This document shows, piece after piece, positions 1-64,000 of a stretch of DNA of 64,000 nucleotides; position 1 is the stretch's first letter; every line of letters starts with the position of its first letter. The DNA lies in assembly GCA_022652485.1 (NCBI GenBank), contig JALCRK010000007.1, positions 1 through 64,000 on the forward strand, read 5' to 3'. The DNA comes from Sphingobium sp. (lineage in GTDB: Bacteria; Pseudomonadota; Alphaproteobacteria; Sphingomonadales; Sphingomonadaceae). A model generated the notes under the pieces. The model was not told where the DNA came from. It was given only the letters and a program-made list of their open reading frames with translations, and ran no database searches. The translations under genes were made by a program, and so were the position numbers.

Positions 1-2
1 GA

Positions 3-83
3 GCCTTCACCGATTTTTTCAAGGAGGATTTGGGCTTCATCTTCGTTCCTTCGTCACTACGACGAAGCCCAAATCCTCCTTAA
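3..83 (+). pseudogene. 3' end of a truncated ORF running in from the window edge; its end lies in an inverted duplication
   Basis: Frame 3 reads AFTDFFKEDLGFIFVPSSLRRSPNPP*; the last codons are the inverted copy of the upstream segment. Confidence 0.3.
21..81. repeat. 18-bp perfect inverted repeat (foldback)
   Basis: AAGGAGGATTTGGGCTTC (21-38) versus GAAGCCCAAATCCTCCTT (64-81). Confidence 0.9.
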
Positions 84-289
84 TTCACAACCTCAAATCT
101 GTGCCATTGGCGCTGACGCCGGACAGTTTCGACGTAGCCCGAGGACTGCAGACGCTGCGCCACCTTGGCCAGATGATTACGCGATATGCCATAGCTGCGC
201 GCGATCTCATCGACAGACATTTGCCGGTCGGTCGACGCGAGCAGCATAAGGACCCGCAGGCCGTAGTCGGTTTGTAGACTGAGATGCAT
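80..289 (-). pseudogene. Rrf2-family (NsrR-like) regulator, N-terminal wHTH remnant, 3' truncated/frameshifted
   Basis: MHLSLQTDYGLRVLMLLAS...SVDEIARSYGISRNHLAKVAQRLQSSGYVETVR is typical of Rrf2/NsrR, then the frame diverges and ends in the inverted repeat. Confidence 0.7.
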
Positions 290-336
290 ACCCTAAAATG
301 GGGCAAGCGGGTCTGCGATGCAACCGCATGGTGACG

Positions 337-633
337 TTAGGCCGCGCTGTCAGGCTGCGGGCTTTTTCTGTTCTGCAGTACCTTGACGATGGTCAGCTTT
401 CGCTCGCGGCCATCCCGATCCGGCCATAGGATTGACTGCCCGGTGCGCAGTCCGATCACGCCTGCTCCGACCGGCGTGAGAATGGACACCCGCCCGGCGG
501 AAATATCGGCATCACGCGGATAGACGAGTTCGACCGTCCGATCCGCGCCACTGGCCTGCATGAGAACGGAAATGCAACATGGCTGCGCGAGACTGCATGC
601 TCGCAGGATGCAGCGCATCACGGCCGGAGTCAT
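337..633 (-). CDS. GreA/GreB C-terminal-like / Rnk-type nucleoside diphosphate kinase regulator, possibly 5' degenerate
   Basis: DRTVELVYPRDADISAGRVSILTPVGAGVIGLRTGQSILWP resembles the GreA/GreB C-terminal fold of Rnk. Confidence 0.6.
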   Translation of the reverse strand: MTPAVMRCILRACSLAQPCCISVLMQASGADRTVELVYPRDADISAGRVSILTPVGAGVIGLRTGQSILWPDRDGRERKLTIVKVLQNRKSPQPDSAA

Positions 634-666
634 CTTACGACGATGGAGGTCTTCCGGTTACGGCGT

Positions 667-912
667 TCAGCCAAACGCGTCGGCTATATCCGGCCGAGCT
701 AGGTGCTGAGCTGGTTCGATGGCATCGGTTACCAGAATCGCGAACTTGGCGCCACGATAGCAAATGTCGGGTCTGTGCCAAGCATCGGCAACGGTGAAGC
801 GCTCACCGGCCAGTTCGAGCTGTTCGCCGTGGGAGGGAAGTGCGGAGAAGTGAAAACTTCCCTTGCTAAGGGCCGACTGTCTATCTCGGCCGGAAAAAAT
901 ATCAACCAGCAT
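667..912 (-). CDS. small hypothetical protein
   Basis: ORF between sodB and the rnk-like gene, same strand. Confidence 0.4.
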   Translation of the reverse strand: MLVDIFSGRDRQSALSKGSFHFSALPSHGEQLELAGERFTVADAWHRPDICYRGAKFAILVTDAIEPAQHLARPDIADAFG

Positions 913-936
913 AATCTTGCTCCTTTCGGTGTCGCT

Positions 937-1596
937 TCATTGGATGGTCGAGGCAAATCGCCATTCGTCTTCCTGGCCCAGGGCTGCGGCGTATTGTCGC
1001 TCGGCGAAACGCCAATTGGCTAAGTTGTCCCACCAGGTAGCCAGCCATTTGGCGCGGTCCTGGCGATAGTCGATGTAATAGGCGTGTTCCCAGACATCGC
1101 ATGTCAGCAGTGCAACAGTCCCGTCAGCTGTGATCGGCGTGGCCGCATCATGTGTCGACAGAACCTCGAGCGCACCGCTCCTGGCCACGAGCCAGACCCA
1201 GCCGGATCCGAAATGTCCGACGCCTTCGGAAATAAACTGCTCCCGCAGATTGTTCAGGCTGCCGAATCTGCCCAGACACGCTTGGGCAAGCTGGCCATCT
1301 GGTACCGAGCTTCGCGCCGACATGCTCTCCCAGAAGAAGGCGTGGTTCCACGTCTGGGCGGCGTTATTGAACAGGGCAGTCTGGTTTGACTCGCTCGCCC
1401 TTCGAAGCACACCTTCAAGGCTTACCCCAGCCAGATCCTGCCCGGCCAGGAGGCGGTTCAGGTTCTCGACGTATTTGGCGTGATGGCGCCCGTGATGAAC
1501 TTTCAATGTCTCCTCACCGAGATGAGGCTCAAGGTCCTGCAGGCCGTAAGGCAGTGCGGGAAGTTCAAAAGCTGTATGGACGGTTTGGTCAGACAT
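937..1596 (-). CDS. sodB: superoxide dismutase (Fe/Mn type)
   Basis: FELPALPYGLQDLEPHL...HHGRHHAKYVENLN...QTWNHAFFWESM; DVWEHAYYIDYRQDRAKWL. Confidence 0.95.
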   Translation of the reverse strand: MSDQTVHTAFELPALPYGLQDLEPHLGEETLKVHHGRHHAKYVENLNRLLAGQDLAGVSLEGVLRRASESNQTALFNNAAQTWNHAFFWESMSARSSVPDGQLAQACLGRFGSLNNLREQFISEGVGHFGSGWVWLVARSGALEVLSTHDAATPITADGTVALLTCDVWEHAYYIDYRQDRAKWLATWWDNLANWRFAERQYAAALGQEDEWRFASTIQ

Positions 1597-2020
1597 TGAA
1601 TTGCTCCTGCGGTAAATCTTGATGTGGCGCTCGTGGTTCGTGTGCGATCACGCGGGCGCGCATCGCAGCCAGGCACAGAGCGATGGGAAATATGTCGTGC
1701 GTCCCGCGCGCCTCTCCGTCTGGTCCGCATACGACGACATCGTCGCAATCGTGTTCGATCCAGCAGCCAGCGGGCACCAGCGTCGCCGCAGCCTTCCAGA
1801 TGCGGCTGTAGCGCAAGGCTCGAACCCGTTCGCCATTGCTACCTCTCCAGATGCCCGGCTCCAGTTCCTCCATCTCCGCCAGAGACGGAAAAGCAGCCGC
1901 GCAAATGGTTGCGTCCAGACCGCGCGAGGCGGCGGTGGCGAGCATGCATGCCTTGATGGCGCGCGACATCAGGGCCACTTCACGGCGATCAGGGTCGAGC
2001 TGTGGCAGACGCTCGGCCAT
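1589..2020 (-). CDS. hypothetical protein (start set at internal Met, overlapping the carbonic anhydrase stop)
   Basis: ORF MAERLPQLDPDRREVALMSRAIKACMLATAA... co-directional with neighbours. Confidence 0.55.
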   Translation of the reverse strand: MAERLPQLDPDRREVALMSRAIKACMLATAASRGLDATICAAAFPSLAEMEELEPGIWRGSNGERVRALRYSRIWKAAATLVPAGCWIEHDCDDVVVCGPDGEARGTHDIFPIALCLAAMRARVIAHEPRAPHQDLPQEQFNV

Positions 2021-2694
2021 CAGCCCGATCCTCTTTGGGAGGCCCTGTTCACCCCAAGTGCCGCGGAGTGTTCGACGGGGGCCTCGACCACTTCCAGCAG
2101 CCCATCGGCAATCGAATAGACCCAACCGTGGAGGTTGATCTTGGTACCGCTTGCCCAAGCCTTACGGATCATCGGGTTCTCCGCGAGAAGGTCGACTTGG
2201 GCCGATACATTCCGCCGACACAATTCGTCGGGCATGAGCGACTGCCCCCCGAGTTCGGCCTGGAGGCGAGCGTGCAGGGCGCCTAGTGGTTCGAGCCATC
2301 TGGAAATGGCGCCCGGTACTCCACCATTCATTGCGGCATGTACCCCGCCGCACCCGTAGTGGCCGACGACTATGACGTGCTCGACCTTGAGGACGTCGAC
2401 CGCGAACTGCAGCGCGGCAAGGAAGTTCGGGTCATCTGGTTTGGTCAGATTGGCCACGTTGCGGTGCACGAACATTTCGCCCGGATCGAGATCGACGATT
2501 TCGGTCGCGGGAACACGGCTGTCGGAACAGCCAATCCAGAAATAGCGCGGCTTCTGCTGATCGACGAGACGCTGAAAGAAGCCGGGATCGATATCTGTCT
2601 TCCCCTCGGCCCATTTCGCGTTCCGCTCGAACAGCCTTGCCAGTTGGCCGTCCTCGGCGGAAGCGGGATGCTCCGGGGCGGACGCCGCGGTCAT
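2020..2694 (-). CDS. beta-class carbonic anhydrase
   Basis: WIGCSDSRVPATEIVDLDPGEMFVHRNVANL ... VIVVGHYGCGGVHAAM. Confidence 0.95.
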   Translation of the reverse strand: MTAASAPEHPASAEDGQLARLFERNAKWAEGKTDIDPGFFQRLVDQQKPRYFWIGCSDSRVPATEIVDLDPGEMFVHRNVANLTKPDDPNFLAALQFAVDVLKVEHVIVVGHYGCGGVHAAMNGGVPGAISRWLEPLGALHARLQAELGGQSLMPDELCRRNVSAQVDLLAENPMIRKAWASGTKINLHGWVYSIADGLLEVVEAPVEHSAALGVNRASQRGSG

Positions 2695-3332
2695 GGTCGA
2701 CCCGCTTGGAGATCTACAATTCGCAGATAGGGCTTGAGCGTCCGGTATCCTTGGGGGAATTGCCGCGTGGCTTCGTCGTCGGAGAGCTTCGGCGAAATGA
2801 CCACCGGCTCGCCGGGCGTCCAGTTGACCGGGGTGGCGATGCTGCGTGCGTCGGTCAACTGCAGGCTGTCGATCGCGCGCAGGATCTCCGCAAAATTGCG
2901 GCCGGTGCTGGGCGGATAGGTGAGAATCAGGCGCACTTTTTTCGCCGGATCAATCACGAACACGGAACGCACGGTAACTGCAGGATCGCAGTCGGGGTGG
3001 ATCATGTCGTAAAGCGCGGCGACCCGGCCATCGGGATCAGCGATCATCGGAAAGTCGAGACGAGCGCCTTGGGTTTCCTCGATGTCTTTTTCCCATTTGT
3101 GGTGCGCCTCCACCGGGTCCACCGACAGACCGATCGGCTTGACGTTGCGCTTGTCCCATTCGGGTCGCAACTTTGCCACTTCGCCAAGCTCCGTCGTGCA
3201 CACGGGCGTGAAGTTCTTCGGGTGACTGAAAAGCAGCCCCCAACTGGACCCCAGCCATTCATGGAAGCGGATAGGCCCATGGGTGCTGTTCTGTTCGAAA
3301 TCGGGGGCAACCTGCCCGAGCTGGATGGTCAT
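2691..3332 (-). CDS. 1-Cys peroxiredoxin (Prx6-like)
   Basis: LFSHPKNFTPVCTTELGEVAKL; YPPSTGRNFAEILRAIDSLQL. Confidence 0.93.
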   Translation of the reverse strand: MTIQLGQVAPDFEQNSTHGPIRFHEWLGSSWGLLFSHPKNFTPVCTTELGEVAKLRPEWDKRNVKPIGLSVDPVEAHHKWEKDIEETQGARLDFPMIADPDGRVAALYDMIHPDCDPAVTVRSVFVIDPAKKVRLILTYPPSTGRNFAEILRAIDSLQLTDARSIATPVNWTPGEPVVISPKLSDDEATRQFPQGYRTLKPYLRIVDLQAGRP

Positions 3333-3385
3333 ACAGGCTCCTGTCTAAATGATTGCGGAGATGTGGAACCGCTAAATGCAGCAAG

Positions 3386-3416
3386 CAAACGAATGATATT
3401 GTTGTTTGAAAGCAAT
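3386..3416. promoter_or_regulatory. candidate LysR-type site: CAAACGAATGATATTG plus ATTG-N11-CAAT dyad
   Basis: ATTG (3398-3401)-N11-CAAT (3413-3416); the first 16 nt recur inverted upstream of cysJ. Confidence 0.55.
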
Positions 3417-3580
3417 AAATATGCTTGAATGACCGCTCTCCGATTCGAGGAGAAGCGCATCTAGTCCGGACTGCCTGTGCATCTCGCAGCCAAGCGCTCC
3501 ACGGGCTTTTGCTTCTCGTCGCTGGCTAATACATCCAAGATGATGAGTTGTATGGCAATTCAAATAAGGAATATTGCGGT

Positions 3581-4429
3581 ATGGACATCGGAATCGCGCG
3601 GACGTTCCTGGAAGTGGTCAAGACCGGAAGCTTCGTCCGCGCTGCGGAAAACCTGAACCTCACTCAAACTGCAGTCAGCGCCCGCATCCGCGTGCTGGAG
3701 GATCAACTCGACCGACCGGTGTTCATCCGCAACAAGGCCGGCGCTCGGTTGACACCGGCTGGCGAGCAGTTCCAGCGTTTCGCCACCACTCTCGTGCAGG
3801 TCTGGGCCCGGGCGCAGCGGGCGGTGGCCTTGCCTCCGGGGCGCGAAACGGTGGTCACCATCGGCGCGGAACTCAGTCTATGGAGCCCCCTGCTCAGGCA
3901 CTGGTTGCTGTGGATGCGGCGCGAGTGTCCGGAGATTGCTGTCAGCACGCAGATCGACGCTTCGGAACGCCTGATGGAACAGGTTCAGGATGGATCGCTC
4001 GACGTTGCCGTGATCTATGCCGCGCCGAGCCGGCCCGGTGTGATTGCCGAACTCCTGTTCGAGGAAAAGCTGGTGCTGGCCCGGACAACGCCGACCAGCG
4101 CTCCGCTTGCGCCCGAGGATCACGTGCAGATCGACTGGGGCGAGGAATTTGCCGCCAGCTACCAGGCGGCCTTTCCCGACCTGCCCAACGCCGTGGTCTC
4201 GATCAGTTATGGTCCTCTGGCGCTCGAATACATCCTCGCGACCGGGGGGAGCGGTTATTTCCGCAAAGGCTTCATCCGTTCCTATCTGGAAGAGGGGCGA
4301 CTGGCACTAGTGCCGGGTAGTCCGGAATTTTCCTATTCGGCCTATGTCGTCCATTCGACCAAGGCCGATGCGGGCGTGATGGATCGGATACGCGCGGGTC
4401 TGCGCGCAGCGGCGGAGATTGCGACATGA
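3581..4429 (+). CDS. LysR-family transcriptional regulator
   Basis: N-terminal HTH IARTFLEVVKTGSFVRAAENLNLTQTAVSARIRVLEDQLD. Confidence 0.93.
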   Translation: MDIGIARTFLEVVKTGSFVRAAENLNLTQTAVSARIRVLEDQLDRPVFIRNKAGARLTPAGEQFQRFATTLVQVWARAQRAVALPPGRETVVTIGAELSLWSPLLRHWLLWMRRECPEIAVSTQIDASERLMEQVQDGSLDVAVIYAAPSRPGVIAELLFEEKLVLARTTPTSAPLAPEDHVQIDWGEEFAASYQAAFPDLPNAVVSISYGPLALEYILATGGSGYFRKGFIRSYLEEGRLALVPGSPEFSYSAYVVHSTKADAGVMDRIRAGLRAAAEIAT

Positions 4430-4905
4430 CCAACCAGCCCTCCTCACCTCCCTGTGGCGCCGCCGAAGCGGACGACGTCTACATTGGCTATGCCGGTCGC
4501 AACGAATTGCTGTTGGTGCTCAACGAGTTGCTTGAAGCCGAACGTGCCGGGGCGAAGGTTGCACTCGCCAGCACCAAGGCGGTGGCGGACGACTATGCCG
4601 CCCTGATGCGGCAAGTCCGGGATGATGAAGCGCACTGGTGCGAAATGCTCGATCGGCAGATTCGCCGCCTTGGCGGAACGCCGTCCGCCGCGACCGGAGC
4701 GTTCCGCGAAAAAGCCCTCGCCATCGCCGATCCGCTGGAGCGTCTGGCGTTTCTCAATCGCGGACAGGGCTGGGTTGTGCGCAAGCTGGTAGAATTGCTG
4801 CCGAGGGTGCGCGACGATGCACTTCATGCCGATTTGAATGCGATGGTCGCCGGGCACCGGACGAACATCGATATCGCCAACGCCTTCCACAGCTCGGGCA
4901 GTTGA
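4426..4905 (+). CDS. ferritin-like / DUF6306-type protein
   Basis: ELLLVLNELLEAERAGAKVA...RDDEAHWCEMLDRQIRRLGGTPS. Confidence 0.6.
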   Translation: MTNQPSSPPCGAAEADDVYIGYAGRNELLLVLNELLEAERAGAKVALASTKAVADDYAALMRQVRDDEAHWCEMLDRQIRRLGGTPSAATGAFREKALAIADPLERLAFLNRGQGWVVRKLVELLPRVRDDALHADLNAMVAGHRTNIDIANAFHSSGS

Positions 4906-4930
4906 GTGCAATTTTTGCGTGTTGAATAAC

Positions 4931-4946
4931 CAATAACATTCGTTTG
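4931..4946 (-). promoter_or_regulatory. second copy of the candidate LysR site (CAAACGAATGTTATTG on minus strand)
   Basis: 15/16 identical to 3386-3401, ~104 bp upstream of cysJ. Confidence 0.55.
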
Positions 4947-5049
4947 TGTTATTTCATCAACTGCCGGACATGTTCTCCGACACGGCAACGACCCGACAGC
5001 GCCCCAATTCCGGCGATGCATCTGGAGGCCTTTTCGAGGAACGTAACAG

Positions 5050-6840
5050 ATGGCGGCGAATGTTGTGCCGGGGTCAGCCTTGGCACCGTCACAATGGCAA
5101 TTGGTGCAAGATCTGGGCAAGGGCCTCGTGCCCGCGCAGGCCCTGTGGCTCAGCGGATATTTTGCCGGGCTGGCTCAAGGCTTTCCTGCTGGCCAGCCTG
5201 CCGCAACGCCTGCGACAGGGGCGCGGCGCCTGACCATTCTCTATGGCAGCGAAACCGGCAACGCGGCCGAACTCGCCTGCGCACTGGAGACGACGGCCCG
5301 GGACAGAGGGATGGCCGCAACGGTGGCGGACATGGCCGATTACAAGATGCGGCAATTGGCGCAAGAAGAAGACCTGCTGATCGTGGTCAGCACCTATGGC
5401 GAAGGTGATCCGCCGCAACCGGCAACCGGCTTTTTCGAATTCGTTGAAGGGCGCAAGGCGCCCCGGCTGGAAAACCTGCGCTTTGCCGTCCTGGCTCTCG
5501 GCGATTCCACCTACGAATACTTCTGCGAAGCCGGCAAGCGGCTCGATCGCCGGCTCGAGGAACTCGGCGCCAAACGTCTGCTTGAGAGGGTCGATTGCGA
5601 TATCGACTATGACGATGCAGCTGCGGCGTGGACGACAGCTGTCGTTGAACACCTCGCCAGTGAAGCGGCCGCCACGCCCGTATCGGTAGCTGCAGCGACA
5701 GGCGAAACCGTGCCGGCGACAGTCCACGACAAGCGCAATCCGTTTCCGGCCGCGATCATCGAGAACATCGCCATCGTTGGCCGGGGGTCGAGCAAGGAAA
5801 CCCGCCATGTCGAATTCTCGCTGGCGGGATCGGGCCTGACCTATCAGCCGGGCGATGCGCTGGGAATCGCGGCCTCGAACGATCCAGGGGTGGTGGCGGA
5901 CCTGCTCGATGCACTCGCGCTTTCGCCCGACGCCGCGTTTGAAATCAAAGGGCGGCAGGCCACCCTTGGCGAGGCGCTGACTCACCGCTTCGAGATCACG
6001 CTCACAACGCCCCGGTTCCTCGACTACTGGGCCATGTTGAGCGACAGTAGCGCCTTGAAGCAGTTGCGCGAAGAGGACCGTTCGGGCGAGCGCTCAGTCT
6101 TCCTGCGCACGCACCACATCGTCGATATCGTCCGCCGCTTTCCGGTGGCAGGGGTGATGCCGCAAAGCTTCGTTTCGGCGCTGCGCCCGTTGCAGCCCCG
6201 GCTCTATTCAATCGCATCGAGCCTGGCCGCCGCGCCGGACGAGGCGCACCTTACGGTCGCGCCGGTGCGCTATGCGCTGCACGGGGAGGCGCGCAGCGGG
6301 GTGGCATCCGGCCTGCTGGCGGACCGCGCCGCACCTGACGCGGTGCTGCCGGTCTATGTTCAGGCCAACCCCCATTTCCGTCTTCCGGACGGCGATGTGC
6401 CCATCGTGATGATCGGCGCGGGAACTGGCGTCGCGCCTTACCGCGCTTTCATGCAGGAGCGCGAGGCGCACGGCGCCGGCGGCAAGAACTGGCTGTTCTT
6501 TGGCGAGCGCAATTTTCGCACCGACTTCCTTTACCAAAGCGAATGGCAGGCGTGGCTGAAGGACGGAACGCTGGGCCGGATGGACGTCGCGTTTTCGCGC
6601 GACCGGAGTGACAAGGTCTACGTCCAGCATCGCATGAAGGAACAGGCGCGCGACCTGTTTGCCTGGCTGGAGGACGGTGCGCACGTCTATGTCTGCGGCG
6701 ATGCTGCCCATCTTGCGCCAGATGTTCACGCGGCGCTGATCGACGTCGTGGCGTGTGAGGCGCACATCGGGCGCGAGGCGGCCGAAGATTATATCCGTTC
6801 GCTTCAGGCCGACCACCGCTACCAGCGCGATGTCTATTGA
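5050..6840 (+). CDS. cysJ: sulfite reductase (NADPH) flavoprotein alpha subunit
   Basis: Flavodoxin domain LTILYGSETGNAAELA, FAD domain RLYSIASS, NADPH domain MIGAGTGVAPYRAFMQER. Confidence 0.92.
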   Translation: MAANVVPGSALAPSQWQLVQDLGKGLVPAQALWLSGYFAGLAQGFPAGQPAATPATGARRLTILYGSETGNAAELACALETTARDRGMAATVADMADYKMRQLAQEEDLLIVVSTYGEGDPPQPATGFFEFVEGRKAPRLENLRFAVLALGDSTYEYFCEAGKRLDRRLEELGAKRLLERVDCDIDYDDAAAAWTTAVVEHLASEAAATPVSVAAATGETVPATVHDKRNPFPAAIIENIAIVGRGSSKETRHVEFSLAGSGLTYQPGDALGIAASNDPGVVADLLDALALSPDAAFEIKGRQATLGEALTHRFEITLTTPRFLDYWAMLSDSSALKQLREEDRSGERSVFLRTHHIVDIVRRFPVAGVMPQSFVSALRPLQPRLYSIASSLAAAPDEAHLTVAPVRYALHGEARSGVASGLLADRAAPDAVLPVYVQANPHFRLPDGDVPIVMIGAGTGVAPYRAFMQEREAHGAGGKNWLFFGERNFRTDFLYQSEWQAWLKDGTLGRMDVAFSRDRSDKVYVQHRMKEQARDLFAWLEDGAHVYVCGDAAHLAPDVHAALIDVVACEAHIGREAAEDYIRSLQADHRYQRDVY

Positions 6841-6850
6841 GGGGCCGAGC

Positions 6851-8563
6851 ATGACCGAGACCATCGACCGCAGCCACGACATTTCGCAAGCGCTCGACCG
6901 GCTAAGCGCCGACGAGCGGATGAAGGATGCCAGCGACTACTTGCGCGGGACCATCGCCGAAGGCCTGCTCGACCGCATCACCGGGGCCGTCCCATCGGCG
7001 GATGACGTGAAGCTGATGAAGTTTCACGGCATCTACCAGCAGGACGACCGGGACTTGCGCGACGAGCGCCGCCGCCAGAAGCTGGAACCGGCCTACCAGT
7101 TCATGATCCGGGTGCGCCTGCCGGGCGGGGTCTGCACCCCGGCGCAGTGGCTGAAGCTGGACGAGCTGGCCCGCGCGCATGGCGGAGAGACGCTGCGCAT
7201 CACTACCCGCCAGACATTCCAGTTCCACTGGGTGCTGAAGGACAGCTTGCGCCCGATTATCCAGGGCTTGCACGAAACCCTGCTCGACACGATCGCCGCT
7301 TGCGGCGACGACAGCCGCGGCGTGATGTCCACGGTCGATCCGCAGGCATCGCGCTTTCATGCTGAAGTAGCCGCCCTGGCCAAGCGGGTTAGCGATCATG
7401 TGATCCCGAAGACGCGGGCATATCACGAAATCTGGTACGGTGATGAACGCGTTGCCTCGTCCGCGCCGGAAGAGCTGTTCTATGGCCGGACCTACATGCC
7501 GCGAAAGTTCAAGATCGGCTTCGCTCTGCCGCCGTCGAACGACATCGACGTCTATGCGCAGGATCTGGGGTTCATCGCGATCGGCGGCGAAGGGGGGCTC
7601 GAAGGCTTCAACGTAGTAATCGGCGGGGGCATGGGACGGACCGACCAGGCACCCGAAACATATCCGCGTCTGGCGAGCCTGATCGGCTTTGTGCCTGAAG
7701 ACCGCGTGATCGCCTGCGCCGACGCAGTGATGACCGTGCAGCGTGACTATGGCGACCGCAAGGACCGGCAGCGCGCCCGGTTCAAGTACACGATCGACGA
7801 CAAGGGGCTGGACTGGGTCAAGGCCGAGATCGAGCGCGTGATGGGCGCATCCTTCGAAGAAGCGCGACGGTTCTCGTTCGCCTCGAACGGCGATACGTTT
7901 GGCTGGCAGGAAACCCCCGACGGCCGGTTCCACCGCACGATATTCGTCGAGAACGGCCGGCTCGATACGCGGCTGCTCGATGCCTTTCGTGATGTCGCCC
8001 GCATTCATCGAGGCACCTTCCGCATGACTCCCAACCAGAACGTCATCATCGCCGGGGTGTGGGCGGAGGATCGCGCGGCAATCGAAGCGCTGCTGGCCGA
8101 GCACTGGCCCGACGGGAGCGAGGCGTCCACGCTTCGGCGCAATGCCATTGCCTGTGTCGCCCTGCCGACTTGCGGGCTGGCCATGGCGGAGAGCGAGCGT
8201 TACCTTCCTTCGCTACTCGGCCGGATCGAGGCGATCCTTGCGGCACACGGACTGTCGGAAGAACCGATCACCATCCGCATGAGCGGTTGCCCTAACGGCT
8301 GTTCGCGCCCCTACATCGCCGAAATCGGGCTGACCGGGCGGGCTCCCGGCAAGTACAATCTCTATCTCGGCGGTGGATTTCACGGGGACCGGCTCAATCG
8401 GATGATCCGCGAGAACGTGGGCGAGGCGGTGATCCTCGAGGTGCTGGACGAAGTGCTGGGGCGCTATGCCCGCGAACGCGAACCGGGTGAACGGCTAGGC
8501 GATTTCACAATCCGCGCCGGTATTGTGCGCGAGGTCACAGAAGGACACCTGTTCAATGACTGA
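6851..8563 (+). CDS. cysI: sulfite reductase (NADPH) hemoprotein beta subunit
   Basis: CVALPTCGLAMAESERYLP ... RMSGCPNGCSRPYIAEIGLTGRAPGKYNLYLGG (siroheme/4Fe4S motif). Confidence 0.95.
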   Translation: MTETIDRSHDISQALDRLSADERMKDASDYLRGTIAEGLLDRITGAVPSADDVKLMKFHGIYQQDDRDLRDERRRQKLEPAYQFMIRVRLPGGVCTPAQWLKLDELARAHGGETLRITTRQTFQFHWVLKDSLRPIIQGLHETLLDTIAACGDDSRGVMSTVDPQASRFHAEVAALAKRVSDHVIPKTRAYHEIWYGDERVASSAPEELFYGRTYMPRKFKIGFALPPSNDIDVYAQDLGFIAIGGEGGLEGFNVVIGGGMGRTDQAPETYPRLASLIGFVPEDRVIACADAVMTVQRDYGDRKDRQRARFKYTIDDKGLDWVKAEIERVMGASFEEARRFSFASNGDTFGWQETPDGRFHRTIFVENGRLDTRLLDAFRDVARIHRGTFRMTPNQNVIIAGVWAEDRAAIEALLAEHWPDGSEASTLRRNAIACVALPTCGLAMAESERYLPSLLGRIEAILAAHGLSEEPITIRMSGCPNGCSRPYIAEIGLTGRAPGKYNLYLGGGFHGDRLNRMIRENVGEAVILEVLDEVLGRYAREREPGERLGDFTIRAGIVREVTEGHLFND

Positions 8564-9725
8564 CAACAACAGTCGACCGCGCCCTGAAACCATCGCCGCC
8601 GCGCATGGCGTGGCCAGCGATGCCGCGTTCGGAGCGGTATCTCCGCCGCTGTATTTTTCCACGACCTACGAATTTGCCGGATACGATCAGCCGCGCGCCT
8701 ACGACTATGGTCGCGCTGGCAACCCCACGCGCGACCTTCTGGCCGATGCGATCGCCCGGCTGGAGGGCGGGGCAGGGGCGGTCATTACGTCCAGCGGAAT
8801 GGCAGCGATCGACCTTCTCGTCAGCCGGCTTTCGGCGGGCAACGGAGTGCTGGCTCCGCACGATTGCTATGGCGGGACCATCCGTCTGCTCAAGGCCCGC
8901 GCCGAACGGGGACAGATCGCGCTACGGTTGGTCGACCAGGGAGATACCGATGCCGTTGCAGAGGCGCTGCGCGACCGGCCCGGGCTGGTGTTGGTCGAGA
9001 CGCCCAGCAACCCGCTGATGCGGGTGGTTGATATCGCGGCGTTGGCGTCCGCTGCGCACGAGGTGGGTGCCAAGGTGGCCGTCGATAACACCTTCCTCTC
9101 CCCAGTAATCCAGCAGCCGCTGACGCAGGGTGCCGACTACGTCGTCCATTCCACAACCAAGTACCTCAACGGGCATTCCGACGTGATCGGCGGCGCGGTT
9201 GTCGCCGCCGACCCGGTTGAAGTGGAGGCGCTGCGCCACTGGGGCAACGTTGTCGGCAGCACCGGCGCGCCGTTCGATGCCTGGCTGACCTTGCGCGGCC
9301 TGCGCACGTTGTTTCCCCGCATGGAACGCCAGCAGATTAACGCGATGGCCGTCGCGCAGTATCTGGAGCATCACTCGGCGGTGTCGATCGTGCACTACCC
9401 TGGTTTGTCCTCTCATCCCGGCCATGCCATCGCCAGCCGCCAGCAGCGCGGCTTCGGCGCAATGCTGAGCTTCGAACTGGCGGGAGGGACTGAGGCGGTG
9501 AAGCGGTTCATCGCCGCCGTGGACTGTTTTACCCTCGCGGAATCGCTGGGCGGGGTGGAAAGCCTGGTGGTCCACCCGGCGACGATGACTCACGCCGACA
9601 TGGGCGTCGAGGCCCGGGCGCTTGCCGGGATCAGCGACAGCCTTCTGCGCCTCTCGGTCGGCATCGAGGCGGAGCAGGATCTGATCGCCGGGCTGGAACG
9701 GGGGCTCGACGCATGCGCGGTTTGA
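8556..9725 (+). CDS. PLP-dependent trans-sulfuration enzyme (cystathionine gamma-synthase / O-succinylhomoserine sulfhydrylase family)
   Basis: AYDYGRAGNPTRDLL ... VVHSTTKYLNGHSDVIGG (PLP lysine). Confidence 0.9.
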   Translation: MTDNNSRPRPETIAAAHGVASDAAFGAVSPPLYFSTTYEFAGYDQPRAYDYGRAGNPTRDLLADAIARLEGGAGAVITSSGMAAIDLLVSRLSAGNGVLAPHDCYGGTIRLLKARAERGQIALRLVDQGDTDAVAEALRDRPGLVLVETPSNPLMRVVDIAALASAAHEVGAKVAVDNTFLSPVIQQPLTQGADYVVHSTTKYLNGHSDVIGGAVVAADPVEVEALRHWGNVVGSTGAPFDAWLTLRGLRTLFPRMERQQINAMAVAQYLEHHSAVSIVHYPGLSSHPGHAIASRQQRGFGAMLSFELAGGTEAVKRFIAAVDCFTLAESLGGVESLVVHPATMTHADMGVEARALAGISDSLLRLSVGIEAEQDLIAGLERGLDACAV

Positions 9726-9762
9726 GGAGTTGGGCAGCGGTAACGGACAGGGAGGCGTTGGC

Positions 9763-9993
9763 ATGTCGGCTCATGTGGTGATCGTAGACCTCTTCGGGCT
9801 GGTGCTGGTGGCCCTGGGCTTTAGCATGGCTTTCCGGCAATCGTTCGTGAGGAGAATGCTCGGGTGGTCGCCGGCGCCGGGCAAGACCTGTGAGGCGGAT
9901 CCGACAGCCTATGGCCTTCGCATCGCCGGGGTCATGGTCATGGTTTTCGGATTTGCACTGGGGATGATGGTGACCCTGTTCAATCTTGCCTGA
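9763..9993 (+). CDS. small two-TM hypothetical membrane protein
   Basis: VIVDLFGLVLVALGFSMAF ... IAGVMVMVFGFALGMMVTLF. Confidence 0.6.
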   Translation: MSAHVVIVDLFGLVLVALGFSMAFRQSFVRRMLGWSPAPGKTCEADPTAYGLRIAGVMVMVFGFALGMMVTLFNLA

Positions 9994-10007
9994 AAGGAGA
10001 GCTTCAC

Positions 10008-10304
10008 ATGGCCTGTCGCAGCAGCGAACTTGCGGCGCTGATCCTGCCGGAAATTCGGCTGCATTACGACGCTAGCGTCGAATCGCTCAACGACCTGGTA
10101 ACAAGTGCCATCCAGCATCACCGCGCGGACGGTATCGATGGCCCTGATCTGCTGGCGGCCGTCGTCATCGAAGTGCGCCGTCTGCTGGCCAGCGAGGCCA
10201 TGTCCGATGCGATCGACGAGGCTTCGCTCGAATCGTTTCCGGCCAGTGATCCGCCGGCTTGGATCGGTCGCAGGCATGGCGGCTCGACCGGTGGCCGCGA
10301 GTGA
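10008..10304 (+). CDS. hypothetical protein
   Basis: Co-directional ORF with upstream GAAAGGAGAG RBS. Confidence 0.6.
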   Translation: MACRSSELAALILPEIRLHYDASVESLNDLVTSAIQHHRADGIDGPDLLAAVVIEVRRLLASEAMSDAIDEASLESFPASDPPAWIGRRHGGSTGGRE

Positions 10305-10678
10305 TGGGAAACCTGGCAATCAAGCGGGTCTACGCGCCGCCGGCGGAAAGCGACGGGAAGCGCATCCTGGTCGACCGGCTCTGGCCGCGCGGTCTCAGCC
10401 GCAGCGAGGCCGCAATCGACGACTGGATCAAGGAGATCGCCCCTTCGCCAGCGTTGCGCAAGTGGTTCGGCCACGATCCGGCGCGGTTTGCCGAATTCGG
10501 CAATCTGTATCTCGAGGAACTGGACGGGAACCCCGCCCCGGTGGTGCGGCTCTGCGGTACATTGCAGGATCAGGATGTCACGCTGGTCTATGCCGCACGG
10601 GACGAGCGCCACAACCATGTGCGGGTGCTGCGCGACTATCTTGCCCGGCGGGGATGCACAGTGAGGAAGGGCGTTTGA
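10304..10678 (+). CDS. DUF488-family protein
   Basis: IKRVYAPPAESDGKRILVDRLWPRGLSRSEA..WFGHDPARFAEF. Confidence 0.85.
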   Translation: MGNLAIKRVYAPPAESDGKRILVDRLWPRGLSRSEAAIDDWIKEIAPSPALRKWFGHDPARFAEFGNLYLEELDGNPAPVVRLCGTLQDQDVTLVYAARDERHNHVRVLRDYLARRGCTVRKGV

Positions 10679-10748
10679 TCGCTGGTCATGCCCGTGAGGG
10701 ATTTCCAGGGTGGTGAAACTCCGACGTTGACGTCTTCGCTTAAAATAT

Positions 10749-10759
10749 TAGGACTCCTA
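10749..10759. promoter_or_regulatory. palindromic operator TAGGACTCCTA at the MarR start
   Basis: Occurs twice: AATATTAGGACTCCTACTATGA and AATATTAGGAGTCCTATCATGA. Confidence 0.65.
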
Positions 10760-10761
10760 CT

Positions 10762-11325
10762 ATGAGTCGCGAACAGCTCTCCTACGGCCTTGGTCGCCTT
10801 GCCGCTCTCGCTCGCCAGCGGGATTGGGTTACGGGTGAAGCAGCCGGACTGACGCCCACCCAGGGCGATACCTTGCGCTTGCTGGCGGATCGTCCGGCAG
10901 GGCTTCGGCTTGGCGAACTGGCCGCCCACCTCAGTGTGCGGCCTTCCACCGCCAGTGACGTGGTCGCGGTGCTGGTCGCCAAGGAACTGGTCCGGCGCCT
11001 GCCTGATCCCGACAATGCCCGCGCCGTGCGCGTGGTGTTGACCGATGCAGGCCGCGCGATGCTGGGACAGATGCCCGATGGCTTCGATGCCGTCGTCGAT
11101 ATGTTGTCCGACGCGGATGCGGGCACGCTGCACGGCATCGTCATCAGCACTATCGTCCGCTTGCAGCAGGCCGGTCGGATCGCACCTCAGCGTCTGTGCG
11201 TGACTTGCCGCTATTTTGTGTCCGAAGCTGACGGGGCAGGCGGACATTTTTGCAGTTTGGTCAATCAGCCGCTCCAGCCCGCCGACCTCAGGGTGAACTG
11301 CCCGGAGCACGAAGCGACGGGCTGA
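10762..11325 (+). CDS. MarR-family regulator with C-terminal four-Cys motif (CX2CX14CX15C)
   Basis: wHTH LRLGELAAHLSVRPSTASDVVAVLVAKELVRR; tail LCVTCRYFVSEADGAGGHFCSLVNQPLQPADLRVNCPEH. Confidence 0.85.
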   Translation: MSREQLSYGLGRLAALARQRDWVTGEAAGLTPTQGDTLRLLADRPAGLRLGELAAHLSVRPSTASDVVAVLVAKELVRRLPDPDNARAVRVVLTDAGRAMLGQMPDGFDAVVDMLSDADAGTLHGIVISTIVRLQQAGRIAPQRLCVTCRYFVSEADGAGGHFCSLVNQPLQPADLRVNCPEHEATG

Positions 11326-11389
11326 TGCTGACCATTCCCTCGGGGTGAGGGCACGCGTCGGGCGCAGCGTCTTTTGCGCCCTAGAATAT

Positions 11390-11400
11390 TAGGAGTCCTA
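11390..11400. promoter_or_regulatory. second copy of the palindromic operator, TAGGAGTCCTA
   Basis: Two bp upstream of the glutaredoxin-like start codon. Confidence 0.65.
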
Positions 11401-11402
11401 TC

Positions 11403-11648
11403 ATGAAGCCCAAGGCAACCTTCTATCACGCCGGATGCAGCGTGTGCGTATCGGTTGAACAGGCGCTGGGCCAGGCGCTCGATCCGGCGCGTTATGATGT
11501 CGAGATCGTGGATTTCAACACGGCCCCGGACCGGATTGCCGAGGCGGAAGCTGCCGGGGTTCAGTCGGTCCCAGCCTATGTGATCGACGGCCAGCCCTTC
11601 CACATCAACTTCGGTGCGTCGATGGCGGCAGTGAAGGGCGTGGGCTGA
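11403..11648 (+). CDS. glutaredoxin/thioredoxin-fold small protein
   Basis: ATFYHAGCSVCVSVEQAL ... AGVQSVPAYVIDGQPFHINFG. Confidence 0.8.
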   Translation: MKPKATFYHAGCSVCVSVEQALGQALDPARYDVEIVDFNTAPDRIAEAEAAGVQSVPAYVIDGQPFHINFGASMAAVKGVG

Positions 11649-11665
11649 TCGCACCTGACCAGACC

Positions 11666-11700
11666 GGGCGGGCTTTCGTGCTGACGGAGCCCGCCCCTTT
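11666..11700 (+). terminator. hairpin between the glutaredoxin-like and redoxin genes
   Basis: GGGCGGGCT ... AGCCCGCCC 9-bp perfect stem followed by CTTT. Confidence 0.5.
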
Positions 11701-11715
11701 GAAGAGACACGACTG

Positions 11716-12252
11716 ATGCTCGATCAACTCGCCCCCGAATGGGTGACCAGCCAGTGGTTCAACAGCCCGCCGCTGACGCTTGCGGACTTGCGCGGCCGGA
11801 TTGTCGTGCTGGGCACGTTCCAGATGCTGTGCCCGGGCTGCGTCGCGAATGGCCTGCCGCAATTGCAGCGGGTGGAACAGACTTTCGCCCGAGAGGATGT
11901 CGCGGTCGTCGCCCTGCACACGGTGTTCGAGCATCACGCGGCGATGATGCCGGTAGCGCTCGAAGCGTTCCTCCACGAATACCGGATCGGGTTTCCTGTC
12001 GGCTTCGATGCCCATGACGATCCGGCTGGGATGCCGATCACCATGCAGCGCTACAACTTGCGCGGCACGCCGTCGCTGGTCCTGATCGACCGGCAGGGAC
12101 GCCTGCGGCACAGCAGTTTCGGGCACGAGCCGGATCTTGCGCTTGGCGCGCGGATCGCGATGCTGCTGGCCGAAGGCGCAGAGGTTGTGGCCAGCAGCGA
12201 TGGGCAGCAGCCGTATGGCGAGACCTGCCGGGCAGGAGGCGATTGCAGCTGA
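11716..12252 (+). CDS. redoxin / TlpA-like thioredoxin-fold protein
   Basis: GRIVVLGTFQMLCPGCVANGLPQLQRVEQTF ... YNLRGTPSLVLIDRQGRLR. Confidence 0.85.
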   Translation: MLDQLAPEWVTSQWFNSPPLTLADLRGRIVVLGTFQMLCPGCVANGLPQLQRVEQTFAREDVAVVALHTVFEHHAAMMPVALEAFLHEYRIGFPVGFDAHDDPAGMPITMQRYNLRGTPSLVLIDRQGRLRHSSFGHEPDLALGARIAMLLAEGAEVVASSDGQQPYGETCRAGGDCS

Positions 12253-12258
12253 CAGGAC

Positions 12259-12963
12259 ATGGCGAATGAGGAACCCGGACGCATTGGCGCCATGATCGCC
12301 AGCCAGGGCTGGGCCGCGCTTTCAGGGAGGCAGGTGCGTGCGCTGACCGGGATCGTGCACGGGCCCGAATGGGATGCTTTCGGCAGAAGCTGGTCCGCGC
12401 TGGGTGATGATCGCTACATGGCAGATGGCGGGCGTTACCGGCGCAGGCGTCATGCCGTTCTGGCGCTGACCGATGGTGAAGTTCGCACCTTGCCGCCACG
12501 TCCGCATTACCAGAGCCGCGACTACAACTCGCTCAACGGCGGGATCGAGCGCTGGTTCGCGCAAGTGCAGCCCGAGGTGCTCGGCAGCGAAACCTTTCGT
12601 ACCTTGCTTGCGTTGTGCCGCGACGTTTTTGCGCTGGCGGACGTACCTTGCGAGATCGAGGTTCATCAGTTCCGGATCGAGGCGGGAGAGACTCCCGGGT
12701 ACCCCACGCCCGAAGGCATGCACCGGGACGGTGTCGATCGGGTCGGTGTATTCCTGATCGAGCGCTACAATGTGGAAGCCGGATCGACCCGTATCGCGAT
12801 TGATGGCGAAAAGGATATGACCGAATTCACGCTCACCAATCCGCTGGATGCGGTGTTCATCGATGATCGGCGGGTGCGGCATGGGGTGACGCCGATTTCC
12901 AGCCTGCTCCCCGGGCGCGAGGCACACCGGGACGTGCTCGTGCTTACGTTCCGCTTCGTCTAA
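12259..12963 (+). CDS. 2-oxoglutarate/Fe(II)-dependent dioxygenase family protein
   Basis: GMHRDGVDRVGVFLIERYN (HxD) ... FIDDRRVRHGVTPI (distal His). Confidence 0.8.
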   Translation: MANEEPGRIGAMIASQGWAALSGRQVRALTGIVHGPEWDAFGRSWSALGDDRYMADGGRYRRRRHAVLALTDGEVRTLPPRPHYQSRDYNSLNGGIERWFAQVQPEVLGSETFRTLLALCRDVFALADVPCEIEVHQFRIEAGETPGYPTPEGMHRDGVDRVGVFLIERYNVEAGSTRIAIDGEKDMTEFTLTNPLDAVFIDDRRVRHGVTPISSLLPGREAHRDVLVLTFRFV

Positions 12964-12989
12964 GCGGTGCCGGGAAAGGACAAGGCAGC

Positions 12990-13637
12990 ATGGAAACAAG
13001 GATCAGGGGGGTGCTGTCGGGGCGAGTCGCGCCATTTGGCCCCATGGGCGAGCCGAGCGGTTATGCCAAAGCGATCCGCACCGACCGGGTGGAAGTCACC
13101 TTGCTTGGCCTCGAGGGGGACGAGCAGGCCGACCTTGTCCACCATGGCGGCGTGGACAAGGCGGTCCATCACTATGCCATCGATCATTACCCGGCATGGA
13201 TCGCCGAACGGCCGGGACTGACGGCGGCCTTCAGCGAGCCGGGCGCATTCGGGGAAAACATATCGACGCTGGGGTGGCGCGAGGAAACTGTCTGTATCGG
13301 CGACCGCTTCCGTATGGGCACGGCTCTGGTCGAAATCAGTCAGGGTCGCCAGCCCTGCTGGAAACTGGGCCACCGTTTCGGCGATCCGGCGATGGTCGAT
13401 CGCGTGGTCAAAACCGGACGCTGCGGTTGGTACTACCGGGTGATCGAGCCGGGAATGGTCGCTGCGGGCGACATCATCAGGTTGGTGGAACGCTGTCATC
13501 CTGACTGGACCGTCGCGCGGACCTTCCGCATCCTGATCGGCAAGGCGCCGACGCGGCGCGATGATATCGCTGAACTTGCCGGGCTGCCTCAGCTATCGGC
13601 GTCCTGGCGGGCGCGCTGCCATGCGATGCTCGGCTGA
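12990..13637 (+). CDS. MOSC domain protein (YiiM-like)
   Basis: VHHGGVDKAVHHYAIDHYPAW ... FGENIST ... ISQGRQPCWKLGHRFGDPAM. Confidence 0.9.
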   Translation: METRIRGVLSGRVAPFGPMGEPSGYAKAIRTDRVEVTLLGLEGDEQADLVHHGGVDKAVHHYAIDHYPAWIAERPGLTAAFSEPGAFGENISTLGWREETVCIGDRFRMGTALVEISQGRQPCWKLGHRFGDPAMVDRVVKTGRCGWYYRVIEPGMVAAGDIIRLVERCHPDWTVARTFRILIGKAPTRRDDIAELAGLPQLSASWRARCHAMLG

Positions 13638-13687
13638 TCGTGTGGTCATGCCTTGACCGGCAAAATCCACTGCTATTCGCGCAATCG

Positions 13688-14240
13688 TCAGAAATCGCAG
13701 CCTGCCGTCGAACCGCGCGGCGGATGTCCTTCTTCCAGGTGGATAGTGGCGGTGTAATAGCTTTGCATGTGCCCCAGTGGTGCGGTCTGCTGGTCGACGG
13801 TCAGGGTGAACGGCACTCCTTCCGGCGATGTCCCGGCATAAGTGCGCGATCCCGCACCAGCCCCGATCTTTTCGCAGGACATTTCGGTGATGGCGATCTG
13901 GCGCAGGCGCAGGGCTCCGGCGATGTCGTAGGGGATTTCTCCGCCCACCTTTGCCCAGTTTACAGAGACAGTGGCGGGCGCGCTGCTTCCCCCTATCGCG
14001 ACTTCCAGCTGCCCCAGTGTTCCGGTCGCCAGCGCAGGAGGATTTGCTCTTCCAGCCCAGCGGACTCCCGATGCCCGTTGCTTCGTCATCGTTAGCGAGG
14101 GCTTGCCACTCCCTGCACCGGGCAGGACCGCCAACAGCATGTCGGCGGCAGGACCGCTTGCCATGACTTTCTGCCAGTTGGTCCGGCATTCTTCGTCAGC
14201 CCAGCGGGCTGCACTGGAATCGCGGCGGATCAAGTCCGCG
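13688..14240 (-). pseudogene. secreted/lipoprotein-like hypothetical gene, 5' end cut by the IS remnant
   Basis: Residues ...EECRTNWQKVMASGPAADMLLAVLPGAG...TAGCDF are continuous up to the junction near 14240, where IS21 coding sequence begins on the other strand. Confidence 0.5.
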
Positions 14241-15414
14241 CGGCAACTCGCCAGTGCGCAACGGCGCGCCGCTCCAGGGCTGGAACCTGCCACCGGCGCT
14301 TGCCCGGCTGCGTCGCAAGCTCGGCACCGGCGACGAGGCCGACCGGCGGTTCGTGCGTGTGCTGGCGGCAGTGCTGACCGACGGGCTGGATGCGGTCGAA
14401 GGCGCGAAGCGCTGGAGGCGGGTGCCGCCAGCGACGAGGTGATCCTCAACATCCTGTCGCGGCGACGCGAGCCGCCGCCGGTTCGCTCGCTCGACGTCGT
14501 GGTCGATCTGAAGCTCAACCATCCGCCCATTGCCGATTGCGCGCGCTCGGCCTCAAGGGGATGGTTGGCGCGTTCGATGAGGCGGTAACCTCCGGCGTGC
14601 AGCGCAAGCGCACCACCACCGAGATCCTGACTGATCTGCTGCGCGCCGAAGCCGCCCACCGCCACGCCGCCTCGATCCGGTACCGGATGAGTGCCGCCAA
14701 GCTGCCGGTGGTGAAGGACATCGACGCGTTCGTGTTCGACGGCACCCCGGCCAACGAGGGGCTGGTCCGTTCGTTGCACGCCGGATCGTTCCTGCCGGGC
14801 AGGCGCAATATCGTGCTGGTCGGAGGAACGGGTACGGGAAAGACGCATCTGGCCATCGCCATTACCGCCAGCGTCGTGCGCGCCGGCGCCCGCGGCCGCT
14901 ACTTCAACACCATCGACCTGGTCACACGGCTCGAGGAGGAGGCGCGTATCGGCAGGCCGGCGCGCTTGCCGCCCAGCTCAGCCGTCTCGAGCTCGTCGTG
15001 CTCGATGAACTGGGCTATCTGCCGTTCGCCCGCTCAGGCGGCCAGTTGCTGTTCCACCTGATCAGCAAGCTCTACGAACAGACCTCGGTAATCATCACCA
15101 CCAACCTGGCGTTCGGCGAGTGGCCCACCGTGTTCGGCGATCCCAAGATGACCACCGCGCTGCTCGACCGCATCACCCATCACTGCGACATCGTCGAGAC
15201 CGGCAACGACAGTTGGCGCTTCAAGAACCGCAGCTGATCCGCCCCGATAGCCGACAGAAATGACCTTCGCTCTGCTGGCGCCTCCGGTCGGGCTACGCCC
15301 TCCCTACGCCACCAGCAGAGCGAAACCCGCGCCCCCCATCAACGGATCGCACTATCGCAAAGGGGGTCCCTGTTCGGCGCCGATCGGGGGTCCCGTTTGG
15401 ACGCCGATTGACAC
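14240..15414 (+). mobile_element. IS21-family remnant (3' istA fragment plus frameshifted istB, right end present)
   Basis: IstA tail WNLPPALARLRRKLGTGDEADRRFVRVLAAVLTDG; Ist[16 protein letters not shown] and [29 protein letters not shown]; end ggggtcccgtttggacgccgattgaca. Confidence 0.85.
14560..15237 (+). pseudogene. istB: istB ATPase pseudogene, frameshift near 14955
   Basis: Frame changes from [14 protein letters not shown] to [17 protein letters not shown]; one missing G in ggcag-gccggcgcg explains it. Confidence 0.85.
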
Positions 15415-16516
15415 ACCAGCACCATTCCACGTCGTGCCGCGTGGATGGGCGGGCCCGGGCTTCCTTGCCATGCTGCTGTTCGAGAAGTTCGGACAACACC
15501 AGCCCCTCAACCGGCAGGCCGAACGCTTTGCTCGCGAGGGCGTGCCCTTGAGCCTGTCGACACTCGCTGACCAGGTCGGTGCGGCAAGCGCCGCACTGAT
15601 GCCTCTCTATCGCCGGATCGAGGCCCATGTCCTGGCCGCAGAGCGATTGCATGGCGACGATACGACGGTCCCGGTTCTCGCCAAGGGCAAGACTGATACC
15701 GGTCGATTATGGGTTTATGTGCGCGACGATGCTCCGTTCGGCGGACCAGCACCACCTGCCGCGCTGTTCCATTACTCGCGCGACCGGCGCGGCGAACATC
15801 CGCGCGCCCATCTCGTATCCTGGGCAGGCATCCTGCAGGCCGACGCCTATGGCGGATATGGCGAGCTCTATCGCGACGGCCGCCAGCCCGGTCCCGTGTT
15901 CGAAGCCGGTTGCTTCGCTCACGCGCGGCGCAAGTTTTTCGAGTTGGCCGATGTCGAGGGGGCAGTACGCAAGAAAAGCCGCGGCGAGCGAACAGAGCAG
16001 ATCTATCCGATCGCGCTCGAGGCGGTGCAGCGGCTCGATGCCCTGTTCGATATCGAGCGTAGGGTGAACGGCCTGCCAAGCCAGGAGCGCCTCACCGCCC
16101 GCCAGGAACACAGCGCACCGTTGATGGCTGATCTCCATGCTTGGCTGCATGCCCAGCTCGCCAGGCTTTCGCGCAACCACGATCTCGCCAAGGCCATCAA
16201 CTACATGCTCCGCCGTTGGCCGGCGTTCGCCCGGTTTCTCGAAGATGGCCGGGTCTGCATTACCAACAATGCTGCCGAACGCGCCCTACGCGGCGTGACT
16301 CTTGGTCGTAAATCGTGGCTCTTCTGCGGCTCCGACCGCGGCGGCCAGCGCGCCGCCGTCATGTACTCGCTGATCGGTACCGCCAAGCTCAACAACGTCG
16401 ATCCGCAGGCCTGGCTTGCAGACGTTCTCACCCGCATCGCCGAACAGCCCGTCACCCGCCTCGACGACCTGCTGGCATGGAACTGGCGCAAGTCGAACAC
16501 CGCGCTCGCCGCCTGA
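15260..16516 (+). pseudogene. IS66-family transposase (TnpC), 5' truncated; true homology starts ~15417
   Basis: RLHGDDTTVPVLAKGKTDTGRLWVYVRDD ... FARFLEDGRVCITNNAAERALRGVTLGRKSWLFCGSDRGGQRAAVMYSLI. Confidence 0.9.
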
Positions 16517-16530
16517 AACAGTTCATAACG
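15415..16530 (+). mobile_element. IS66-family remnant interrupted by IS21
   Basis: The TnpC body begins directly after the IS21 terminus. Confidence 0.8.
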
Positions 16531-16658
16531 CGGTACTCGGCGGATGCTTACGTCGATTGTTCGTTGTTTGCGATTTTTCGTTTGACACGAGGTTCCTCGT
16601 TTGATCCTTTAACGATGCGCAAAACCCACTAGCTCAGTGCGCCCATGCGGGGTGCACA

Positions 16659-17582
16659 GTGAAATTACCCAAAGCTGCGATTCATTTATGCTTAGTGGCA
16701 TGCTGCTGCGGTAGTGCCGCTGCGCGCGAAGTCGACATCTTGGATTTCGCAAAGTTGCATGCCGTGCAGCAAAAGCTGGTTGACCCTCAATTGCGGCATG
16801 GCTCTCCCAAGCGAGACGTCGAGTTATCGTTACGAGCCCATCTCGAACAGAGTGGGCTGGAGCATTGGGGTGGAACTTCGCCGGCAGATGGGACTAATCT
16901 TAGCACTGTAATGTTTGGTGGCAATTTTGAAGTGGATCAAAGGCTTTATAGGGGGGTGATGCCAATCATACAGCAGGCACATGAACGCGGGCTCGGAGCA
17001 AGAAACATCGAGAACTGCGAAAGTGTTCGCTACGCTCCGACTTGGTGGTTGCCAAAGGAAATTGAGAGCCGCAGGGCACTCAATTTCGACACGGTCGCAG
17101 CTATAGCCTGCGAGTTCGGCCTCCCGACCAATCTGCTCGACGCTGTTATCACGCAGGAGTCCGGACATAAATCCTGGGTGATCAGCAGTGCTGGTGCAAT
17201 GGGCATCATGCAGATCATGCCGGGAACCGCCCGCCTTCTTGGGCTATCGTATCCGTTTAATAAAGTTTCAAACATGCGGGCAGGTGCGCGGTATCTGCGT
17301 CAACAGCTTGACCGTTTCGGACGAGTGGACCTAGCACTTGCCGCTTACAATGCAGGTCCGGAACGACGGGCTCTGCAACGAGGTTACGTGCCGGCCATTC
17401 CGGAAACCCGAAACTATGTGCGCACGATTACCACCAATTGGGCACGACTTGCGCGACTGGGCGTTGCAACCACCGATGCCGAATTTCGGGGAAATGTGGC
17501 CATGAAGGCCGTGATCGCATCAGGCTACCGTAGCATTGAGCTGGTCCGCTACGATGGATTGAACGCTTCGAACCCGATGTAA
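16659..17582 (+). CDS. lytic transglycosylase (SLT domain), conjugation-associated
   Basis: LLDAVITQESGHKSWVISSAGAMGIMQIMPGTARLLGL ... ALAAYNAGP. Confidence 0.92.
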   Translation: MKLPKAAIHLCLVACCCGSAAAREVDILDFAKLHAVQQKLVDPQLRHGSPKRDVELSLRAHLEQSGLEHWGGTSPADGTNLSTVMFGGNFEVDQRLYRGVMPIIQQAHERGLGARNIENCESVRYAPTWWLPKEIESRRALNFDTVAAIACEFGLPTNLLDAVITQESGHKSWVISSAGAMGIMQIMPGTARLLGLSYPFNKVSNMRAGARYLRQQLDRFGRVDLALAAYNAGPERRALQRGYVPAIPETRNYVRTITTNWARLARLGVATTDAEFRGNVAMKAVIASGYRSIELVRYDGLNASNPM

Positions 17583-17824
17583 TGCGCATAGAGCAACGTG
17601 ATGCCCATGATGCACGGGAACCCGCTCAAATAGCTAAGCTGAAACTGTAACCAGAGACGTGGAACCCAGAGAACCTTCTGTTTCCACGTTGTAAGTGGGA
17701 CGGTGACGGCGCCACTTCGCAGTTCAAGGATTGTTTTCAAAGCCGCACAGCCTGCGCAGATGACGGCAAGCAGGCCAACGGCTGCGTAAAGCTGTGTCCA
17801 GGCGTGGACAGCCTCTGGCTTCAC
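17549..17824 (-). CDS. small membrane protein
   Basis: Two hydrophobic segments; ATGA overlap with the upstream HTH gene. Confidence 0.6.
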   Translation of the reverse strand: MKPEAVHAWTQLYAAVGLLAVICAGCAALKTILELRSGAVTVPLTTWKQKVLWVPRLWLQFQLSYLSGFPCIMGITLLYAHYIGFEAFNPS

Positions 17825-18342
17825 GCCTGAAGGGCCCGGTCGTTCTCCATGACTCGCTCCTGGTGGGAAAGGAGAAGTTCATAGGCCCGGCCCAAGGCTT
17901 CGTGGATGATCGGCGGGCGCAGCGCCACCTGGATTTCGCCGCGGCGGCGTGAAATGATTTCACAGTAGAAACCTTTCAGACCCTCACAAACCAGAAATAC
18001 GTCAGGGTCATCGTAGACCGTGTGATCGTGCAGGAAAGCAACGCAGAACTTTGCGCGCACGCAATCAATTCCGAGTGCCTCGAACAGCCGGTCCCGGAGG
18101 TCATCTTTGAGCGCTAGGTTCTTCCGGATGACCTTGTGCAGTCGGGGGCGCCCCATAACGAGGCGGTCGGCCAAATGCGCTAACGGCACGCTCTGCTTCG
18201 CAGCCTGGTCGTCAATCAGGCGTTTGTATTGCTCTTGCTCGCTAAGCCTCGGTGATGGTTCGCCGAAAGAGAAAACCGAGTCATTCGTCGAGGCAGGCCT
18301 CGGCCGGAACACGGTCTCGGGTGTCACAGTGCGATGCGGCAT
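17821..18342 (-). CDS. HTH-containing hypothetical protein
   Basis: VPLAHLADRLVMGRPRLHKVIRKNLALKDDLRDRLFEALGI. Confidence 0.55.
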   Translation of the reverse strand: MPHRTVTPETVFRPRPASTNDSVFSFGEPSPRLSEQEQYKRLIDDQAAKQSVPLAHLADRLVMGRPRLHKVIRKNLALKDDLRDRLFEALGIDCVRAKFCVAFLHDHTVYDDPDVFLVCEGLKGFYCEIISRRRGEIQVALRPPIIHEALGRAYELLLSHQERVMENDRALQA

Positions 18343-18432
18343 GGCTCGTCCCTCCCGAGCCGATTGGTCTATGGGATGCCATAGAGTGTCAAGACGTGAA
18401 CGTGTTGTTTGCCTTGTACAATCCGAAATGGT

Positions 18433-18792
18433 TCAAAAGAGGCCCCTGGCCTGCGCAAGGTGGACTACGAACGGTATGACCGCCTTGTCCTGCACTGGTT
18501 TTCCGCTGATCTGCGCGATTTTTCGGCGGATCGCGTCATAGTCGGCGAGCCAGTCTGGCTTTACCTCCAGCCAGACCCTGATCTTGCCGTCGAATGGATG
18601 TTCGGCAATAAAACGTTCGAGATCCTCGCGCTCCAGTGCGAGCGATTTGGTGCTCACGCAGGCATGCTGTACCGTCGAGCGAAGGCTCTGAAATTTCGTT
18701 GTTTTCTTGGAATATTCGCACATGGCATCGGCCAGGAAGGCAAAGCAATCCTGGTTTATGAGCATCCGGATGTTGCGTGTGCCACTGGCCAT
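18433..18792 (-). CDS. hypothetical protein
   Basis: ORF of 119 aa without recognised domain. Confidence 0.35.
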   Translation of the reverse strand: MASGTRNIRMLINQDCFAFLADAMCEYSKKTTKFQSLRSTVQHACVSTKSLALEREDLERFIAEHPFDGKIRVWLEVKPDWLADYDAIRRKIAQISGKPVQDKAVIPFVVHLAQARGLF

Positions 18793-19137
18793 TCAGTTCG
18801 CGCCCGGTTTTCCATTGTTCCCACCATAATGCCCCCGAATCGTTAATTTTACGAATCCGTCCTTTTGAGCTGGCGATTCGCTGAGTTCTTTCCCGTTCAG
18901 GCAACTCCAATCGCCTTGATCGGGTCTCGCGATCCCGTTTTGCGATAATCGTTGTTCTTGATCCGGAACCCCAGATTTCCGATCTGGCAAACAACTTCAG
19001 CAACGAATCTGTAATCGGCAAATGTTGCGATTCGCAGTCCACAATAAACCAATCGTTAATTGCTGAACGACGCGCAGATCTGTTCTTTCGAGAAGCCCCT
19101 GGATGACGGAGGCGGTTTCGAGAAAGGGAACGATGCG

Positions 19138-19452
19138 ATGCAAAACAAGTTCAAAGGAAAAGGGGCGCCGCTTGTGCAGGCAGCAGCCGTGGTCGCGGTT
19201 GCCGCACTTTTCGGCAGCGAAGTCGCGATGGCCGGTGCCGACACGACTTTCAACACCGCGCTCTCCAGCTTCACCGGCTTCCTCGAAGGCTCGGGCGGCA
19301 AGATCATCACGGTGCTCAGCCTCGCGGGCGGTATCGTGGGCCTCGCCTCGGGCCGCTTCAGCCTCGGCCAGGTTGCGATACCGGTCGGCGTCGGTGTCGG
19401 CGCGGGAACGGGCGTGCCGATCGTCACCGCTGCCGTCACCGCGACGGTCTGA
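19138..19452 (+). CDS. traA: TraA-like conjugative pilin precursor
   Basis: Small two-TM protein with long leader just upstream of traL/traE. Confidence 0.75.
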   Translation: MQNKFKGKGAPLVQAAAVVAVAALFGSEVAMAGADTTFNTALSSFTGFLEGSGGKIITVLSLAGGIVGLASGRFSLGQVAIPVGVGVGAGTGVPIVTAAVTATV

Positions 19453-19520
19453 TCCGGGTTCGCCGCTCCGCCTCGCCTCAACAGGCTTAACGCGGAACGG
19501 TTGGAGGGCGGTGCTGCCTC

Positions 19521-19805
19521 ATGAACAGATACACGGTCCCGGCGCATCTCGATGATCCCGAGCTCATCGGCTTTTGGACGCTCGATGAATTCCTCGCGAT
19601 GATCCTGCCATTCGCCTGGGGCGTCCTGTCTCAACATATTCTGATTGGGCTCATTTCAAGCGTGCTGGCCTGGTGGGGATTGCGCAAGTTGAAGGCGGGA
19701 CGTGCCGTTTCGTGGATCATACATACGGCCTACTGGTACCTGCCGGGTGCCTTCATGGGTCTGAAGGCAACGCCGCCCTCCCATCTTCGACTGATGGCGG
19801 GCTGA
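19521..19805 (+). CDS. traL: TraL conjugation protein
   Basis: MNRYTVPAHLDDPELIGFWTLDEFLAMILPFAWG; position. Confidence 0.88.
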   Translation: MNRYTVPAHLDDPELIGFWTLDEFLAMILPFAWGVLSQHILIGLISSVLAWWGLRKLKAGRAVSWIIHTAYWYLPGAFMGLKATPPSHLRLMAG

Positions 19806-19806
19806 T

Positions 19807-20379
19807 ATGGACCTCTCGATCACGCACCAGCAATCGCAGCGGCTCCTGAAGCAGCGCAACCTGCTGGCCGGCTCCTGTCTGATCCTGTTCGGCGTCTCTG
19901 TGATGCTGACGCTGACCGCGCTGAAGCGCGACCGCGAAGTGGTGCTGCAGCCCGTGCTGGCGCGGCCGCTGACGCTGAGCTCGAGCCATATCGACAAGGA
20001 CTATCTGGAGCTGGTGACGCGCGATGCAGCGCTGCTGACATTGAACCGCTCGCCCTCGAACCTCCAGTACTGGATGGATTCGATCCTCAGCATAACCGAC
20101 CCCAGGACGCACGGCCGGATGAAGGCCGAACTGATGAAGGTGGTGGGCGAGCAGAGCGGTTCCAACGTCTCGCAATACTTCACGATCCAGAAGCTGAGCG
20201 TCGATCCGGACGCCCTCACGAGCGAAGTAAACGGCATGCTCCACACTGTCGTCGGGTCGAAGGAAGTGACCGCCGAGGCGCGCACCTTCCGCTTCGTGTG
20301 GAGCTACTCTGGCGTGTCGCTGAAGCTCGCCGGGTTCGGCCGGATCACCGAAAACGACAAAAAGGGGGAGCAGCCATGA
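19807..20379 (+). CDS. traE: TraE conjugation protein
   Basis: N-terminal TM and TraE-like body; position between traL and traK. Confidence 0.88.
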   Translation: MDLSITHQQSQRLLKQRNLLAGSCLILFGVSVMLTLTALKRDREVVLQPVLARPLTLSSSHIDKDYLELVTRDAALLTLNRSPSNLQYWMDSILSITDPRTHGRMKAELMKVVGEQSGSNVSQYFTIQKLSVDPDALTSEVNGMLHTVVGSKEVTAEARTFRFVWSYSGVSLKLAGFGRITENDKKGEQP

Positions 20380-21173
20380 TGGCAGGGCTGGGATGGGGCG
20401 CGATTGGGGCAGGCGCAGCGTTGGCGGGACGGCCCCATACCGTTTCCGCACGACCGCTGGGAGCGGCACTCATTTGTCTCGGCGCGCTGTGCCTGGCATC
20501 GCCGGCGCTCGCCGACCAGAATGTGATGGCTGCCGACAATGGCACGGTGAGTTGCGTGGCATCGGCCAAGGACCTCACCCGGATCAGTCTCGCGGGCGAC
20601 CAGTTTGCCTCGGTGTCGAAGATCACGACCGGAATCCCCAGCGAAGACTTCAAGGTCGTCAACGAGCCGGTGCGCGGTGACATCTACATCTCGGTCCCCG
20701 ATGGCTTCGTTCGGCCAAACCTTTCGTTCTTCGGCACGACCCGCAAGGGCTTCGTCTACAAGTTCGTCTGCCAGGTGCGAGGGAGCGACGCCGAGCAGGT
20801 GTTCATCGCCAATGCCGCGATCAAGGCCGAGCAAGCACGCGACTGGGAAGTGCGGTCCTCGCCCGAAGACGCGGCGGTGCGGCTTGCCCAGGCCATGTAC
20901 CGCAGCGAGGTGCTGGACGGTTTCGACATCCGTCAGTCGGTGCTCGAACCGGTCACGGTCGGCAAACTCGAGGTCCAGCAGGTCGGGGAATACCGCGGCG
21001 CGGACCTAAAGGGCCTGATCCTGCGCGTGCGCAACTCTGGTCGCGATGCCCAGGTGCTCAATGAGAACATGCTCGCGGCTCGCGGCGCAGTCGCCTTCAT
21101 GACGCCGGTGAGCGAGCTCGCCGCAGGCCAGGAAACGGCCGTCTACCTCATTCAGGCAAATGGAGGCCGGTGA
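20376..21173 (+). CDS. traK: TraK secretin-like protein
   Basis: NGTVSCVASAKDLTRISLAGDQFASVSKI...VPDGFVRPNLSFFGTTRKGFVYKFVCQ. Confidence 0.88.
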   Translation: MMAGLGWGAIGAGAALAGRPHTVSARPLGAALICLGALCLASPALADQNVMAADNGTVSCVASAKDLTRISLAGDQFASVSKITTGIPSEDFKVVNEPVRGDIYISVPDGFVRPNLSFFGTTRKGFVYKFVCQVRGSDAEQVFIANAAIKAEQARDWEVRSSPEDAAVRLAQAMYRSEVLDGFDIRQSVLEPVTVGKLEVQQVGEYRGADLKGLILRVRNSGRDAQVLNENMLAARGAVAFMTPVSELAAGQETAVYLIQANGGR

Positions 21174-22552
21174 TGGATCTGCGCAGGATATTCCGGAAAG
21201 TACCCAAGGCGCTCGATGCTGGCGGGGGCGACGATGCCTCGCCGCTCGGCGATGCCATCGCCGCCAACGAGGTGACCCGGAAAAAGCAGATGCTGCTGCT
21301 CGGTTCAGCAGGCGCCGCAGCGCTGGTAGCGGGCTCTCTCTATATCTTCGACGATAGCGGCAAGGCGAGCGATGCCGAGGTCAGGCAAGCCGCCGAAGGC
21401 GTCTCGGTCGACGAACTGGTCAACAAGAACATGGCTGAGAAGGAGTGGCGCGCGCAGTCCGAAGCGCAGATGATGTCAATGAACAACAACATGCGCGCAC
21501 TCGCCTCCCGGGCCGAGCGCGCCGACCATCTCGAACAGCAATTGGCAGCTGCACAAGGTGCTGGCGGAGGCCAGGGCGGAGCCATCTCGTCCGATACCGA
21601 ACGCGTATTGTCGGCCTACCAGGCGGAAAACGAGCAGCTGCGCGCAGCGCTGAATGCCGCGCGCCAATCGCCGGTTGGTGCGAGCGCTGGACCAAATGCG
21701 CTTTACGGACGCACCAGCCCGCCAAGCTACCAGGTCGCCGGTGCTCCGCGGGTTGGCGGACCGCTGCCGTCGACACCCGCCGGACAGGCAGCAGCCTCGG
21801 CAGCAGGTCTTCCGGCGATGCGCGGGAGTGAAGTGAGCCTGGTTTCGTTCAGCGAAGGCGCGAGCGGGACCGGCACACCGGTGCCCAAGGGCAATACGGT
21901 CTTTACCGACAGCGCAAATTATCTGCCGCCCAATTCGATCGCGGTCGCCAAGGTGATCGTCGGGGTCGATGCCATTGCGGGGGTCGAGAGCCAGACTGAT
22001 CCCTTGCCAGTCGTGCTGCGGATTACCGGACCGGCGCGCTCTGTCTACGAAAACGGTCGGCTGCTCACGACCAATATCGCCGGCTGCCTCGTCAACGGTG
22101 CGGCCCGCGCCGACCTCTCCTCGGAGAAGGTCTACGTCAAACTCCAGCGCATGACCTGCCCGCAGCCGGGCGGGCGCTACGCGGTCTCCGACGTCAAGGG
22201 CTTTATCGCCTTCGGCGGCAAGACCGGGGTGCGGGGCCGGGTGGTGAGCCGCGAAGGCGCGCTTGTCGGCCAGGCGTTTCTCGCCGGGCTCGCCGGCGGG
22301 TTCGGGCGCGGGTTTTCGGCCAACACCAGTTCGCTGATGACAGGCACCAATGTCTCGGTGAACGGCCAGCGCCCGAAACTCGGGGCGGGCGAGATCCTCG
22401 AAGGCGGGCTCGGCGAGGGCGTCGCGACCTCGGCTGACATGGTCTCCAAGTACCTGATCGAGCGGGCCGAGCAGTATCAGCCCGTTATCGAGATGCCGAC
22501 CGGGATCGATGTCGAAATCGTCTTCCTCGAAGGCGTGTTCATCAGCGGGTGA
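21170..22552 (+). CDS. traB: TraB (VirB10-like)
   Basis: DPLPVVLRITGPARSVYENGRLLTTNIAGCLVNGAARADLSSEKVYVKLQRMTC. Confidence 0.9.
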   Translation: MMDLRRIFRKVPKALDAGGGDDASPLGDAIAANEVTRKKQMLLLGSAGAAALVAGSLYIFDDSGKASDAEVRQAAEGVSVDELVNKNMAEKEWRAQSEAQMMSMNNNMRALASRAERADHLEQQLAAAQGAGGGQGGAISSDTERVLSAYQAENEQLRAALNAARQSPVGASAGPNALYGRTSPPSYQVAGAPRVGGPLPSTPAGQAAASAAGLPAMRGSEVSLVSFSEGASGTGTPVPKGNTVFTDSANYLPPNSIAVAKVIVGVDAIAGVESQTDPLPVVLRITGPARSVYENGRLLTTNIAGCLVNGAARADLSSEKVYVKLQRMTCPQPGGRYAVSDVKGFIAFGGKTGVRGRVVSREGALVGQAFLAGLAGGFGRGFSANTSSLMTGTNVSVNGQRPKLGAGEILEGGLGEGVATSADMVSKYLIERAEQYQPVIEMPTGIDVEIVFLEGVFISG

Positions 22553-22563
22553 GGAGAAAACGC

Positions 22564-23424
22564 ATGAAGCTTGAACAACTGCACCTGCGCCAAATGGGTT
22601 GGGCACTTGCCGCCGTGACGCTCGGCAGCGGCGCATCGCTGGTCTGGGCGCAGGCAAGCGAGGGGGCACCCGCAAGGCCATCACCGCAGGATACGTCAGT
22701 CGCAGCCCTGCTCAAGGAGCGCCTGCCGCGCACGCAGGTCTCCCGCGTCAACTGCCAGGTGGTCGACGGGGTCTGTGAAGTGACCGCAGGCTCGCAGCTG
22801 TTCTACGTCGACAAGACGGCACGCTACCTGATGATCGGGCGGGTCTACGACATGCAGACCCGCCAGGACCTGACCGCTGTGCGCCTGCTCGAGGTCAATC
22901 CCGATCTGCTGGTGGGCGGTGCAGCAGGCAGCCGGCGTGAGGCCGAAGCTGTTGAATCGCCAAGGCGCGGTGTGAACACAGCTGCCGCGCAGGCGGCCCC
23001 CCGGACGATGTCCCTGGCCGCACTGCCCGAGGCCGGCGGCATCGTCTGGGGAAATCCATCGGGTCAGACCGTCACCGTCTTCAGCGACTTTCGCTGCGGC
23101 TACTGCCGCGCGCTTTCAGGCGTGCTCGAGAGCCTCAACGTGCGGGTGATCGAGCGGCCGATCTCGGTGCTCGGCAGTCGTGATCTCGCCAACCAGGTGT
23201 TCTGCGCGCGCGACCGCCGCCGCGCGGTCAAGGCTGCCTATGCGGGTGAGCCGATCGCCGACACGCGGCCTTGCGACACCTCGCCGCTCGATGCCAACGA
23301 ACGCTTCGCGCGTGAAAACAGCATTGCCGGAACCCCGGTTATCGTCCGCTCGGACGGCGCAGTGATCGAAGGGTTCCGCCCGAAGGAATTCCTGATCACC
23401 TGGCTCAAGGGAGCGCGCTCGTGA
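22564..23424 (+). CDS. DsbC-like thiol:disulfide interchange protein
   Basis: VTVFSDFRCGYCRALSGVLESL; DsbC N-domain YLMIGRVYDMQTRQDLT. Confidence 0.88.
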   Translation: MKLEQLHLRQMGWALAAVTLGSGASLVWAQASEGAPARPSPQDTSVAALLKERLPRTQVSRVNCQVVDGVCEVTAGSQLFYVDKTARYLMIGRVYDMQTRQDLTAVRLLEVNPDLLVGGAAGSRREAEAVESPRRGVNTAAAQAAPRTMSLAALPEAGGIVWGNPSGQTVTVFSDFRCGYCRALSGVLESLNVRVIERPISVLGSRDLANQVFCARDRRRAVKAAYAGEPIADTRPCDTSPLDANERFARENSIAGTPVIVRSDGAVIEGFRPKEFLITWLKGARS

Positions 23425-24608
23425 CCTCGCTGTCGGCGCTGCAGTTTGCGGGATTCCAGCGCGCCGCCAGACGTCGCTCGCGCGGGCAAGTGACGATCCC
23501 CGATGTGCGGCTGAGCCTCGCAGAAGCCACCGCCCTGTGGACCGATATCCGCGCCGCCTTTGGCCCTGCCACTGGCAGGGACCTCGCGCCCCAGGAACTC
23601 GGTCACTTGCGCCGGCGTGCCTGGCGCCGATCCTCTGGCTTTGCGAGTCTGTCGGCGCTTTCGATGTCACTCGAGGCTGCCCACGCCTTCTGGCGGCTTG
23701 CCGGAAAGCTCGGCGCGCTGGCGGCCCGGCGCAAGGCTTCGCCGCGCTCGAAAGTCGCGGGCGCCGCCGTTCTTGGCCTTGCCGCGACGCAGATGGCGGC
23801 CTGCACCACCTTCCTGGGCAGCAACATCAAGGGCAGTTTTTCGTGCAATGCGCCGGGCGGCACCTGCGCGCCCTCGACCGTGATCGATGACCAGGCGCTT
23901 TCCGTTATCCAGAACGCACGGCCAATGAGTCCGGCCGGGCCTTACTTTCAGCCATCGGCGCGGAGGCCAGCCTCAGTCGCAGCCCTCGCACCTGCCGGAC
24001 GCGGACGCTTGGCGGCCGCCAGCGAAGGCCTCGTCCACCGCGAGCGCCGGGTCCTGAAAGTTGTGTTCCCCGCCTTTGTCGATGGTGCGGGCAACCTGCA
24101 CGAACCGCGCATTGTCCATACCGTCGCCGACCAGGGAGGCTGGATGCAGTTGTCCTCGGGCGAGCCCAATGCGGGTGATCAGCTCGCGGGCCGCGGCGAT
24201 GCCGCAGCTGCGATCCCTGCATCGCTGGCCGGCACCATGACTGCGCCAATGCCGGGGATGAATGACACCGCTCAGGAGTTCAGGGACGCCCCCACCCAGG
24301 CTCTGGTCGCCTCGCAGGTACAAGGCGGGCCGCCCGACCCGAGGCTCGTTGCCGAAGCCCGGGCAAGGGGCACCGAGCGACGCGCAGTGTCGCCGGTCGA
24401 TGCCATCAAGTCCGAAGTCCAGGCGCAGCTTGCGCGGGTCCCCAAGGCGTCGGGCAGCGTCGGCACGGTTCAATCGCCGCCACTAGAAAGGTCGGCAGAA
24501 CCGGCCGCCTCGCAACCTGCGGCACAAGGCGCGGCACAAAGCCAGGTCCCGCCTGCCCCCAAGGTCGCCAACCCGCCCGCCGGTTTTTCCGGCAAGATCG
24601 AGGAGTAG
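23421..24608 (+). CDS. traV: TraV lipoprotein with extended N-terminus
   Basis: AACTTFLGSNIKGSFSCNAPGGTCAPSTVI lipobox/TraV motif. Confidence 0.8.
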   Translation: MTSLSALQFAGFQRAARRRSRGQVTIPDVRLSLAEATALWTDIRAAFGPATGRDLAPQELGHLRRRAWRRSSGFASLSALSMSLEAAHAFWRLAGKLGALAARRKASPRSKVAGAAVLGLAATQMAACTTFLGSNIKGSFSCNAPGGTCAPSTVIDDQALSVIQNARPMSPAGPYFQPSARRPASVAALAPAGRGRLAAASEGLVHRERRVLKVVFPAFVDGAGNLHEPRIVHTVADQGGWMQLSSGEPNAGDQLAGRGDAAAAIPASLAGTMTAPMPGMNDTAQEFRDAPTQALVASQVQGGPPDPRLVAEARARGTERRAVSPVDAIKSEVQAQLARVPKASGSVGTVQSPPLERSAEPAASQPAAQGAAQSQVPPAPKVANPPAGFSGKIEE

Positions 24609-24615
24609 GCCCGTC

Positions 24616-25245
24616 ATGGCCGCCCGCAGCTTCTGGGACAGCTTTCTCACCCTGATTTTCGGCGACGCGGCGCATCCCGAGGCGCAGCGCCCGCTGCTCG
24701 GCGCACCGATGCTGTCGAACTGGCTCCCATACCGCAGCTTCGACGCCAAGAGCCGCATGTTCATCAACACCGAGTCTGTCGGTTTCATCCTCGAGCTCGC
24801 CCCGATGGTGGGGGCGGACGAGCGCAGCGGCGAGATCCTGACGCAGTTCCTCTCCGATGCCGTGCCGTCGGGCTGCGAGATCCAGCTGATCCACTGGCAA
24901 AGCCCGTCGATCGGGGAGCGCATCGCCGACTGGGTCATGCCGCGGGTGGTTGCCAAGTCCCAGGGGAGGGCCGGCGACATGAAACACCCGCTGCTTATCG
25001 CCATGCTGACCCCGCAGGCTGCGCCCGAGACGCGCGGGCTCAGGATCATGCGGCTTGTCTGGATGGCGCTCTGCGCCAGCCTCGCGGGCGCGGTGCTCGG
25101 GCTGCAAGTGCTCCTCGCACTGCTTGGCCCGAAAGGTGCGCTTGTCGCGGCCGCGCTGTGCCTCGCCGCGCCGATCCATGGCCTGTTCTACTTCCGCGCC
25201 AAGATCCGCGCGGACGAAGCCTTTGAGAGAGGGGAGGGGGCATGA
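24616..25245 (+). pseudogene. traC: traC N-terminal fragment fused in frame to a small membrane-protein ORF (24979-25245); ATPase domain absent
   Basis: SNWLPYRSFDAKSRMFINTESVGFILELAPMVGADERSGEILTQFL is TraC-like; no Walker A/B in this or any later tra ORF. Confidence 0.75.
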
Positions 25246-26264
25246 AGGCGCTGCGCAAAGTCTTCGTCATGGCACTTGCCGTCCTGGCCATGGTCTTCGT
25301 AGGCCCTAGCCCCGCCCGCGCGGCATCGGTCACCTGCCACGGCAAGTTCATCAATCCGATCACCGATGTCTGCTGGTCGTGCCTGTTTCCGCTGTCGATC
25401 GGCGGCCTCTCGATCTGGAAGGGCTCGCGGCCTGATCCCAAGAACCCGACTTTTCCGCTCTGTGCCTGCGGCTCGCCCATTCCGCGCATCGGCATTTCGG
25501 TCGGGTTCTGGGAGCCGGTGCGGCTGATCGATGTAACCAATAAGGCCTGGTGCTTCCCCAATCTTGGCGGGATCAGCCTCAACCCGGGCTTCGATATCGG
25601 CAACGGCCATGTCCAGGGGCGCAGCCAGGTCGGCGGCAAGACCCAGAACAGCTCGCAGTGGCAGTCGCACTACTACATCTACCCGCTGCTCTACTGGATG
25701 GAGATCCTCACCGATTTTCTCTGTTTCGAGCAGACCACTTTCGACGTCGCCTATGTGACAGAGCTCGATCCGCTGTGGCAGGATTCGGCGCTGACCTCGA
25801 TCCTCAATCCCGAAGTCGCGCTCTTCGCCAATCCGATTGCCGCGGCCGCCTGCGCCGCAGACTGCGTGGCTTCCACGGCGAAACTGCCGATCGACCAGAT
25901 GTTCTGGTGCGCGGGCTGCAACGGCTCGATGTACCCGCTGAACGGTCATGTCCCGGCTCATGTGACCCCGGTTCAGGCCTCGCGGCTCGTCGCCGAACGC
26001 ATGCTCTACAAGGTTCACCGCCAGGCGCTGGCATGGGGGACAATGGGTTCGAAGGCGCTGTGCCACAAGTACCTGATGCCGGTGATGCGCAAGCAGCAAT
26101 ACCGGCTGCAGATGACCAATCCCATTTCGACAGTGAAGGGCCGCTACGCCTGCGCGCCGATCGGCGCGACCACGATCATTCCGCACACCGGCAAGTCCTT
26201 CCCGGTGAAGGGCGAGGACTTTGGCTACCTCGTCTGGCGCAAGCGCAACTGTTGCATGCTGTGA
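25242..26264 (+). CDS. traU: TraU conjugation protein
   Basis: CHGKFINPITDVCWSCLFPLSIGGLSI...CGSPIPRIGISVGFWEPVRLIDVT. Confidence 0.93.
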   Translation: MKALRKVFVMALAVLAMVFVGPSPARAASVTCHGKFINPITDVCWSCLFPLSIGGLSIWKGSRPDPKNPTFPLCACGSPIPRIGISVGFWEPVRLIDVTNKAWCFPNLGGISLNPGFDIGNGHVQGRSQVGGKTQNSSQWQSHYYIYPLLYWMEILTDFLCFEQTTFDVAYVTELDPLWQDSALTSILNPEVALFANPIAAAACAADCVASTAKLPIDQMFWCAGCNGSMYPLNGHVPAHVTPVQASRLVAERMLYKVHRQALAWGTMGSKALCHKYLMPVMRKQQYRLQMTNPISTVKGRYACAPIGATTIIPHTGKSFPVKGEDFGYLVWRKRNCCML

Positions 26265-26278
26265 GGAGCGCGCGCGCC

Positions 26279-27037
26279 ATGATCCGGAAGCTGCCCCGGC
26301 CCACGCTTGCCGGTATGGCGGGCTTCCTTGCACTTGCCGCAGTCTCGGCGGCGCTCGCCCAGACAGTCGGCGACCTCGATCTCGGCGCGATCAAGACGCG
26401 CGGGACCGAGCAAGTGAAGGAGGCGCAAGCCTTCGTCGACGAAGTGGCGGGCAGGGGCGAGGCGCACCGGGCCGAGGCCGAAGAACTGAGGGATGAAGGC
26501 CTGAAGGCGGTTTCCGAACTCGATCCCGCCAGTCTACCCAAGGGTCCGGCGGGGCCAGTGGACTTCGACGAACTGCTGAGCGGCGCTGCCGCCAACACGC
26601 GCGCACCCATGGGCGAGGGGCCGCTGTTCACGGTCTTTGCCAGCCTGTCGATGCCGCAGGCAAGCCTGAGTGCCCTGATCCGCGACACGACAAAGGCCGG
26701 GGGTGTGGTCGTGTTTCGGGGATTTCCGCACGGCAGCACCAAGGCCTTTGTCGAAGGGCTGAAGCGCGTGGTCACCGATCAGGCGCAGGAAGCCCACATC
26801 GCGATCGACCCGCGGCTGTTTCGCGCCTTCAAGGTCACCGCCGCGCCGACCTTCGTGGTGACGGGTCGCGCATACGAGCTGTGCGACGGGTTCGATTGTT
26901 CGAGCGCGGCGCCCGACCACGACCGCATGGCGGGCAACGTCACGGTCGAATACGCGCTCGAGAGCTTTGCTTCGGCGCGCGGTCCCGGTGCCGGTGTCGC
27001 CGGCGTCGCGCTCGCCAACTTGCGCAAGCGGGACTGA
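26279..27037 (+). CDS. trbC: TrbC-type conjugation protein
   Basis: LFTVFASLSMPQASLSALIRDTTKAGGVVVFRGFPHGS. Confidence 0.88.
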   Translation: MIRKLPRPTLAGMAGFLALAAVSAALAQTVGDLDLGAIKTRGTEQVKEAQAFVDEVAGRGEAHRAEAEELRDEGLKAVSELDPASLPKGPAGPVDFDELLSGAAANTRAPMGEGPLFTVFASLSMPQASLSALIRDTTKAGGVVVFRGFPHGSTKAFVEGLKRVVTDQAQEAHIAIDPRLFRAFKVTAAPTFVVTGRAYELCDGFDCSSAAPDHDRMAGNVTVEYALESFASARGPGAGVAGVALANLRKRD

Positions 27038-27038
27038 T

Positions 27039-28460
27039 ATGCGCGCACGCTCCCTCCCTCGGCGGGCCTGGTCCCGGCTCACGCCAGCAATACTGCTCCT
27101 CGGCGCGGTGCTTGGCCTTATTGGCGGGACAGCAAACGCACAGGTCTATATCCCGCCGCCCGACGACCTGATTGAAAATCTGCCTGTCCTGCCGTCCGCG
27201 ATCGACCCTGGCATCGCGCCGCCCGCACCGCCGCCCCCTTCCGCGCCTGTGACCATGACGGCGGACGAGGCCAAGGCCGAGGCGCGTGGGCTTGGAAGCA
27301 CGCTGCGCGGAGCCTACGAAGGACTGACCCAGGCGCCGGGCGCAGCCGGGCAGATTCCAGGCTATCAGGACACCTATCCGGGCCAGACGAGCTATTACAC
27401 CAACTCCGAAGCCATGCAGAGCGATGGCGCGGTGGCGGGCTGGAACAGCGAGGCCTACCAGACCGCCAATTCCACAACGCGGCCGACGGTCGATATCACC
27501 CGCGGCGATCTTTCTCGCGCCACCGCAATCGAGGCCGATCCGAACGCCTATCTGGACGGCATGAGCGCCGATGGTTCGACCGGATCCTGCACGCCGCTGC
27601 CGCCGGGCTCGGGCACAGCCAATACCGCCGAATGGACCTGTCATGTGGGTTCAAGCGTGGTGGAGCAGCCACGGACCTGCACCCGCAGCCTGGCAGTCGC
27701 TGAATGGAACGACACCCTTTACCAGTATCTTTGCGTTACAGCTGCCGGTTTCGATGGCTGCGCATCGCTCGCCGGCAATGCCATGTGCCACAGGACCGCG
27801 AGCTATCCGGTACCCGAATATGGCCTGACGGTCGATTATTACGACTGCGACAGCCCGGTCAGCGATCCGGGCGCCTACCTCATGGGCACGCTGCCAAAGC
27901 CGCCGCCTGCGGGCGCATTTCAGGTCGTGAGCAATGTCTATCGCTGCAACCGCGAGGGGATCGCCGACGCCCTGACCTTCGATCCCGTCACCGGCACGCC
28001 GCTGCAATACCTGACTGGCCTCCAGCAATGCGGGTCGATTGCCTCCAATGCCAGCTGCACGGTCACCAGCGCCACCGCAGCTGGCCTAGCTGAGCGCTCA
28101 CTTTGCAAGACCTGGGACTTCATCGGCGATCCTTTCGGCGGCGGCTCGCTCTATTGCCTCGAGCCCGCCGCGCCCGAGGAAGTCTACGTCTGCACCGCAA
28201 ATGTTGCGGGGATGACGGCGGAAAGCGCGATCTCGAAATGGTTCGTCGAGACCTGGACCGACAACGCCTGGGGCAAGCCCAAGACCGAAACCTGCGAAGG
28301 CTTCTCGATTTTCGAGTTCCAGCAGCTCGATCTTGCCGCGATGGATTTTTCCGAGGTCTACGCTGACTTCATGGAAGCCGCGAAGCTCCCCGACGAAGCC
28401 GCCGCCCTCGTCCAGATCCAGCAGAAAATCGCGGACTATTACGCCGCGCACAAGCCGTGA
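27039..28460 (+). CDS. traN: TraN Cys-rich mating-pair stabilisation protein
   Basis: Signal peptide plus many paired Cys; position trbC-traN-traF. Confidence 0.85.
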   Translation: MRARSLPRRAWSRLTPAILLLGAVLGLIGGTANAQVYIPPPDDLIENLPVLPSAIDPGIAPPAPPPPSAPVTMTADEAKAEARGLGSTLRGAYEGLTQAPGAAGQIPGYQDTYPGQTSYYTNSEAMQSDGAVAGWNSEAYQTANSTTRPTVDITRGDLSRATAIEADPNAYLDGMSADGSTGSCTPLPPGSGTANTAEWTCHVGSSVVEQPRTCTRSLAVAEWNDTLYQYLCVTAAGFDGCASLAGNAMCHRTASYPVPEYGLTVDYYDCDSPVSDPGAYLMGTLPKPPPAGAFQVVSNVYRCNREGIADALTFDPVTGTPLQYLTGLQQCGSIASNASCTVTSATAAGLAERSLCKTWDFIGDPFGGGSLYCLEPAAPEEVYVCTANVAGMTAESAISKWFVETWTDNAWGKPKTETCEGFSIFEFQQLDLAAMDFSEVYADFMEAAKLPDEAAALVQIQQKIADYYAAHKP

Positions 28461-28470
28461 GGAGATCGTC

Positions 28471-28860
28471 ATGACCAAAAAATACGAGAGGCAGCCTCCC
28501 GGCGACGTGCGTGCGTTTGCGGTCGGCGGCAACCTGCTTTGGCCCAACATGGCCCTGTCCGAATTCTTCGTCGTCTTGGCTTTGTGCCGCCGCGGACCGT
28601 CGACCTCTGCCGAGGTCGCACGCGAAGTATCGACCTGGCTCGACACGCCGCTGCCTCCCGGTGGCCTCAAGCGCACGCTGCACGTGGTAGCCGGGCTGGG
28701 CTGGGCGCACCACACCGAGGGAGTTTACGCGATCAGGAGCGAGGGGATCAAGATCATGCGCAGCTGTCATGTCGCTTATATGCGTATGTTGAGTGACGGC
28801 CCGGCACACCCGGATGCCGCCGTTCTTAAGTGCTGCATCGAAAAATCCGAAAGGTCCTGA
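28471..28860 (+). CDS. winged-helix-like hypothetical inserted between traN and traF
   Basis: ALSEFFVVLALCRRGPSTSAEVAREVSTWLDTPLPPGGLKRTLHVVAGLGWAHHTEGVYAI. Confidence 0.6.
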   Translation: MTKKYERQPPGDVRAFAVGGNLLWPNMALSEFFVVLALCRRGPSTSAEVAREVSTWLDTPLPPGGLKRTLHVVAGLGWAHHTEGVYAIRSEGIKIMRSCHVAYMRMLSDGPAHPDAAVLKCCIEKSERS

Positions 28861-28862
28861 TG

Positions 28863-29681
28863 ATGCTCCAGCGGTCACGAATATCGCTCGCTGTGCTGGC
28901 CGCACTGCTTGCAGCATCCACCACTCTGGCGATTGCGGCCGACCGGAACGGCGACGGTGTCGAAGTCGAACAGCAGGAAGACGCGCTTTATTGCAAAGAG
29001 CGAAGGCTCGGCACCTGGTTCTACTGCGAAAAGCCGAAGGAGGCGCCGCGGACCACGGCCGCACCGCAAGCGTCCGCGCGGGATCGCCTGGCCGCGATCA
29101 GTACCAGTCTCGAGGAGCTGAAGGCGCGCGCGATCCTCGAGCCGAGCCCCGAGAACGTTACTGCCTATGTCCGCTTCCAGCGCGAGCAGCTCGACCGTTC
29201 CTCGATGTTCGCCGATGTCTGGCAGCGCGCACTGTGGCAGGATCCAGGGCTCGACTACACATTGCAGCGCCCGGTCTCGACGCTCGGCAAGCGGGCGTGG
29301 ATTGACCAGCGCAAGGGCGACCGCGACCTGGTCATGGCCCAGCTCTCGCAGCGCTACGGGGTGTTCTACTTCTACGCCTCGAGCTGCGGGGCCTGCGACA
29401 TCTTCTCGCCAATCCTCAAAGCCGTCAGCGACAAGTACGGGCTCTCGGTGCTCGCCGTCTCGATGGACGGCGGACCTTCGGCGGTCTTCCCCGGCTACAT
29501 GGTCGATAGCGGCCAATACGAGCGCCTTGGCATGGGCACCGACCGGCAAGTGCCTGCGCTCGTCCTGTTCGACAGCGTGACCAAGCAGCCCATGCCGATC
29601 GGCTACGGAATCCTCAGCCAGGACGAGATCATGGACCGGGTGTTCCAGCTGACCCAGGTTGCCGCCGGGAGTGACTACTGA
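28863..29681 (+). CDS. traF: TraF conjugation protein (thioredoxin-like)
   Basis: YGVFYFYASSCGACDIFSPILKAVSDKYGLSVLAVSMDGG. Confidence 0.9.
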   Translation: MLQRSRISLAVLAALLAASTTLAIAADRNGDGVEVEQQEDALYCKERRLGTWFYCEKPKEAPRTTAAPQASARDRLAAISTSLEELKARAILEPSPENVTAYVRFQREQLDRSSMFADVWQRALWQDPGLDYTLQRPVSTLGKRAWIDQRKGDRDLVMAQLSQRYGVFYFYASSCGACDIFSPILKAVSDKYGLSVLAVSMDGGPSAVFPGYMVDSGQYERLGMGTDRQVPALVLFDSVTKQPMPIGYGILSQDEIMDRVFQLTQVAAGSDY

Positions 29682-31159
29682 TGCGAAAATCCCGTTCCTG
29701 TCGCCGCAGCGCAAAGAATCTTCGGCCCCGGTTTGCCGGCGTCTCGGCGCGGGTGCTCGGCACCCTGCTCGCCGGCTCGATCGTGCTCGCCTCGCCGGCC
29801 CCGGCACTTGCCGGAGTCGAGGGCGAGATGCAGAACTTCATGTCCGAGATGGGCGTGCAGGGAAACGTCACGGGGCCTAGCGCCTACCAAGGCCAGTCGG
29901 CGGGCTACTATTCGGGCGGGGCGGTCTGGTCGCGGTTTCCGCAAAAGAACATCCAGCCCTTCAACATCCAGTTGCCGCACGCGCGCGCCGGCTGCGGCGG
30001 CATCGACCTGTTTGCGGGCTCGTTCTCGTTCATCAACACCGCCGAACTCGTGGCCATGCTCAAGGCCACTGCCAACAACGCGCTCGGCTTCGCCTTCAAG
30101 CTCGCCATCGACACGATCTCGCCCGAGATCGGCAAGGTCATGGATGAGCTCGCCCAGAAGGTGCAGCAGATGAACCAGATGAACATCTCGAGCTGCGAGA
30201 CCGCGCAGGCGCTGGTGGGCGGGCTGTGGCCGACTTCCGACACGGCCTCCTCGGTGATCTGCGAGGCGATCGCCAACAGCCAGGGCGCGGTCGCCGACTG
30301 GGCCAAGGCGCGCCAGCAATGCAACAACGGCGGCCAGCGCGAGGCCCTGAAGGGCGCAAATTCCGACCCGGACATGCGCGAACAGGCGGGCATGCCCAAC
30401 AACTATACCTGGGAGGCTTTGGGCAAGAAATACGGCGGGTTCGATGCCCAGTTCCGCGAGTTCCTGATGACGCTGGTCGGCACGGTGATCTACGACCCCA
30501 ATGGCACTGGCGGCAAACCGCGCGTCCAGTTCATCGGCCCGGCCGATAGCGCGCTGATCAGCGCCATGCTCGATGGCACGTCATCGACGCCGCACAAGGT
30601 CTGGAGCTGCGGCTCGGATACCAGCAAGTGCATGAACCCCAGCGAGATCGACATGGTGATCGGACCCAACGCGGCGATCAAGACCAAGGTGCGCGCGCTT
30701 ATCGAGTCCATGGCCCTCAAGGTGCGCGATCCCGGAGCCTCGCTGACGACGGGCGAGGTCCAGCTTCTCGGCATGGCGAGCGTGCCGGTCTACAAGATCA
30801 TCACCGTGAGCGCGGCCGCCGAGTTCGGGATCTCGGCCCAGGAGATCAACGACCTTTCCGAAATCGTTGCGGTCGATCTGGTCACCACCATGACCATGCG
30901 GTTCATCGACATGGCAATCAATTCGCGGTCCGACTTCAACGGCGCGGACGCGGATAGCTTACGCGAATGGCGTGAGGGGCTTTACGAAACCCGGCGCAAC
31001 TTCCTCGGGATCGCGGCGCGGACCTCTGACCGCTTCGACCAGACCTTTGCGCTGATCCAGCGCACGCAGATGCTGGAGAAGACCCTGCGCACGCAATTGA
31101 GCCCGCAGATGTCGGCGGCGCTGCGCTTCTCGCGCACCTTGAACCAACAGGTCCAGTAA
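29681..31159 (+). CDS. traH: TraH conjugation protein
   Basis: NIQLPHARAGCGGIDLFAGSFSFINTAELVAMLKATANNALGFAFKLAI. Confidence 0.95.
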   Translation: MRKSRSCRRSAKNLRPRFAGVSARVLGTLLAGSIVLASPAPALAGVEGEMQNFMSEMGVQGNVTGPSAYQGQSAGYYSGGAVWSRFPQKNIQPFNIQLPHARAGCGGIDLFAGSFSFINTAELVAMLKATANNALGFAFKLAIDTISPEIGKVMDELAQKVQQMNQMNISSCETAQALVGGLWPTSDTASSVICEAIANSQGAVADWAKARQQCNNGGQREALKGANSDPDMREQAGMPNNYTWEALGKKYGGFDAQFREFLMTLVGTVIYDPNGTGGKPRVQFIGPADSALISAMLDGTSSTPHKVWSCGSDTSKCMNPSEIDMVIGPNAAIKTKVRALIESMALKVRDPGASLTTGEVQLLGMASVPVYKIITVSAAAEFGISAQEINDLSEIVAVDLVTTMTMRFIDMAINSRSDFNGADADSLREWREGLYETRRNFLGIAARTSDRFDQTFALIQRTQMLEKTLRTQLSPQMSAALRFSRTLNQQVQ

Positions 31160-31172
31160 GGGGCGCTGGCGG

Positions 31173-33212
31173 ATGCTCGAGGTCTACACGGTCGGCGGCG
31201 GCGACTATCTCGTCAACACCTTCAACGCGATCGCCGCCTGGACCGGTTCGGGCGGGTTCAAGTCGCTGATCCGGGTCGTCATGGTGATGGGGCTGATCTA
31301 CGCGCTCCTCATCACCGCGATGGATCTCGACTGGCGCGCCTGGTTTCGCTGGTTCATCCAGTCGACGCTGATCTACCTCGTGCTCATGGTGCCGACGGTC
31401 ACGATCAAGGTCACCGACCGCATCAATCCGGGCCTCGCGCCATCAACTGTCGCCAATGTGCCGATCGGGCTCGGCGTCATGGCCTCGTTCACCAGTCAGG
31501 TAAGCGACTACTTCACCCGCACTGCCGAGACGGTGTTCGTCATGCCGGCGGCCTTGAACTATTCCAATGGCGGCTTCGTCTACGGTGCGCGGATGTGGGA
31601 CAAGGTGCGCGGGTTCGAGATCCGCAATCCCGTGTTCAAGGCCAACTTGGACGGCTACCTCAAGCAGTGCGCCTATTACGACATCCTGCTCGGCACCAAG
31701 AGCTTGAAGCTGCTCAGCGAGTCGACCGATCTCTGGGCCGACCTTGGGGTGGGTGCCGCCACCAACCGCGGCATGAAGTATCTGACCGATACCGGTGGCG
31801 GGACGGTCGATATCGAGGGCAAGACCTGCGCAGAGGCTTGGGGCCTGATCGATGCGCAGTGGGACACCGAGATCAATGCCTATGCGCTGCCATTCGCGCA
31901 TTCGATGTACCCCAAGCTTACCCAGGCCGCCGCCGGTGCAAAGCTCGCCGCCGATGTTCCGGTGGTCTCGCAGCTGCTCACCGGCAGCGCCATGACCCGC
32001 AACCAGTTCTTCAAGCAGAAGAGCATGGTCGATGCTTTCGAGGCCGCCCAGCTCGACTTCGGCAATGCCGACAGCGATTCCTTCGCGCTCCAGCGCGCTG
32101 ATGCCCAGACCCGCAACGCCATGACCACCACGGCCGAGCAGGGGCTGATCTGGATTCCGGTGCTGAACGTGGTGCTGACGGTCGTGTTCTACGCGCTGTT
32201 TCCGATCGTTTTTCCGCTGCTGCTGTTTCCGCGCAGCGGTATCGCGACGCTCAAGGGCTATTTTGCCGGTTTCTTCTACCTTGCCGCCTGGGGACCAATC
32301 TACGTCCTCATTCACATGTTCATCATGGACCGCCTCGCAGCGCAGACCAATGCGGCGGCAGCGGGCGGGGTGAGCCTTGTGAACTGGGCCGGGATCGATG
32401 CCGTCAATCAGGACGTCGCCACCATGGCGGGGTTCCTGATGATGTCGGTGCCGGTGCTTGCTCTCATGGTGATGCGCGGCACCATGTCGGTCGCCTCCAA
32501 CATGGGCTCGATGCTCGCCCCTGCGCAGGGCGGGGCGGATGCAGCCGCGCTTGAGCGAACCACTGGCAACTATGCCTTCGGTGATGTCAGCCATGGCAAT
32601 CTCAATGCCAACAACCGCCAGATGGCGCAGTGGAACCAGGCGCCCAACCTCATGGCTGGCGCCGCCCATTCAGGATTCCGCGGCGATGATGGCCGCATGT
32701 ACCATCAGTACGGCGAGGGCCACACGGTGATCGACAGCAGCGGCGCCATCTCGCAGCTGCCGTTCAAGGCGTCGATGACACGCGGTTACGCCAGTGATCT
32801 CAGGAACCAGGGTCAGTGGTACATGAACGAGGCCGAGCGCATCGAGAATGGCACATCGGCGACCTGGAGCAGTTCGCGCGGAACATTCGGCAGTGCGGTC
32901 GCTGCCAGCAGCGAGGTCAGCGGGTCGCGAAGCGAGCGCGGGTCGCGTTCGTCAGACACCCACAATGTCGGCGGCAATGTCATGGTCGAGGGCTCATCGG
33001 GCAAGTCCACGCGCGAAGTCACGAATGACGATCTGATCCTGCGGCAGGGCAACAGTCGATCGAGTGGGAATTTTGATCAGCGGGCGTTTGGAGGCTCGGT
33101 AACTGGCTCTGCAAATGGAACTATTGGAACGCCCGGGAAGGATCTTGCAGGTAGCGGTGTTTCGGCGGGCCTTGGCGCTTCGATTTTTGGCAGGCGGGAA
33201 TGGGGGGGATGA
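31173..33212 (+). CDS. traG: TraG N-terminal part, ends at a frameshift
   Basis: TraG-N multi-TM region; stops at W-G-G-stop immediately after a G7 run (33202-33208). Confidence 0.9.
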   Translation: MLEVYTVGGGDYLVNTFNAIAAWTGSGGFKSLIRVVMVMGLIYALLITAMDLDWRAWFRWFIQSTLIYLVLMVPTVTIKVTDRINPGLAPSTVANVPIGLGVMASFTSQVSDYFTRTAETVFVMPAALNYSNGGFVYGARMWDKVRGFEIRNPVFKANLDGYLKQCAYYDILLGTKSLKLLSESTDLWADLGVGAATNRGMKYLTDTGGGTVDIEGKTCAEAWGLIDAQWDTEINAYALPFAHSMYPKLTQAAAGAKLAADVPVVSQLLTGSAMTRNQFFKQKSMVDAFEAAQLDFGNADSDSFALQRADAQTRNAMTTTAEQGLIWIPVLNVVLTVVFYALFPIVFPLLLFPRSGIATLKGYFAGFFYLAAWGPIYVLIHMFIMDRLAAQTNAAAAGGVSLVNWAGIDAVNQDVATMAGFLMMSVPVLALMVMRGTMSVASNMGSMLAPAQGGADAAALERTTGNYAFGDVSHGNLNANNRQMAQWNQAPNLMAGAAHSGFRGDDGRMYHQYGEGHTVIDSSGAISQLPFKASMTRGYASDLRNQGQWYMNEAERIENGTSATWSSSRGTFGSAVAASSEVSGSRSERGSRSSDTHNVGGNVMVEGSSGKSTREVTNDDLILRQGNSRSSGNFDQRAFGGSVTGSANGTIGTPGKDLAGSGVSAGLGASIFGRREWGG

Positions 33213-34215
33213 CGCCAGAACCGGATCCGAACGATCTGCGACGAACCAGGTCACCCGCGGTACGGACAAGTCCGAGGATGTGGGCAGCCGGGTCGTCGTC
33301 AGCGGCAACAGCGGCGATGTCCGGTCGTCGGGCACATTCAGCCAGAACTCCGATTATACCGATGCCAGCCAGAGCCGGACTACGACTGACGGCACAGATT
33401 GGCGGATTGCCGAGGCCGACGAGCGGCGCGCGGCGGCTGCGCGGTACCGCGAGATTGGCGGCAGGATGATGTCCGAAGCAAGCTACGCGGAGAGCCATGG
33501 ATTCCAGGTGTCGAGCGACATGTCTAACCTGATCCAGGATCGCTACGAGGCCCTGCAGCGTGAACATCCTGAATGGCATCTTCCCGACATCTCGAACCCG
33601 CGCCTCGACTACCGCGATCTCGCAAGGCGCGATCAGGCCATCAGCTACATCATGGATGACCTGATGAGTGACCTGCGCAATCGGCGTATCGACGAACTGG
33701 CGGACGTATCCGATATCGCCGGTAAAGGTGCGCTCGGCAGCAATGCCGAGCTTGGCATGCCGGACAGCGTTGCATTGCCGCCTTCCGGGGGCTCGTCGGC
33801 ACTCGTAGCCTCAGCCTTGGAAGGAGGAACGCTTCTGGCGGCTCCCGATGGGCCGGTTGATGGAGCGAAGCTTGCGCGCGAGCTGGGACTAGGCATCAAA
33901 CCCAGCGCGCAACTAGGCCGGATGGATGGCGAACTCGTACCAGCCATGGGCGTGGTGGCAGAGGAAGCAACGGCGCTTGGCCTGCCAAGGCCCGTTGTCA
34001 CGTCGGGCAATGACAGTACCCAGCACGTTGCTGGTTCCGCCCATTATGACAACCGGGCGCTCGACTTCCGTGGGAACAACATCTCTGACGCACAAGGAGC
34101 GCAATGGGCCGCACGCGTGCAGGAGCGTCTAGGGCCATCATATGCAGTCGGTTTTGAGCGGTTCCCTGACAACCCGGCTCGGGATCATCTGCATGTTGCT
34201 AAACGACGCAGTTGA
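33206..34215 (+). pseudogene. traG: TraG C-terminal part in shifted frame, ending in an M15/DD-peptidase-like metal motif
   Basis: With one G fewer the reading is ...GRREWGDDARTGSERSATNQVTRG...; tail HVAGSAHYDNRALDFRG...RDHLHVAKRRS. Confidence 0.8.
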
Positions 34216-34217
34216 AA

Positions 34218-34424
34218 TCAGCCAACGATTCCGGATTCAACGAGAAACACGATTACAAAGGCGATCATGCATACCACTACTGTCGGCAAAACGTAGGGAT
34301 TGCCGTCCTGTACCGATGGATCGGCATGCGGAACAGATGGCAACGGCAGGCCGGTGACAGGATCAGTGTTCGCTGCGCGGCAAGCCAAGGGTAAGCCATC
34401 CAGTCCGTATCGATCGTGGTTCAT
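34218..34424 (-). CDS. small single-TM hypothetical protein
   Basis: C-terminal VLPTVVVCMIAFVIVFLVE. Confidence 0.45.
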   Translation of the reverse strand: MNHDRYGLDGLPLACRAANTDPVTGLPLPSVPHADPSVQDGNPYVLPTVVVCMIAFVIVFLVESGIVG

Positions 34425-34664
34425 GTTGGGGCTCCTTGCTCTGGCAATCGATACCCTGTTCGGGCCGATTTTTCAATGATGTGCCAGGAAAAAGGGTGAG
34501 CCCCCGCCGCCCATTCCGCACCCTCGCACTCCTCGGCGCAGAGCGCCGGATCTGGTGATGGCAATTACGCGATCTCAGGCGCGTGCGGTGATTGAGCGCG
34601 CTATTCTCCGCATATATTGCGGCGATTGTCGTCCCGGCGACCTCTAGGCTGCCGAGCTCGCGAC

Positions 34665-34690
34665 TTGACAATGTAAGAATTATTCCTTAC
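34665..34690. promoter_or_regulatory. promoter (TTGACA) overlapping imperfect palindrome GTAAGAATTATTCCTTAC
   Basis: Immediately upstream of the prlF-like antitoxin. Confidence 0.5.
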
Positions 34691-34716
34691 CTTCCGGCTG
34701 TCGCATGGAGAGTATT

Positions 34717-35040
34717 ATGGCAATCGCGCTCGAGGAATTCAGCACCATTACCGCGAAGGGTCAGACGACGATCCCCAAGGCAGTCCGTCAGGCGCTGGGC
34801 GTCGGTTACGGTGGCCGCATTGCCTTTCGCGTGAGCGATGGCGGCGTGACCGTTTGCCGTGCGGATAGCGATGAGGATCCGGCAGTCGAGAGCTTCCTGA
34901 GCTTTTTGGCTGCCGATCTGAAACAGCACCCTGAGGCCGTGAAAGCGCTTTCGCCCGATCTCACCGCCCGCATTGCCGCGCTGACCGCAAATATTCCGGT
35001 CGATCTCGATGACGCGATCGACGGCGACGTCTCGCTTTGA
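34717..35040 (+). CDS. prlF: PrlF-family AbrB-fold antitoxin
   Basis: EEFSTITAKGQTTIPKAVRQALGVGYGGRIAFRV. Confidence 0.88.
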   Translation: MAIALEEFSTITAKGQTTIPKAVRQALGVGYGGRIAFRVSDGGVTVCRADSDEDPAVESFLSFLAADLKQHPEAVKALSPDLTARIAALTANIPVDLDDAIDGDVSL

Positions 35041-35062
35041 GCAATGACCCGGACTTGCTCAA

Positions 35063-35521
35063 GTGATCACGGTCAACGGTTGGACACTTTACGCGCATCC
35101 GCTGTTTCTCGCCCAGCTCGATAAGCTGACGAGCGCCGGTGAGCGCGCCCGCGAAAAAGACCCGATTGCCTATACCACCAGCGCTGACGCCAAGTTGCTT
35201 GCCGCAATACGCAAGCTGGTTTTCGAGGTGATCCCCGTCGATCCCTCACGTCCTGAGTTCCGGCAAGGTGGCACCCTGGGCCGGGAGCGCAAGCACTGGT
35301 TCCGGGCAAAGTTCGGCAATGGCCGGTTCCGGCTGTTCTTCCGCTACTCGACTGCCGCAAAGATCATCATCTTCGCCTGGGTCAACGACAGCAACACGCT
35401 GCGCACCTATGGCTCAAAGAGCGATGCCTACGCCGTTTTCAAATCCATGCTCGACAAAGGCAATCCTCCCGAAGATTGGAACGCCCTATTGGAAGCATGC
35501 ATGGAATTGGCCGCAGGCTGA
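35063..35521 (+). CDS. yhaV: YhaV-family RNase toxin
   Basis: NGWTLYAHPLFLAQLDKL...RHKHWFRAKF-type LGRERKHWFRAKFGNGRFRLFFRY...FAWVNDSNTLRTYGSKSDAY. Confidence 0.92.
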   Translation: MITVNGWTLYAHPLFLAQLDKLTSAGERAREKDPIAYTTSADAKLLAAIRKLVFEVIPVDPSRPEFRQGGTLGRERKHWFRAKFGNGRFRLFFRYSTAAKIIIFAWVNDSNTLRTYGSKSDAYAVFKSMLDKGNPPEDWNALLEACMELAAG

Positions 35522-35557
35522 TCCGGGTCCAACCGATATCCGGCCCAAATCCAGCTT

Positions 35558-35779
35558 TCAGGCGCTATTCTGCACTTCGACGTATTCCACCTCGATCCTG
35601 TCAACATCGACTATGCGCCCGCGCACCCGGACACGCCCATTGAGCCCTCCCGCCGCGCTTTCGTCAACAAAGCCAAGCCGCCAGCACAGGCCGTCATCGC
35701 CGCGCAGGATCGGCGCGCGCGCGCCGGGTTCGATCATTCCGACATGGAATCTCGCTGAGGGGGAACTGCTCGATTTCAT
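35558..35779 (-). CDS. small hypothetical (DUF5818-like)
   Basis: LCWRLGFVDESAAGGLNGRVRVRGRIVDVDRIEVEYVE. Confidence 0.4.
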   Translation of the reverse strand: MKSSSSPSARFHVGMIEPGARAPILRGDDGLCWRLGFVDESAAGGLNGRVRVRGRIVDVDRIEVEYVEVQNSA

Positions 35780-35940
35780 GGGGTGACTTGGTGTCGGATG
35801 GAGGGAACAGCCTGAGGTGCATGCCGCGGACCCTGGTCGGCCTTAGCCTGCAGGATCGAACTTGCCCAGCCATCGCAGGAACTGGCACCTACTGACGACC
35901 CGTCCAGGGTCCCACCAAAGGCCCCGCCAACGATGCAGGT

Positions 35941-35971
35941 TGCATAGTTATCAGCGTGTGATAACTATGCA
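35941..35971. promoter_or_regulatory. 13-bp perfect inverted repeat operator
   Basis: TGCATAGTTATCA-gcgtg-TGATAACTATGCA, ending 3 bp before the toxin GTG start. Confidence 0.75.
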
Positions 35972-35973
35972 GG

Positions 35974-36345
35974 GTGAATGAGCCGCACGACTCGAGCCTT
36001 GATGCCTTGCTTCCGCTCGATGGCGAAGTGTTTGTCATCGATCCTTCGGGGAACCACTGGGTCAAGTTCGAGGTCAAACGTGTGGCAAGCTCACCCGAGA
36101 GACCGCACGGCTTGCGCTACTCGCTCACTCTGCACGACGGGAAGGGCGAAAGGTTGGTCGGATTCGACAATGCCCATCCGGTGACGTCGGGTTCGGGACC
36201 GGGGGCAAAACAAGCGGCTGCGTTCGACCATAAGCATCGGCTACGAACCATTCGCCCTTACGAATACGCCGATGCCGCAAGCCTGTTGGCCGACTTCTGG
36301 ACAGAAGTCGAAGCGGTGCTGGCGCAGCGAGGAGTAAAGCTATGA
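35974..36345 (+). CDS. TumE/DUF6516-like toxin
   Basis: NHWVKFEVKRVASSPERPHGLRYSLTLHDGKGERLVGFDNAHP...HKHRLRTIRPYEYADAASLLADFWTEVEAVL. Confidence 0.75.
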   Translation: MNEPHDSSLDALLPLDGEVFVIDPSGNHWVKFEVKRVASSPERPHGLRYSLTLHDGKGERLVGFDNAHPVTSGSGPGAKQAAAFDHKHRLRTIRPYEYADAASLLADFWTEVEAVLAQRGVKL

Positions 36346-36713
36346 CGACGTTGAAAATCGGAATTGCCAGCCCGGCGGACTACAAAGCCCGGACCATGGC
36401 CATCGCGCGGGGCGAGTTGAAGCAGTCGGCGCAGGGGCCGAAGGTATGGTTCACCTCGATCGAGAGCCTCGCCAAGGTGCTGTCCGACCGCAACCGGGAA
36501 CTGCTGGCGCTGATCGCCAAGGAAAAGCCGGAGTCCTTGCAGGCGCTGGTCGAACGTACCGGGCGAGCCAAGTCGAATCTGTCGCGCACATTGAAGACGA
36601 TGGAGCGTTACGGTCTCGTGCGTTTCGAGAAGCGGCCCAACCGGGCACTCGCTCCGCGCGTGAATTACGACGATATCCGGCTCGACCTGTCGTTGCGCGC
36701 GCAGGCTGCCTGA
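36342..36713 (+). CDS. HTH/MarR-like antitoxin partner
   Basis: LLALIAKEKPESLQALVERTGRAKSNLSRTLKTMERYGLVRFEK; 4-bp overlap with the toxin. Confidence 0.8.
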   Translation: MTTLKIGIASPADYKARTMAIARGELKQSAQGPKVWFTSIESLAKVLSDRNRELLALIAKEKPESLQALVERTGRAKSNLSRTLKTMERYGLVRFEKRPNRALAPRVNYDDIRLDLSLRAQAA

Positions 36714-36775
36714 TCGCGCAATCCCCAAAATGGTGGCGCGGCCCGGTGGGAGGCGACCCGGGCCGCGCCGTCTGG

Positions 36776-37045
36776 TCAGGCCAGGATCGCTTCTTCGACG
36801 CAGTCGATGCAGTCGCGGTTGCGAACCTGGCTGGCAGAATCGGGGCGGGGAGCAACCGCCTTGTCAGGACAATCATCGCAGTCTGGCTGCTCGGCAGAAG
36901 GGGAGGGCCGCTTCATTGCCTTGATCCGCGCCTTAATCGTCTCGACGGCATCTCGCGTGTTCACGCCTGTTTTCGCACTGGCTTCGGCAGTCAGCGCATC
37001 GGCGACGCGCTGCCCCTGCTCAGAATGGCGGGAGTTCATCGCCAT
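36776..37045 (-). CDS. small protein with two CxxC pairs
   Basis: MAMNSRHSEQGQRVADALTAEASAKTGVNTRDAVETIKARIK...CDDC...CIDC; overlaps the 3' end of the DUF2493 gene. Confidence 0.5.
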   Translation of the reverse strand: MAMNSRHSEQGQRVADALTAEASAKTGVNTRDAVETIKARIKAMKRPSPSAEQPDCDDCPDKAVAPRPDSASQVRNRDCIDCVEEAILA

Positions 37046-38063
37046 TGACGGTGCGCTTTGCGCCGCCGCGTTCTGCCTGAGCCGGGACCTTTGACCGCGC
37101 CGGGGGAGCCTCGTTCTGGGCGCCGGCCTCGCGCACGATGTGCATCGGCACGCGCGCCTCGCGCAGCCGGTCGGCGAGGTTCGCCTGGATGCCGCCGCCG
37201 CTGCACACCACCGCCTCGACCGGTTTGAAGCTGAGCATGCGCGCATTGCGCTGATAGGGCGCCGAAGGACCCCGCGAGGCATCGGGCTTGCACAGGATGA
37301 CGGGGACGTTCTTGCTCGATGCCCATGCCGCCGCGATCACGTCAGCGCCCTTGTTCTGCGCGGTCGTTGCCAGCACCATCGAAGGAATGCGCGTCCGGAT
37401 TGCGTTGAGGTAGTCTTCAACCTGAGCAATGTCGGTGAACTGCTGCCCGCCCGAGAACACCACGACCGGGCCTGTGGGCGCAAACTGTTCGCGCCGCTGC
37501 GCCTTTTGCGCGGCCAGGTAATCGCGCGCCTCGATCATCGAAGCATTGGTCTTGGACGACACCCGCGAGCCGCGCACCGGCGAGAAGGGACGACCGGTCT
37601 CCACGAGGTAGATCTTCGCGGCATGGTCGCGCATGCATTCCATCGCGTCGCGGCACTCGGCGAGGCTGCGGGCCTGCATGGTGAGGTCCTCCAGATCGGT
37701 CGCGTAGACTTCGCTCGGATCGTATTCGCGCAGCTTTTCCTGCAGCCGGTTCGCCATCGAATCCTCTCGGGTATCGAGACGTTTGGCCACGACATGAAAG
37801 CTGTTCGCGATCCCCCAGGCGACCTCGCTTGCCATGTCCTCCATCCGGGTGTCGCGGAACAGGTCGAAAACCGTTGCCAGCATCATTTCGATCGCCGCCT
37901 GCGCCACATCCGGGTCGGGCATTTCGGCAGCGCTCGGTTCATGCTCGATGGAGAGCTTGGCGAGTTCGGTCTGCTCCATGAATGCGGCAGCATAGTCGGG
38001 AGTGGCGATTTCGCGCGCATAGTGTTCGGCAAGGTCGGCGAAGTTCGAGAAACGGTCCGTCAT
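37020..38063 (-). CDS. DUF2493 (SLOG-like) plasmid protein
   Basis: GPVVVFSGGQQFTDIAQVEDYLNAIRTRIPSMVLATTAQNKGADVIAAAWASSKNVPVILCKPD. Confidence 0.85.
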   Translation of the reverse strand: MTDRFSNFADLAEHYAREIATPDYAAAFMEQTELAKLSIEHEPSAAEMPDPDVAQAAIEMMLATVFDLFRDTRMEDMASEVAWGIANSFHVVAKRLDTREDSMANRLQEKLREYDPSEVYATDLEDLTMQARSLAECRDAMECMRDHAAKIYLVETGRPFSPVRGSRVSSKTNASMIEARDYLAAQKAQRREQFAPTGPVVVFSGGQQFTDIAQVEDYLNAIRTRIPSMVLATTAQNKGADVIAAAWASSKNVPVILCKPDASRGPSAPYQRNARMLSFKPVEAVVCSGGGIQANLADRLREARVPMHIVREAGAQNEAPPARSKVPAQAERGGAKRTVNGDELPPF

Positions 38064-38333
38064 GATAACCTCCAAAAGGAATTGTCTCTCATCACGCTGA
38101 TGAAAGATGCCCATCGGAGGGACGCCGGAGTCAGGCAGTCAGGGACGGCGGCGCGCACGCGCTGCCGCCGCGAGCAGCGGGCGTGGGGGGAGCCGATTTT
38201 TGCTCGCAAGGCGGTAGCCGCAGCAGGCCAAAATCGGGGGGCACCCGCGATCCTTGACGGCCGCCAATCTCCCAGGCGTCATGCTATGGCGATGCTGATT
38301 TCGCTCAGCCACCGAGATGAGAGAGAGATTTCA

Positions 38334-38380
38334 GTTTTGCCCCCGAACCCCCATGGGGCGTTCGGGGTTAACGGCAAAAC
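38334..38380. terminator. long bulged hairpin 3' of the DUF4411 gene
   Basis: GTTTTGCC-CCCGAACcCCC-at-GGGGcGTTCGGGG-ttaac-GGCAAAAC. Confidence 0.5.
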
Positions 38381-38398
38381 CCAGCAGTCAGAACAAGA

Positions 38399-38896
38399 TC
38401 AGGCAGCTGGTCCCAGCACAAATCGTGCGCGCTCGCGGCGAAGCATCTCAAATGGATTCACGCAGGTAATTCCGAGGCCAATGCAGGCATTCGGGATCTT
38501 GATCTTGCGGACCGAATCCGAGGGCACTTCATGGGTTACCACGATGCAATCGTGGGCCTTGGCATGTGCGACCAACCAATAGTCGGCGACTTGTAGGAAA
38601 GTCGAGATGGCCGCCGGTTCATAGGTCTGCCCGGTGGCCCAGGCACTGACCTGTCCCAGGGCAGGAAGGACCGCATCGTCGGGCGGCAGGAAGAACCCTT
38701 TTCCTTGGGCATGGGCCCAGCCTGCCAATTCGTCGCCGCCGCCCACGAGTTCATCGCTGACATTTTCGATGCTTGCGACAATCCCGGTCGCATTCTGGGC
38801 AACAAGCCATTCCCAAAAGGCTGGGCAGAAGTCGAACCCGTAATGGAGGTTTTTGGCCTGGATGAAGACGTTCGCGTCGAGCAGGTAGCGGGTCAA
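38399..38896 (-). CDS. DUF4411 PIN-like toxin
   Basis: MTRYLLDANVFIQAKNLHYGFDFCPAFWEWL. Confidence 0.85.
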   Translation of the reverse strand: MTRYLLDANVFIQAKNLHYGFDFCPAFWEWLVAQNATGIVASIENVSDELVGGGDELAGWAHAQGKGFFLPPDDAVLPALGQVSAWATGQTYEPAAISTFLQVADYWLVAHAKAHDCIVVTHEVPSDSVRKIKIPNACIGLGITCVNPFEMLRRERARFVLGPAA

Positions 38897-40047
38897 GCGA
38901 GAACCCCCACTTCCTGTCCGATATGATTGAACGTCTCCGTCTTCGCGACCCCGAGCATGCGAAATGCGTCGCGGTAGAGGGTCTGGCCTTCGAGCGTGCT
39001 TTCGACGAGGGCACGCGCAAAGCGGCGGCTAACCCGCGACAAGGTCGTGCGATAGAAATCGCCGCCGCCACCGACCCGCTCGGCGATGGCGCGCAGCCGG
39101 GCTCGCTCCGCGGCCCATGCGGCGTCGAAGGCAACCCGCGTAAACCAGCCGACATCGAGAAGGCGTCTCAGGATGACAAGGCTGCTGACCTTGTAGCGCC
39201 GCGTGAGACGGGCGACGGTGTCCTCAAGCAGTTCCTCTGCCACGAGGTCGGCGCGCAGCGTCGCTAAGGGCACAAGCAATTCCGCAGCAACCGCGTTGCA
39301 CCAGACTTCTTCGCGTCTGAAGCCGGCTACAGGCGCGGCACTGGCATTGGATATGGCGGTAGCTCCAAGCCAAAGGTGTGCAAGTTCATGCGCGAGCGTG
39401 AACATTTGCGCAGATTTGCTGTCCGATCCGTTGATGAACACCAGCGGCGCCTGGGCATCAGCGAGTGCAAACCCGCGAAATTCTTCAGGGTCGAGCTTCC
39501 GGTTGTTGTTGCTGAGAACGACGCCACTCACCATGACAAGCGCACCGAGACTATCCGCGTGCCCGATGAAGAGGCGCAAGGCCTCTTCCCAAGTCCGGCA
39601 GGCGGCACGCGCCTCGAGGTCGAAGTTTAGCGCTTCGGCCATCCGCGCTGCCACTGCTACCGGATTGTCGTTGAGCGTGGCGCTGCCGACAAACGGGAGA
39701 TCCGGCAAGCGCACGGCCCGAGCGTAGTCCTTGAACCAGCCCTGGCGTTCCTGACAGGCGTAGACCATGTCGAGCAGGTTGGGACTTGGCCGGTGTATGG
39801 CCCGACCGTCAATTGTGCGAAAGTCCGGGATAGGCAATTGCTCCAGGGGCGGAGCAGGAAGGAACAGATAGCCTACCGGCACGTGGACGGCATCGGCAAA
39901 GGCCTGCAACTGCTTAATGGTAGGCTGCGCGTCTCCGGCTTCCCACAAGGCAAGCTTCGGGAACCGGTGATCCAGGTCCTCGGGATTCTTGCCCGCACGC
40001 TCGCGCGCCCAGGTCAGAAGCTCAGGATGGATGGCCGCCCGCGTCAT
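38893..40047 (-). CDS. HTH + ImmA/IrrE metallopeptidase (antitoxin partner)
   Basis: KLALWEAGDAQPTIKQLQAFADAVHVPVGYLFL ... MFTLAHELAHLWLG. Confidence 0.92.
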   Translation of the reverse strand: MTRAAIHPELLTWARERAGKNPEDLDHRFPKLALWEAGDAQPTIKQLQAFADAVHVPVGYLFLPAPPLEQLPIPDFRTIDGRAIHRPSPNLLDMVYACQERQGWFKDYARAVRLPDLPFVGSATLNDNPVAVAARMAEALNFDLEARAACRTWEEALRLFIGHADSLGALVMVSGVVLSNNNRKLDPEEFRGFALADAQAPLVFINGSDSKSAQMFTLAHELAHLWLGATAISNASAAPVAGFRREEVWCNAVAAELLVPLATLRADLVAEELLEDTVARLTRRYKVSSLVILRRLLDVGWFTRVAFDAAWAAERARLRAIAERVGGGGDFYRTTLSRVSRRFARALVESTLEGQTLYRDAFRMLGVAKTETFNHIGQEVGVLA

Positions 40048-40105
40048 GGGAACTTAGTAGTCCCGCATCGAAGGTCGCCGCAAGGCCGCATAGGTTTGGC
40101 TAGGA

Positions 40106-40495
40106 TCACCTGATGACCGAAACGGTGACATCGGCGGCATCGGCGACGGTGCTCCACTGCTTGTCGGCGGTCAGCGCAGGAAGGCCGTCGCGGCGCGCAA
40201 GCGCCAAGCAGAAGCGGTCGCCAAGTGACAGGCCGGCCTCGGCCGTCACGGCGCGCAGGCGCCCGGCGATGGTCGCCAGTGCGTGGTCGGCTTCGACAAT
40301 GGCCATGGGCAGGGGCCTCAGCATGGCATCGACCTGATCGGCCGGCATGCCGGAATAGATGAAGTGGCTGACGACCTCGGCATAGTTGACGCTCGACATG
40401 CGCGCATCGGCAATCGCGTCAGCGACCTTTGCCGCGCCGGGTTCATCCCGAAGCAGGGCAAGGAGCGCGGAGGCGTCGAGTACGACTTCGCTCAT
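40106..40495 (-). CDS. vapC: PIN-domain toxin (VapC)
   Basis: MSEVVLDASALLALLRDEPGAAKVADAI...GDRFCLALAR. Confidence 0.9.
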   Translation of the reverse strand: MSEVVLDASALLALLRDEPGAAKVADAIADARMSSVNYAEVVSHFIYSGMPADQVDAMLRPLPMAIVEADHALATIAGRLRAVTAEAGLSLGDRFCLALARRDGLPALTADKQWSTVADAADVTVSVIR

Positions 40496-40737
40496 TCGCC
40501 CGATTCCTCACGGCGTCGAGCGAGGAATGCGTCGACTGAGGCCTCGGCCTTGCCGTCGGTGTATTTCTTCGCAAGTGCCTGGGCGTGCGCGATCGACTGC
40601 GCCACGGTGCGCAAGATCACGCCGTCCTCGGTTTCCTCGACCAGCAGCGCGCCGCCGCCAGCGAGGCCGAGCCGCTTGCGGATCTCGGCGGGCAGACTCA
40701 TCCTGCCGTTAGGCGTGATCGTCACTTGCACGGTCAT
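40492..40737 (-). CDS. vapB: AbrB-fold antitoxin (VapB)
   Basis: VQVTITPNGRMSLPAEIRKRLGLAGGGALLVEETEDGVILR. Confidence 0.88.
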   Translation of the reverse strand: MTVQVTITPNGRMSLPAEIRKRLGLAGGGALLVEETEDGVILRTVAQSIAHAQALAKKYTDGKAEASVDAFLARRREESGE

Positions 40738-40889
40738 GGCACAGCTCCTTACGGCCCTGAAGGTGGCGCCAAGCGGCACATTCAGGGCATCATGCGAGTC
40801 TTATGCCACAAAATAGGAATCGTGTCACGAACGGCATGATATGGCGCGATCGTCCGAATTGATAACAAAGATTATGTTAAATCAACAAG

Positions 40890-41447
40890 TTAGGCCGCGA
40901 ACAGCTCGCCCTGACATCTTGCTGAGGATGGAATAACGCTCTGCGTTGCCGCAATCTTCCCAAGCGCCCTGAGAACGACAGGCCGAACCACATAGACCGC
41001 ATGACGCCCACCGCCGCGGTTCTCGTGATTGGTGGCATAACCCGCATAGTGGCGCGTCACGAGCCCGGCACGCACAAGGTCCGAGATCGCCCGGCTGACA
41101 TTGGCACGGCCAACGGCCAGGACCTGCTCTTCGACCGCGTGATCGACACGTGCTGTATCGGCGTCAGGATCGCCGGTCAGCTGGTGCTGAAGCGAGATCG
41201 TTACGCGGGCCCTCAGGCCTGCGCGGCGCACGCTTTGCTCGCTCATGGGAAGAAGCTGGGTGCATAGCCAGTCGCGTAGCAGCATCGGGGCTTCTCCTCG
41301 GCCGACGAGCGGACCGGCACGGCCACGGGCGTCGGCTGCTTCAGCCACGAGCTGGAGGACAAGGAAGGCATATCGCGGGCGTTTCGATGCCGCAGCCAAC
41401 GCTGCATAGATGGCTCCCACGCCGGAAATGTGTGTTTGGTCCTGCAT
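40890..41447 (-). CDS. plasmid wHTH hypothetical protein
   Basis: VGRANVSRAISDLVRAGLVTRHYAGYATNHENRGGGRHAVYVV. Confidence 0.6.
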   Translation of the reverse strand: MQDQTHISGVGAIYAALAAASKRPRYAFLVLQLVAEAADARGRAGPLVGRGEAPMLLRDWLCTQLLPMSEQSVRRAGLRARVTISLQHQLTGDPDADTARVDHAVEEQVLAVGRANVSRAISDLVRAGLVTRHYAGYATNHENRGGGRHAVYVVRPVVLRALGKIAATQSVIPSSARCQGELFAA

Positions 41448-41518
41448 GGATCAGTTTTGAGCACAAAAGGTGAATCTTGTGAATCCCCTTTCGCGTGCCT
41501 CGTACGGTTTGTCAGTTC

Positions 41519-41547
41519 TGACACTCTACCCGCCGGGTAAAGTGTCA
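41519..41547. promoter_or_regulatory. 29-bp near-perfect palindrome
   Basis: TGACACTCTACCCGCCGGGTAAAGTGTCA. Confidence 0.65.
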
Positions 41548-41673
41548 CAAACGACAGAACCGGCACAATCGCACAATATGAGAAGCAGCGATGGCTGTTC
41601 TCAGCATGGGCTTGCCAAGGATCGGATGCGCGGCTATCTTACTTTCATCTTACCGCTGGAGATCGAGATGGGT

Positions 41674-41940
41674 ATGCAGGAGCGGATCACGACGGTGATC
41701 TCGACAAAGGGGCAGGTTATCCTGCCCAAGGCTATCCGCGAAGGGCGACACTGGTCTGCAGGCACCCGGCTGACCGTGGAAGACACGCCCGATGGGGTGC
41801 TCCTCAGAGCTACCCCGGCCTTTCCCGAAACCGTGATCGATGCGGTTTTCGGCTCCATGCGCCACAGTGGTCCCGCGCTGTCGCTCGAGGAGATGGATGC
41901 AGCTATCGCGAAGGAAGCAAAGCGCCGTGCGCGCGATTGA
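41674..41940 (+). CDS. vapB: AbrB-fold antitoxin (VapB)
   Basis: RITTVISTKGQVILPKAIREGRHWSAGTRLTVEDTPDGVLLR. Confidence 0.88.
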   Translation: MQERITTVISTKGQVILPKAIREGRHWSAGTRLTVEDTPDGVLLRATPAFPETVIDAVFGSMRHSGPALSLEEMDAAIAKEAKRRARD

Positions 41941-42316
41941 TACCAATATCGTCGTCAGGTTTCTGACCGCCGACGATGAAAAGCAGGCCAAAGCGGCGCG
42001 CAAGGTCATCGAGGAAGGCGACGTATTCGTTGCAACGACCGTCGTGCTCGAGATCGAATGGGTCCTGCGCGCCGGTTACAATTTCACGCCCGCGGCTATT
42101 GCCGACGGACTCCGCGCGATCGGTGGTCTTCCAGGTATCACACTGGAGGAGCCGGTCGAAGTTGCCCAGGCGCTCGACTGGCTAGGCGAAGGGATGGACT
42201 TTGCCGATGCGTTGCATCTGGCCAAGGCCGGGCATTGCAGCGCTTTCGTGACCTTCGATCGAAAGCTCGCAAAGCGGGCGAAGGGGCTTGCCCCCGTGCC
42301 AGTCGAGGTTCCCTGA
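41927..42316 (+). CDS. vapC: PIN-domain toxin (VapC), GTG start
   Basis: VRAIDTNIVVRFLTADDEKQAKAARKVIEEGDVFVATTVVLEIEWVLR. Confidence 0.9.
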   Translation: MRAIDTNIVVRFLTADDEKQAKAARKVIEEGDVFVATTVVLEIEWVLRAGYNFTPAAIADGLRAIGGLPGITLEEPVEVAQALDWLGEGMDFADALHLAKAGHCSAFVTFDRKLAKRAKGLAPVPVEVP

Positions 42317-42325
42317 ACTGAATAC

Positions 42326-42823
42326 TCAGGAACCGTCCAGCACCCCTCCCGAAACCACACCTTGCGAGCCGAAGGCGACCCCAAGCTTCTTGCGTGTTCG
42401 CTTCAGCTTGGCGGGTGCAACCACAGCCACTTGACGCGGTTTGCGTCCGAGACCGATCTTGAGCGCAAGTTCCTTGCGGCGAGCGGCATAGTCCGGCGCT
42501 ACCATTGGATAGTCAGCAGCGAGGTTCCAGCGGGCGCGGTATTCGGCCGGAGTCATGCCATGATCGGTGCTGAGATGGTGCTTGAGCATCTTGAACTTCG
42601 CGCCGCAATCAAGGCAGGTAACCGCATCGGGTTTGACTGATGCGCGCACCGACACGGCGGGCGTACGGACTTCCTCGGTCGGCTCGGGCACCTGACCAAG
42701 CGAAGCCAGCGAAGCGTAGACCGACTGGATCAGGCCTGGCAGATCACCCGCCGCGACCGAATTGTTGCTGACGTGGGCTGAAACAATATCGGCGACATGA
42801 TCCAGGAGCATTTCATCGGCCAT
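42326..42823 (-). CDS. MucR/Ros-family zinc-finger regulator
   Basis: VTCLDCGAKFKMLKHHLSTDHGMTPAEYRARWNLAADYPMVAPDYAARRKELALKIGLGRK. Confidence 0.95.
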   Translation of the reverse strand: MADEMLLDHVADIVSAHVSNNSVAAGDLPGLIQSVYASLASLGQVPEPTEEVRTPAVSVRASVKPDAVTCLDCGAKFKMLKHHLSTDHGMTPAEYRARWNLAADYPMVAPDYAARRKELALKIGLGRKPRQVAVVAPAKLKRTRKKLGVAFGSQGVVSGGVLDGS

Positions 42824-42944
42824 GGGTTGGTATCCTCATTGGACATGGAAACAGAGACCCTATGGAGCGTAGCTGCACATGGCCAGCACCAATGGTGACG
42901 TTTCCACCGACACATTGCGAGAGATCAGCCGAAGACACGTGAGC

Positions 42945-42973
42945 AAAAAAAGGGGCCAGCTCGCGCCGACCCC
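42945..42973 (-). terminator. rho-independent terminator (minus strand)
   Basis: GGGGTCGGC-gcga-GCTGGCCCC-TTTTTTT read on the minus strand. Confidence 0.75.
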
Positions 42974-43081
42974 GTGGAAGTTTTGGGAGAGGATGCCTGA
43001 AAGGCAACCTTGATATGGGGCCGCCTCAATAATGCTGCAAGTGCGAAAAGAGCGCGGCCCGTTGAATTTTCCGCATGCCCC

Positions 43082-43336
43082 TCACCCCGGCGGCCGGTAG
43101 CGCGGGGTCGGATCGGCAAACCGGCGCGGATTGGCCAGTTCGGTCCGGACAACCCGGAACGTATAACGGTCCCATTCGCGCCAGGGATGGTAGCGGCCTG
43201 CCTCATCGAGGCGGCCATAGCAGACCCGCGCGAGGACGGTTGGACAGGCAGGATCGTCTTCAAGCAGCGCCACCGTGAAGGTGCCGCCCATGCCGCTCGG
43301 CGTATCCCACACCGGCGTTTCGGCAGTGATCGTCAT
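43082..43336 (-). CDS. hypothetical protein
   Basis: ORF downstream of ssb, upstream of the terminator. Confidence 0.6.
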   Translation of the reverse strand: MTITAETPVWDTPSGMGGTFTVALLEDDPACPTVLARVCYGRLDEAGRYHPWREWDRYTFRVVRTELANPRRFADPTPRYRPPG

Positions 43337-43435
43337 GGGGAATTCCTGTCTTTGTGAGAAATCGGGGGCGCTAATCCGCTTAGGACTCGGCGCGCATCCG
43401 GTTGGGAGGCGGCTCTGCCGCCTCCCGGGCTCCGG

Positions 43436-43771
43436 TCAGAGGAAGAGGACTTCCTCGGCGACGATCTCGACCGCGTAGCGTTCGACGCCCTCGCGGTCCG
43501 TCCACTTCGAGTAGTGGAGGCGGCCCTGGACCTCGACCATGTCGCCCTTCTTCTTGTGCTTGGCGACCGAAGTGCCGAGGCCGTTGAAAGCGGTGACGCG
43601 GTGGAACTCAGCGAGGGTCTCGGTGTAGCCGGCCTCGTTCTTGACCGTCTTGCCATCGACCAGCTTGGGGCGGTCGGTGACAAGAGTGAAGGAGGTAATC
43701 GCGGTTTCACCGGCGTGACGGGTTTCGGGTTGGCTAGCGATGCGGCCGATCAGGATGACGAGGTTCTTCAT
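43436..43771 (-). CDS. ssb: single-stranded DNA-binding protein
   Basis: MKNLVILIGRIASQPETRHAGETAITSFTLVTDRP...EFHRVTAFNGLG...GRLHYSKWTDREGVERYAVEIVAEEVLFL. Confidence 0.93.
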   Translation of the reverse strand: MKNLVILIGRIASQPETRHAGETAITSFTLVTDRPKLVDGKTVKNEAGYTETLAEFHRVTAFNGLGTSVAKHKKKGDMVEVQGRLHYSKWTDREGVERYAVEIVAEEVLFL

Positions 43772-44264
43772 GGGGTTTCTCCGTGGCTTGAATTCGGCGG
43801 AACCGCCCGCCGATGAAGACCACAGGCAGGGCCAAAGGCCCGGGCCCGCACCGAACGCCAAAAATCAAACGGGCGTGAGGGAAACCCAAAAGCGAGGAGT
43901 GGTGCGGCAAGCCCGCAGGGCTTCACGGTCCGCTGCTTTTGGGTTGCGGCCAGGGACTGGCGCTGCAGGGTTCATCGGCAAACGAAGGGCGGTTTCGTCA
44001 GTTCAGGCCGCAGGTTCCCAGGCGTTCCTACCCGTCTGCCTTGGTTGCATCCCGTCAGGGCACCCCGGCACCACGCCGGTGTCCATGCGCACCCTCCCCT
44101 CGAAGCGGTACTCCCGCCTGCGCATGTCCGGGCAAGTCAGAACGAGATCGCACGAGAAACCTCGATTTCTCTCCGCTTACCGCAACGGCCTTGTGCGTCA
44201 GCACCTGCACGAAGAGCGGGCTGATCCGGAAATTTCAGAGTGCCACCGCGTGCGAATGGGCGCG

Positions 44265-44615
44265 TCAGCGCCAGGGCTTCGCGAGGCCCTGCGCGATCAG
44301 GTAGTCGCCGGCGTCCACGCCGTTCACCGAGATTGTGGCAAGCGTCCGCCCATAGGGATCGGTGCCAAGCCGCGTGATCATGACCCGACCGCGCGAGACA
44401 AGCCGGACGAGCGCCACGCGCGCCGCCTCGCCTGCCCGGTAATCGCACCAGGCATAGGACACCCGGCGATCCTGGCACTTGGGACTGCCCGGCAGTTCAG
44501 GCGCGTCGATGTTGGCGACGCGCACCCGCTCGCGGCCGCAGCGGATGGTGTCGCCGTCATGGACGGTCACGGAAACGCACAAGGCTGCAGCGGCAAGAAC
44601 GACAGGCATCGACAA
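44265..44615 (-). CDS. thermonuclease-family (SNase) secreted nuclease
   Basis: VHDGDTIRCGRERVRVANIDAPELPGSPKC...LGTDPYGRTLATI...DYLIAQGLAKPW. Confidence 0.93.
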   Translation of the reverse strand: MSMPVVLAAAALCVSVTVHDGDTIRCGRERVRVANIDAPELPGSPKCQDRRVSYAWCDYRAGEAARVALVRLVSRGRVMITRLGTDPYGRTLATISVNGVDAGDYLIAQGLAKPWR

Positions 44616-44801
44616 TCCCTAGCGCGGCCGCTCTGTCGAACCAAGCCCTCCCCTCTTCCCGACTGGCCCCGATCGTCACCCGAAGGGCCGGCATTCTTGC
44701 CGGCGAGGTTGGGCGGGCGGCGGCGCGAGAGCGCCGACCGCGCGCCCTAGCGAGTAGAGCGGGTCGCCCCAAGCCCCGCGCGGGGCGCGGGCGTAGGGGT
44801 G

Positions 44802-44840
44802 CCCCCGCCCTCTCCCCTGCCCTTTGCCTCCCAACACCCC
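44802..44840 (-). other. potential G-quadruplex (G-rich on minus strand)
   Basis: Six runs of >=3 C on the plus strand within 39 nt. Confidence 0.6.
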
Positions 44841-45010
44841 AACCACCTTTAGCCCAATACCGATGTGCGATTGTCGCCCGCATGGCGGGCCCACCGCGTC
44901 AGTGGATTGCAGCAATGCTCGACCAGCGGCTCTAGAAAGGCTATTGGGGGCCGTTCTGGAAGCGCCCGCAGGGGCAGTGTTTCCATGCGACTGGCAAGGG
45001 AGAATCGCGA

Positions 45011-45199
45011 ATGGATCAGGAGGTCCAGATGCCGAGCGCGCGCATGGTCGCTGAGGCCATGGCGACAGTACTGGCAGGCAAGCTCGCCGATCAGGCCGCG
45101 AGCGAGATCGTGCTGAGCCGCGAAGAAGCCGCACTGTGCCTCGGGCTTGCCGAGGGAATTGCCGAGAGCCTCGCGCACGAGGCGGGCCAAGCGGACTGA
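45011..45199 (+). CDS. small hypothetical protein
   Basis: MDQEVQMPSARMVAEAMATVLAGKLADQAASEIVLSREEAALCLGLAEGIAESLAHEAGQAD. Confidence 0.5.
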   Translation: MDQEVQMPSARMVAEAMATVLAGKLADQAASEIVLSREEAALCLGLAEGIAESLAHEAGQAD

Positions 45200-45370
45200 C
45201 CAAGCGAATCTGGCGGTAGGTTACGCTCTGCGCCGCCGGCCTTGCCGGGGGTCACGGGCAAGGATAGACTTGGCCCAGCGCGCGCCATGCGGGCCGCGTC
45301 AGACAAACCAAAGGAGAATGCGCGAGAGGTCGAACGGGCAGCGTCGATCGCGAGAAATTGGAGATCCCCA

Positions 45371-46597
45371 ATGATCCAGCGATACCGTGTGCTCGGGAAG
45401 GTCGTCACCGGCGGCCAGGATGACCTGCAGGCTGTGCTCGGCGCAGCCTATGCGCGCAAGGAGCGGGTGCTCTGCGAATGCCGCAGGCACGAAGAGCTGC
45501 CGCTCTATATCAGCCACCGCCATGATCGCTACGTGCTGGCGCGCTGGCCAGGTTCGGGCGCACGTCATGCGACGGCCTGCGACCATTACGAGGCTCCGGA
45601 CTTCCTGACCGGCATGGCCCAGGTCCGGGGAAATGCCGTGATCGACGACGAGGCTTCCGGCGAAACGACGCTCAAGCTCGCCTTCCCGCTGTCGCGCGGC
45701 GCGGCGCGGCTCGCGCCAGCGGCACTCACCAACGACAAGCCGACGGTCAAGTCCACAGGCCAGAAGCTGTCGATGCGGGGGCTGCTCCATGTCCTGTGGG
45801 ACCGGGCCGAACTGACGCACTGGCATCCCAAGATGGCGGGCAAACGCAGCTGGTTCGTGGTGCGCCGCGCGCTGCTCGAAGCTGCGGCCAGCTGCAAGGC
45901 CAAGCAGGAAGCCCTGCCCCATGTCCTGTTCGTACCCGAGACGTTCCGGCTCGAGGACAAGGAGGACCTGCGCGCGCGCCGCCGGGCGGCGCTTGAGCGC
46001 GTCTACCGTTCGCGTGACGAGTTGATGGTGGTGGTGGGCGAGATCAAGGAGATCGCCCCGGCGCACGGCGCGGAGCGGATCGTGCTGCGCCACGTCGGCG
46101 ACATGCCGTTCGTCATGGACCCGGACATGGCGCGCCGCTTCCACAAGCGGTTCGCGGGCGAACTGGCGCTGTGGCAGGCGCAAGGGAACCAGGGCCACCT
46201 CGTCGTTGCCGGCTCGTTCGCGCGGCGCAGCCAAGGGACCTTCGACCTGATCGAGGTGGCGCTGATGCCGGTGACCGGCGAATGGCTACCATACGAGAGC
46301 AGCGACGAACAGTACCTCATTGCCAAGACGGTCGCTGAGAAGCGCCGGTTCGTGAAGGGTATGCGGGTCAACCTCGATGCCAGCGCGCCGATCGCCAGCC
46401 TGGTGCTCAAGGACACCGGCGAGGATGCAACCGCGATCCATATCCATGATGGCGATACTGAGGCCAGCGAACCGCTCGAGGCGCTGCTCGCCTGCGAGGG
46501 CGTAACGCACATGGTGTGGAAGGAAGGCGAGCCGCTGCCACCGCGTTGTCCCCGGCGCCGAACCGGCGACACCCCTCCGGACCGCGCCGCCGCGTGA
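45371..46597 (+). CDS. DUF1173-family plasmid protein
   Basis: Long co-linear ORF with MIQRYRVLGKVVTGGQDDLQAVLGAAYARKERVLCECRR. Confidence 0.75.
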   Translation: MIQRYRVLGKVVTGGQDDLQAVLGAAYARKERVLCECRRHEELPLYISHRHDRYVLARWPGSGARHATACDHYEAPDFLTGMAQVRGNAVIDDEASGETTLKLAFPLSRGAARLAPAALTNDKPTVKSTGQKLSMRGLLHVLWDRAELTHWHPKMAGKRSWFVVRRALLEAAASCKAKQEALPHVLFVPETFRLEDKEDLRARRRAALERVYRSRDELMVVVGEIKEIAPAHGAERIVLRHVGDMPFVMDPDMARRFHKRFAGELALWQAQGNQGHLVVAGSFARRSQGTFDLIEVALMPVTGEWLPYESSDEQYLIAKTVAEKRRFVKGMRVNLDASAPIASLVLKDTGEDATAIHIHDGDTEASEPLEALLACEGVTHMVWKEGEPLPPRCPRRRTGDTPPDRAAA

Positions 46598-46616
46598 GTG
46601 GGCACGCACCCAGGCG

Positions 46617-47117
46617 TCAGTCGCCGTTCGGCAAGGGCTTTGTCGGTAGCAGGTCGATCCGGCGCACAGCGCCGGGTTCGGAGCGGAGTGCCGCAAGGCG
46701 CGTCTCGACCGAGGCCGCGTCCTCGGTGATCTCGATGCGATTGAGCCCGATCAGCGTCCAGACCTTGTGCTCGGGACGCGCGGCGGTGTGGGCCGCGTAG
46801 GCGAGCGGCAGCTTGTCGGGGTAAAGCCAGAGGAGAAGCACCGGCACGGCGGAAAGGTTGGGCCTGCCCTCGACATCAGTGACCGACAGCAGGTTGGTCA
46901 CGGGATCATAGCGGCAGTCGATCCCGAGCGGCACGGGGTGGCCGATGATCCCGAGCAGCGCCTCGCGCGCGTTTGCGCCGAAGGTCGCGTCCAGTTCCGG
47001 CCCCGGTTTGGCATCCGGGTCGGTTTCAAGCTGTGCCAGGAAGATGAGCACGGCGAACAGCCGGGCAGCATCGTCGCGCGTGCAGGGAATATCGAGGGCG
47101 AGGTGGATTGCGGACAT
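46617..47117 (-). CDS. hypothetical plasmid protein
   Basis: MSAIHLALDIPCTRDDAARLFAVLIFLAQLE..., codon-like usage and RBS gaagga. Confidence 0.6.
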   Translation of the reverse strand: MSAIHLALDIPCTRDDAARLFAVLIFLAQLETDPDAKPGPELDATFGANAREALLGIIGHPVPLGIDCRYDPVTNLLSVTDVEGRPNLSAVPVLLLWLYPDKLPLAYAAHTAARPEHKVWTLIGLNRIEITEDAASVETRLAALRSEPGAVRRIDLLPTKPLPNGD

Positions 47118-47205
47118 GGGAGTTCCTTCGCGGGAAGCGCACAGCCGCCCCAGACTGGCGCTGCCCAGCGCAGCTGCGTCGGGGACCGGAACGGCAGGGC
47201 AATGC

Positions 47206-47718
47206 TCAGAGTGAGAGGTGGCGTTCGACGTGCGCACGCTCGCGCGGACGCTGGAAATTGTAGACGGGAACGCCGTGGGCAGCGGCGATGCGGATTGCCT
47301 GACCGGTCCCGCCCGAGGCTTCGCCATCGGCGGTCCAGCACAGGACGAAGTCGGCGGGCGCATTGAGCTCAGGCCCCAGCACCTGGAACACGTTCCGGGT
47401 GTGCAAGGCCTGGATGAAAGGATCGAGTCCGGCGAAAGCGGGGTGCGCCGCGGCAGCAATGGCCCGTGCGCGCTGCCACAGCTCCGGCGGCAATGCGTCC
47501 GGGTGGAACTGGCTCGCCGAGCCCCGCCAGCCCGGCGCAGGCAGGAAGATCTGCTTGTCCTCCCCCGCCCCGCGTTCAAACGCGCTGTCGGCGCCGATTG
47601 CATGGCCGGAGCGCAGGAGGTAGCCGCGTTTGAGCAGGGCGAAGGCAGCGCGCGTCATCAGCGCGAGCACTTCGGGCGGGGTGCGGCGTGCACCGATTCC
47701 GGTGTAAAAGCGGGGCAT
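47206..47718 (-). CDS. SLOG/DprA-like hypothetical protein
   Basis: MPRFYTGIGARRTPPEVLALMTRAAFALLKRGYLLRSGHAIGADSAFERGAG. Confidence 0.75.
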   Translation of the reverse strand: MPRFYTGIGARRTPPEVLALMTRAAFALLKRGYLLRSGHAIGADSAFERGAGEDKQIFLPAPGWRGSASQFHPDALPPELWQRARAIAAAAHPAFAGLDPFIQALHTRNVFQVLGPELNAPADFVLCWTADGEASGGTGQAIRIAAAHGVPVYNFQRPRERAHVERHLSL

Positions 47719-47755
47719 GGCAGGTCTCCTTGTTCGCCTGCCCGCCGTGTTCCCC

Positions 47756-48274
47756 CTACCCTCCCGTCGGCATCGCCGGGGTAACGCCCGCCCCGCGTGC
47801 GGCCAGCATGGGGCCGTAGGTAGCTTCAAGATTGCGGTGGAGGACCGCGTTTGCGGGCGGAAAGATGCTGCCGTCGTCGCGCGGCCGCGTGATCTGGAAC
47901 GCGCCAGCGATCACCTCGGCAAAAGGGCGCACGCATGGAAATCCCGAACCTGCGTAAGTGACCGGCGGCGGGAACCCCGCGCTGATCCAGCTTGACGGCA
48001 CGTCCAGCCCATTGAGCCAGCGCCGGGCGCTGGGCGGCAGTACCGCCACCAGCGAGACGATCCACAGCGTCCGGTACGTCCCGAAATCATGAGCGTTGGC
48101 GATCGCCGCGAATTCCAGGGGCGCAGGCGGCGGGCCGTTTACCGCGATCACTGCGGCCTGAAAGGCGCGCAGCTCGTGCCTGTTGACGCGCTCGAAATCG
48201 GGCGTTTGGCCGAGCTGGGCGCAGGGCTCGTTCGCTGGCCCTGCCCCGAGTTCGAAGAGCCTGTGGCGCGTCAC
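47756..48274 (-). CDS. hypothetical protein
   Basis: ORF overlapping the upstream gene by 4 bp. Confidence 0.55.
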   Translation of the reverse strand: MTRHRLFELGAGPANEPCAQLGQTPDFERVNRHELRAFQAAVIAVNGPPPAPLEFAAIANAHDFGTYRTLWIVSLVAVLPPSARRWLNGLDVPSSWISAGFPPPVTYAGSGFPCVRPFAEVIAGAFQITRPRDDGSIFPPANAVLHRNLEATYGPMLAARGAGVTPAMPTGG

Positions 48275-48615
48275 GCAGCAGCCTCCCCTGCCCCATCGGG
48301 ATACCAGGCGAGTTCCACCGCGTTAGGGTTATCGACATCGTAGGCGGCGATACGCGCCGAGGTAATCCAGGTCTCCGGATCGCGGAGCGCGACATAGCCG
48401 CCATAGAAACGGCCATCACGGTGGACGAACTGGGCGTGGATGTCCTCGGCTACCGCTTCGGAGACGAAGAAGCCGGCCGCGCCGCGAATGTGGATCGGGG
48501 GAAGAACGCCCAGCATTTCGTCATGGAAGACCTCTGTCACCCTCGAGAGCGGGAACTGCGCGAGCGTGCGGGCGCGTTCATCAGACGGCGACGCTGCAAA
48601 TTCGGGATCGGTCAT
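48271..48615 (-). CDS. hypothetical protein (DUF1419-like)
   Basis: 114-aa ORF, tightly coupled to the next gene. Confidence 0.55.
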   Translation of the reverse strand: MTDPEFAASPSDERARTLAQFPLSRVTEVFHDEMLGVLPPIHIRGAAGFFVSEAVAEDIHAQFVHRDGRFYGGYVALRDPETWITSARIAAYDVDNPNAVELAWYPDGAGEAAA

Positions 48616-48625
48616 GGGAGCCTCA

Positions 48626-49471
48626 TTCGTAACGGGGTGTCCCTATCACGGGTTGCAATATGACCACAGCGGCCGCTGCGTTCACAACCCTGTGGGCCGG
48701 GGGCACATACCGGCGGGCACAGGCATTCGCAGTTATCCGATCGTAGAACGCTATCGCATAGTGTGGATATGGCTGGGAGACCCCGCACTAGCGGATGAAA
48801 GCCAGATTCCCGATTTGTCACTCGTTCCAGCCGAAGGAACTGGCCATCACAACATCGGCAATTACCTGAATGTAAAATGTAATTACCTGCTCGAGATCGA
48901 CAATCTAATGGATCTTTCGCACGTCAACTTCATCCATTTCGGGTCGCTCGGCAACGACAGCATGAGGGCTGCTGAGGTGAAGGTGACCGAGGAAGAGGGC
49001 AAGGTTCGCGCCGACCTGTGGATGCCGGGAACCCTCTGTGGGTTCGGCGAGATGCAGGGGCAGCCATGCGATCAGTGGAACAACATGGTCTGGATGCAGC
49101 CGACCAGCATGCTGCTGGAATTTGGCGCGGTTCCCCCAGGAGAGGAACCGATTCAGGATCCGCATAAATATGCGTTCCATATCATCACGCCTGAAACAGA
49201 GCACAGCACCCACTATTTTTATGGGACTTCCGCATGCTTCAGCGATGCGGACGCATCGCAGGCGAAGCTGATTTGTGATGCGCAGACGCAGGCGTTCCTG
49301 ACGGAGGACAATCCCATGATCGAGGCGGTCGAGGACCGGATGGGCGGCGCCGAATTTTGGTCGCTGCGTCCTGCGATATTGCCAAGCGACGCCGCAGGAA
49401 TCCGAGTGAGACGTCGCTTGGAGCAGATGTGCCGCGCCGAACGGGCTCGTGCATCAGACCGATCTCAATAA
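48626..49471 (+). pseudogene. Rieske-type ring-hydroxylating/demethylating oxygenase, N-terminus missing
   Basis: Starts inside the Rieske motif (CPYHGLQYDHSGRCVHNP) without the upstream CxH; LEIDNLMDLSHVNFIHFGSLG catalytic iron region present. Confidence 0.88.
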
Positions 49472-49525
49472 TTACCCAGGAGTTTGTGAATTCAAATCGA
49501 AACCAGTGTGTTCGGGGAGGAAAAA

Positions 49526-51775
49526 ATGAAAAACGCATTTATCAGAATTGCTACCGGCTCGTCTTTTACATTGGCCATGCTCTTGGCCGGAATGTCTGAT
49601 CACGCGATAGCTCAAACTGCTAGTTCGACCGCCGAGGATACGGGCGGGATTACCGATATTGTCGTCACGGCACAGAAACGCTCGGAATCCAGCCAGAAGA
49701 CACCATTGGCACTCACCGCGCTGAGCGGCTCAGAGCTGGCTGACCGCGGGCAGGTCACCGTCGCCTCAATCGCACAGCAAGTGCCCAATCTCAACGTGTC
49801 CGAACAGATCGGGCAGGCACGGATCACTCTGCGCGGTATTGGTGTTGATAATATTTCAACGGGTGCGGAAAGCAGCATCGCTCTCAATCAGGATGGCGTA
49901 TTCTATTCTCGCTCCGCAGCAGCGCTTGCATCCTTCTACGACATCGAACGCATCGAGGTACTGCGCGGGCCGCAGGGAACTCTCTATGGTCGCAATGCCA
50001 CCGGCGGATCAGTCAATTTCATCACCGCCAAGCCGACGTTCGACCTCGAGGGATTTGTCCGTCTGACAGGCGGGAATTACAGCACCTATAATTCAGAGGC
50101 GGCGATCAGCGGCCCCCTCTCGGACACTGTGGCGGTCCGTCTGGCGGGTCAGACCCAGCATCATAGCGGTTATGGCCGCAATCTCGTTAGTGGCACAAAA
50201 ATCGACAGTCGCGACTCTCAGGCGATCAGGGGTCAGATATTGTTCAAGCCCGATGAGAAGCTGAGCGTCCTTCTTGGCGCCGACTATTACCACCAGAAGG
50301 ATCGCTCGAACGGCTATCATTATTTTAACCCCGCGGTTGATGATAACGGATCACCGATCACGCCGACTGGCTTGGCACTCGGTGGCTTCGCACCGAGCAA
50401 TCCGCGCGATCTGGCCAGCACGACCGATCCACGGACCACAGCTGAATTCTATGGCTTCCGGTTGGATGTGAACTACGCAGTTTCCGATAGCGTCAGCATC
50501 CGGTCGCTGTCCGCTTATCGCCGGAGCGACTATCATCTCATCACGGATATTTCGCCTTTGGGGAATACGCTGTTCCCGCTCTTCCTCACAGAAAAGTCGG
50601 ATCAGTGGAGCCAGGAATTCCAGCTCAATGTCGAGAGCGACGTCAACAAGTTCGTCGCCGGGTTGTATTATCTCCATGAGAAGATCGATGGCGATCTGAC
50701 GGCACCGTTCAACCTTATGGCGGTTGGCGGCCCCGACCTGCTAATGCAAGGCTATTTCGCTGGCGGCAGGATGAAAACCAAGGCGGCGGCGATATACGGG
50801 CAAGATACCTACACCGTTACCGATGGCCTGCGCCTGACGGTGGGCGCGCGCCATAGCTGGGAACGCAAGACTGTGCATGACCAGTCCGACTTCGATCTCG
50901 CCCGTGTCTATGATCCGGCCAATGTTTCGCTGGTGCCGTTCCATGATGACCGCAAGACGTTCAAATCATTCACGCCCAAGATCGGTATCGATTATGATCT
51001 GGCGCAGGATGTTCTCCTCTACGCCTCCTATTCTAAAGGATTCAAGGCCGGCACCTATAATCTGGGTAGCGCTACGCCTCCGCTCAACCCGGAAAAGGTT
51101 GACGCATTTGAGGGCGGTATAAAGGCTACACTGCTCAATCGTCGCCTGCGTGCAAATATCGCAGGGTTCTATTATAACTATAAGGATCTTCAAGTCGGCA
51201 AGGTGAAGAACACCGTACTGGTGCTGGAAAATGCCGCAACAGCGACGATATATGGCCTGGAGGGCGAATTCACGGTGCGCCCGATCGAGGCACCGCTGAC
51301 ACTTACGATGAACGGGTCATGGCTTCATGCTCGTTTCGATAAATATGTGACGTCCGATCCCACTCGCCCGCTTGGCGATGGCGTTACCACAGACAATGGG
51401 GTTCCAGCCTTCAACCTTAAAGGCAAGCATCTACCGCAGGCGCCCAGTTATGTAATCAATGTCGGCGCGGAATATGCGATCGAGGCGGGCTTCGGCACGA
51501 TCACGCTGCGGGGTGAAAGTACCTGGTCGGACCGGGTTTATTTCAGTCCGTTCAACCTCAATTCTCAGTCGCAGAGCGCCTATAATCTGTAAAATGCCTC
51601 GATCGATTACGCATCACCCGATGGCAAATGGCAAGCGAGTGCGTTCGTCCGGAACATTGGCAACAAGACGATCAAGGCCAGCGGTCAGGCGACGACTGTC
51701 TTCGTAGGGGCACCTATTGTCGGCTATCTGCAACCCCCGCGAACCTATGGCCTGACCATCGGATACAAGTTCTGA
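49526..51775 (+). pseudogene. TonB-dependent receptor with in-frame stop at 51590-51592
   Basis: Plug/barrel ORF to 51592; the same frame continues NASIDYASPDGKWQASAFVRNIGNKTIK...RTYGLTIGYKF* to 51775. Confidence 0.9.
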
Positions 51776-51807
51776 GAATTCTATCGTTTCAGGATGCGAG
51801 TGATAAT

Positions 51808-52638
51808 ATGAACGCAACATCGCAAAATATCCTACCACGGGGGCGCATGGTCTCCGTGGGTGACGGGTACGAAATGCATCTCCATGTGGTTGGTGAAGGC
51901 TATCCGCTGGTGCTGATCCACGGAAGCGGTCCTGGCGCTTCGGGCTGGAGCAACTTCAAGCAAAACATCCCCACATTCATTGAGCATGGCTATCAATGCA
52001 TCGTGCCGGATTTGCTGGGCTATGGCTATTCGTCGAAACCGGACACCGATTACACGCTCGATTTCTTCGTGAGCACTCTGATTGAAGCTTTGCGCAAGAT
52101 CGGCGTTACGAAATGCGCGCTCGTCGGCAATTCGATGGGCGGAACGCTGTCTATGAAAATGGCGCTGGATGCGCCCGATCTGATCGAGCGGATCGTCCTG
52201 ATGGCGCCGGGCGGCCTCTACCCTCTCGACCGCTATCGCCAGATGGAGGGGATCCAGAAGATGCTGCCGGTGCTCACGGCGCCGGGAGGGCTGACCCCAG
52301 ATGCGCTGCGGCAGGTATTCAGCCTAATGTTTTACGATCCCTCACTGATTAGCGATCAGTTGATCGAGGAGAGGTTCTCGATCGCGCAGTTGCAAAACGA
52401 TGCCATATACAAACGCTGGTTCATTCCATCGCTGGTCGATGTGATCGGCGAAATCCAGCAACCGATTCTCGGCCTCTGGGGCATGAACGACAGATTTTGC
52501 CCCGTTGAAAGCTCGCTCATTCTGATGGAACGGGTAAAGAATGCAAAAATGGTCCTTCAAACTGGGTGCGGCCATTGGTTTCAGGTAGAACATCAGGCGC
52601 TCTTTGAGCGCGAAGTCCTGGGGTTCTTGGGCTCGTGA
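51808..52638 (+). CDS. alpha/beta hydrolase (meta-cleavage-product hydrolase-like)
   Basis: LVLIHGSGPGASGWSNFKQNIP ... ALVGNSMGGTLSM ... LGLWGMNDRFCP. Confidence 0.9.
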   Translation: MNATSQNILPRGRMVSVGDGYEMHLHVVGEGYPLVLIHGSGPGASGWSNFKQNIPTFIEHGYQCIVPDLLGYGYSSKPDTDYTLDFFVSTLIEALRKIGVTKCALVGNSMGGTLSMKMALDAPDLIERIVLMAPGGLYPLDRYRQMEGIQKMLPVLTAPGGLTPDALRQVFSLMFYDPSLISDQLIEERFSIAQLQNDAIYKRWFIPSLVDVIGEIQQPILGLWGMNDRFCPVESSLILMERVKNAKMVLQTGCGHWFQVEHQALFEREVLGFLGS

Positions 52639-53393
52639 CCGGCACAAGGCCGCGCGAAGAAACCAAGGTCGTGGACATTCGGCAAGGCAAGTCGAGACGG
52701 AGCAAGAGAGTGGCAAATACAGCGAAGAGCAAGTCTGCAGAAAACCCGTCTGGAGATATTGGGTCGCGGCAAGCGATATTGGAAGCTGCCGCCCGGATCA
52801 TGGCAACGAAGGGCTTTTCAGGTGCGTCGATTTCGATGATCTGCAAGGCGGCCGGTTGCCCGGCAAGTTCGCTTTACTGGCATTTTTCCAGCAAGGAGAA
52901 TCTGTTCGCCGAGGTGGTTCACTGGAAGGCGGACTTCTTCTTCGGCCAGTTCCGGGCGAATGAAAACGACAAACCCTTACCGGAAGGATCAATCGAGGAC
53001 CTAGCGGAGCAGGTAGGCCGGTCGCTTCAGGACGATCCGCTGTTCTTGCGCTTCCTGTTATTACTGGGGCTTGAACGCAAGGACATGCCGGAGGAAGTGA
53101 GAGATGTCATTTTCGAGGTCCGCAATTCGGCGCGTCTTTGGTGGCAATCGCTGCTTGAACGCCAGTTCAGTAATTTGGGACCGACTGTCGCAAAGCTCGT
53201 GGCGGAAGAATATGCGGAGTTTGGCCGTTCACTGATCGACGGAGCCTTCTTCGCCTGGGATTTCGGAGACGGCCCAGATCTGCGCAAGGTTTTCCGGCAA
53301 TTCATCGCTCTGCTGGCCGCGCTCAACGAGAAAATCGCTGCCGAGAAAAAAGCTGGTTCGGCTGGCGCGTCCTATACCGGCTCATCGTCATGA
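52635..53393 (+). CDS. TetR-family regulator
   Basis: SRQAILEAAARIMATKGFSGASISMICKAAGCPASSLYWHFSSKENLFAEV. Confidence 0.92.
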   Translation: MTGTRPREETKVVDIRQGKSRRSKRVANTAKSKSAENPSGDIGSRQAILEAAARIMATKGFSGASISMICKAAGCPASSLYWHFSSKENLFAEVVHWKADFFFGQFRANENDKPLPEGSIEDLAEQVGRSLQDDPLFLRFLLLLGLERKDMPEEVRDVIFEVRNSARLWWQSLLERQFSNLGPTVAKLVAEEYAEFGRSLIDGAFFAWDFGDGPDLRKVFRQFIALLAALNEKIAAEKKAGSAGASYTGSSS

Positions 53394-53584
53394 CTGCCAC
53401 GCTCGTTGATCCAAAGTGGCCAGGCAATGTTGAGGATTTTGCCATTAGTCTCGATTTCTCTGCCCCCAGGAAGGCCGAAGGAAGGGTCTCACCAGGAGAA
53501 TAACCGGCACCCGGCTAGAGTATTTTGACGAATAGCAAATAACTGGAGCGGACCCTCAGGGTTTGTTCAATTTGGGATGAGGAA

Positions 53585-54150
53585 ATGGGTAACGTAATTG
53601 GAATCGACGTCGGAGGGACTTTCACCGACGCAGTCGTGATAAGGTCCGATGGAAGCATGGTTTCGGCCAAGACGCCATCCACGCCTCCTGACTATAGCGA
53701 GGGCGTCCTGAACGCCATTGACCTGCTGGCCGCCGAACTTGGCTGTGATGTGGCAGATTTGTTGGCCGACACCGATCATATCGCGCACGGAACGACGTCA
53801 TCATTGAACGCTCTCGTAATGGGCAAGGTGCCGCGCATTGGATTTGTCACGACGCAGGGACATCGTGACTCGATTTTCATCATGAATGTCGAAGGCCGCT
53901 ATCTGGGGCGTCCGCAGCATGAATTGCAGGACATTATGACCCAGACGAAGCCGCGTGGTCTTGTCGAACGCAGGCTGGCGCGTGAAGTGGTAGAGCGCAT
54001 TGATAGAGCGGGCACGGTAATAGTGCCGCTCAACGAGGACGATGCAAAAGCAGTCATTCGGGAGGTGCTCGCAGAGGGCGTGAAGGCGATTGCGATCTCG
54101 CTCTTGTGGTCGTTCCGCAACCCGGCCCATGAGCAACGGCTCATTGCGCT
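53585..54150 (+). pseudogene. hydantoinase/oxoprolinase (HyuA) N-terminal fragment
   Basis: MGNVIGIDVGGTFTDAVVIRSDGSM...IAHGTTSSLNALVMGK then abrupt end. Confidence 0.88.
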
Positions 54151-54159
54151 GCCTATTCG

Positions 54160-54776
54160 GCGCAGGTTACTTCCTTTCGAGGCTGAACGGGGCGGACATC
54201 CAGTTCGTCGCGCGCAGCATGGATCCTGTCCAGGGCGGAAACGGGCTTGTCATCATGCCCACCGCGACCTTTGAAACCTGCCCCAAGGATCTGGACATAC
54301 TGCTGGTCGGCGGAGGGAGTGCCGGGACGTTGGCCGCGCTGCGAGATGATGCGACCATCGCCTTTCTGGAGGATCGCGGATCCCGTGCGAAATGGGTGAC
54401 CAGTGTATGCACCGGATCGCTGCTGCTGGGACGGGCCGGCTTGCTCAAGGGCTATCGCGCCACGTCGCACTGGATAGGGCGGCCGCTGCTCAAGGAATTC
54501 GGGGCGATAGAAGTCGACGAGCGCGTCGTGTTCGACCGCAATCGAGTTACCGGCGCTGGCGTGTCCGCTGGCCTGGACTTCGCCCTGGCATTGGTGAAGC
54601 TGCTCCGTCCGCTGGCGGCCGCCCAAGCAGCGCAGCTTTTTGCCGAATATGCACCGGAGCCGCCGCTCGATAGCGGCACGCCGGACCGGGCGCCTCCGGA
54701 GGTGTTGGCGATAGCACGTGAGCTTCTGGCCGATTTCAGTAGTGGTGTTCTCGAGACGGCACGAATGGGAAAGTAA
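54160..54776 (+). pseudogene. DJ-1/PfpI (isonitrile hydratase-like) protein lacking its N-terminus
   Basis: LSRLNGADIQFVARSMDPV...DILLVGGGSAGTLAALRD...VTSVCTGSLLLGRAGLLKGYRATSHW. Confidence 0.85.
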
Positions 54777-54900
54777 AGTGAATTAAATAGTCCGTCGCCC
54801 AAAGCTGTGATGGAACCGTATTTTGTTGGTTGTGGGGTTTATGACTATTTTTGTCTTTAGAAATAGGGAATTTCGCTAATTCAATTGGAAGGGGTCGCAA

Positions 54901-57069
54901 ATGTTACATCGCCATGCAAATCTTCATTCGAGATTTACTGATACAAGGAGGAGGCTTCGGTTAAGCGTTGCTGTGGCGTTTGCGACGACTTTCCTGACCC
55001 AACTTAGTTATGCTCAAACGCAGGACGATACCGGCGAAAACGCGAACAGCTGGGGCGCGGGCGCGATTGTCGTGACGGCCAAGCGTGATGGCTATCTTCT
55101 GCATGAGGGCGGTTCGGCAACCCGCACCAACACGCCATTGATTAATGTTCCGCAATCGGTGCAGGTTCTCAACAGCTCGCTGATCCGCGATCAGGACCGC
55201 CGCTCCTTGGCCGATGCGCTGGTGAACGTATCGGGCGTCGTTCCGACGAAGCCGGAAGAATCCGCGCTGGCCCAGCCGCTTATCCGGGGTTTCGCGGCAG
55301 AAATCTATCAGGATGGTTTGCCGGCATATTCCATCAACGCGATGGCGGATCCGACCAGCCTTATCGGGGTCGAACGTGTGGAAGTGGTCAAGGGGCCGAC
55401 TTCCACGGTGTATGGCGGCGGCGCGGGCGCGCCTCTGGGCGGACTCATTAATGTGGTGTCCGTGCGGCCGCAGGATACCTTTGGGGGCTATGTGGCATTC
55501 CGCGGCGGCAGCTGGTCGACCTACAACCCTTATGCCGACATAAACGTGCCTTTGAGTGACGGCATCGCCGCGCGCGTTACTGCGGAATATCAACACAACA
55601 AGAGCTGGATCGACGAGGCCAAGGGCTATCGCTGGTCTGTACAGCCGAGCCTGTCGTTCAAACTGGGCGACCAGACCCAGCTGTTGTTGCAGGGAAGATA
55701 TGACCACCGTGATCAGCTCGAATATTCGGGCCTGCCGAGCGTACCTGCGCAGAGCGGACAAATTGATCGCTACGCCTTTCCCGGCGCCCCGATTGGGCAG
55801 CCGCACAGCACGATCGTCAACAAGCTGGTTACGGGCGAGCTGCGGCATGAGTTCAGCGAAAATGTTCGCCTGACTGTCACGGGACGCTATTTTTACAACA
55901 ACTATGATGAATATGGCAGCTTCGCATCACCGGACTTCGGTCAACCGGACCCGCTTGCCCTGCCGACGACTTATTTTATATTTCCGGTGTTCCTGCCCAA
56001 TCGTGTGAAGGAAACCACCGGCGATGCCAACCTCCTGATCAACACGGAAGCCTTTGGCGGAAAGCATGAACTGCTGATTGGCGCCAATTACGATCACACG
56101 CATAACAAAATAGCGATGTATTTCGATTTTACTCCGGTCGGCGTCATCGATCTGGCAAACCCGGTTTACGACAGTTCCTTCGGACCGGGACCCGCCTTTC
56201 TTCAGGGTCAAGATGACAAGTTTGAAACGATTGCAGCGTATGTGCAGGATCAGGCAACCTACGGACCGCTGCACCTTTCCGGCTCGGTGCGATATACGCA
56301 TCTGAAATGGCGCCGCCTCGGGCTCATCGATGCCAGTTACGACCATGTCGATCCCCGGATTGGTGCGACCTTGGACATCCAGCCCGGCATCGCCCTGTTT
56401 GCCGGTTATGCCACGGGCTTCCGCGGTTCATTCAACTTCTTCGGATCTTCGAAGCCCAAACCGGAAACCTCGGAAAGCATGGAAGGGGGCGTAAAACTGG
56501 CCTTGCCCCAGGCTGGTATATGGGGCACGGTTTCGGCATATCAGCTGAAACGTAAGAACGTTCCGGTGCCTGATCCCGCCCAGGGTTTTTTTGCCGCAAT
56601 CCAGACCGGCGAGCAGCGCTCGCGCGGGTTTGAGGCGGACATTACCTGGGAGCCGACCCGCTCGCTGTCGATCCTCGCCAACTATGCCTACACCGACGCG
56701 AAGGTTACGAAGGATACCGTGGTGCCGGTGGGTGACAGACTGGCGCGCGTGCCCAAGCACAGCGGCCGTATCGCGGTCCACTATCGCGTGCTGACGGGAG
56801 CCCTGAAGAAGCTCTCCTTTGGTGCCGGCGTTACCGCTCTCAGCAGCCGCGAGACATGGCTGCCCACCGTTCTGGCCGGTGGCGGCAAAGTTCAGGGTTA
56901 TGCGGTCATCGATGCCCAGGCATCTTATGACTTCGGTCGGTTCACCATAACGGTTTCGGGTATGAATCTGGGTGGGCGCCGCGCCTTCGATACTTATGAG
57001 TATCTGTCGCCCGTCGTGGCGCCGATCCAGCCGCGATCCGGCTATATCATGCTCAAGGCGCGCTTCTGA
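54901..57069 (+). CDS. TonB-dependent siderophore receptor
   Basis: TNTPLINVPQSVQVLNSSLIRDQDRRSLADALVNVSGVVP ... GVERVEVVKGPTSTVYGGGAGAPLGGLINVVS ... C-terminal F. Confidence 0.93.
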   Translation: MLHRHANLHSRFTDTRRRLRLSVAVAFATTFLTQLSYAQTQDDTGENANSWGAGAIVVTAKRDGYLLHEGGSATRTNTPLINVPQSVQVLNSSLIRDQDRRSLADALVNVSGVVPTKPEESALAQPLIRGFAAEIYQDGLPAYSINAMADPTSLIGVERVEVVKGPTSTVYGGGAGAPLGGLINVVSVRPQDTFGGYVAFRGGSWSTYNPYADINVPLSDGIAARVTAEYQHNKSWIDEAKGYRWSVQPSLSFKLGDQTQLLLQGRYDHRDQLEYSGLPSVPAQSGQIDRYAFPGAPIGQPHSTIVNKLVTGELRHEFSENVRLTVTGRYFYNNYDEYGSFASPDFGQPDPLALPTTYFIFPVFLPNRVKETTGDANLLINTEAFGGKHELLIGANYDHTHNKIAMYFDFTPVGVIDLANPVYDSSFGPGPAFLQGQDDKFETIAAYVQDQATYGPLHLSGSVRYTHLKWRRLGLIDASYDHVDPRIGATLDIQPGIALFAGYATGFRGSFNFFGSSKPKPETSESMEGGVKLALPQAGIWGTVSAYQLKRKNVPVPDPAQGFFAAIQTGEQRSRGFEADITWEPTRSLSILANYAYTDAKVTKDTVVPVGDRLARVPKHSGRIAVHYRVLTGALKKLSFGAGVTALSSRETWLPTVLAGGGKVQGYAVIDAQASYDFGRFTITVSGMNLGGRRAFDTYEYLSPVVAPIQPRSGYIMLKARF

Positions 57070-57104
57070 AGCGTGTTTGGCCCCTACATCAAGTCTGAAG
57101 TGCG

Positions 57105-57128
57105 GAGCCCGATCTCACGATCGGGCTC
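57105..57128. terminator. bidirectional hairpin between convergent genes
   Basis: GAGCCCGATC-tcac-GATCGGGCTC. Confidence 0.65.
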
Positions 57129-57152
57129 TGTGTCTATTTGACCATCAGTAGA

Positions 57153-58100
57153 TCAAGTCCGCAATCGCGCGCGCCTCAGTGCCTGAGGCGGTTGTCCGAA
57201 TGCGCGAATAAAGGCGCGGCGCATACGCTCTGGATCGCCGAACCCCGTGGCGGACGCCACCTGCTCAATCGGATCCTGCGAATTCTCCACGCGCTCGCGG
57301 GCCGCTTCCATGCGCAATCTCTCCACCGCCTTGGCGGGGCTGACGCCAATGGCGCGGGCAAAAGCGCGAGAAAAGTTCCGGGGACTCATGGCCATATGGT
57401 CGGCCATTTGCTCTACGGTCAAGCGCTCAGACAAATGGCCACGGGTCCATTCGAGCAACGAAGAGAATGCGGATTCCTCGCCGCTCAGTTGGGCCAAAGC
57501 CGAAAACTGGGACTGGCCTCCGGGTCTGCGGTAATAGACCACCATGTCCTGCGCCACCTGGCGCGCGATATCCTCGCCAAGGTCATCGGCAATCAGGGCA
57601 AGTGCGAGATCGATACCTGCGCTGACACCCCCGGATGTCCAGATCGAGCCGTCACGCACATAAATGCGGTCCACCTCCACCTTCAGCCTGGGATATCGTT
57701 TCTGCAACTCCTCCGCCAGGCGCCAATGCGTCGTCACGCGCCGGCCTTCCAATACTCCTGCAGCTGCGAGCAGGAACGCTCCCGAGCACACGCTGCAGAG
57801 ATGGCGTACTTCCGCGGCACATTTGCGCAGATAGCCCATGCTGTCAGGACACACCTCCGCCTTCGGACCGCCACTGCCTCCGACAACGACCACCGTATCG
57901 GGTCGCTCCACTTCGCTGACGGCAGCACTTTCGACCGCAAGGCCCGATGAACTTGTGATCATCCCGCCCCTGACCGACATGATTTTCAGACGATAAGCCC
58001 CCGGCACCGCCTCGTTTGCGATTTCGAATGCAGTTATCGGTCCCGACGCATCGAGAAGCTGAAAATGATCGTAGATGAAAATGCCGACGGTTTTGGTCAT
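57153..58100 (-). CDS. GlxA-type regulator (DJ-1/PfpI + AraC HTH)
   Basis: LCSVCSGAFLLAAAGVLEGRRVTTHW ... MAMSPRNFSRAFARAIGVSPAKAVERLRMEAA. Confidence 0.93.
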   Translation of the reverse strand: MTKTVGIFIYDHFQLLDASGPITAFEIANEAVPGAYRLKIMSVRGGMITSSSGLAVESAAVSEVERPDTVVVVGGSGGPKAEVCPDSMGYLRKCAAEVRHLCSVCSGAFLLAAAGVLEGRRVTTHWRLAEELQKRYPRLKVEVDRIYVRDGSIWTSGGVSAGIDLALALIADDLGEDIARQVAQDMVVYYRRPGGQSQFSALAQLSGEESAFSSLLEWTRGHLSERLTVEQMADHMAMSPRNFSRAFARAIGVSPAKAVERLRMEAARERVENSQDPIEQVASATGFGDPERMRRAFIRAFGQPPQALRRARLRT

Positions 58101-58219
58101 TGTCCGTAAATGAGGGATCTCTGTTATTCAGTCAACCTCGGCGGTTGGGTGTAAGTGCTTCACCAGCTGCGCTCATGAAGGCCGTGATTGCCGGCAACGT
58201 TGCAATGCCCGGACCAGAA

Positions 58220-58801
58220 CTATTCCCGGATACATACCGCCAATATCCGGCAAGGGGAGTCTGAAGCGGCGAGATAGGCATGGCCCATGCCGCTATCGAA
58301 ATACACCGAGTCTCCCAGCTTAAGACGCACCGGTGCATAATCCTCACAGCAGAATTCTATCTCTCCCTCTATAACGATCGCGAACTCTTCACCTTCGTGA
58401 CGAATCCATTCGCCAAACTTTTCAAGCGTTCTTGTCTTGACGTTGGAAATGATCGGGTTTGCCCGTCTTTTTAAGAGATCCAGGGAGAGGTAGGAATTGA
58501 TATAGTTGTCTGACTCGACCGATATTGCATCATCAAGGTGCGTGACGGCACGGCGCCGGGCATTGGCAGGGTGCGATGCCTCTTGCCCGTTCGGCTTCGA
58601 ATCAAAAAGGCGAGTGATGCCCACACCCAGTCCGTCGCCCACTTGCACGAGCTTCTCATAAGTGAGCGAGGCCTTGCCGTTCTCGACCTTTGAGAGGGTG
58701 GTTCGGGGTATCCCGGTTCGGGCCGCGAGTTCGGCAAGGGTCAGCCCGCATTCTTTGCGGACCGTGCGCAGGGATTCGGCAAGGGACAGGCGGGGCTTCA
58801 T
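58220..58801 (-). CDS. XRE-family regulator with cupin domain
   Basis: LAESLRTVRKECGLTLAELAARTGIPRTTLSKVENGKASLTYEKL ... cupin GEEFAIVIEGEIEF. Confidence 0.92.
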   Translation of the reverse strand: MKPRLSLAESLRTVRKECGLTLAELAARTGIPRTTLSKVENGKASLTYEKLVQVGDGLGVGITRLFDSKPNGQEASHPANARRRAVTHLDDAISVESDNYINSYLSLDLLKRRANPIISNVKTRTLEKFGEWIRHEGEEFAIVIEGEIEFCCEDYAPVRLKLGDSVYFDSGMGHAYLAASDSPCRILAVCIRE

Positions 58802-58853
58802 AATCGAGATCAAACTTTCGTCACCTATTGCCCATATTTCCCTGGGAGTGCAA

Positions 58854-58872
58854 ATGTTCTGATATAGAACAT
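58854..58872. promoter_or_regulatory. operator palindrome ATGTTCT-gatat-AGAACAT
   Basis: Perfect 7-bp arms in the divergent promoter region. Confidence 0.6.
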
Positions 58873-58929
58873 CTATTGCCAATTTGGAACATAATGCGAT
58901 ATGAGGGTCTGGACTAAACGGAGAAAACG

Positions 58930-60219
58930 ATGTCCACCCCCTCATCCAGGAAACTCAACGCGATAACCAAGGGCTTGCCGCACCTTGCCGAACCAATCGA
59001 AATTGCCGAATTGTCAAAGCAAAATTGGAATATTCTCCTTGAGGATGTGCCATTGCCTGTCGCCGTCATCCGGCGCTCTGCGATCGATCGCAATCGGAAG
59101 GCCATGATGTCGTATGTCCGGGAAGCGGGCATCGAACTTGCTCCCCATGGGAAAACCACGCTCAGCCCCGAGATATTTGCGATGCAGCTCGACGACGGGG
59201 TGTGGGGCATTACGCTTTCGACGATACATCAATTGCGGGTAGGCCATGCTGCCGGTGTAAAAAGGATCCTCCTGGCCAACGAACTGGTAGGCCCTCGCGA
59301 CCTGGATTTTGTCGTGAAGTTCTTGGCGGAAAACGAGGATGTCGATTTCTACTGTTTTGTCGACTCCGTCGAACACATCGAGCGTTGGGCGGACGCCGCC
59401 TCGCGGGGTAAGCTGCTCCGCCCGATCAATCTGCTCATCGAGTTGGGGTATGCGGGGGGCAGGGCCGGCTGCCGCAATGCCGAAGATGCGCTCACCGTTG
59501 CCTCCGCGATAAGCAAATTTCCCCAATTGTGCCTGCAAGGAATCGCGGGTTTTGAAGGTCTGCGCCAATATCTCCCCGCAGAGGAGGCGCAACTCCTTAC
59601 CGATCAGTTCCTGGAGTATATGAAGTCGGTGATCCAAACCATCGATGCTCGGGGATTATTCGGCGGCGAGGAAATAATTCTGACGGCAGGTGGCTCCGCA
59701 CTCTTCGATATCGTCGCCAAATCATTTCGAGCTTTGTCGCTGTCAAAGCCAAGCCGCATAATCATTCGAAGCGGATGCTATGTCACGCATGACTCTGGTA
59801 TTTATGAGCGGCATCAGCCGGCGAGGCTTGTTCGTCAACAGGCCGACCATCACACCGGGCCGGCACTGGATTCGGCGATCGAGGTCTGGACCTATGTCAT
59901 ATCCGTGCCCGAAACCGGACGAGCCATATTGGGGGCCGGAAGGCGTGATTTCGGGCATGACGCGGGCCCGCCGAGGGCGCTGAAGTCTTTCAGGCCGGGA
60001 TCTACGGCTGGTATGCAGGAATTGCCGCAGACCTGCGAAATCGTCTCGATAAATGATCAGCACGCGCATCTGGCCTTTCCTGCGGATGTCAATCTCGCGA
60101 TTGGCGACATGGTGGCGCTGGGGATTTCGCATCCCTGCACAACGTTCGACCGATGGACTTCTATGCTGATCGTCGATGACGCATATAACGTTGAGTCTGC
60201 AATCACCACGCATTTCTGA
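58930..60219 (+). CDS. D-serine dehydratase / D-threonine aldolase-like PLP enzyme
   Basis: APHGKTTLSPEIFAMQLDDGVWGITLSTIHQLRVGHAAGVKRILLANELV; HAHLAFPADVNLAIGDMVALGISHPCTTFDRW. Confidence 0.85.
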   Translation: MSTPSSRKLNAITKGLPHLAEPIEIAELSKQNWNILLEDVPLPVAVIRRSAIDRNRKAMMSYVREAGIELAPHGKTTLSPEIFAMQLDDGVWGITLSTIHQLRVGHAAGVKRILLANELVGPRDLDFVVKFLAENEDVDFYCFVDSVEHIERWADAASRGKLLRPINLLIELGYAGGRAGCRNAEDALTVASAISKFPQLCLQGIAGFEGLRQYLPAEEAQLLTDQFLEYMKSVIQTIDARGLFGGEEIILTAGGSALFDIVAKSFRALSLSKPSRIIIRSGCYVTHDSGIYERHQPARLVRQQADHHTGPALDSAIEVWTYVISVPETGRAILGAGRRDFGHDAGPPRALKSFRPGSTAGMQELPQTCEIVSINDQHAHLAFPADVNLAIGDMVALGISHPCTTFDRWTSMLIVDDAYNVESAITTHF

Positions 60220-60300
60220 GAGTGGTGAGGAGCGTGTCAGAGAGGCGGTAGCGTATCCGTTTACCCAAAACGTTAGGAGGGCGTTGTGGAGGTCATAAAC

Positions 60301-61893
60301 ATGGTTCGCACGCAGTTGGTCGTTGTGCTCATGGCGGCCATGGTGATGGCTTCGGCGAGGGCCAACGCACAACAATCTACCGCATCAACACCTGACTCCG
60401 GAAGATTGGCGCAATGCGCCAGCCTTCAGAATCTTGACCTTTCGAGGATCGACGAGGCGCCCTCGCAGATCCTCGAAAGTCACCGGAAAGGTTCGGCAGA
60501 CAGCACTCGCAGCCTGTGCGTTGTAGAAGCCTATGCGGTTCCGCAGGTTGGCTTCAGGCTTTTCCTGCCGGAAGACGGGTGGAATGAAAAATTCATTCAG
60601 ATGGGGTCCGGCGGGCATGCTGGGTTTCTGCGCGATGAGGACTGTGCGTCGGCGATGGCGAAAGGCTATGCCTGCCTGATTACGGACATGGGCCACAAGG
60701 GCACCGGCCTCGACTCGCAATGGACGCGGGGTAACACGCAGGCGTTGATCGATTGGGGGTATCGCGCCACACACGTCGCCACCGTCTCAGCAAAGGCTGT
60801 CATTGCCGCCTATTATGGCAAGGGACCCAGCAAATCCTACTTTTCGGGTTGTTCGACCGGGGGGCGGCAGGCGCTTCAAGAGGCGCAGAAATTCCCCTGG
60901 GATTATGACGGGATCATCGCAGGTGCGCCGCCAATCAGGCTTTCCGACCTTTATGTGATGTTCGCCTGGAGTGCTCTTGCTAATCGAGATGCCCTTGGTC
61001 AGATGATATTGAAGCGGGCAGATCTCGACTTGTTGAACGAAGCTTCGCTGGCCGAATGCGATCTGGACGATGGCATAAAGGACGGACTGGTCGCCCGACC
61101 GCAGCAATGTATGTTCAAGCCCTCCAAAATCGCCTGTCGGCCGGGACAGGTTTCCGGCTGCCTGACCAAGGCGCAGGTGGAAGCTGCCGAGAAAATCTAT
61201 TCGGGTCCGGTCGATGCCGCGGGACGCTCCATCTCCGGGGGAGGCGCCCCGCCGGGATCCGAGCGGCTGTGGGCAAAATATTATCTCGATGACGAAAATG
61301 GCGGGCTTCCCTACATGTTTCCGCTCACCCGTAATGGACTAGGAGATTTGTTTTCGGATCCCCGACGTCCGGAAAACTGGAATATCGACCAGTTCAATTT
61401 CACGGAGGACTATAAAAAGCTGGATGTCATGCAGTCGTTATACGACAGCAGCAATCCGGATATAACACGTTTCGCAGAGGCTGGCGGCAAGCTCATAATC
61501 TACATGGGCTTGGGTGATGTCTCCATGCCCAACACCATCATCAATTACTATAAAAAAGTCCAACGGTTGGCAGGGGGAGCGGAGAAGGCGAACAAGTTTG
61601 CAAGGCTGTTTCTGTTGCCAGGTGTTGATCATTGCTCAGGTGGCCCCGGCGCCGATCAGGTGGATTACCTCGGTTATCTGGAAGATTGGGTCGAAAAGGC
61701 GTCTCCTCCCGATGTATTGGTGGCTACGCACGTGGAAAATGCTGAGGCCTCACGGGGCGAAGCGCGCCGACCAATTTTTTCGCGCCCGGTTTACCCTTAT
61801 CCCGCTTATTCGAAATACAGCGGAAAAGGTGATCCGGCCAAAGCCCAAAGCTTTGAACGGGCAATTCCCGAACCTAGTCCGTTTTCAAGATGA
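60301..61893 (+). CDS. tannase/feruloyl esterase family protein
   Basis: SKSYFSGCSTGGRQALQEAQKFPWDYDGIIAGAPP ... PGVDHCSGGPGAD. Confidence 0.92.
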   Translation: MVRTQLVVVLMAAMVMASARANAQQSTASTPDSGRLAQCASLQNLDLSRIDEAPSQILESHRKGSADSTRSLCVVEAYAVPQVGFRLFLPEDGWNEKFIQMGSGGHAGFLRDEDCASAMAKGYACLITDMGHKGTGLDSQWTRGNTQALIDWGYRATHVATVSAKAVIAAYYGKGPSKSYFSGCSTGGRQALQEAQKFPWDYDGIIAGAPPIRLSDLYVMFAWSALANRDALGQMILKRADLDLLNEASLAECDLDDGIKDGLVARPQQCMFKPSKIACRPGQVSGCLTKAQVEAAEKIYSGPVDAAGRSISGGGAPPGSERLWAKYYLDDENGGLPYMFPLTRNGLGDLFSDPRRPENWNIDQFNFTEDYKKLDVMQSLYDSSNPDITRFAEAGGKLIIYMGLGDVSMPNTIINYYKKVQRLAGGAEKANKFARLFLLPGVDHCSGGPGADQVDYLGYLEDWVEKASPPDVLVATHVENAEASRGEARRPIFSRPVYPYPAYSKYSGKGDPAKAQSFERAIPEPSPFSR

Positions 61894-61917
61894 GCTAGGG
61901 TCATCTGTGGACGCCCC

Positions 61918-62166
61918 TTAGGATGCAAGGGATATTTTGGAAGGCTTGACGTGTGGTCGGGTGCTGACATCTGTCCGGCCTTTGGTGCGGCTTTATTGAT
62001 GCCGCTGGCCCGTATGGGAGTTCGCGGATTGGCTCCATATCAGGACTGCGTGCTTGGCTAGCACCTTGACCCTATCTGATTCTGCCAACCCCGTCTCGTC
62101 GACCGTTACGCCATATCTTCCATCTGACCTTCCTACATCTGCCGACACCCTCGCGTTCGTGGCTGG
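61918..62166 (-). ncRNA. candidate bridge/seek-RNA region of the IS110-family element
   Basis: ~250-nt noncoding segment 3' of the transposase inside the element ends; position only. Confidence 0.35.
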
Positions 62167-63192
62167 CTATCGCGCCAGGACCGGGGCTCTATAAATCTCA
62201 TTCTTTGCCAGTAAGGCCCAAACGGTTCGGGCCATTTTGTTGGCAAGTGCTGTGATCACCAGCATGCGCGGTTTGCGGGCAAGGATCCGTGCCAGCCACG
62301 ATCCTTGTGGTGCACCGCGCCTTGTCGCCTGACACACGACGGCGCTTGCCCCGATGATGAGCAATCGCCTGAGCGTTCGCTCCCCCATTTTCGAGGTGGC
62401 ACCGAGCCTTTGCTTGCCGCCGGTGGATTTCTGAAGCGGTGTCAGGCCGAGCCATGCGGCAAAGTCGCGTCCCTTGCGGAACACCTCAGACGGCGGGGCA
62501 AGGGCTGCCAGCGCGGTTGCGGTGATAGGCCCAATACCGGGGATCGTCATCAGCCGACGCGGGATGTCGTCGGTCTTGGCACGCCGGGAGATTTCCATAT
62601 CGAGCTGGCCGATTTGCGTATCCAGCACCCCGATCATGTCGGACAGCACTTTGAGCATCGACCTTGCCGCCTCGGGCAAGCAGCTGTCGGCATCGTCGAG
62701 GTTAGCAACAAGTTTGGCGACCTGGCCAACCCCTTGCGCGGCGATCAGTCCGTACTCGGCCAGATGACCGCGCAGAGCGTTGATGGTCTGAGTCCGCTGC
62801 CGCATCAGCAAATCGCGCGTGCGGAAGATCGTTGCACTCGCCTGGGTCGCCTCGCTCTTTACGGCAACAAAGCGCATCGTCGGACGCTGCGCCGCTTCGT
62901 AAATCGCCTCAGCATCTGCCACATCATTCTTCTGGCGCTTCACGAATGGCTTCACAAAGGCCGGAGCAATCAGCCGCACCTCATGCCCCAGCTTGCCAAT
63001 CTCGCGCGCCCAGTAATGCGCGCCGCCGCACGATTCCATCGCAACAAGGCACGGCGGGTGTGTGGCGAAGAATGCCAGTACCCGATGTCGCCTCAGCGTC
63101 TTGCGAAAAAGAACGCCGCCAGTCCCATTAGCTCCGTGAGCCTGAAAAACCAGCTTTGCCAAATCCAGACCGATCGTGGTAACTTCTTCCAT
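62167..63192 (-). CDS. IS110-family transposase
   Basis: TIGLDLAKLVFQAHGAN (DEDD N-terminus) ... LMTIPGIGPITATALAAL ... FAAWLGLTPLQKSTGGKQRLGATSKMGERTLRRLLIIGASAV. Confidence 0.95.
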   Translation of the reverse strand: MEEVTTIGLDLAKLVFQAHGANGTGGVLFRKTLRRHRVLAFFATHPPCLVAMESCGGAHYWAREIGKLGHEVRLIAPAFVKPFVKRQKNDVADAEAIYEAAQRPTMRFVAVKSEATQASATIFRTRDLLMRQRTQTINALRGHLAEYGLIAAQGVGQVAKLVANLDDADSCLPEAARSMLKVLSDMIGVLDTQIGQLDMEISRRAKTDDIPRRLMTIPGIGPITATALAALAPPSEVFRKGRDFAAWLGLTPLQKSTGGKQRLGATSKMGERTLRRLLIIGASAVVCQATRRGAPQGSWLARILARKPRMLVITALANKMARTVWALLAKNEIYRAPVLAR

Positions 63193-63263
63193 GGACGCCT
63201 CCTGCAAGTGTTGTTCAACACCTCACTCTGGCACATAAAGGCCGTCGGGGGGCGTCCACCCCA

Positions 63264-63467
63264 TCAGGATCCTGGACCCATTGATTTCGTGACCGAGGCT
63301 TGAGCCGAAAAGGCCCGCAACGTGGAACGAACGAGGGGAATATCCTCGGTGACGATCCGCAGTATGAGCTTGGCCGGTCCCATGAGAACAAAACAATCGA
63401 GGACTTTCGGAAAATCCTGAAGCTCGGATGTAAGCGCCTCGGCGTTGGTCCGCTCGCGCTCCTGATT
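63264..63467 (-). pseudogene. Lrp/AsnC ligand-binding domain fragment abutting the IS end
   Basis: QERERTNAEALTSELQDFPKVLDCFVLMGPAKLILRIVTEDIPLVRSTLRAFSAQASVTKS then stop at the IS boundary. Confidence 0.65.
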
Positions 63468-63636
63468 TAGCTATTTTAGTTTCGCTTAAAATGTCAGGAC
63501 ACGGAAAGGTTGGGATGTCAAGACTGGGTAAAGAGCGGAGGGCTGTCTATATGCACCAGCCATCCACGAATTTGATGTAAGGCACTGTCGGATTATTGAC
63601 GTCAGGTGTTACTCACCTCGCCGCCATGGGGTGGGG

Positions 63637-63681
63637 GACTATCGTCCGCCTGGTCGCTGCACGGGCGGGCGGACGGTAGTC
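63637..63681. repeat. 14-bp inverted repeat (one mismatch) upstream of the last gene
   Basis: GACTATCGTCCGCC ... GGCGGACGGTAGTC. Confidence 0.7.
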
Positions 63682-63713
63682 AGTGGAGGCAATTCATTCA
63701 CAGGAGTAAACCT

Positions 63714-64000
63714 ATGTTCATTCGCTCTGCATTCTGGATTGGGCGGGCGAGGCCGGAAGAGGAAGGCAAGCTCAAGGACATTATCGAAGAGCGCTTGGCT
63801 CCGGCCATAGTGAGGCTTCCCGGCGTAGCGAATGTCAGAGTTTTGTGGCCGAAGGATGTTGAGGATAGTCCGCCCTCCATTTTTTGTCAGATATTGATCG
63901 AGTGCGAATCGCGGGAAGCGCTGTATATCTTGCTGGCCTGTCCTGAACGACCTGCCTTACGAGCTACTATTCTTAAGGAGGCGCTCAGTCTGTTCGAAGG
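63714..64000 (+). CDS. small EthD/Dabb-like protein, partial (runs off window)
   Basis: Open frame MFIRSAFWIGRARPEEEGKLKDIIEERLAPAIVRLPGVANVRVLWPKDVEDSPPSIFCQILIECESREAL..., absent from the ORF track; RBS aggag. Confidence 0.55.
   Translation, partial: MFIRSAFWIGRARPEEEGKLKDIIEERLAPAIVRLPGVANVRVLWPKDVEDSPPSIFCQILIECESREALYILLACPERPALRATILKEALSLFE

Follow-up and report, generated by a model that had tools for sequence, protein, structure and literature searches.

The 64-kb stretch of Sphingobium DNA analysed here (the window) holds a gene for a LysR-type regulator between a leftward operon headed by a 1-Cys peroxiredoxin gene and a sulfite-reductase operon headed by cysJ, and near-identical 16-bp sequences precede both operons. 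This arrangement raises the question whether the two sequences are operators of the regulator encoded between them. Judged by sequence comparison, it is very likely that they are, and that the LysR protein would thereby control the peroxiredoxin and sulfite-reductase operons jointly, probably as an activator. The predicted regulation is of an ordinary kind and is well supported by comparison. The features of the locus are collected in Table 1.

Table 1. Genes and putative regulatory elements around the lysR gene (window coordinates; CGS, cystathionine gamma-synthase).
Feature	Position	Strand	Details
Fe/Mn superoxide dismutase	937..1596	-	PF00081 + PF02777; downstream, same strand
beta-Carbonic anhydrase	2020..2694	-	PF00484; overlaps peroxiredoxin gene
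1-Cys peroxiredoxin (Prx6/LsfA type)	2691..3332	-	PF00578 + PF10417 (AhpC-TSA 104 bits, 1-cysPrx_C 41.5 bits); first gene of leftward operon
Operator, peroxiredoxin-lysR intergenic region	3379..3423	+	Core 3386-3401; points against peroxiredoxin gene; 58.2 bits; genome-wide E = 3.2e-9
Probable decayed remnant of lysR-proximal operator	3540..3555	+	-3.9 bits; far edge 41 bp from lysR ATG
Claimed third copy of motif	3561..3576	+	Ribosome-binding region of lysR (AAGGA); aligns with AAGGA region of relatives, not with operator core
LysR-type regulator, 282 aa	3581..4429	+	PF00126 70 bits + PF03466 60 bits, both above cut-off
DUF6306 protein	4426..4905	+	PF19825; start overlaps lysR stop by 4 bp
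Operator upstream of cysJ	4909..4953	-	Core 4931-4946; points against cysJ; 44.7 bits; genome-wide E = 5.5e-5
cysJ, sulfite reductase flavoprotein	5050..6840	+	TIGR01931 739 bits, above cut-off
cysI, sulfite reductase hemoprotein	6851..8563	+	NF010029 771 bits, above cut-off
CGS	8553..9725	+	TIGR02080 602 bits, above cut-off; own operator in other loci

Genes of the locus and the paired motif

The NCBIfam model nearest to the LysR protein is HdfR, which gave 124.4 bits against an equivalog cut-off of 240; it is the best of 51 model matches, and no CysB model is found among the best 25 of these. The DUF6306 gene shares 4 bp with the end of lysR, and the two are therefore probably expressed as one transcript. 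The AlphaFold2 model of the DUF6306 protein (pLDDT 89) has a four-helix, ferritin-like fold, and its leading Foldseek matches in the PDB are ferritin- and Dps-like proteins, including PA4880 (E-values from 1.1e-3 to about 2e-2, probability 1.00). Residues E37, E39, E68, H134 and H144, which might serve in di-iron binding, are conserved in the alignment, and the protein is predicted from the model to be a ferritin-like four-helix bundle. The peroxiredoxin possesses both domains of the LsfA type, AhpC-TSA and 1-cysPrx_C. On each side of lysR, strand and spacing suggest that the genes form an operon. Downstream of the sulfur operon the window harbors a second redox cluster (10762-12252), which lacks the operator and consists of a gene for a MarR-type regulator followed by thioredoxin-like and AhpC/TSA-like genes.

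Both strong copies of the motif described in an earlier note on this DNA were recovered. The sequence CAAACGAATGATATTG is present at 3386-3401 on the forward strand, its first base being separated by 54 bp from the start codon of the peroxiredoxin gene (ATG at 3332, reverse strand), and CAAACGAATGTTATTG is present at 4931-4946 on the reverse strand, 104 bp before the cysJ ATG (5050) and within the 144-bp gap preceding this gene; the two are identical at 15 of 16 positions. Nowhere else in the assembly (3.06 Mb) is CAAACGAATGWTATTG matched exactly, and two further places match with 2 mismatches each. A 15/16 pair somewhere within 64 kb is by itself not remarkable, as would suit a chance repeat or the remnant of a mobile element. 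Between the intergenic regions 3333-3580 and 4906-5049, however, the best 16-mer match is 15, a value never reached in 300 dinucleotide shuffles of these regions, where the best matches were 11 to 14. Because of this maximum of 14/16 and of the conservation in relatives we accept the pair as real; conservation at fixed places across genera already refutes a chance or mobile-element origin, which we regard as extremely improbable.

The first copy had also been said to form a dyad with the classic geometry of a LysR box. The dyad itself is there (ATTG at 3398-3401, N11, CAAT at 3413-3416), but the description as classic needs correction, since the classic LysR geometry is T-N11-A (PMC5002191). 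In the TTG-N11-CAA dyad the inner T and A are 13 apart, that is T-N13-A, and the operator adjoins a divergent target. When the operator as a whole was examined as a simple palindrome no centre passed the threshold; the symmetry is confined to the inner TTG-N11-CAA dyad.

A 45-bp operator at fixed positions in relatives

A protein search with LysR yielded 49 loci with 47 homologues at 54-100% identity, mostly from sphingomonads but also from Hyphomonas, Dyella and bins labelled Parvibaculum. A recurring neighbourhood has the peroxiredoxin gene on one side, often together with those for carbonic anhydrase and superoxide dismutase, and the DUF6306 gene with cysJ/cysI or the CGS gene on the other. 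The operator occurs in 26 of 31 related peroxiredoxin promoters, with its far edge about 67-71 bp from the start, and in 9 of 10 cysJ loci, with its far edge 102-146 bp upstream of the start; over the relatives as a whole the distance to cysJ is 102-155 bp. In both groups, as in the several CGS promoters that also carry it, it points against the gene. The earlier note had named absence of the motif from orthologous loci as one observation that would speak against its proposal, and in the relatives the motif is present at fixed places. Since the same element stands before the unrelated promoters of cysJ, CGS, peroxiredoxin and a membrane gene, its recurrence is not the simple inheritance of one sequence. 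On the LysR tree the presence of the motif does not form one clade but involves 8 changes, and for this reason we do not treat it as one clean inheritance.

Some loci depart from this pattern. LysR homologues of 66-89% identity in L023, L043, L048, L053 and L057 (at about 2,300-4,800) adjoin a gene for a large membrane protein of about 680-780 amino acids, mostly without the operator, which suggests re-use of the regulator. In each of the loci L094 (from genome G018) and L042, lysR is present as a tandem pair, and an operator-like site of 29 bits is located at L055:5878-5893 on the reverse strand, 133 bp ahead of a gene for cytochrome oxidase subunit I.

The operator profile was trained on 46 sites, none of them from the window, and the doubtful weak CGS site of locus L050 was left out. 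A scan of the 64-kb window returned exactly two sites (58 and 45 bits). Behind them come a 4-bit match overlapping the first site and then values of at most -0.1; simulated windows reach 9.7. Over the whole genome, the two window sites alone fall below E = 0.6. The aligned sites contain about 22.5 bits in the 16-bp core, on average about 1.5 bits for each position, and about 18.6 bits in the next 36 bp, most flanking positions carrying little information. The consensus of the 45-bp operator is CAT-N2-A-R-CAAAYGAATRTTATTG-N4-TT-N5-CAA-N5-TTG. The CAA follows 11 bp after the core in 18 of 26 peroxiredoxin sites, 8 of 9 cysJ sites and 7 of 8 CGS sites; the cysJ site of the window is an exception with a spacing of 13 bp.

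Read in the direction of the gene, the operator is approximately CAAATATATTG-N11-CAATAAYATTCRTTTG, followed by a TTATG/TATGAT-like sequence which may be a -10 box. The core is oriented with its CAAA end towards the start codon and the CAA half on the far side, an arrangement expected of an activator that contacts RNA polymerase from a position immediately upstream of the promoter. It is less probable, though conceivable, that LysR binds but represses, or does both depending on a ligand, and that the signal is peroxide or sulfite instead of sulfur limitation: the element is so near the promoters that its occupation might block as well as activate, and the target genes are compatible with several signals. 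Against this, the element is placed consistently upstream of the promoter and always in one orientation to the gene, an arrangement that is typical of LysR-type activation, and the precedent from Pseudomonas is induction by sulfur starvation. We infer activation rather than repression, and a sulfur signal.

The lysR-proximal position

A third, weaker copy of the motif had been reported at the start of lysR, and from it the earlier note derived control of LysR over its own gene. The sequence CAAATAAGGAATATTG is literally present on the forward strand with 11 of 16 matches, yet it is not an operator: the operator profile gives it -7.8 bits, and 11/16 is the chance level, with a best match of 11 or 12 in 252 of 300 shuffles. 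The segment 3540-3555, probably a decayed operator, has the top forward-strand score in its stretch and lies at most 1 bp from the position of the strong site of relatives. In these, the lysR-proximal site is at -42 and oriented with lysR. It reaches at least 30 bits in 26 of 26 loci in which a gene for a small membrane protein was detected divergent from lysR; where the peroxiredoxin gene is directly divergent (gap < 300 bp) it does so in only 2 of 8 loci, in one of which the gap is 97 bp and the single site is shared. The window belongs to the latter class, and the divergent membrane-protein gene is missing.

The predicted membrane protein that goes with the lysR-proximal operator (MKPLGRFTPEP..., L021:4464-4847, with equivalents in 26 loci) is small and fast-evolving. 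The simplest reading is that the lysR-proximal site serves this divergent gene and has decayed in the window, where the gene is absent; perhaps it also represses lysR in the relatives. Self-control of LysR through a site at the lysR start is thus unsupported, because the real site of the relatives accompanies a divergent membrane-protein gene that is missing here; the third copy is no operator and the true lysR-proximal position is decayed in the window.

The operator and its probable regulator

Of 121 genomes of the family, 8 have this LysR, and 6 of these hold sites at E <= 0.01; of the 113 without it, 1 does (Fisher p = 5e-8, which overstates independence as the genomes are related). The two LysR-positive genomes without sites hold the most diverged orthologues (75-76%), and in LysR-positive family genomes no site is farther than about 12 kb from lysR. 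Matches to a strict pattern in the LysR-negative genomes G104, G110 and G117 failed the profile at E <= 0.01. In separately searched genomes the operator stands at the expected distance in all 6 peroxiredoxin promoters and all 4 cysJ promoters near LysR. This hold-out is not fully independent, as some of its genomes are close to training loci and the LysR proteins of G073 and L021 are identical. For homologues elsewhere in the same genome set, the operator was found in 0 of 13 peroxiredoxin promoters (LysR-negative genomes) and 0 of 4 cysJ promoters (one in a LysR-positive genome). Among 56 LysR rows, 11 have no strong site in the stretch covered, and several of these adjoin the gene for the large membrane protein.

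Extended to 301 genomes of the order, the search at E <= 0.001 gave sites in 7. Four of these have a site beside a LysR homologue: the genome studied here, G325, G267 (61% identity) and G278 (52%). In the other three, namely G176 and G188, which belong to another family, and G240, a short contig, the stretch examined shows no LysR, which is what one would see if another regulator bound the sites and LysR merely travelled with the island. We consider this quite improbable, as within the family the element is nearly confined to LysR-positive genomes and clustered near lysR, and the more diverged LysR homologues also have it alongside. Moreover, LysR is common to the loci, usually with DUF6306 and the peroxiredoxin, and the ferritin-like DUF6306 protein is, to our knowledge, not a known transcription regulator. 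The sites in G188 and G176 (L138 and L139) are operator-like, with 43-46 bits and no LysR homologue detected in 19.5 kb, and may reflect another factor or chance in those genomes.

Computation thus established the operator, its positions and its link to LysR. The proposal that the local LysR acts on the promoters of the peroxiredoxin gene and of cysJ is supported by the co-occurrence of motif and lysR, by the distance of at most about 12 kb for nearly all sites, and by their fixed positions. LysR would bind directly to the 45-bp element just upstream of the promoters of both the peroxiredoxin-carbonic anhydrase-superoxide dismutase operon and the cysJ-cysI-CGS operon. It would probably activate both in response to a shortage of sulfur or to the build-up of a sulfur metabolite, and the capacities for sulfite reduction and peroxide removal would be raised together.

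Comparison with known systems

The proposed link between sulfur and peroxide draws on gene content and on a precedent in Pseudomonas: at low sulfate its 1-Cys peroxiredoxin LsfA is induced (PMC4199769), together with genes for sulfur uptake and assimilation (PMC4199769, PMC12581299). Sulfur starvation of strain PAO1 raises LsfA, SodB (transcripts), Ohr and iron-storage proteins including PA4880; why it induces antioxidant enzymes is described as largely unexplored in Pseudomonas (PMC12581299). By analogy, the gene content of our locus fits a response to sulfur shortage that is coupled to oxidative stress, and the predicted ferritin-like partner DUF6306 would fit the iron-buffering idea of the same study (PMC12581299). 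In our locus, sulfur and antioxidant genes appear to be joined in a compact unit through a single regulator with a single, precisely defined operator, so that the link is testable with two promoters and one knockout. A function is thereby suggested for two families, an unnamed one of LysR type and the ferritin-like DUF6306 family; in the literature searched we found no description of either family or of a sulfur regulon under LysR control in sphingomonads. About evenly balanced, in our judgement, is the broader reading that the locus is a horizontally mobile, self-contained sulfur-redox switch, in which a non-CysB LysR with its own 45-bp operator code, carried on an island of patchy distribution in sphingomonads and a few other bacteria, couples sulfite reductase to peroxiredoxin, superoxide dismutase, carbonic anhydrase and a ferritin-like protein, and operators are lost with the loss of target genes.

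Similar to the CysB and Cbl regulons of enterobacteria and pseudomonads, the predicted system places assimilatory sulfite reductase and related sulfur genes under a LysR-type regulator. Whereas CysB works genome-wide, the regulon predicted here is local to one gene cluster, and its LysR is nearest to the HdfR model. In the LsfA system of Pseudomonas, CysB is the known regulator of many of the sulfur genes (PMC12581299), unlike the dedicated neighbouring LysR and distinct 45-bp operator predicted here. The locus also resembles the divergent pairs of GcvA, IlvY, MetR and OxyR, in which the regulator gene is divergent from its target and a long protected region of about 45 bp or more is found near the target promoter (PMC5002191), the counterpart here being the predicted 45-bp element. 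It differs from these pairs in its inner TTG-N11-CAA dyad, which is 2 bp wider than T-N11-A, and in the decay of the regulator-adjacent site.
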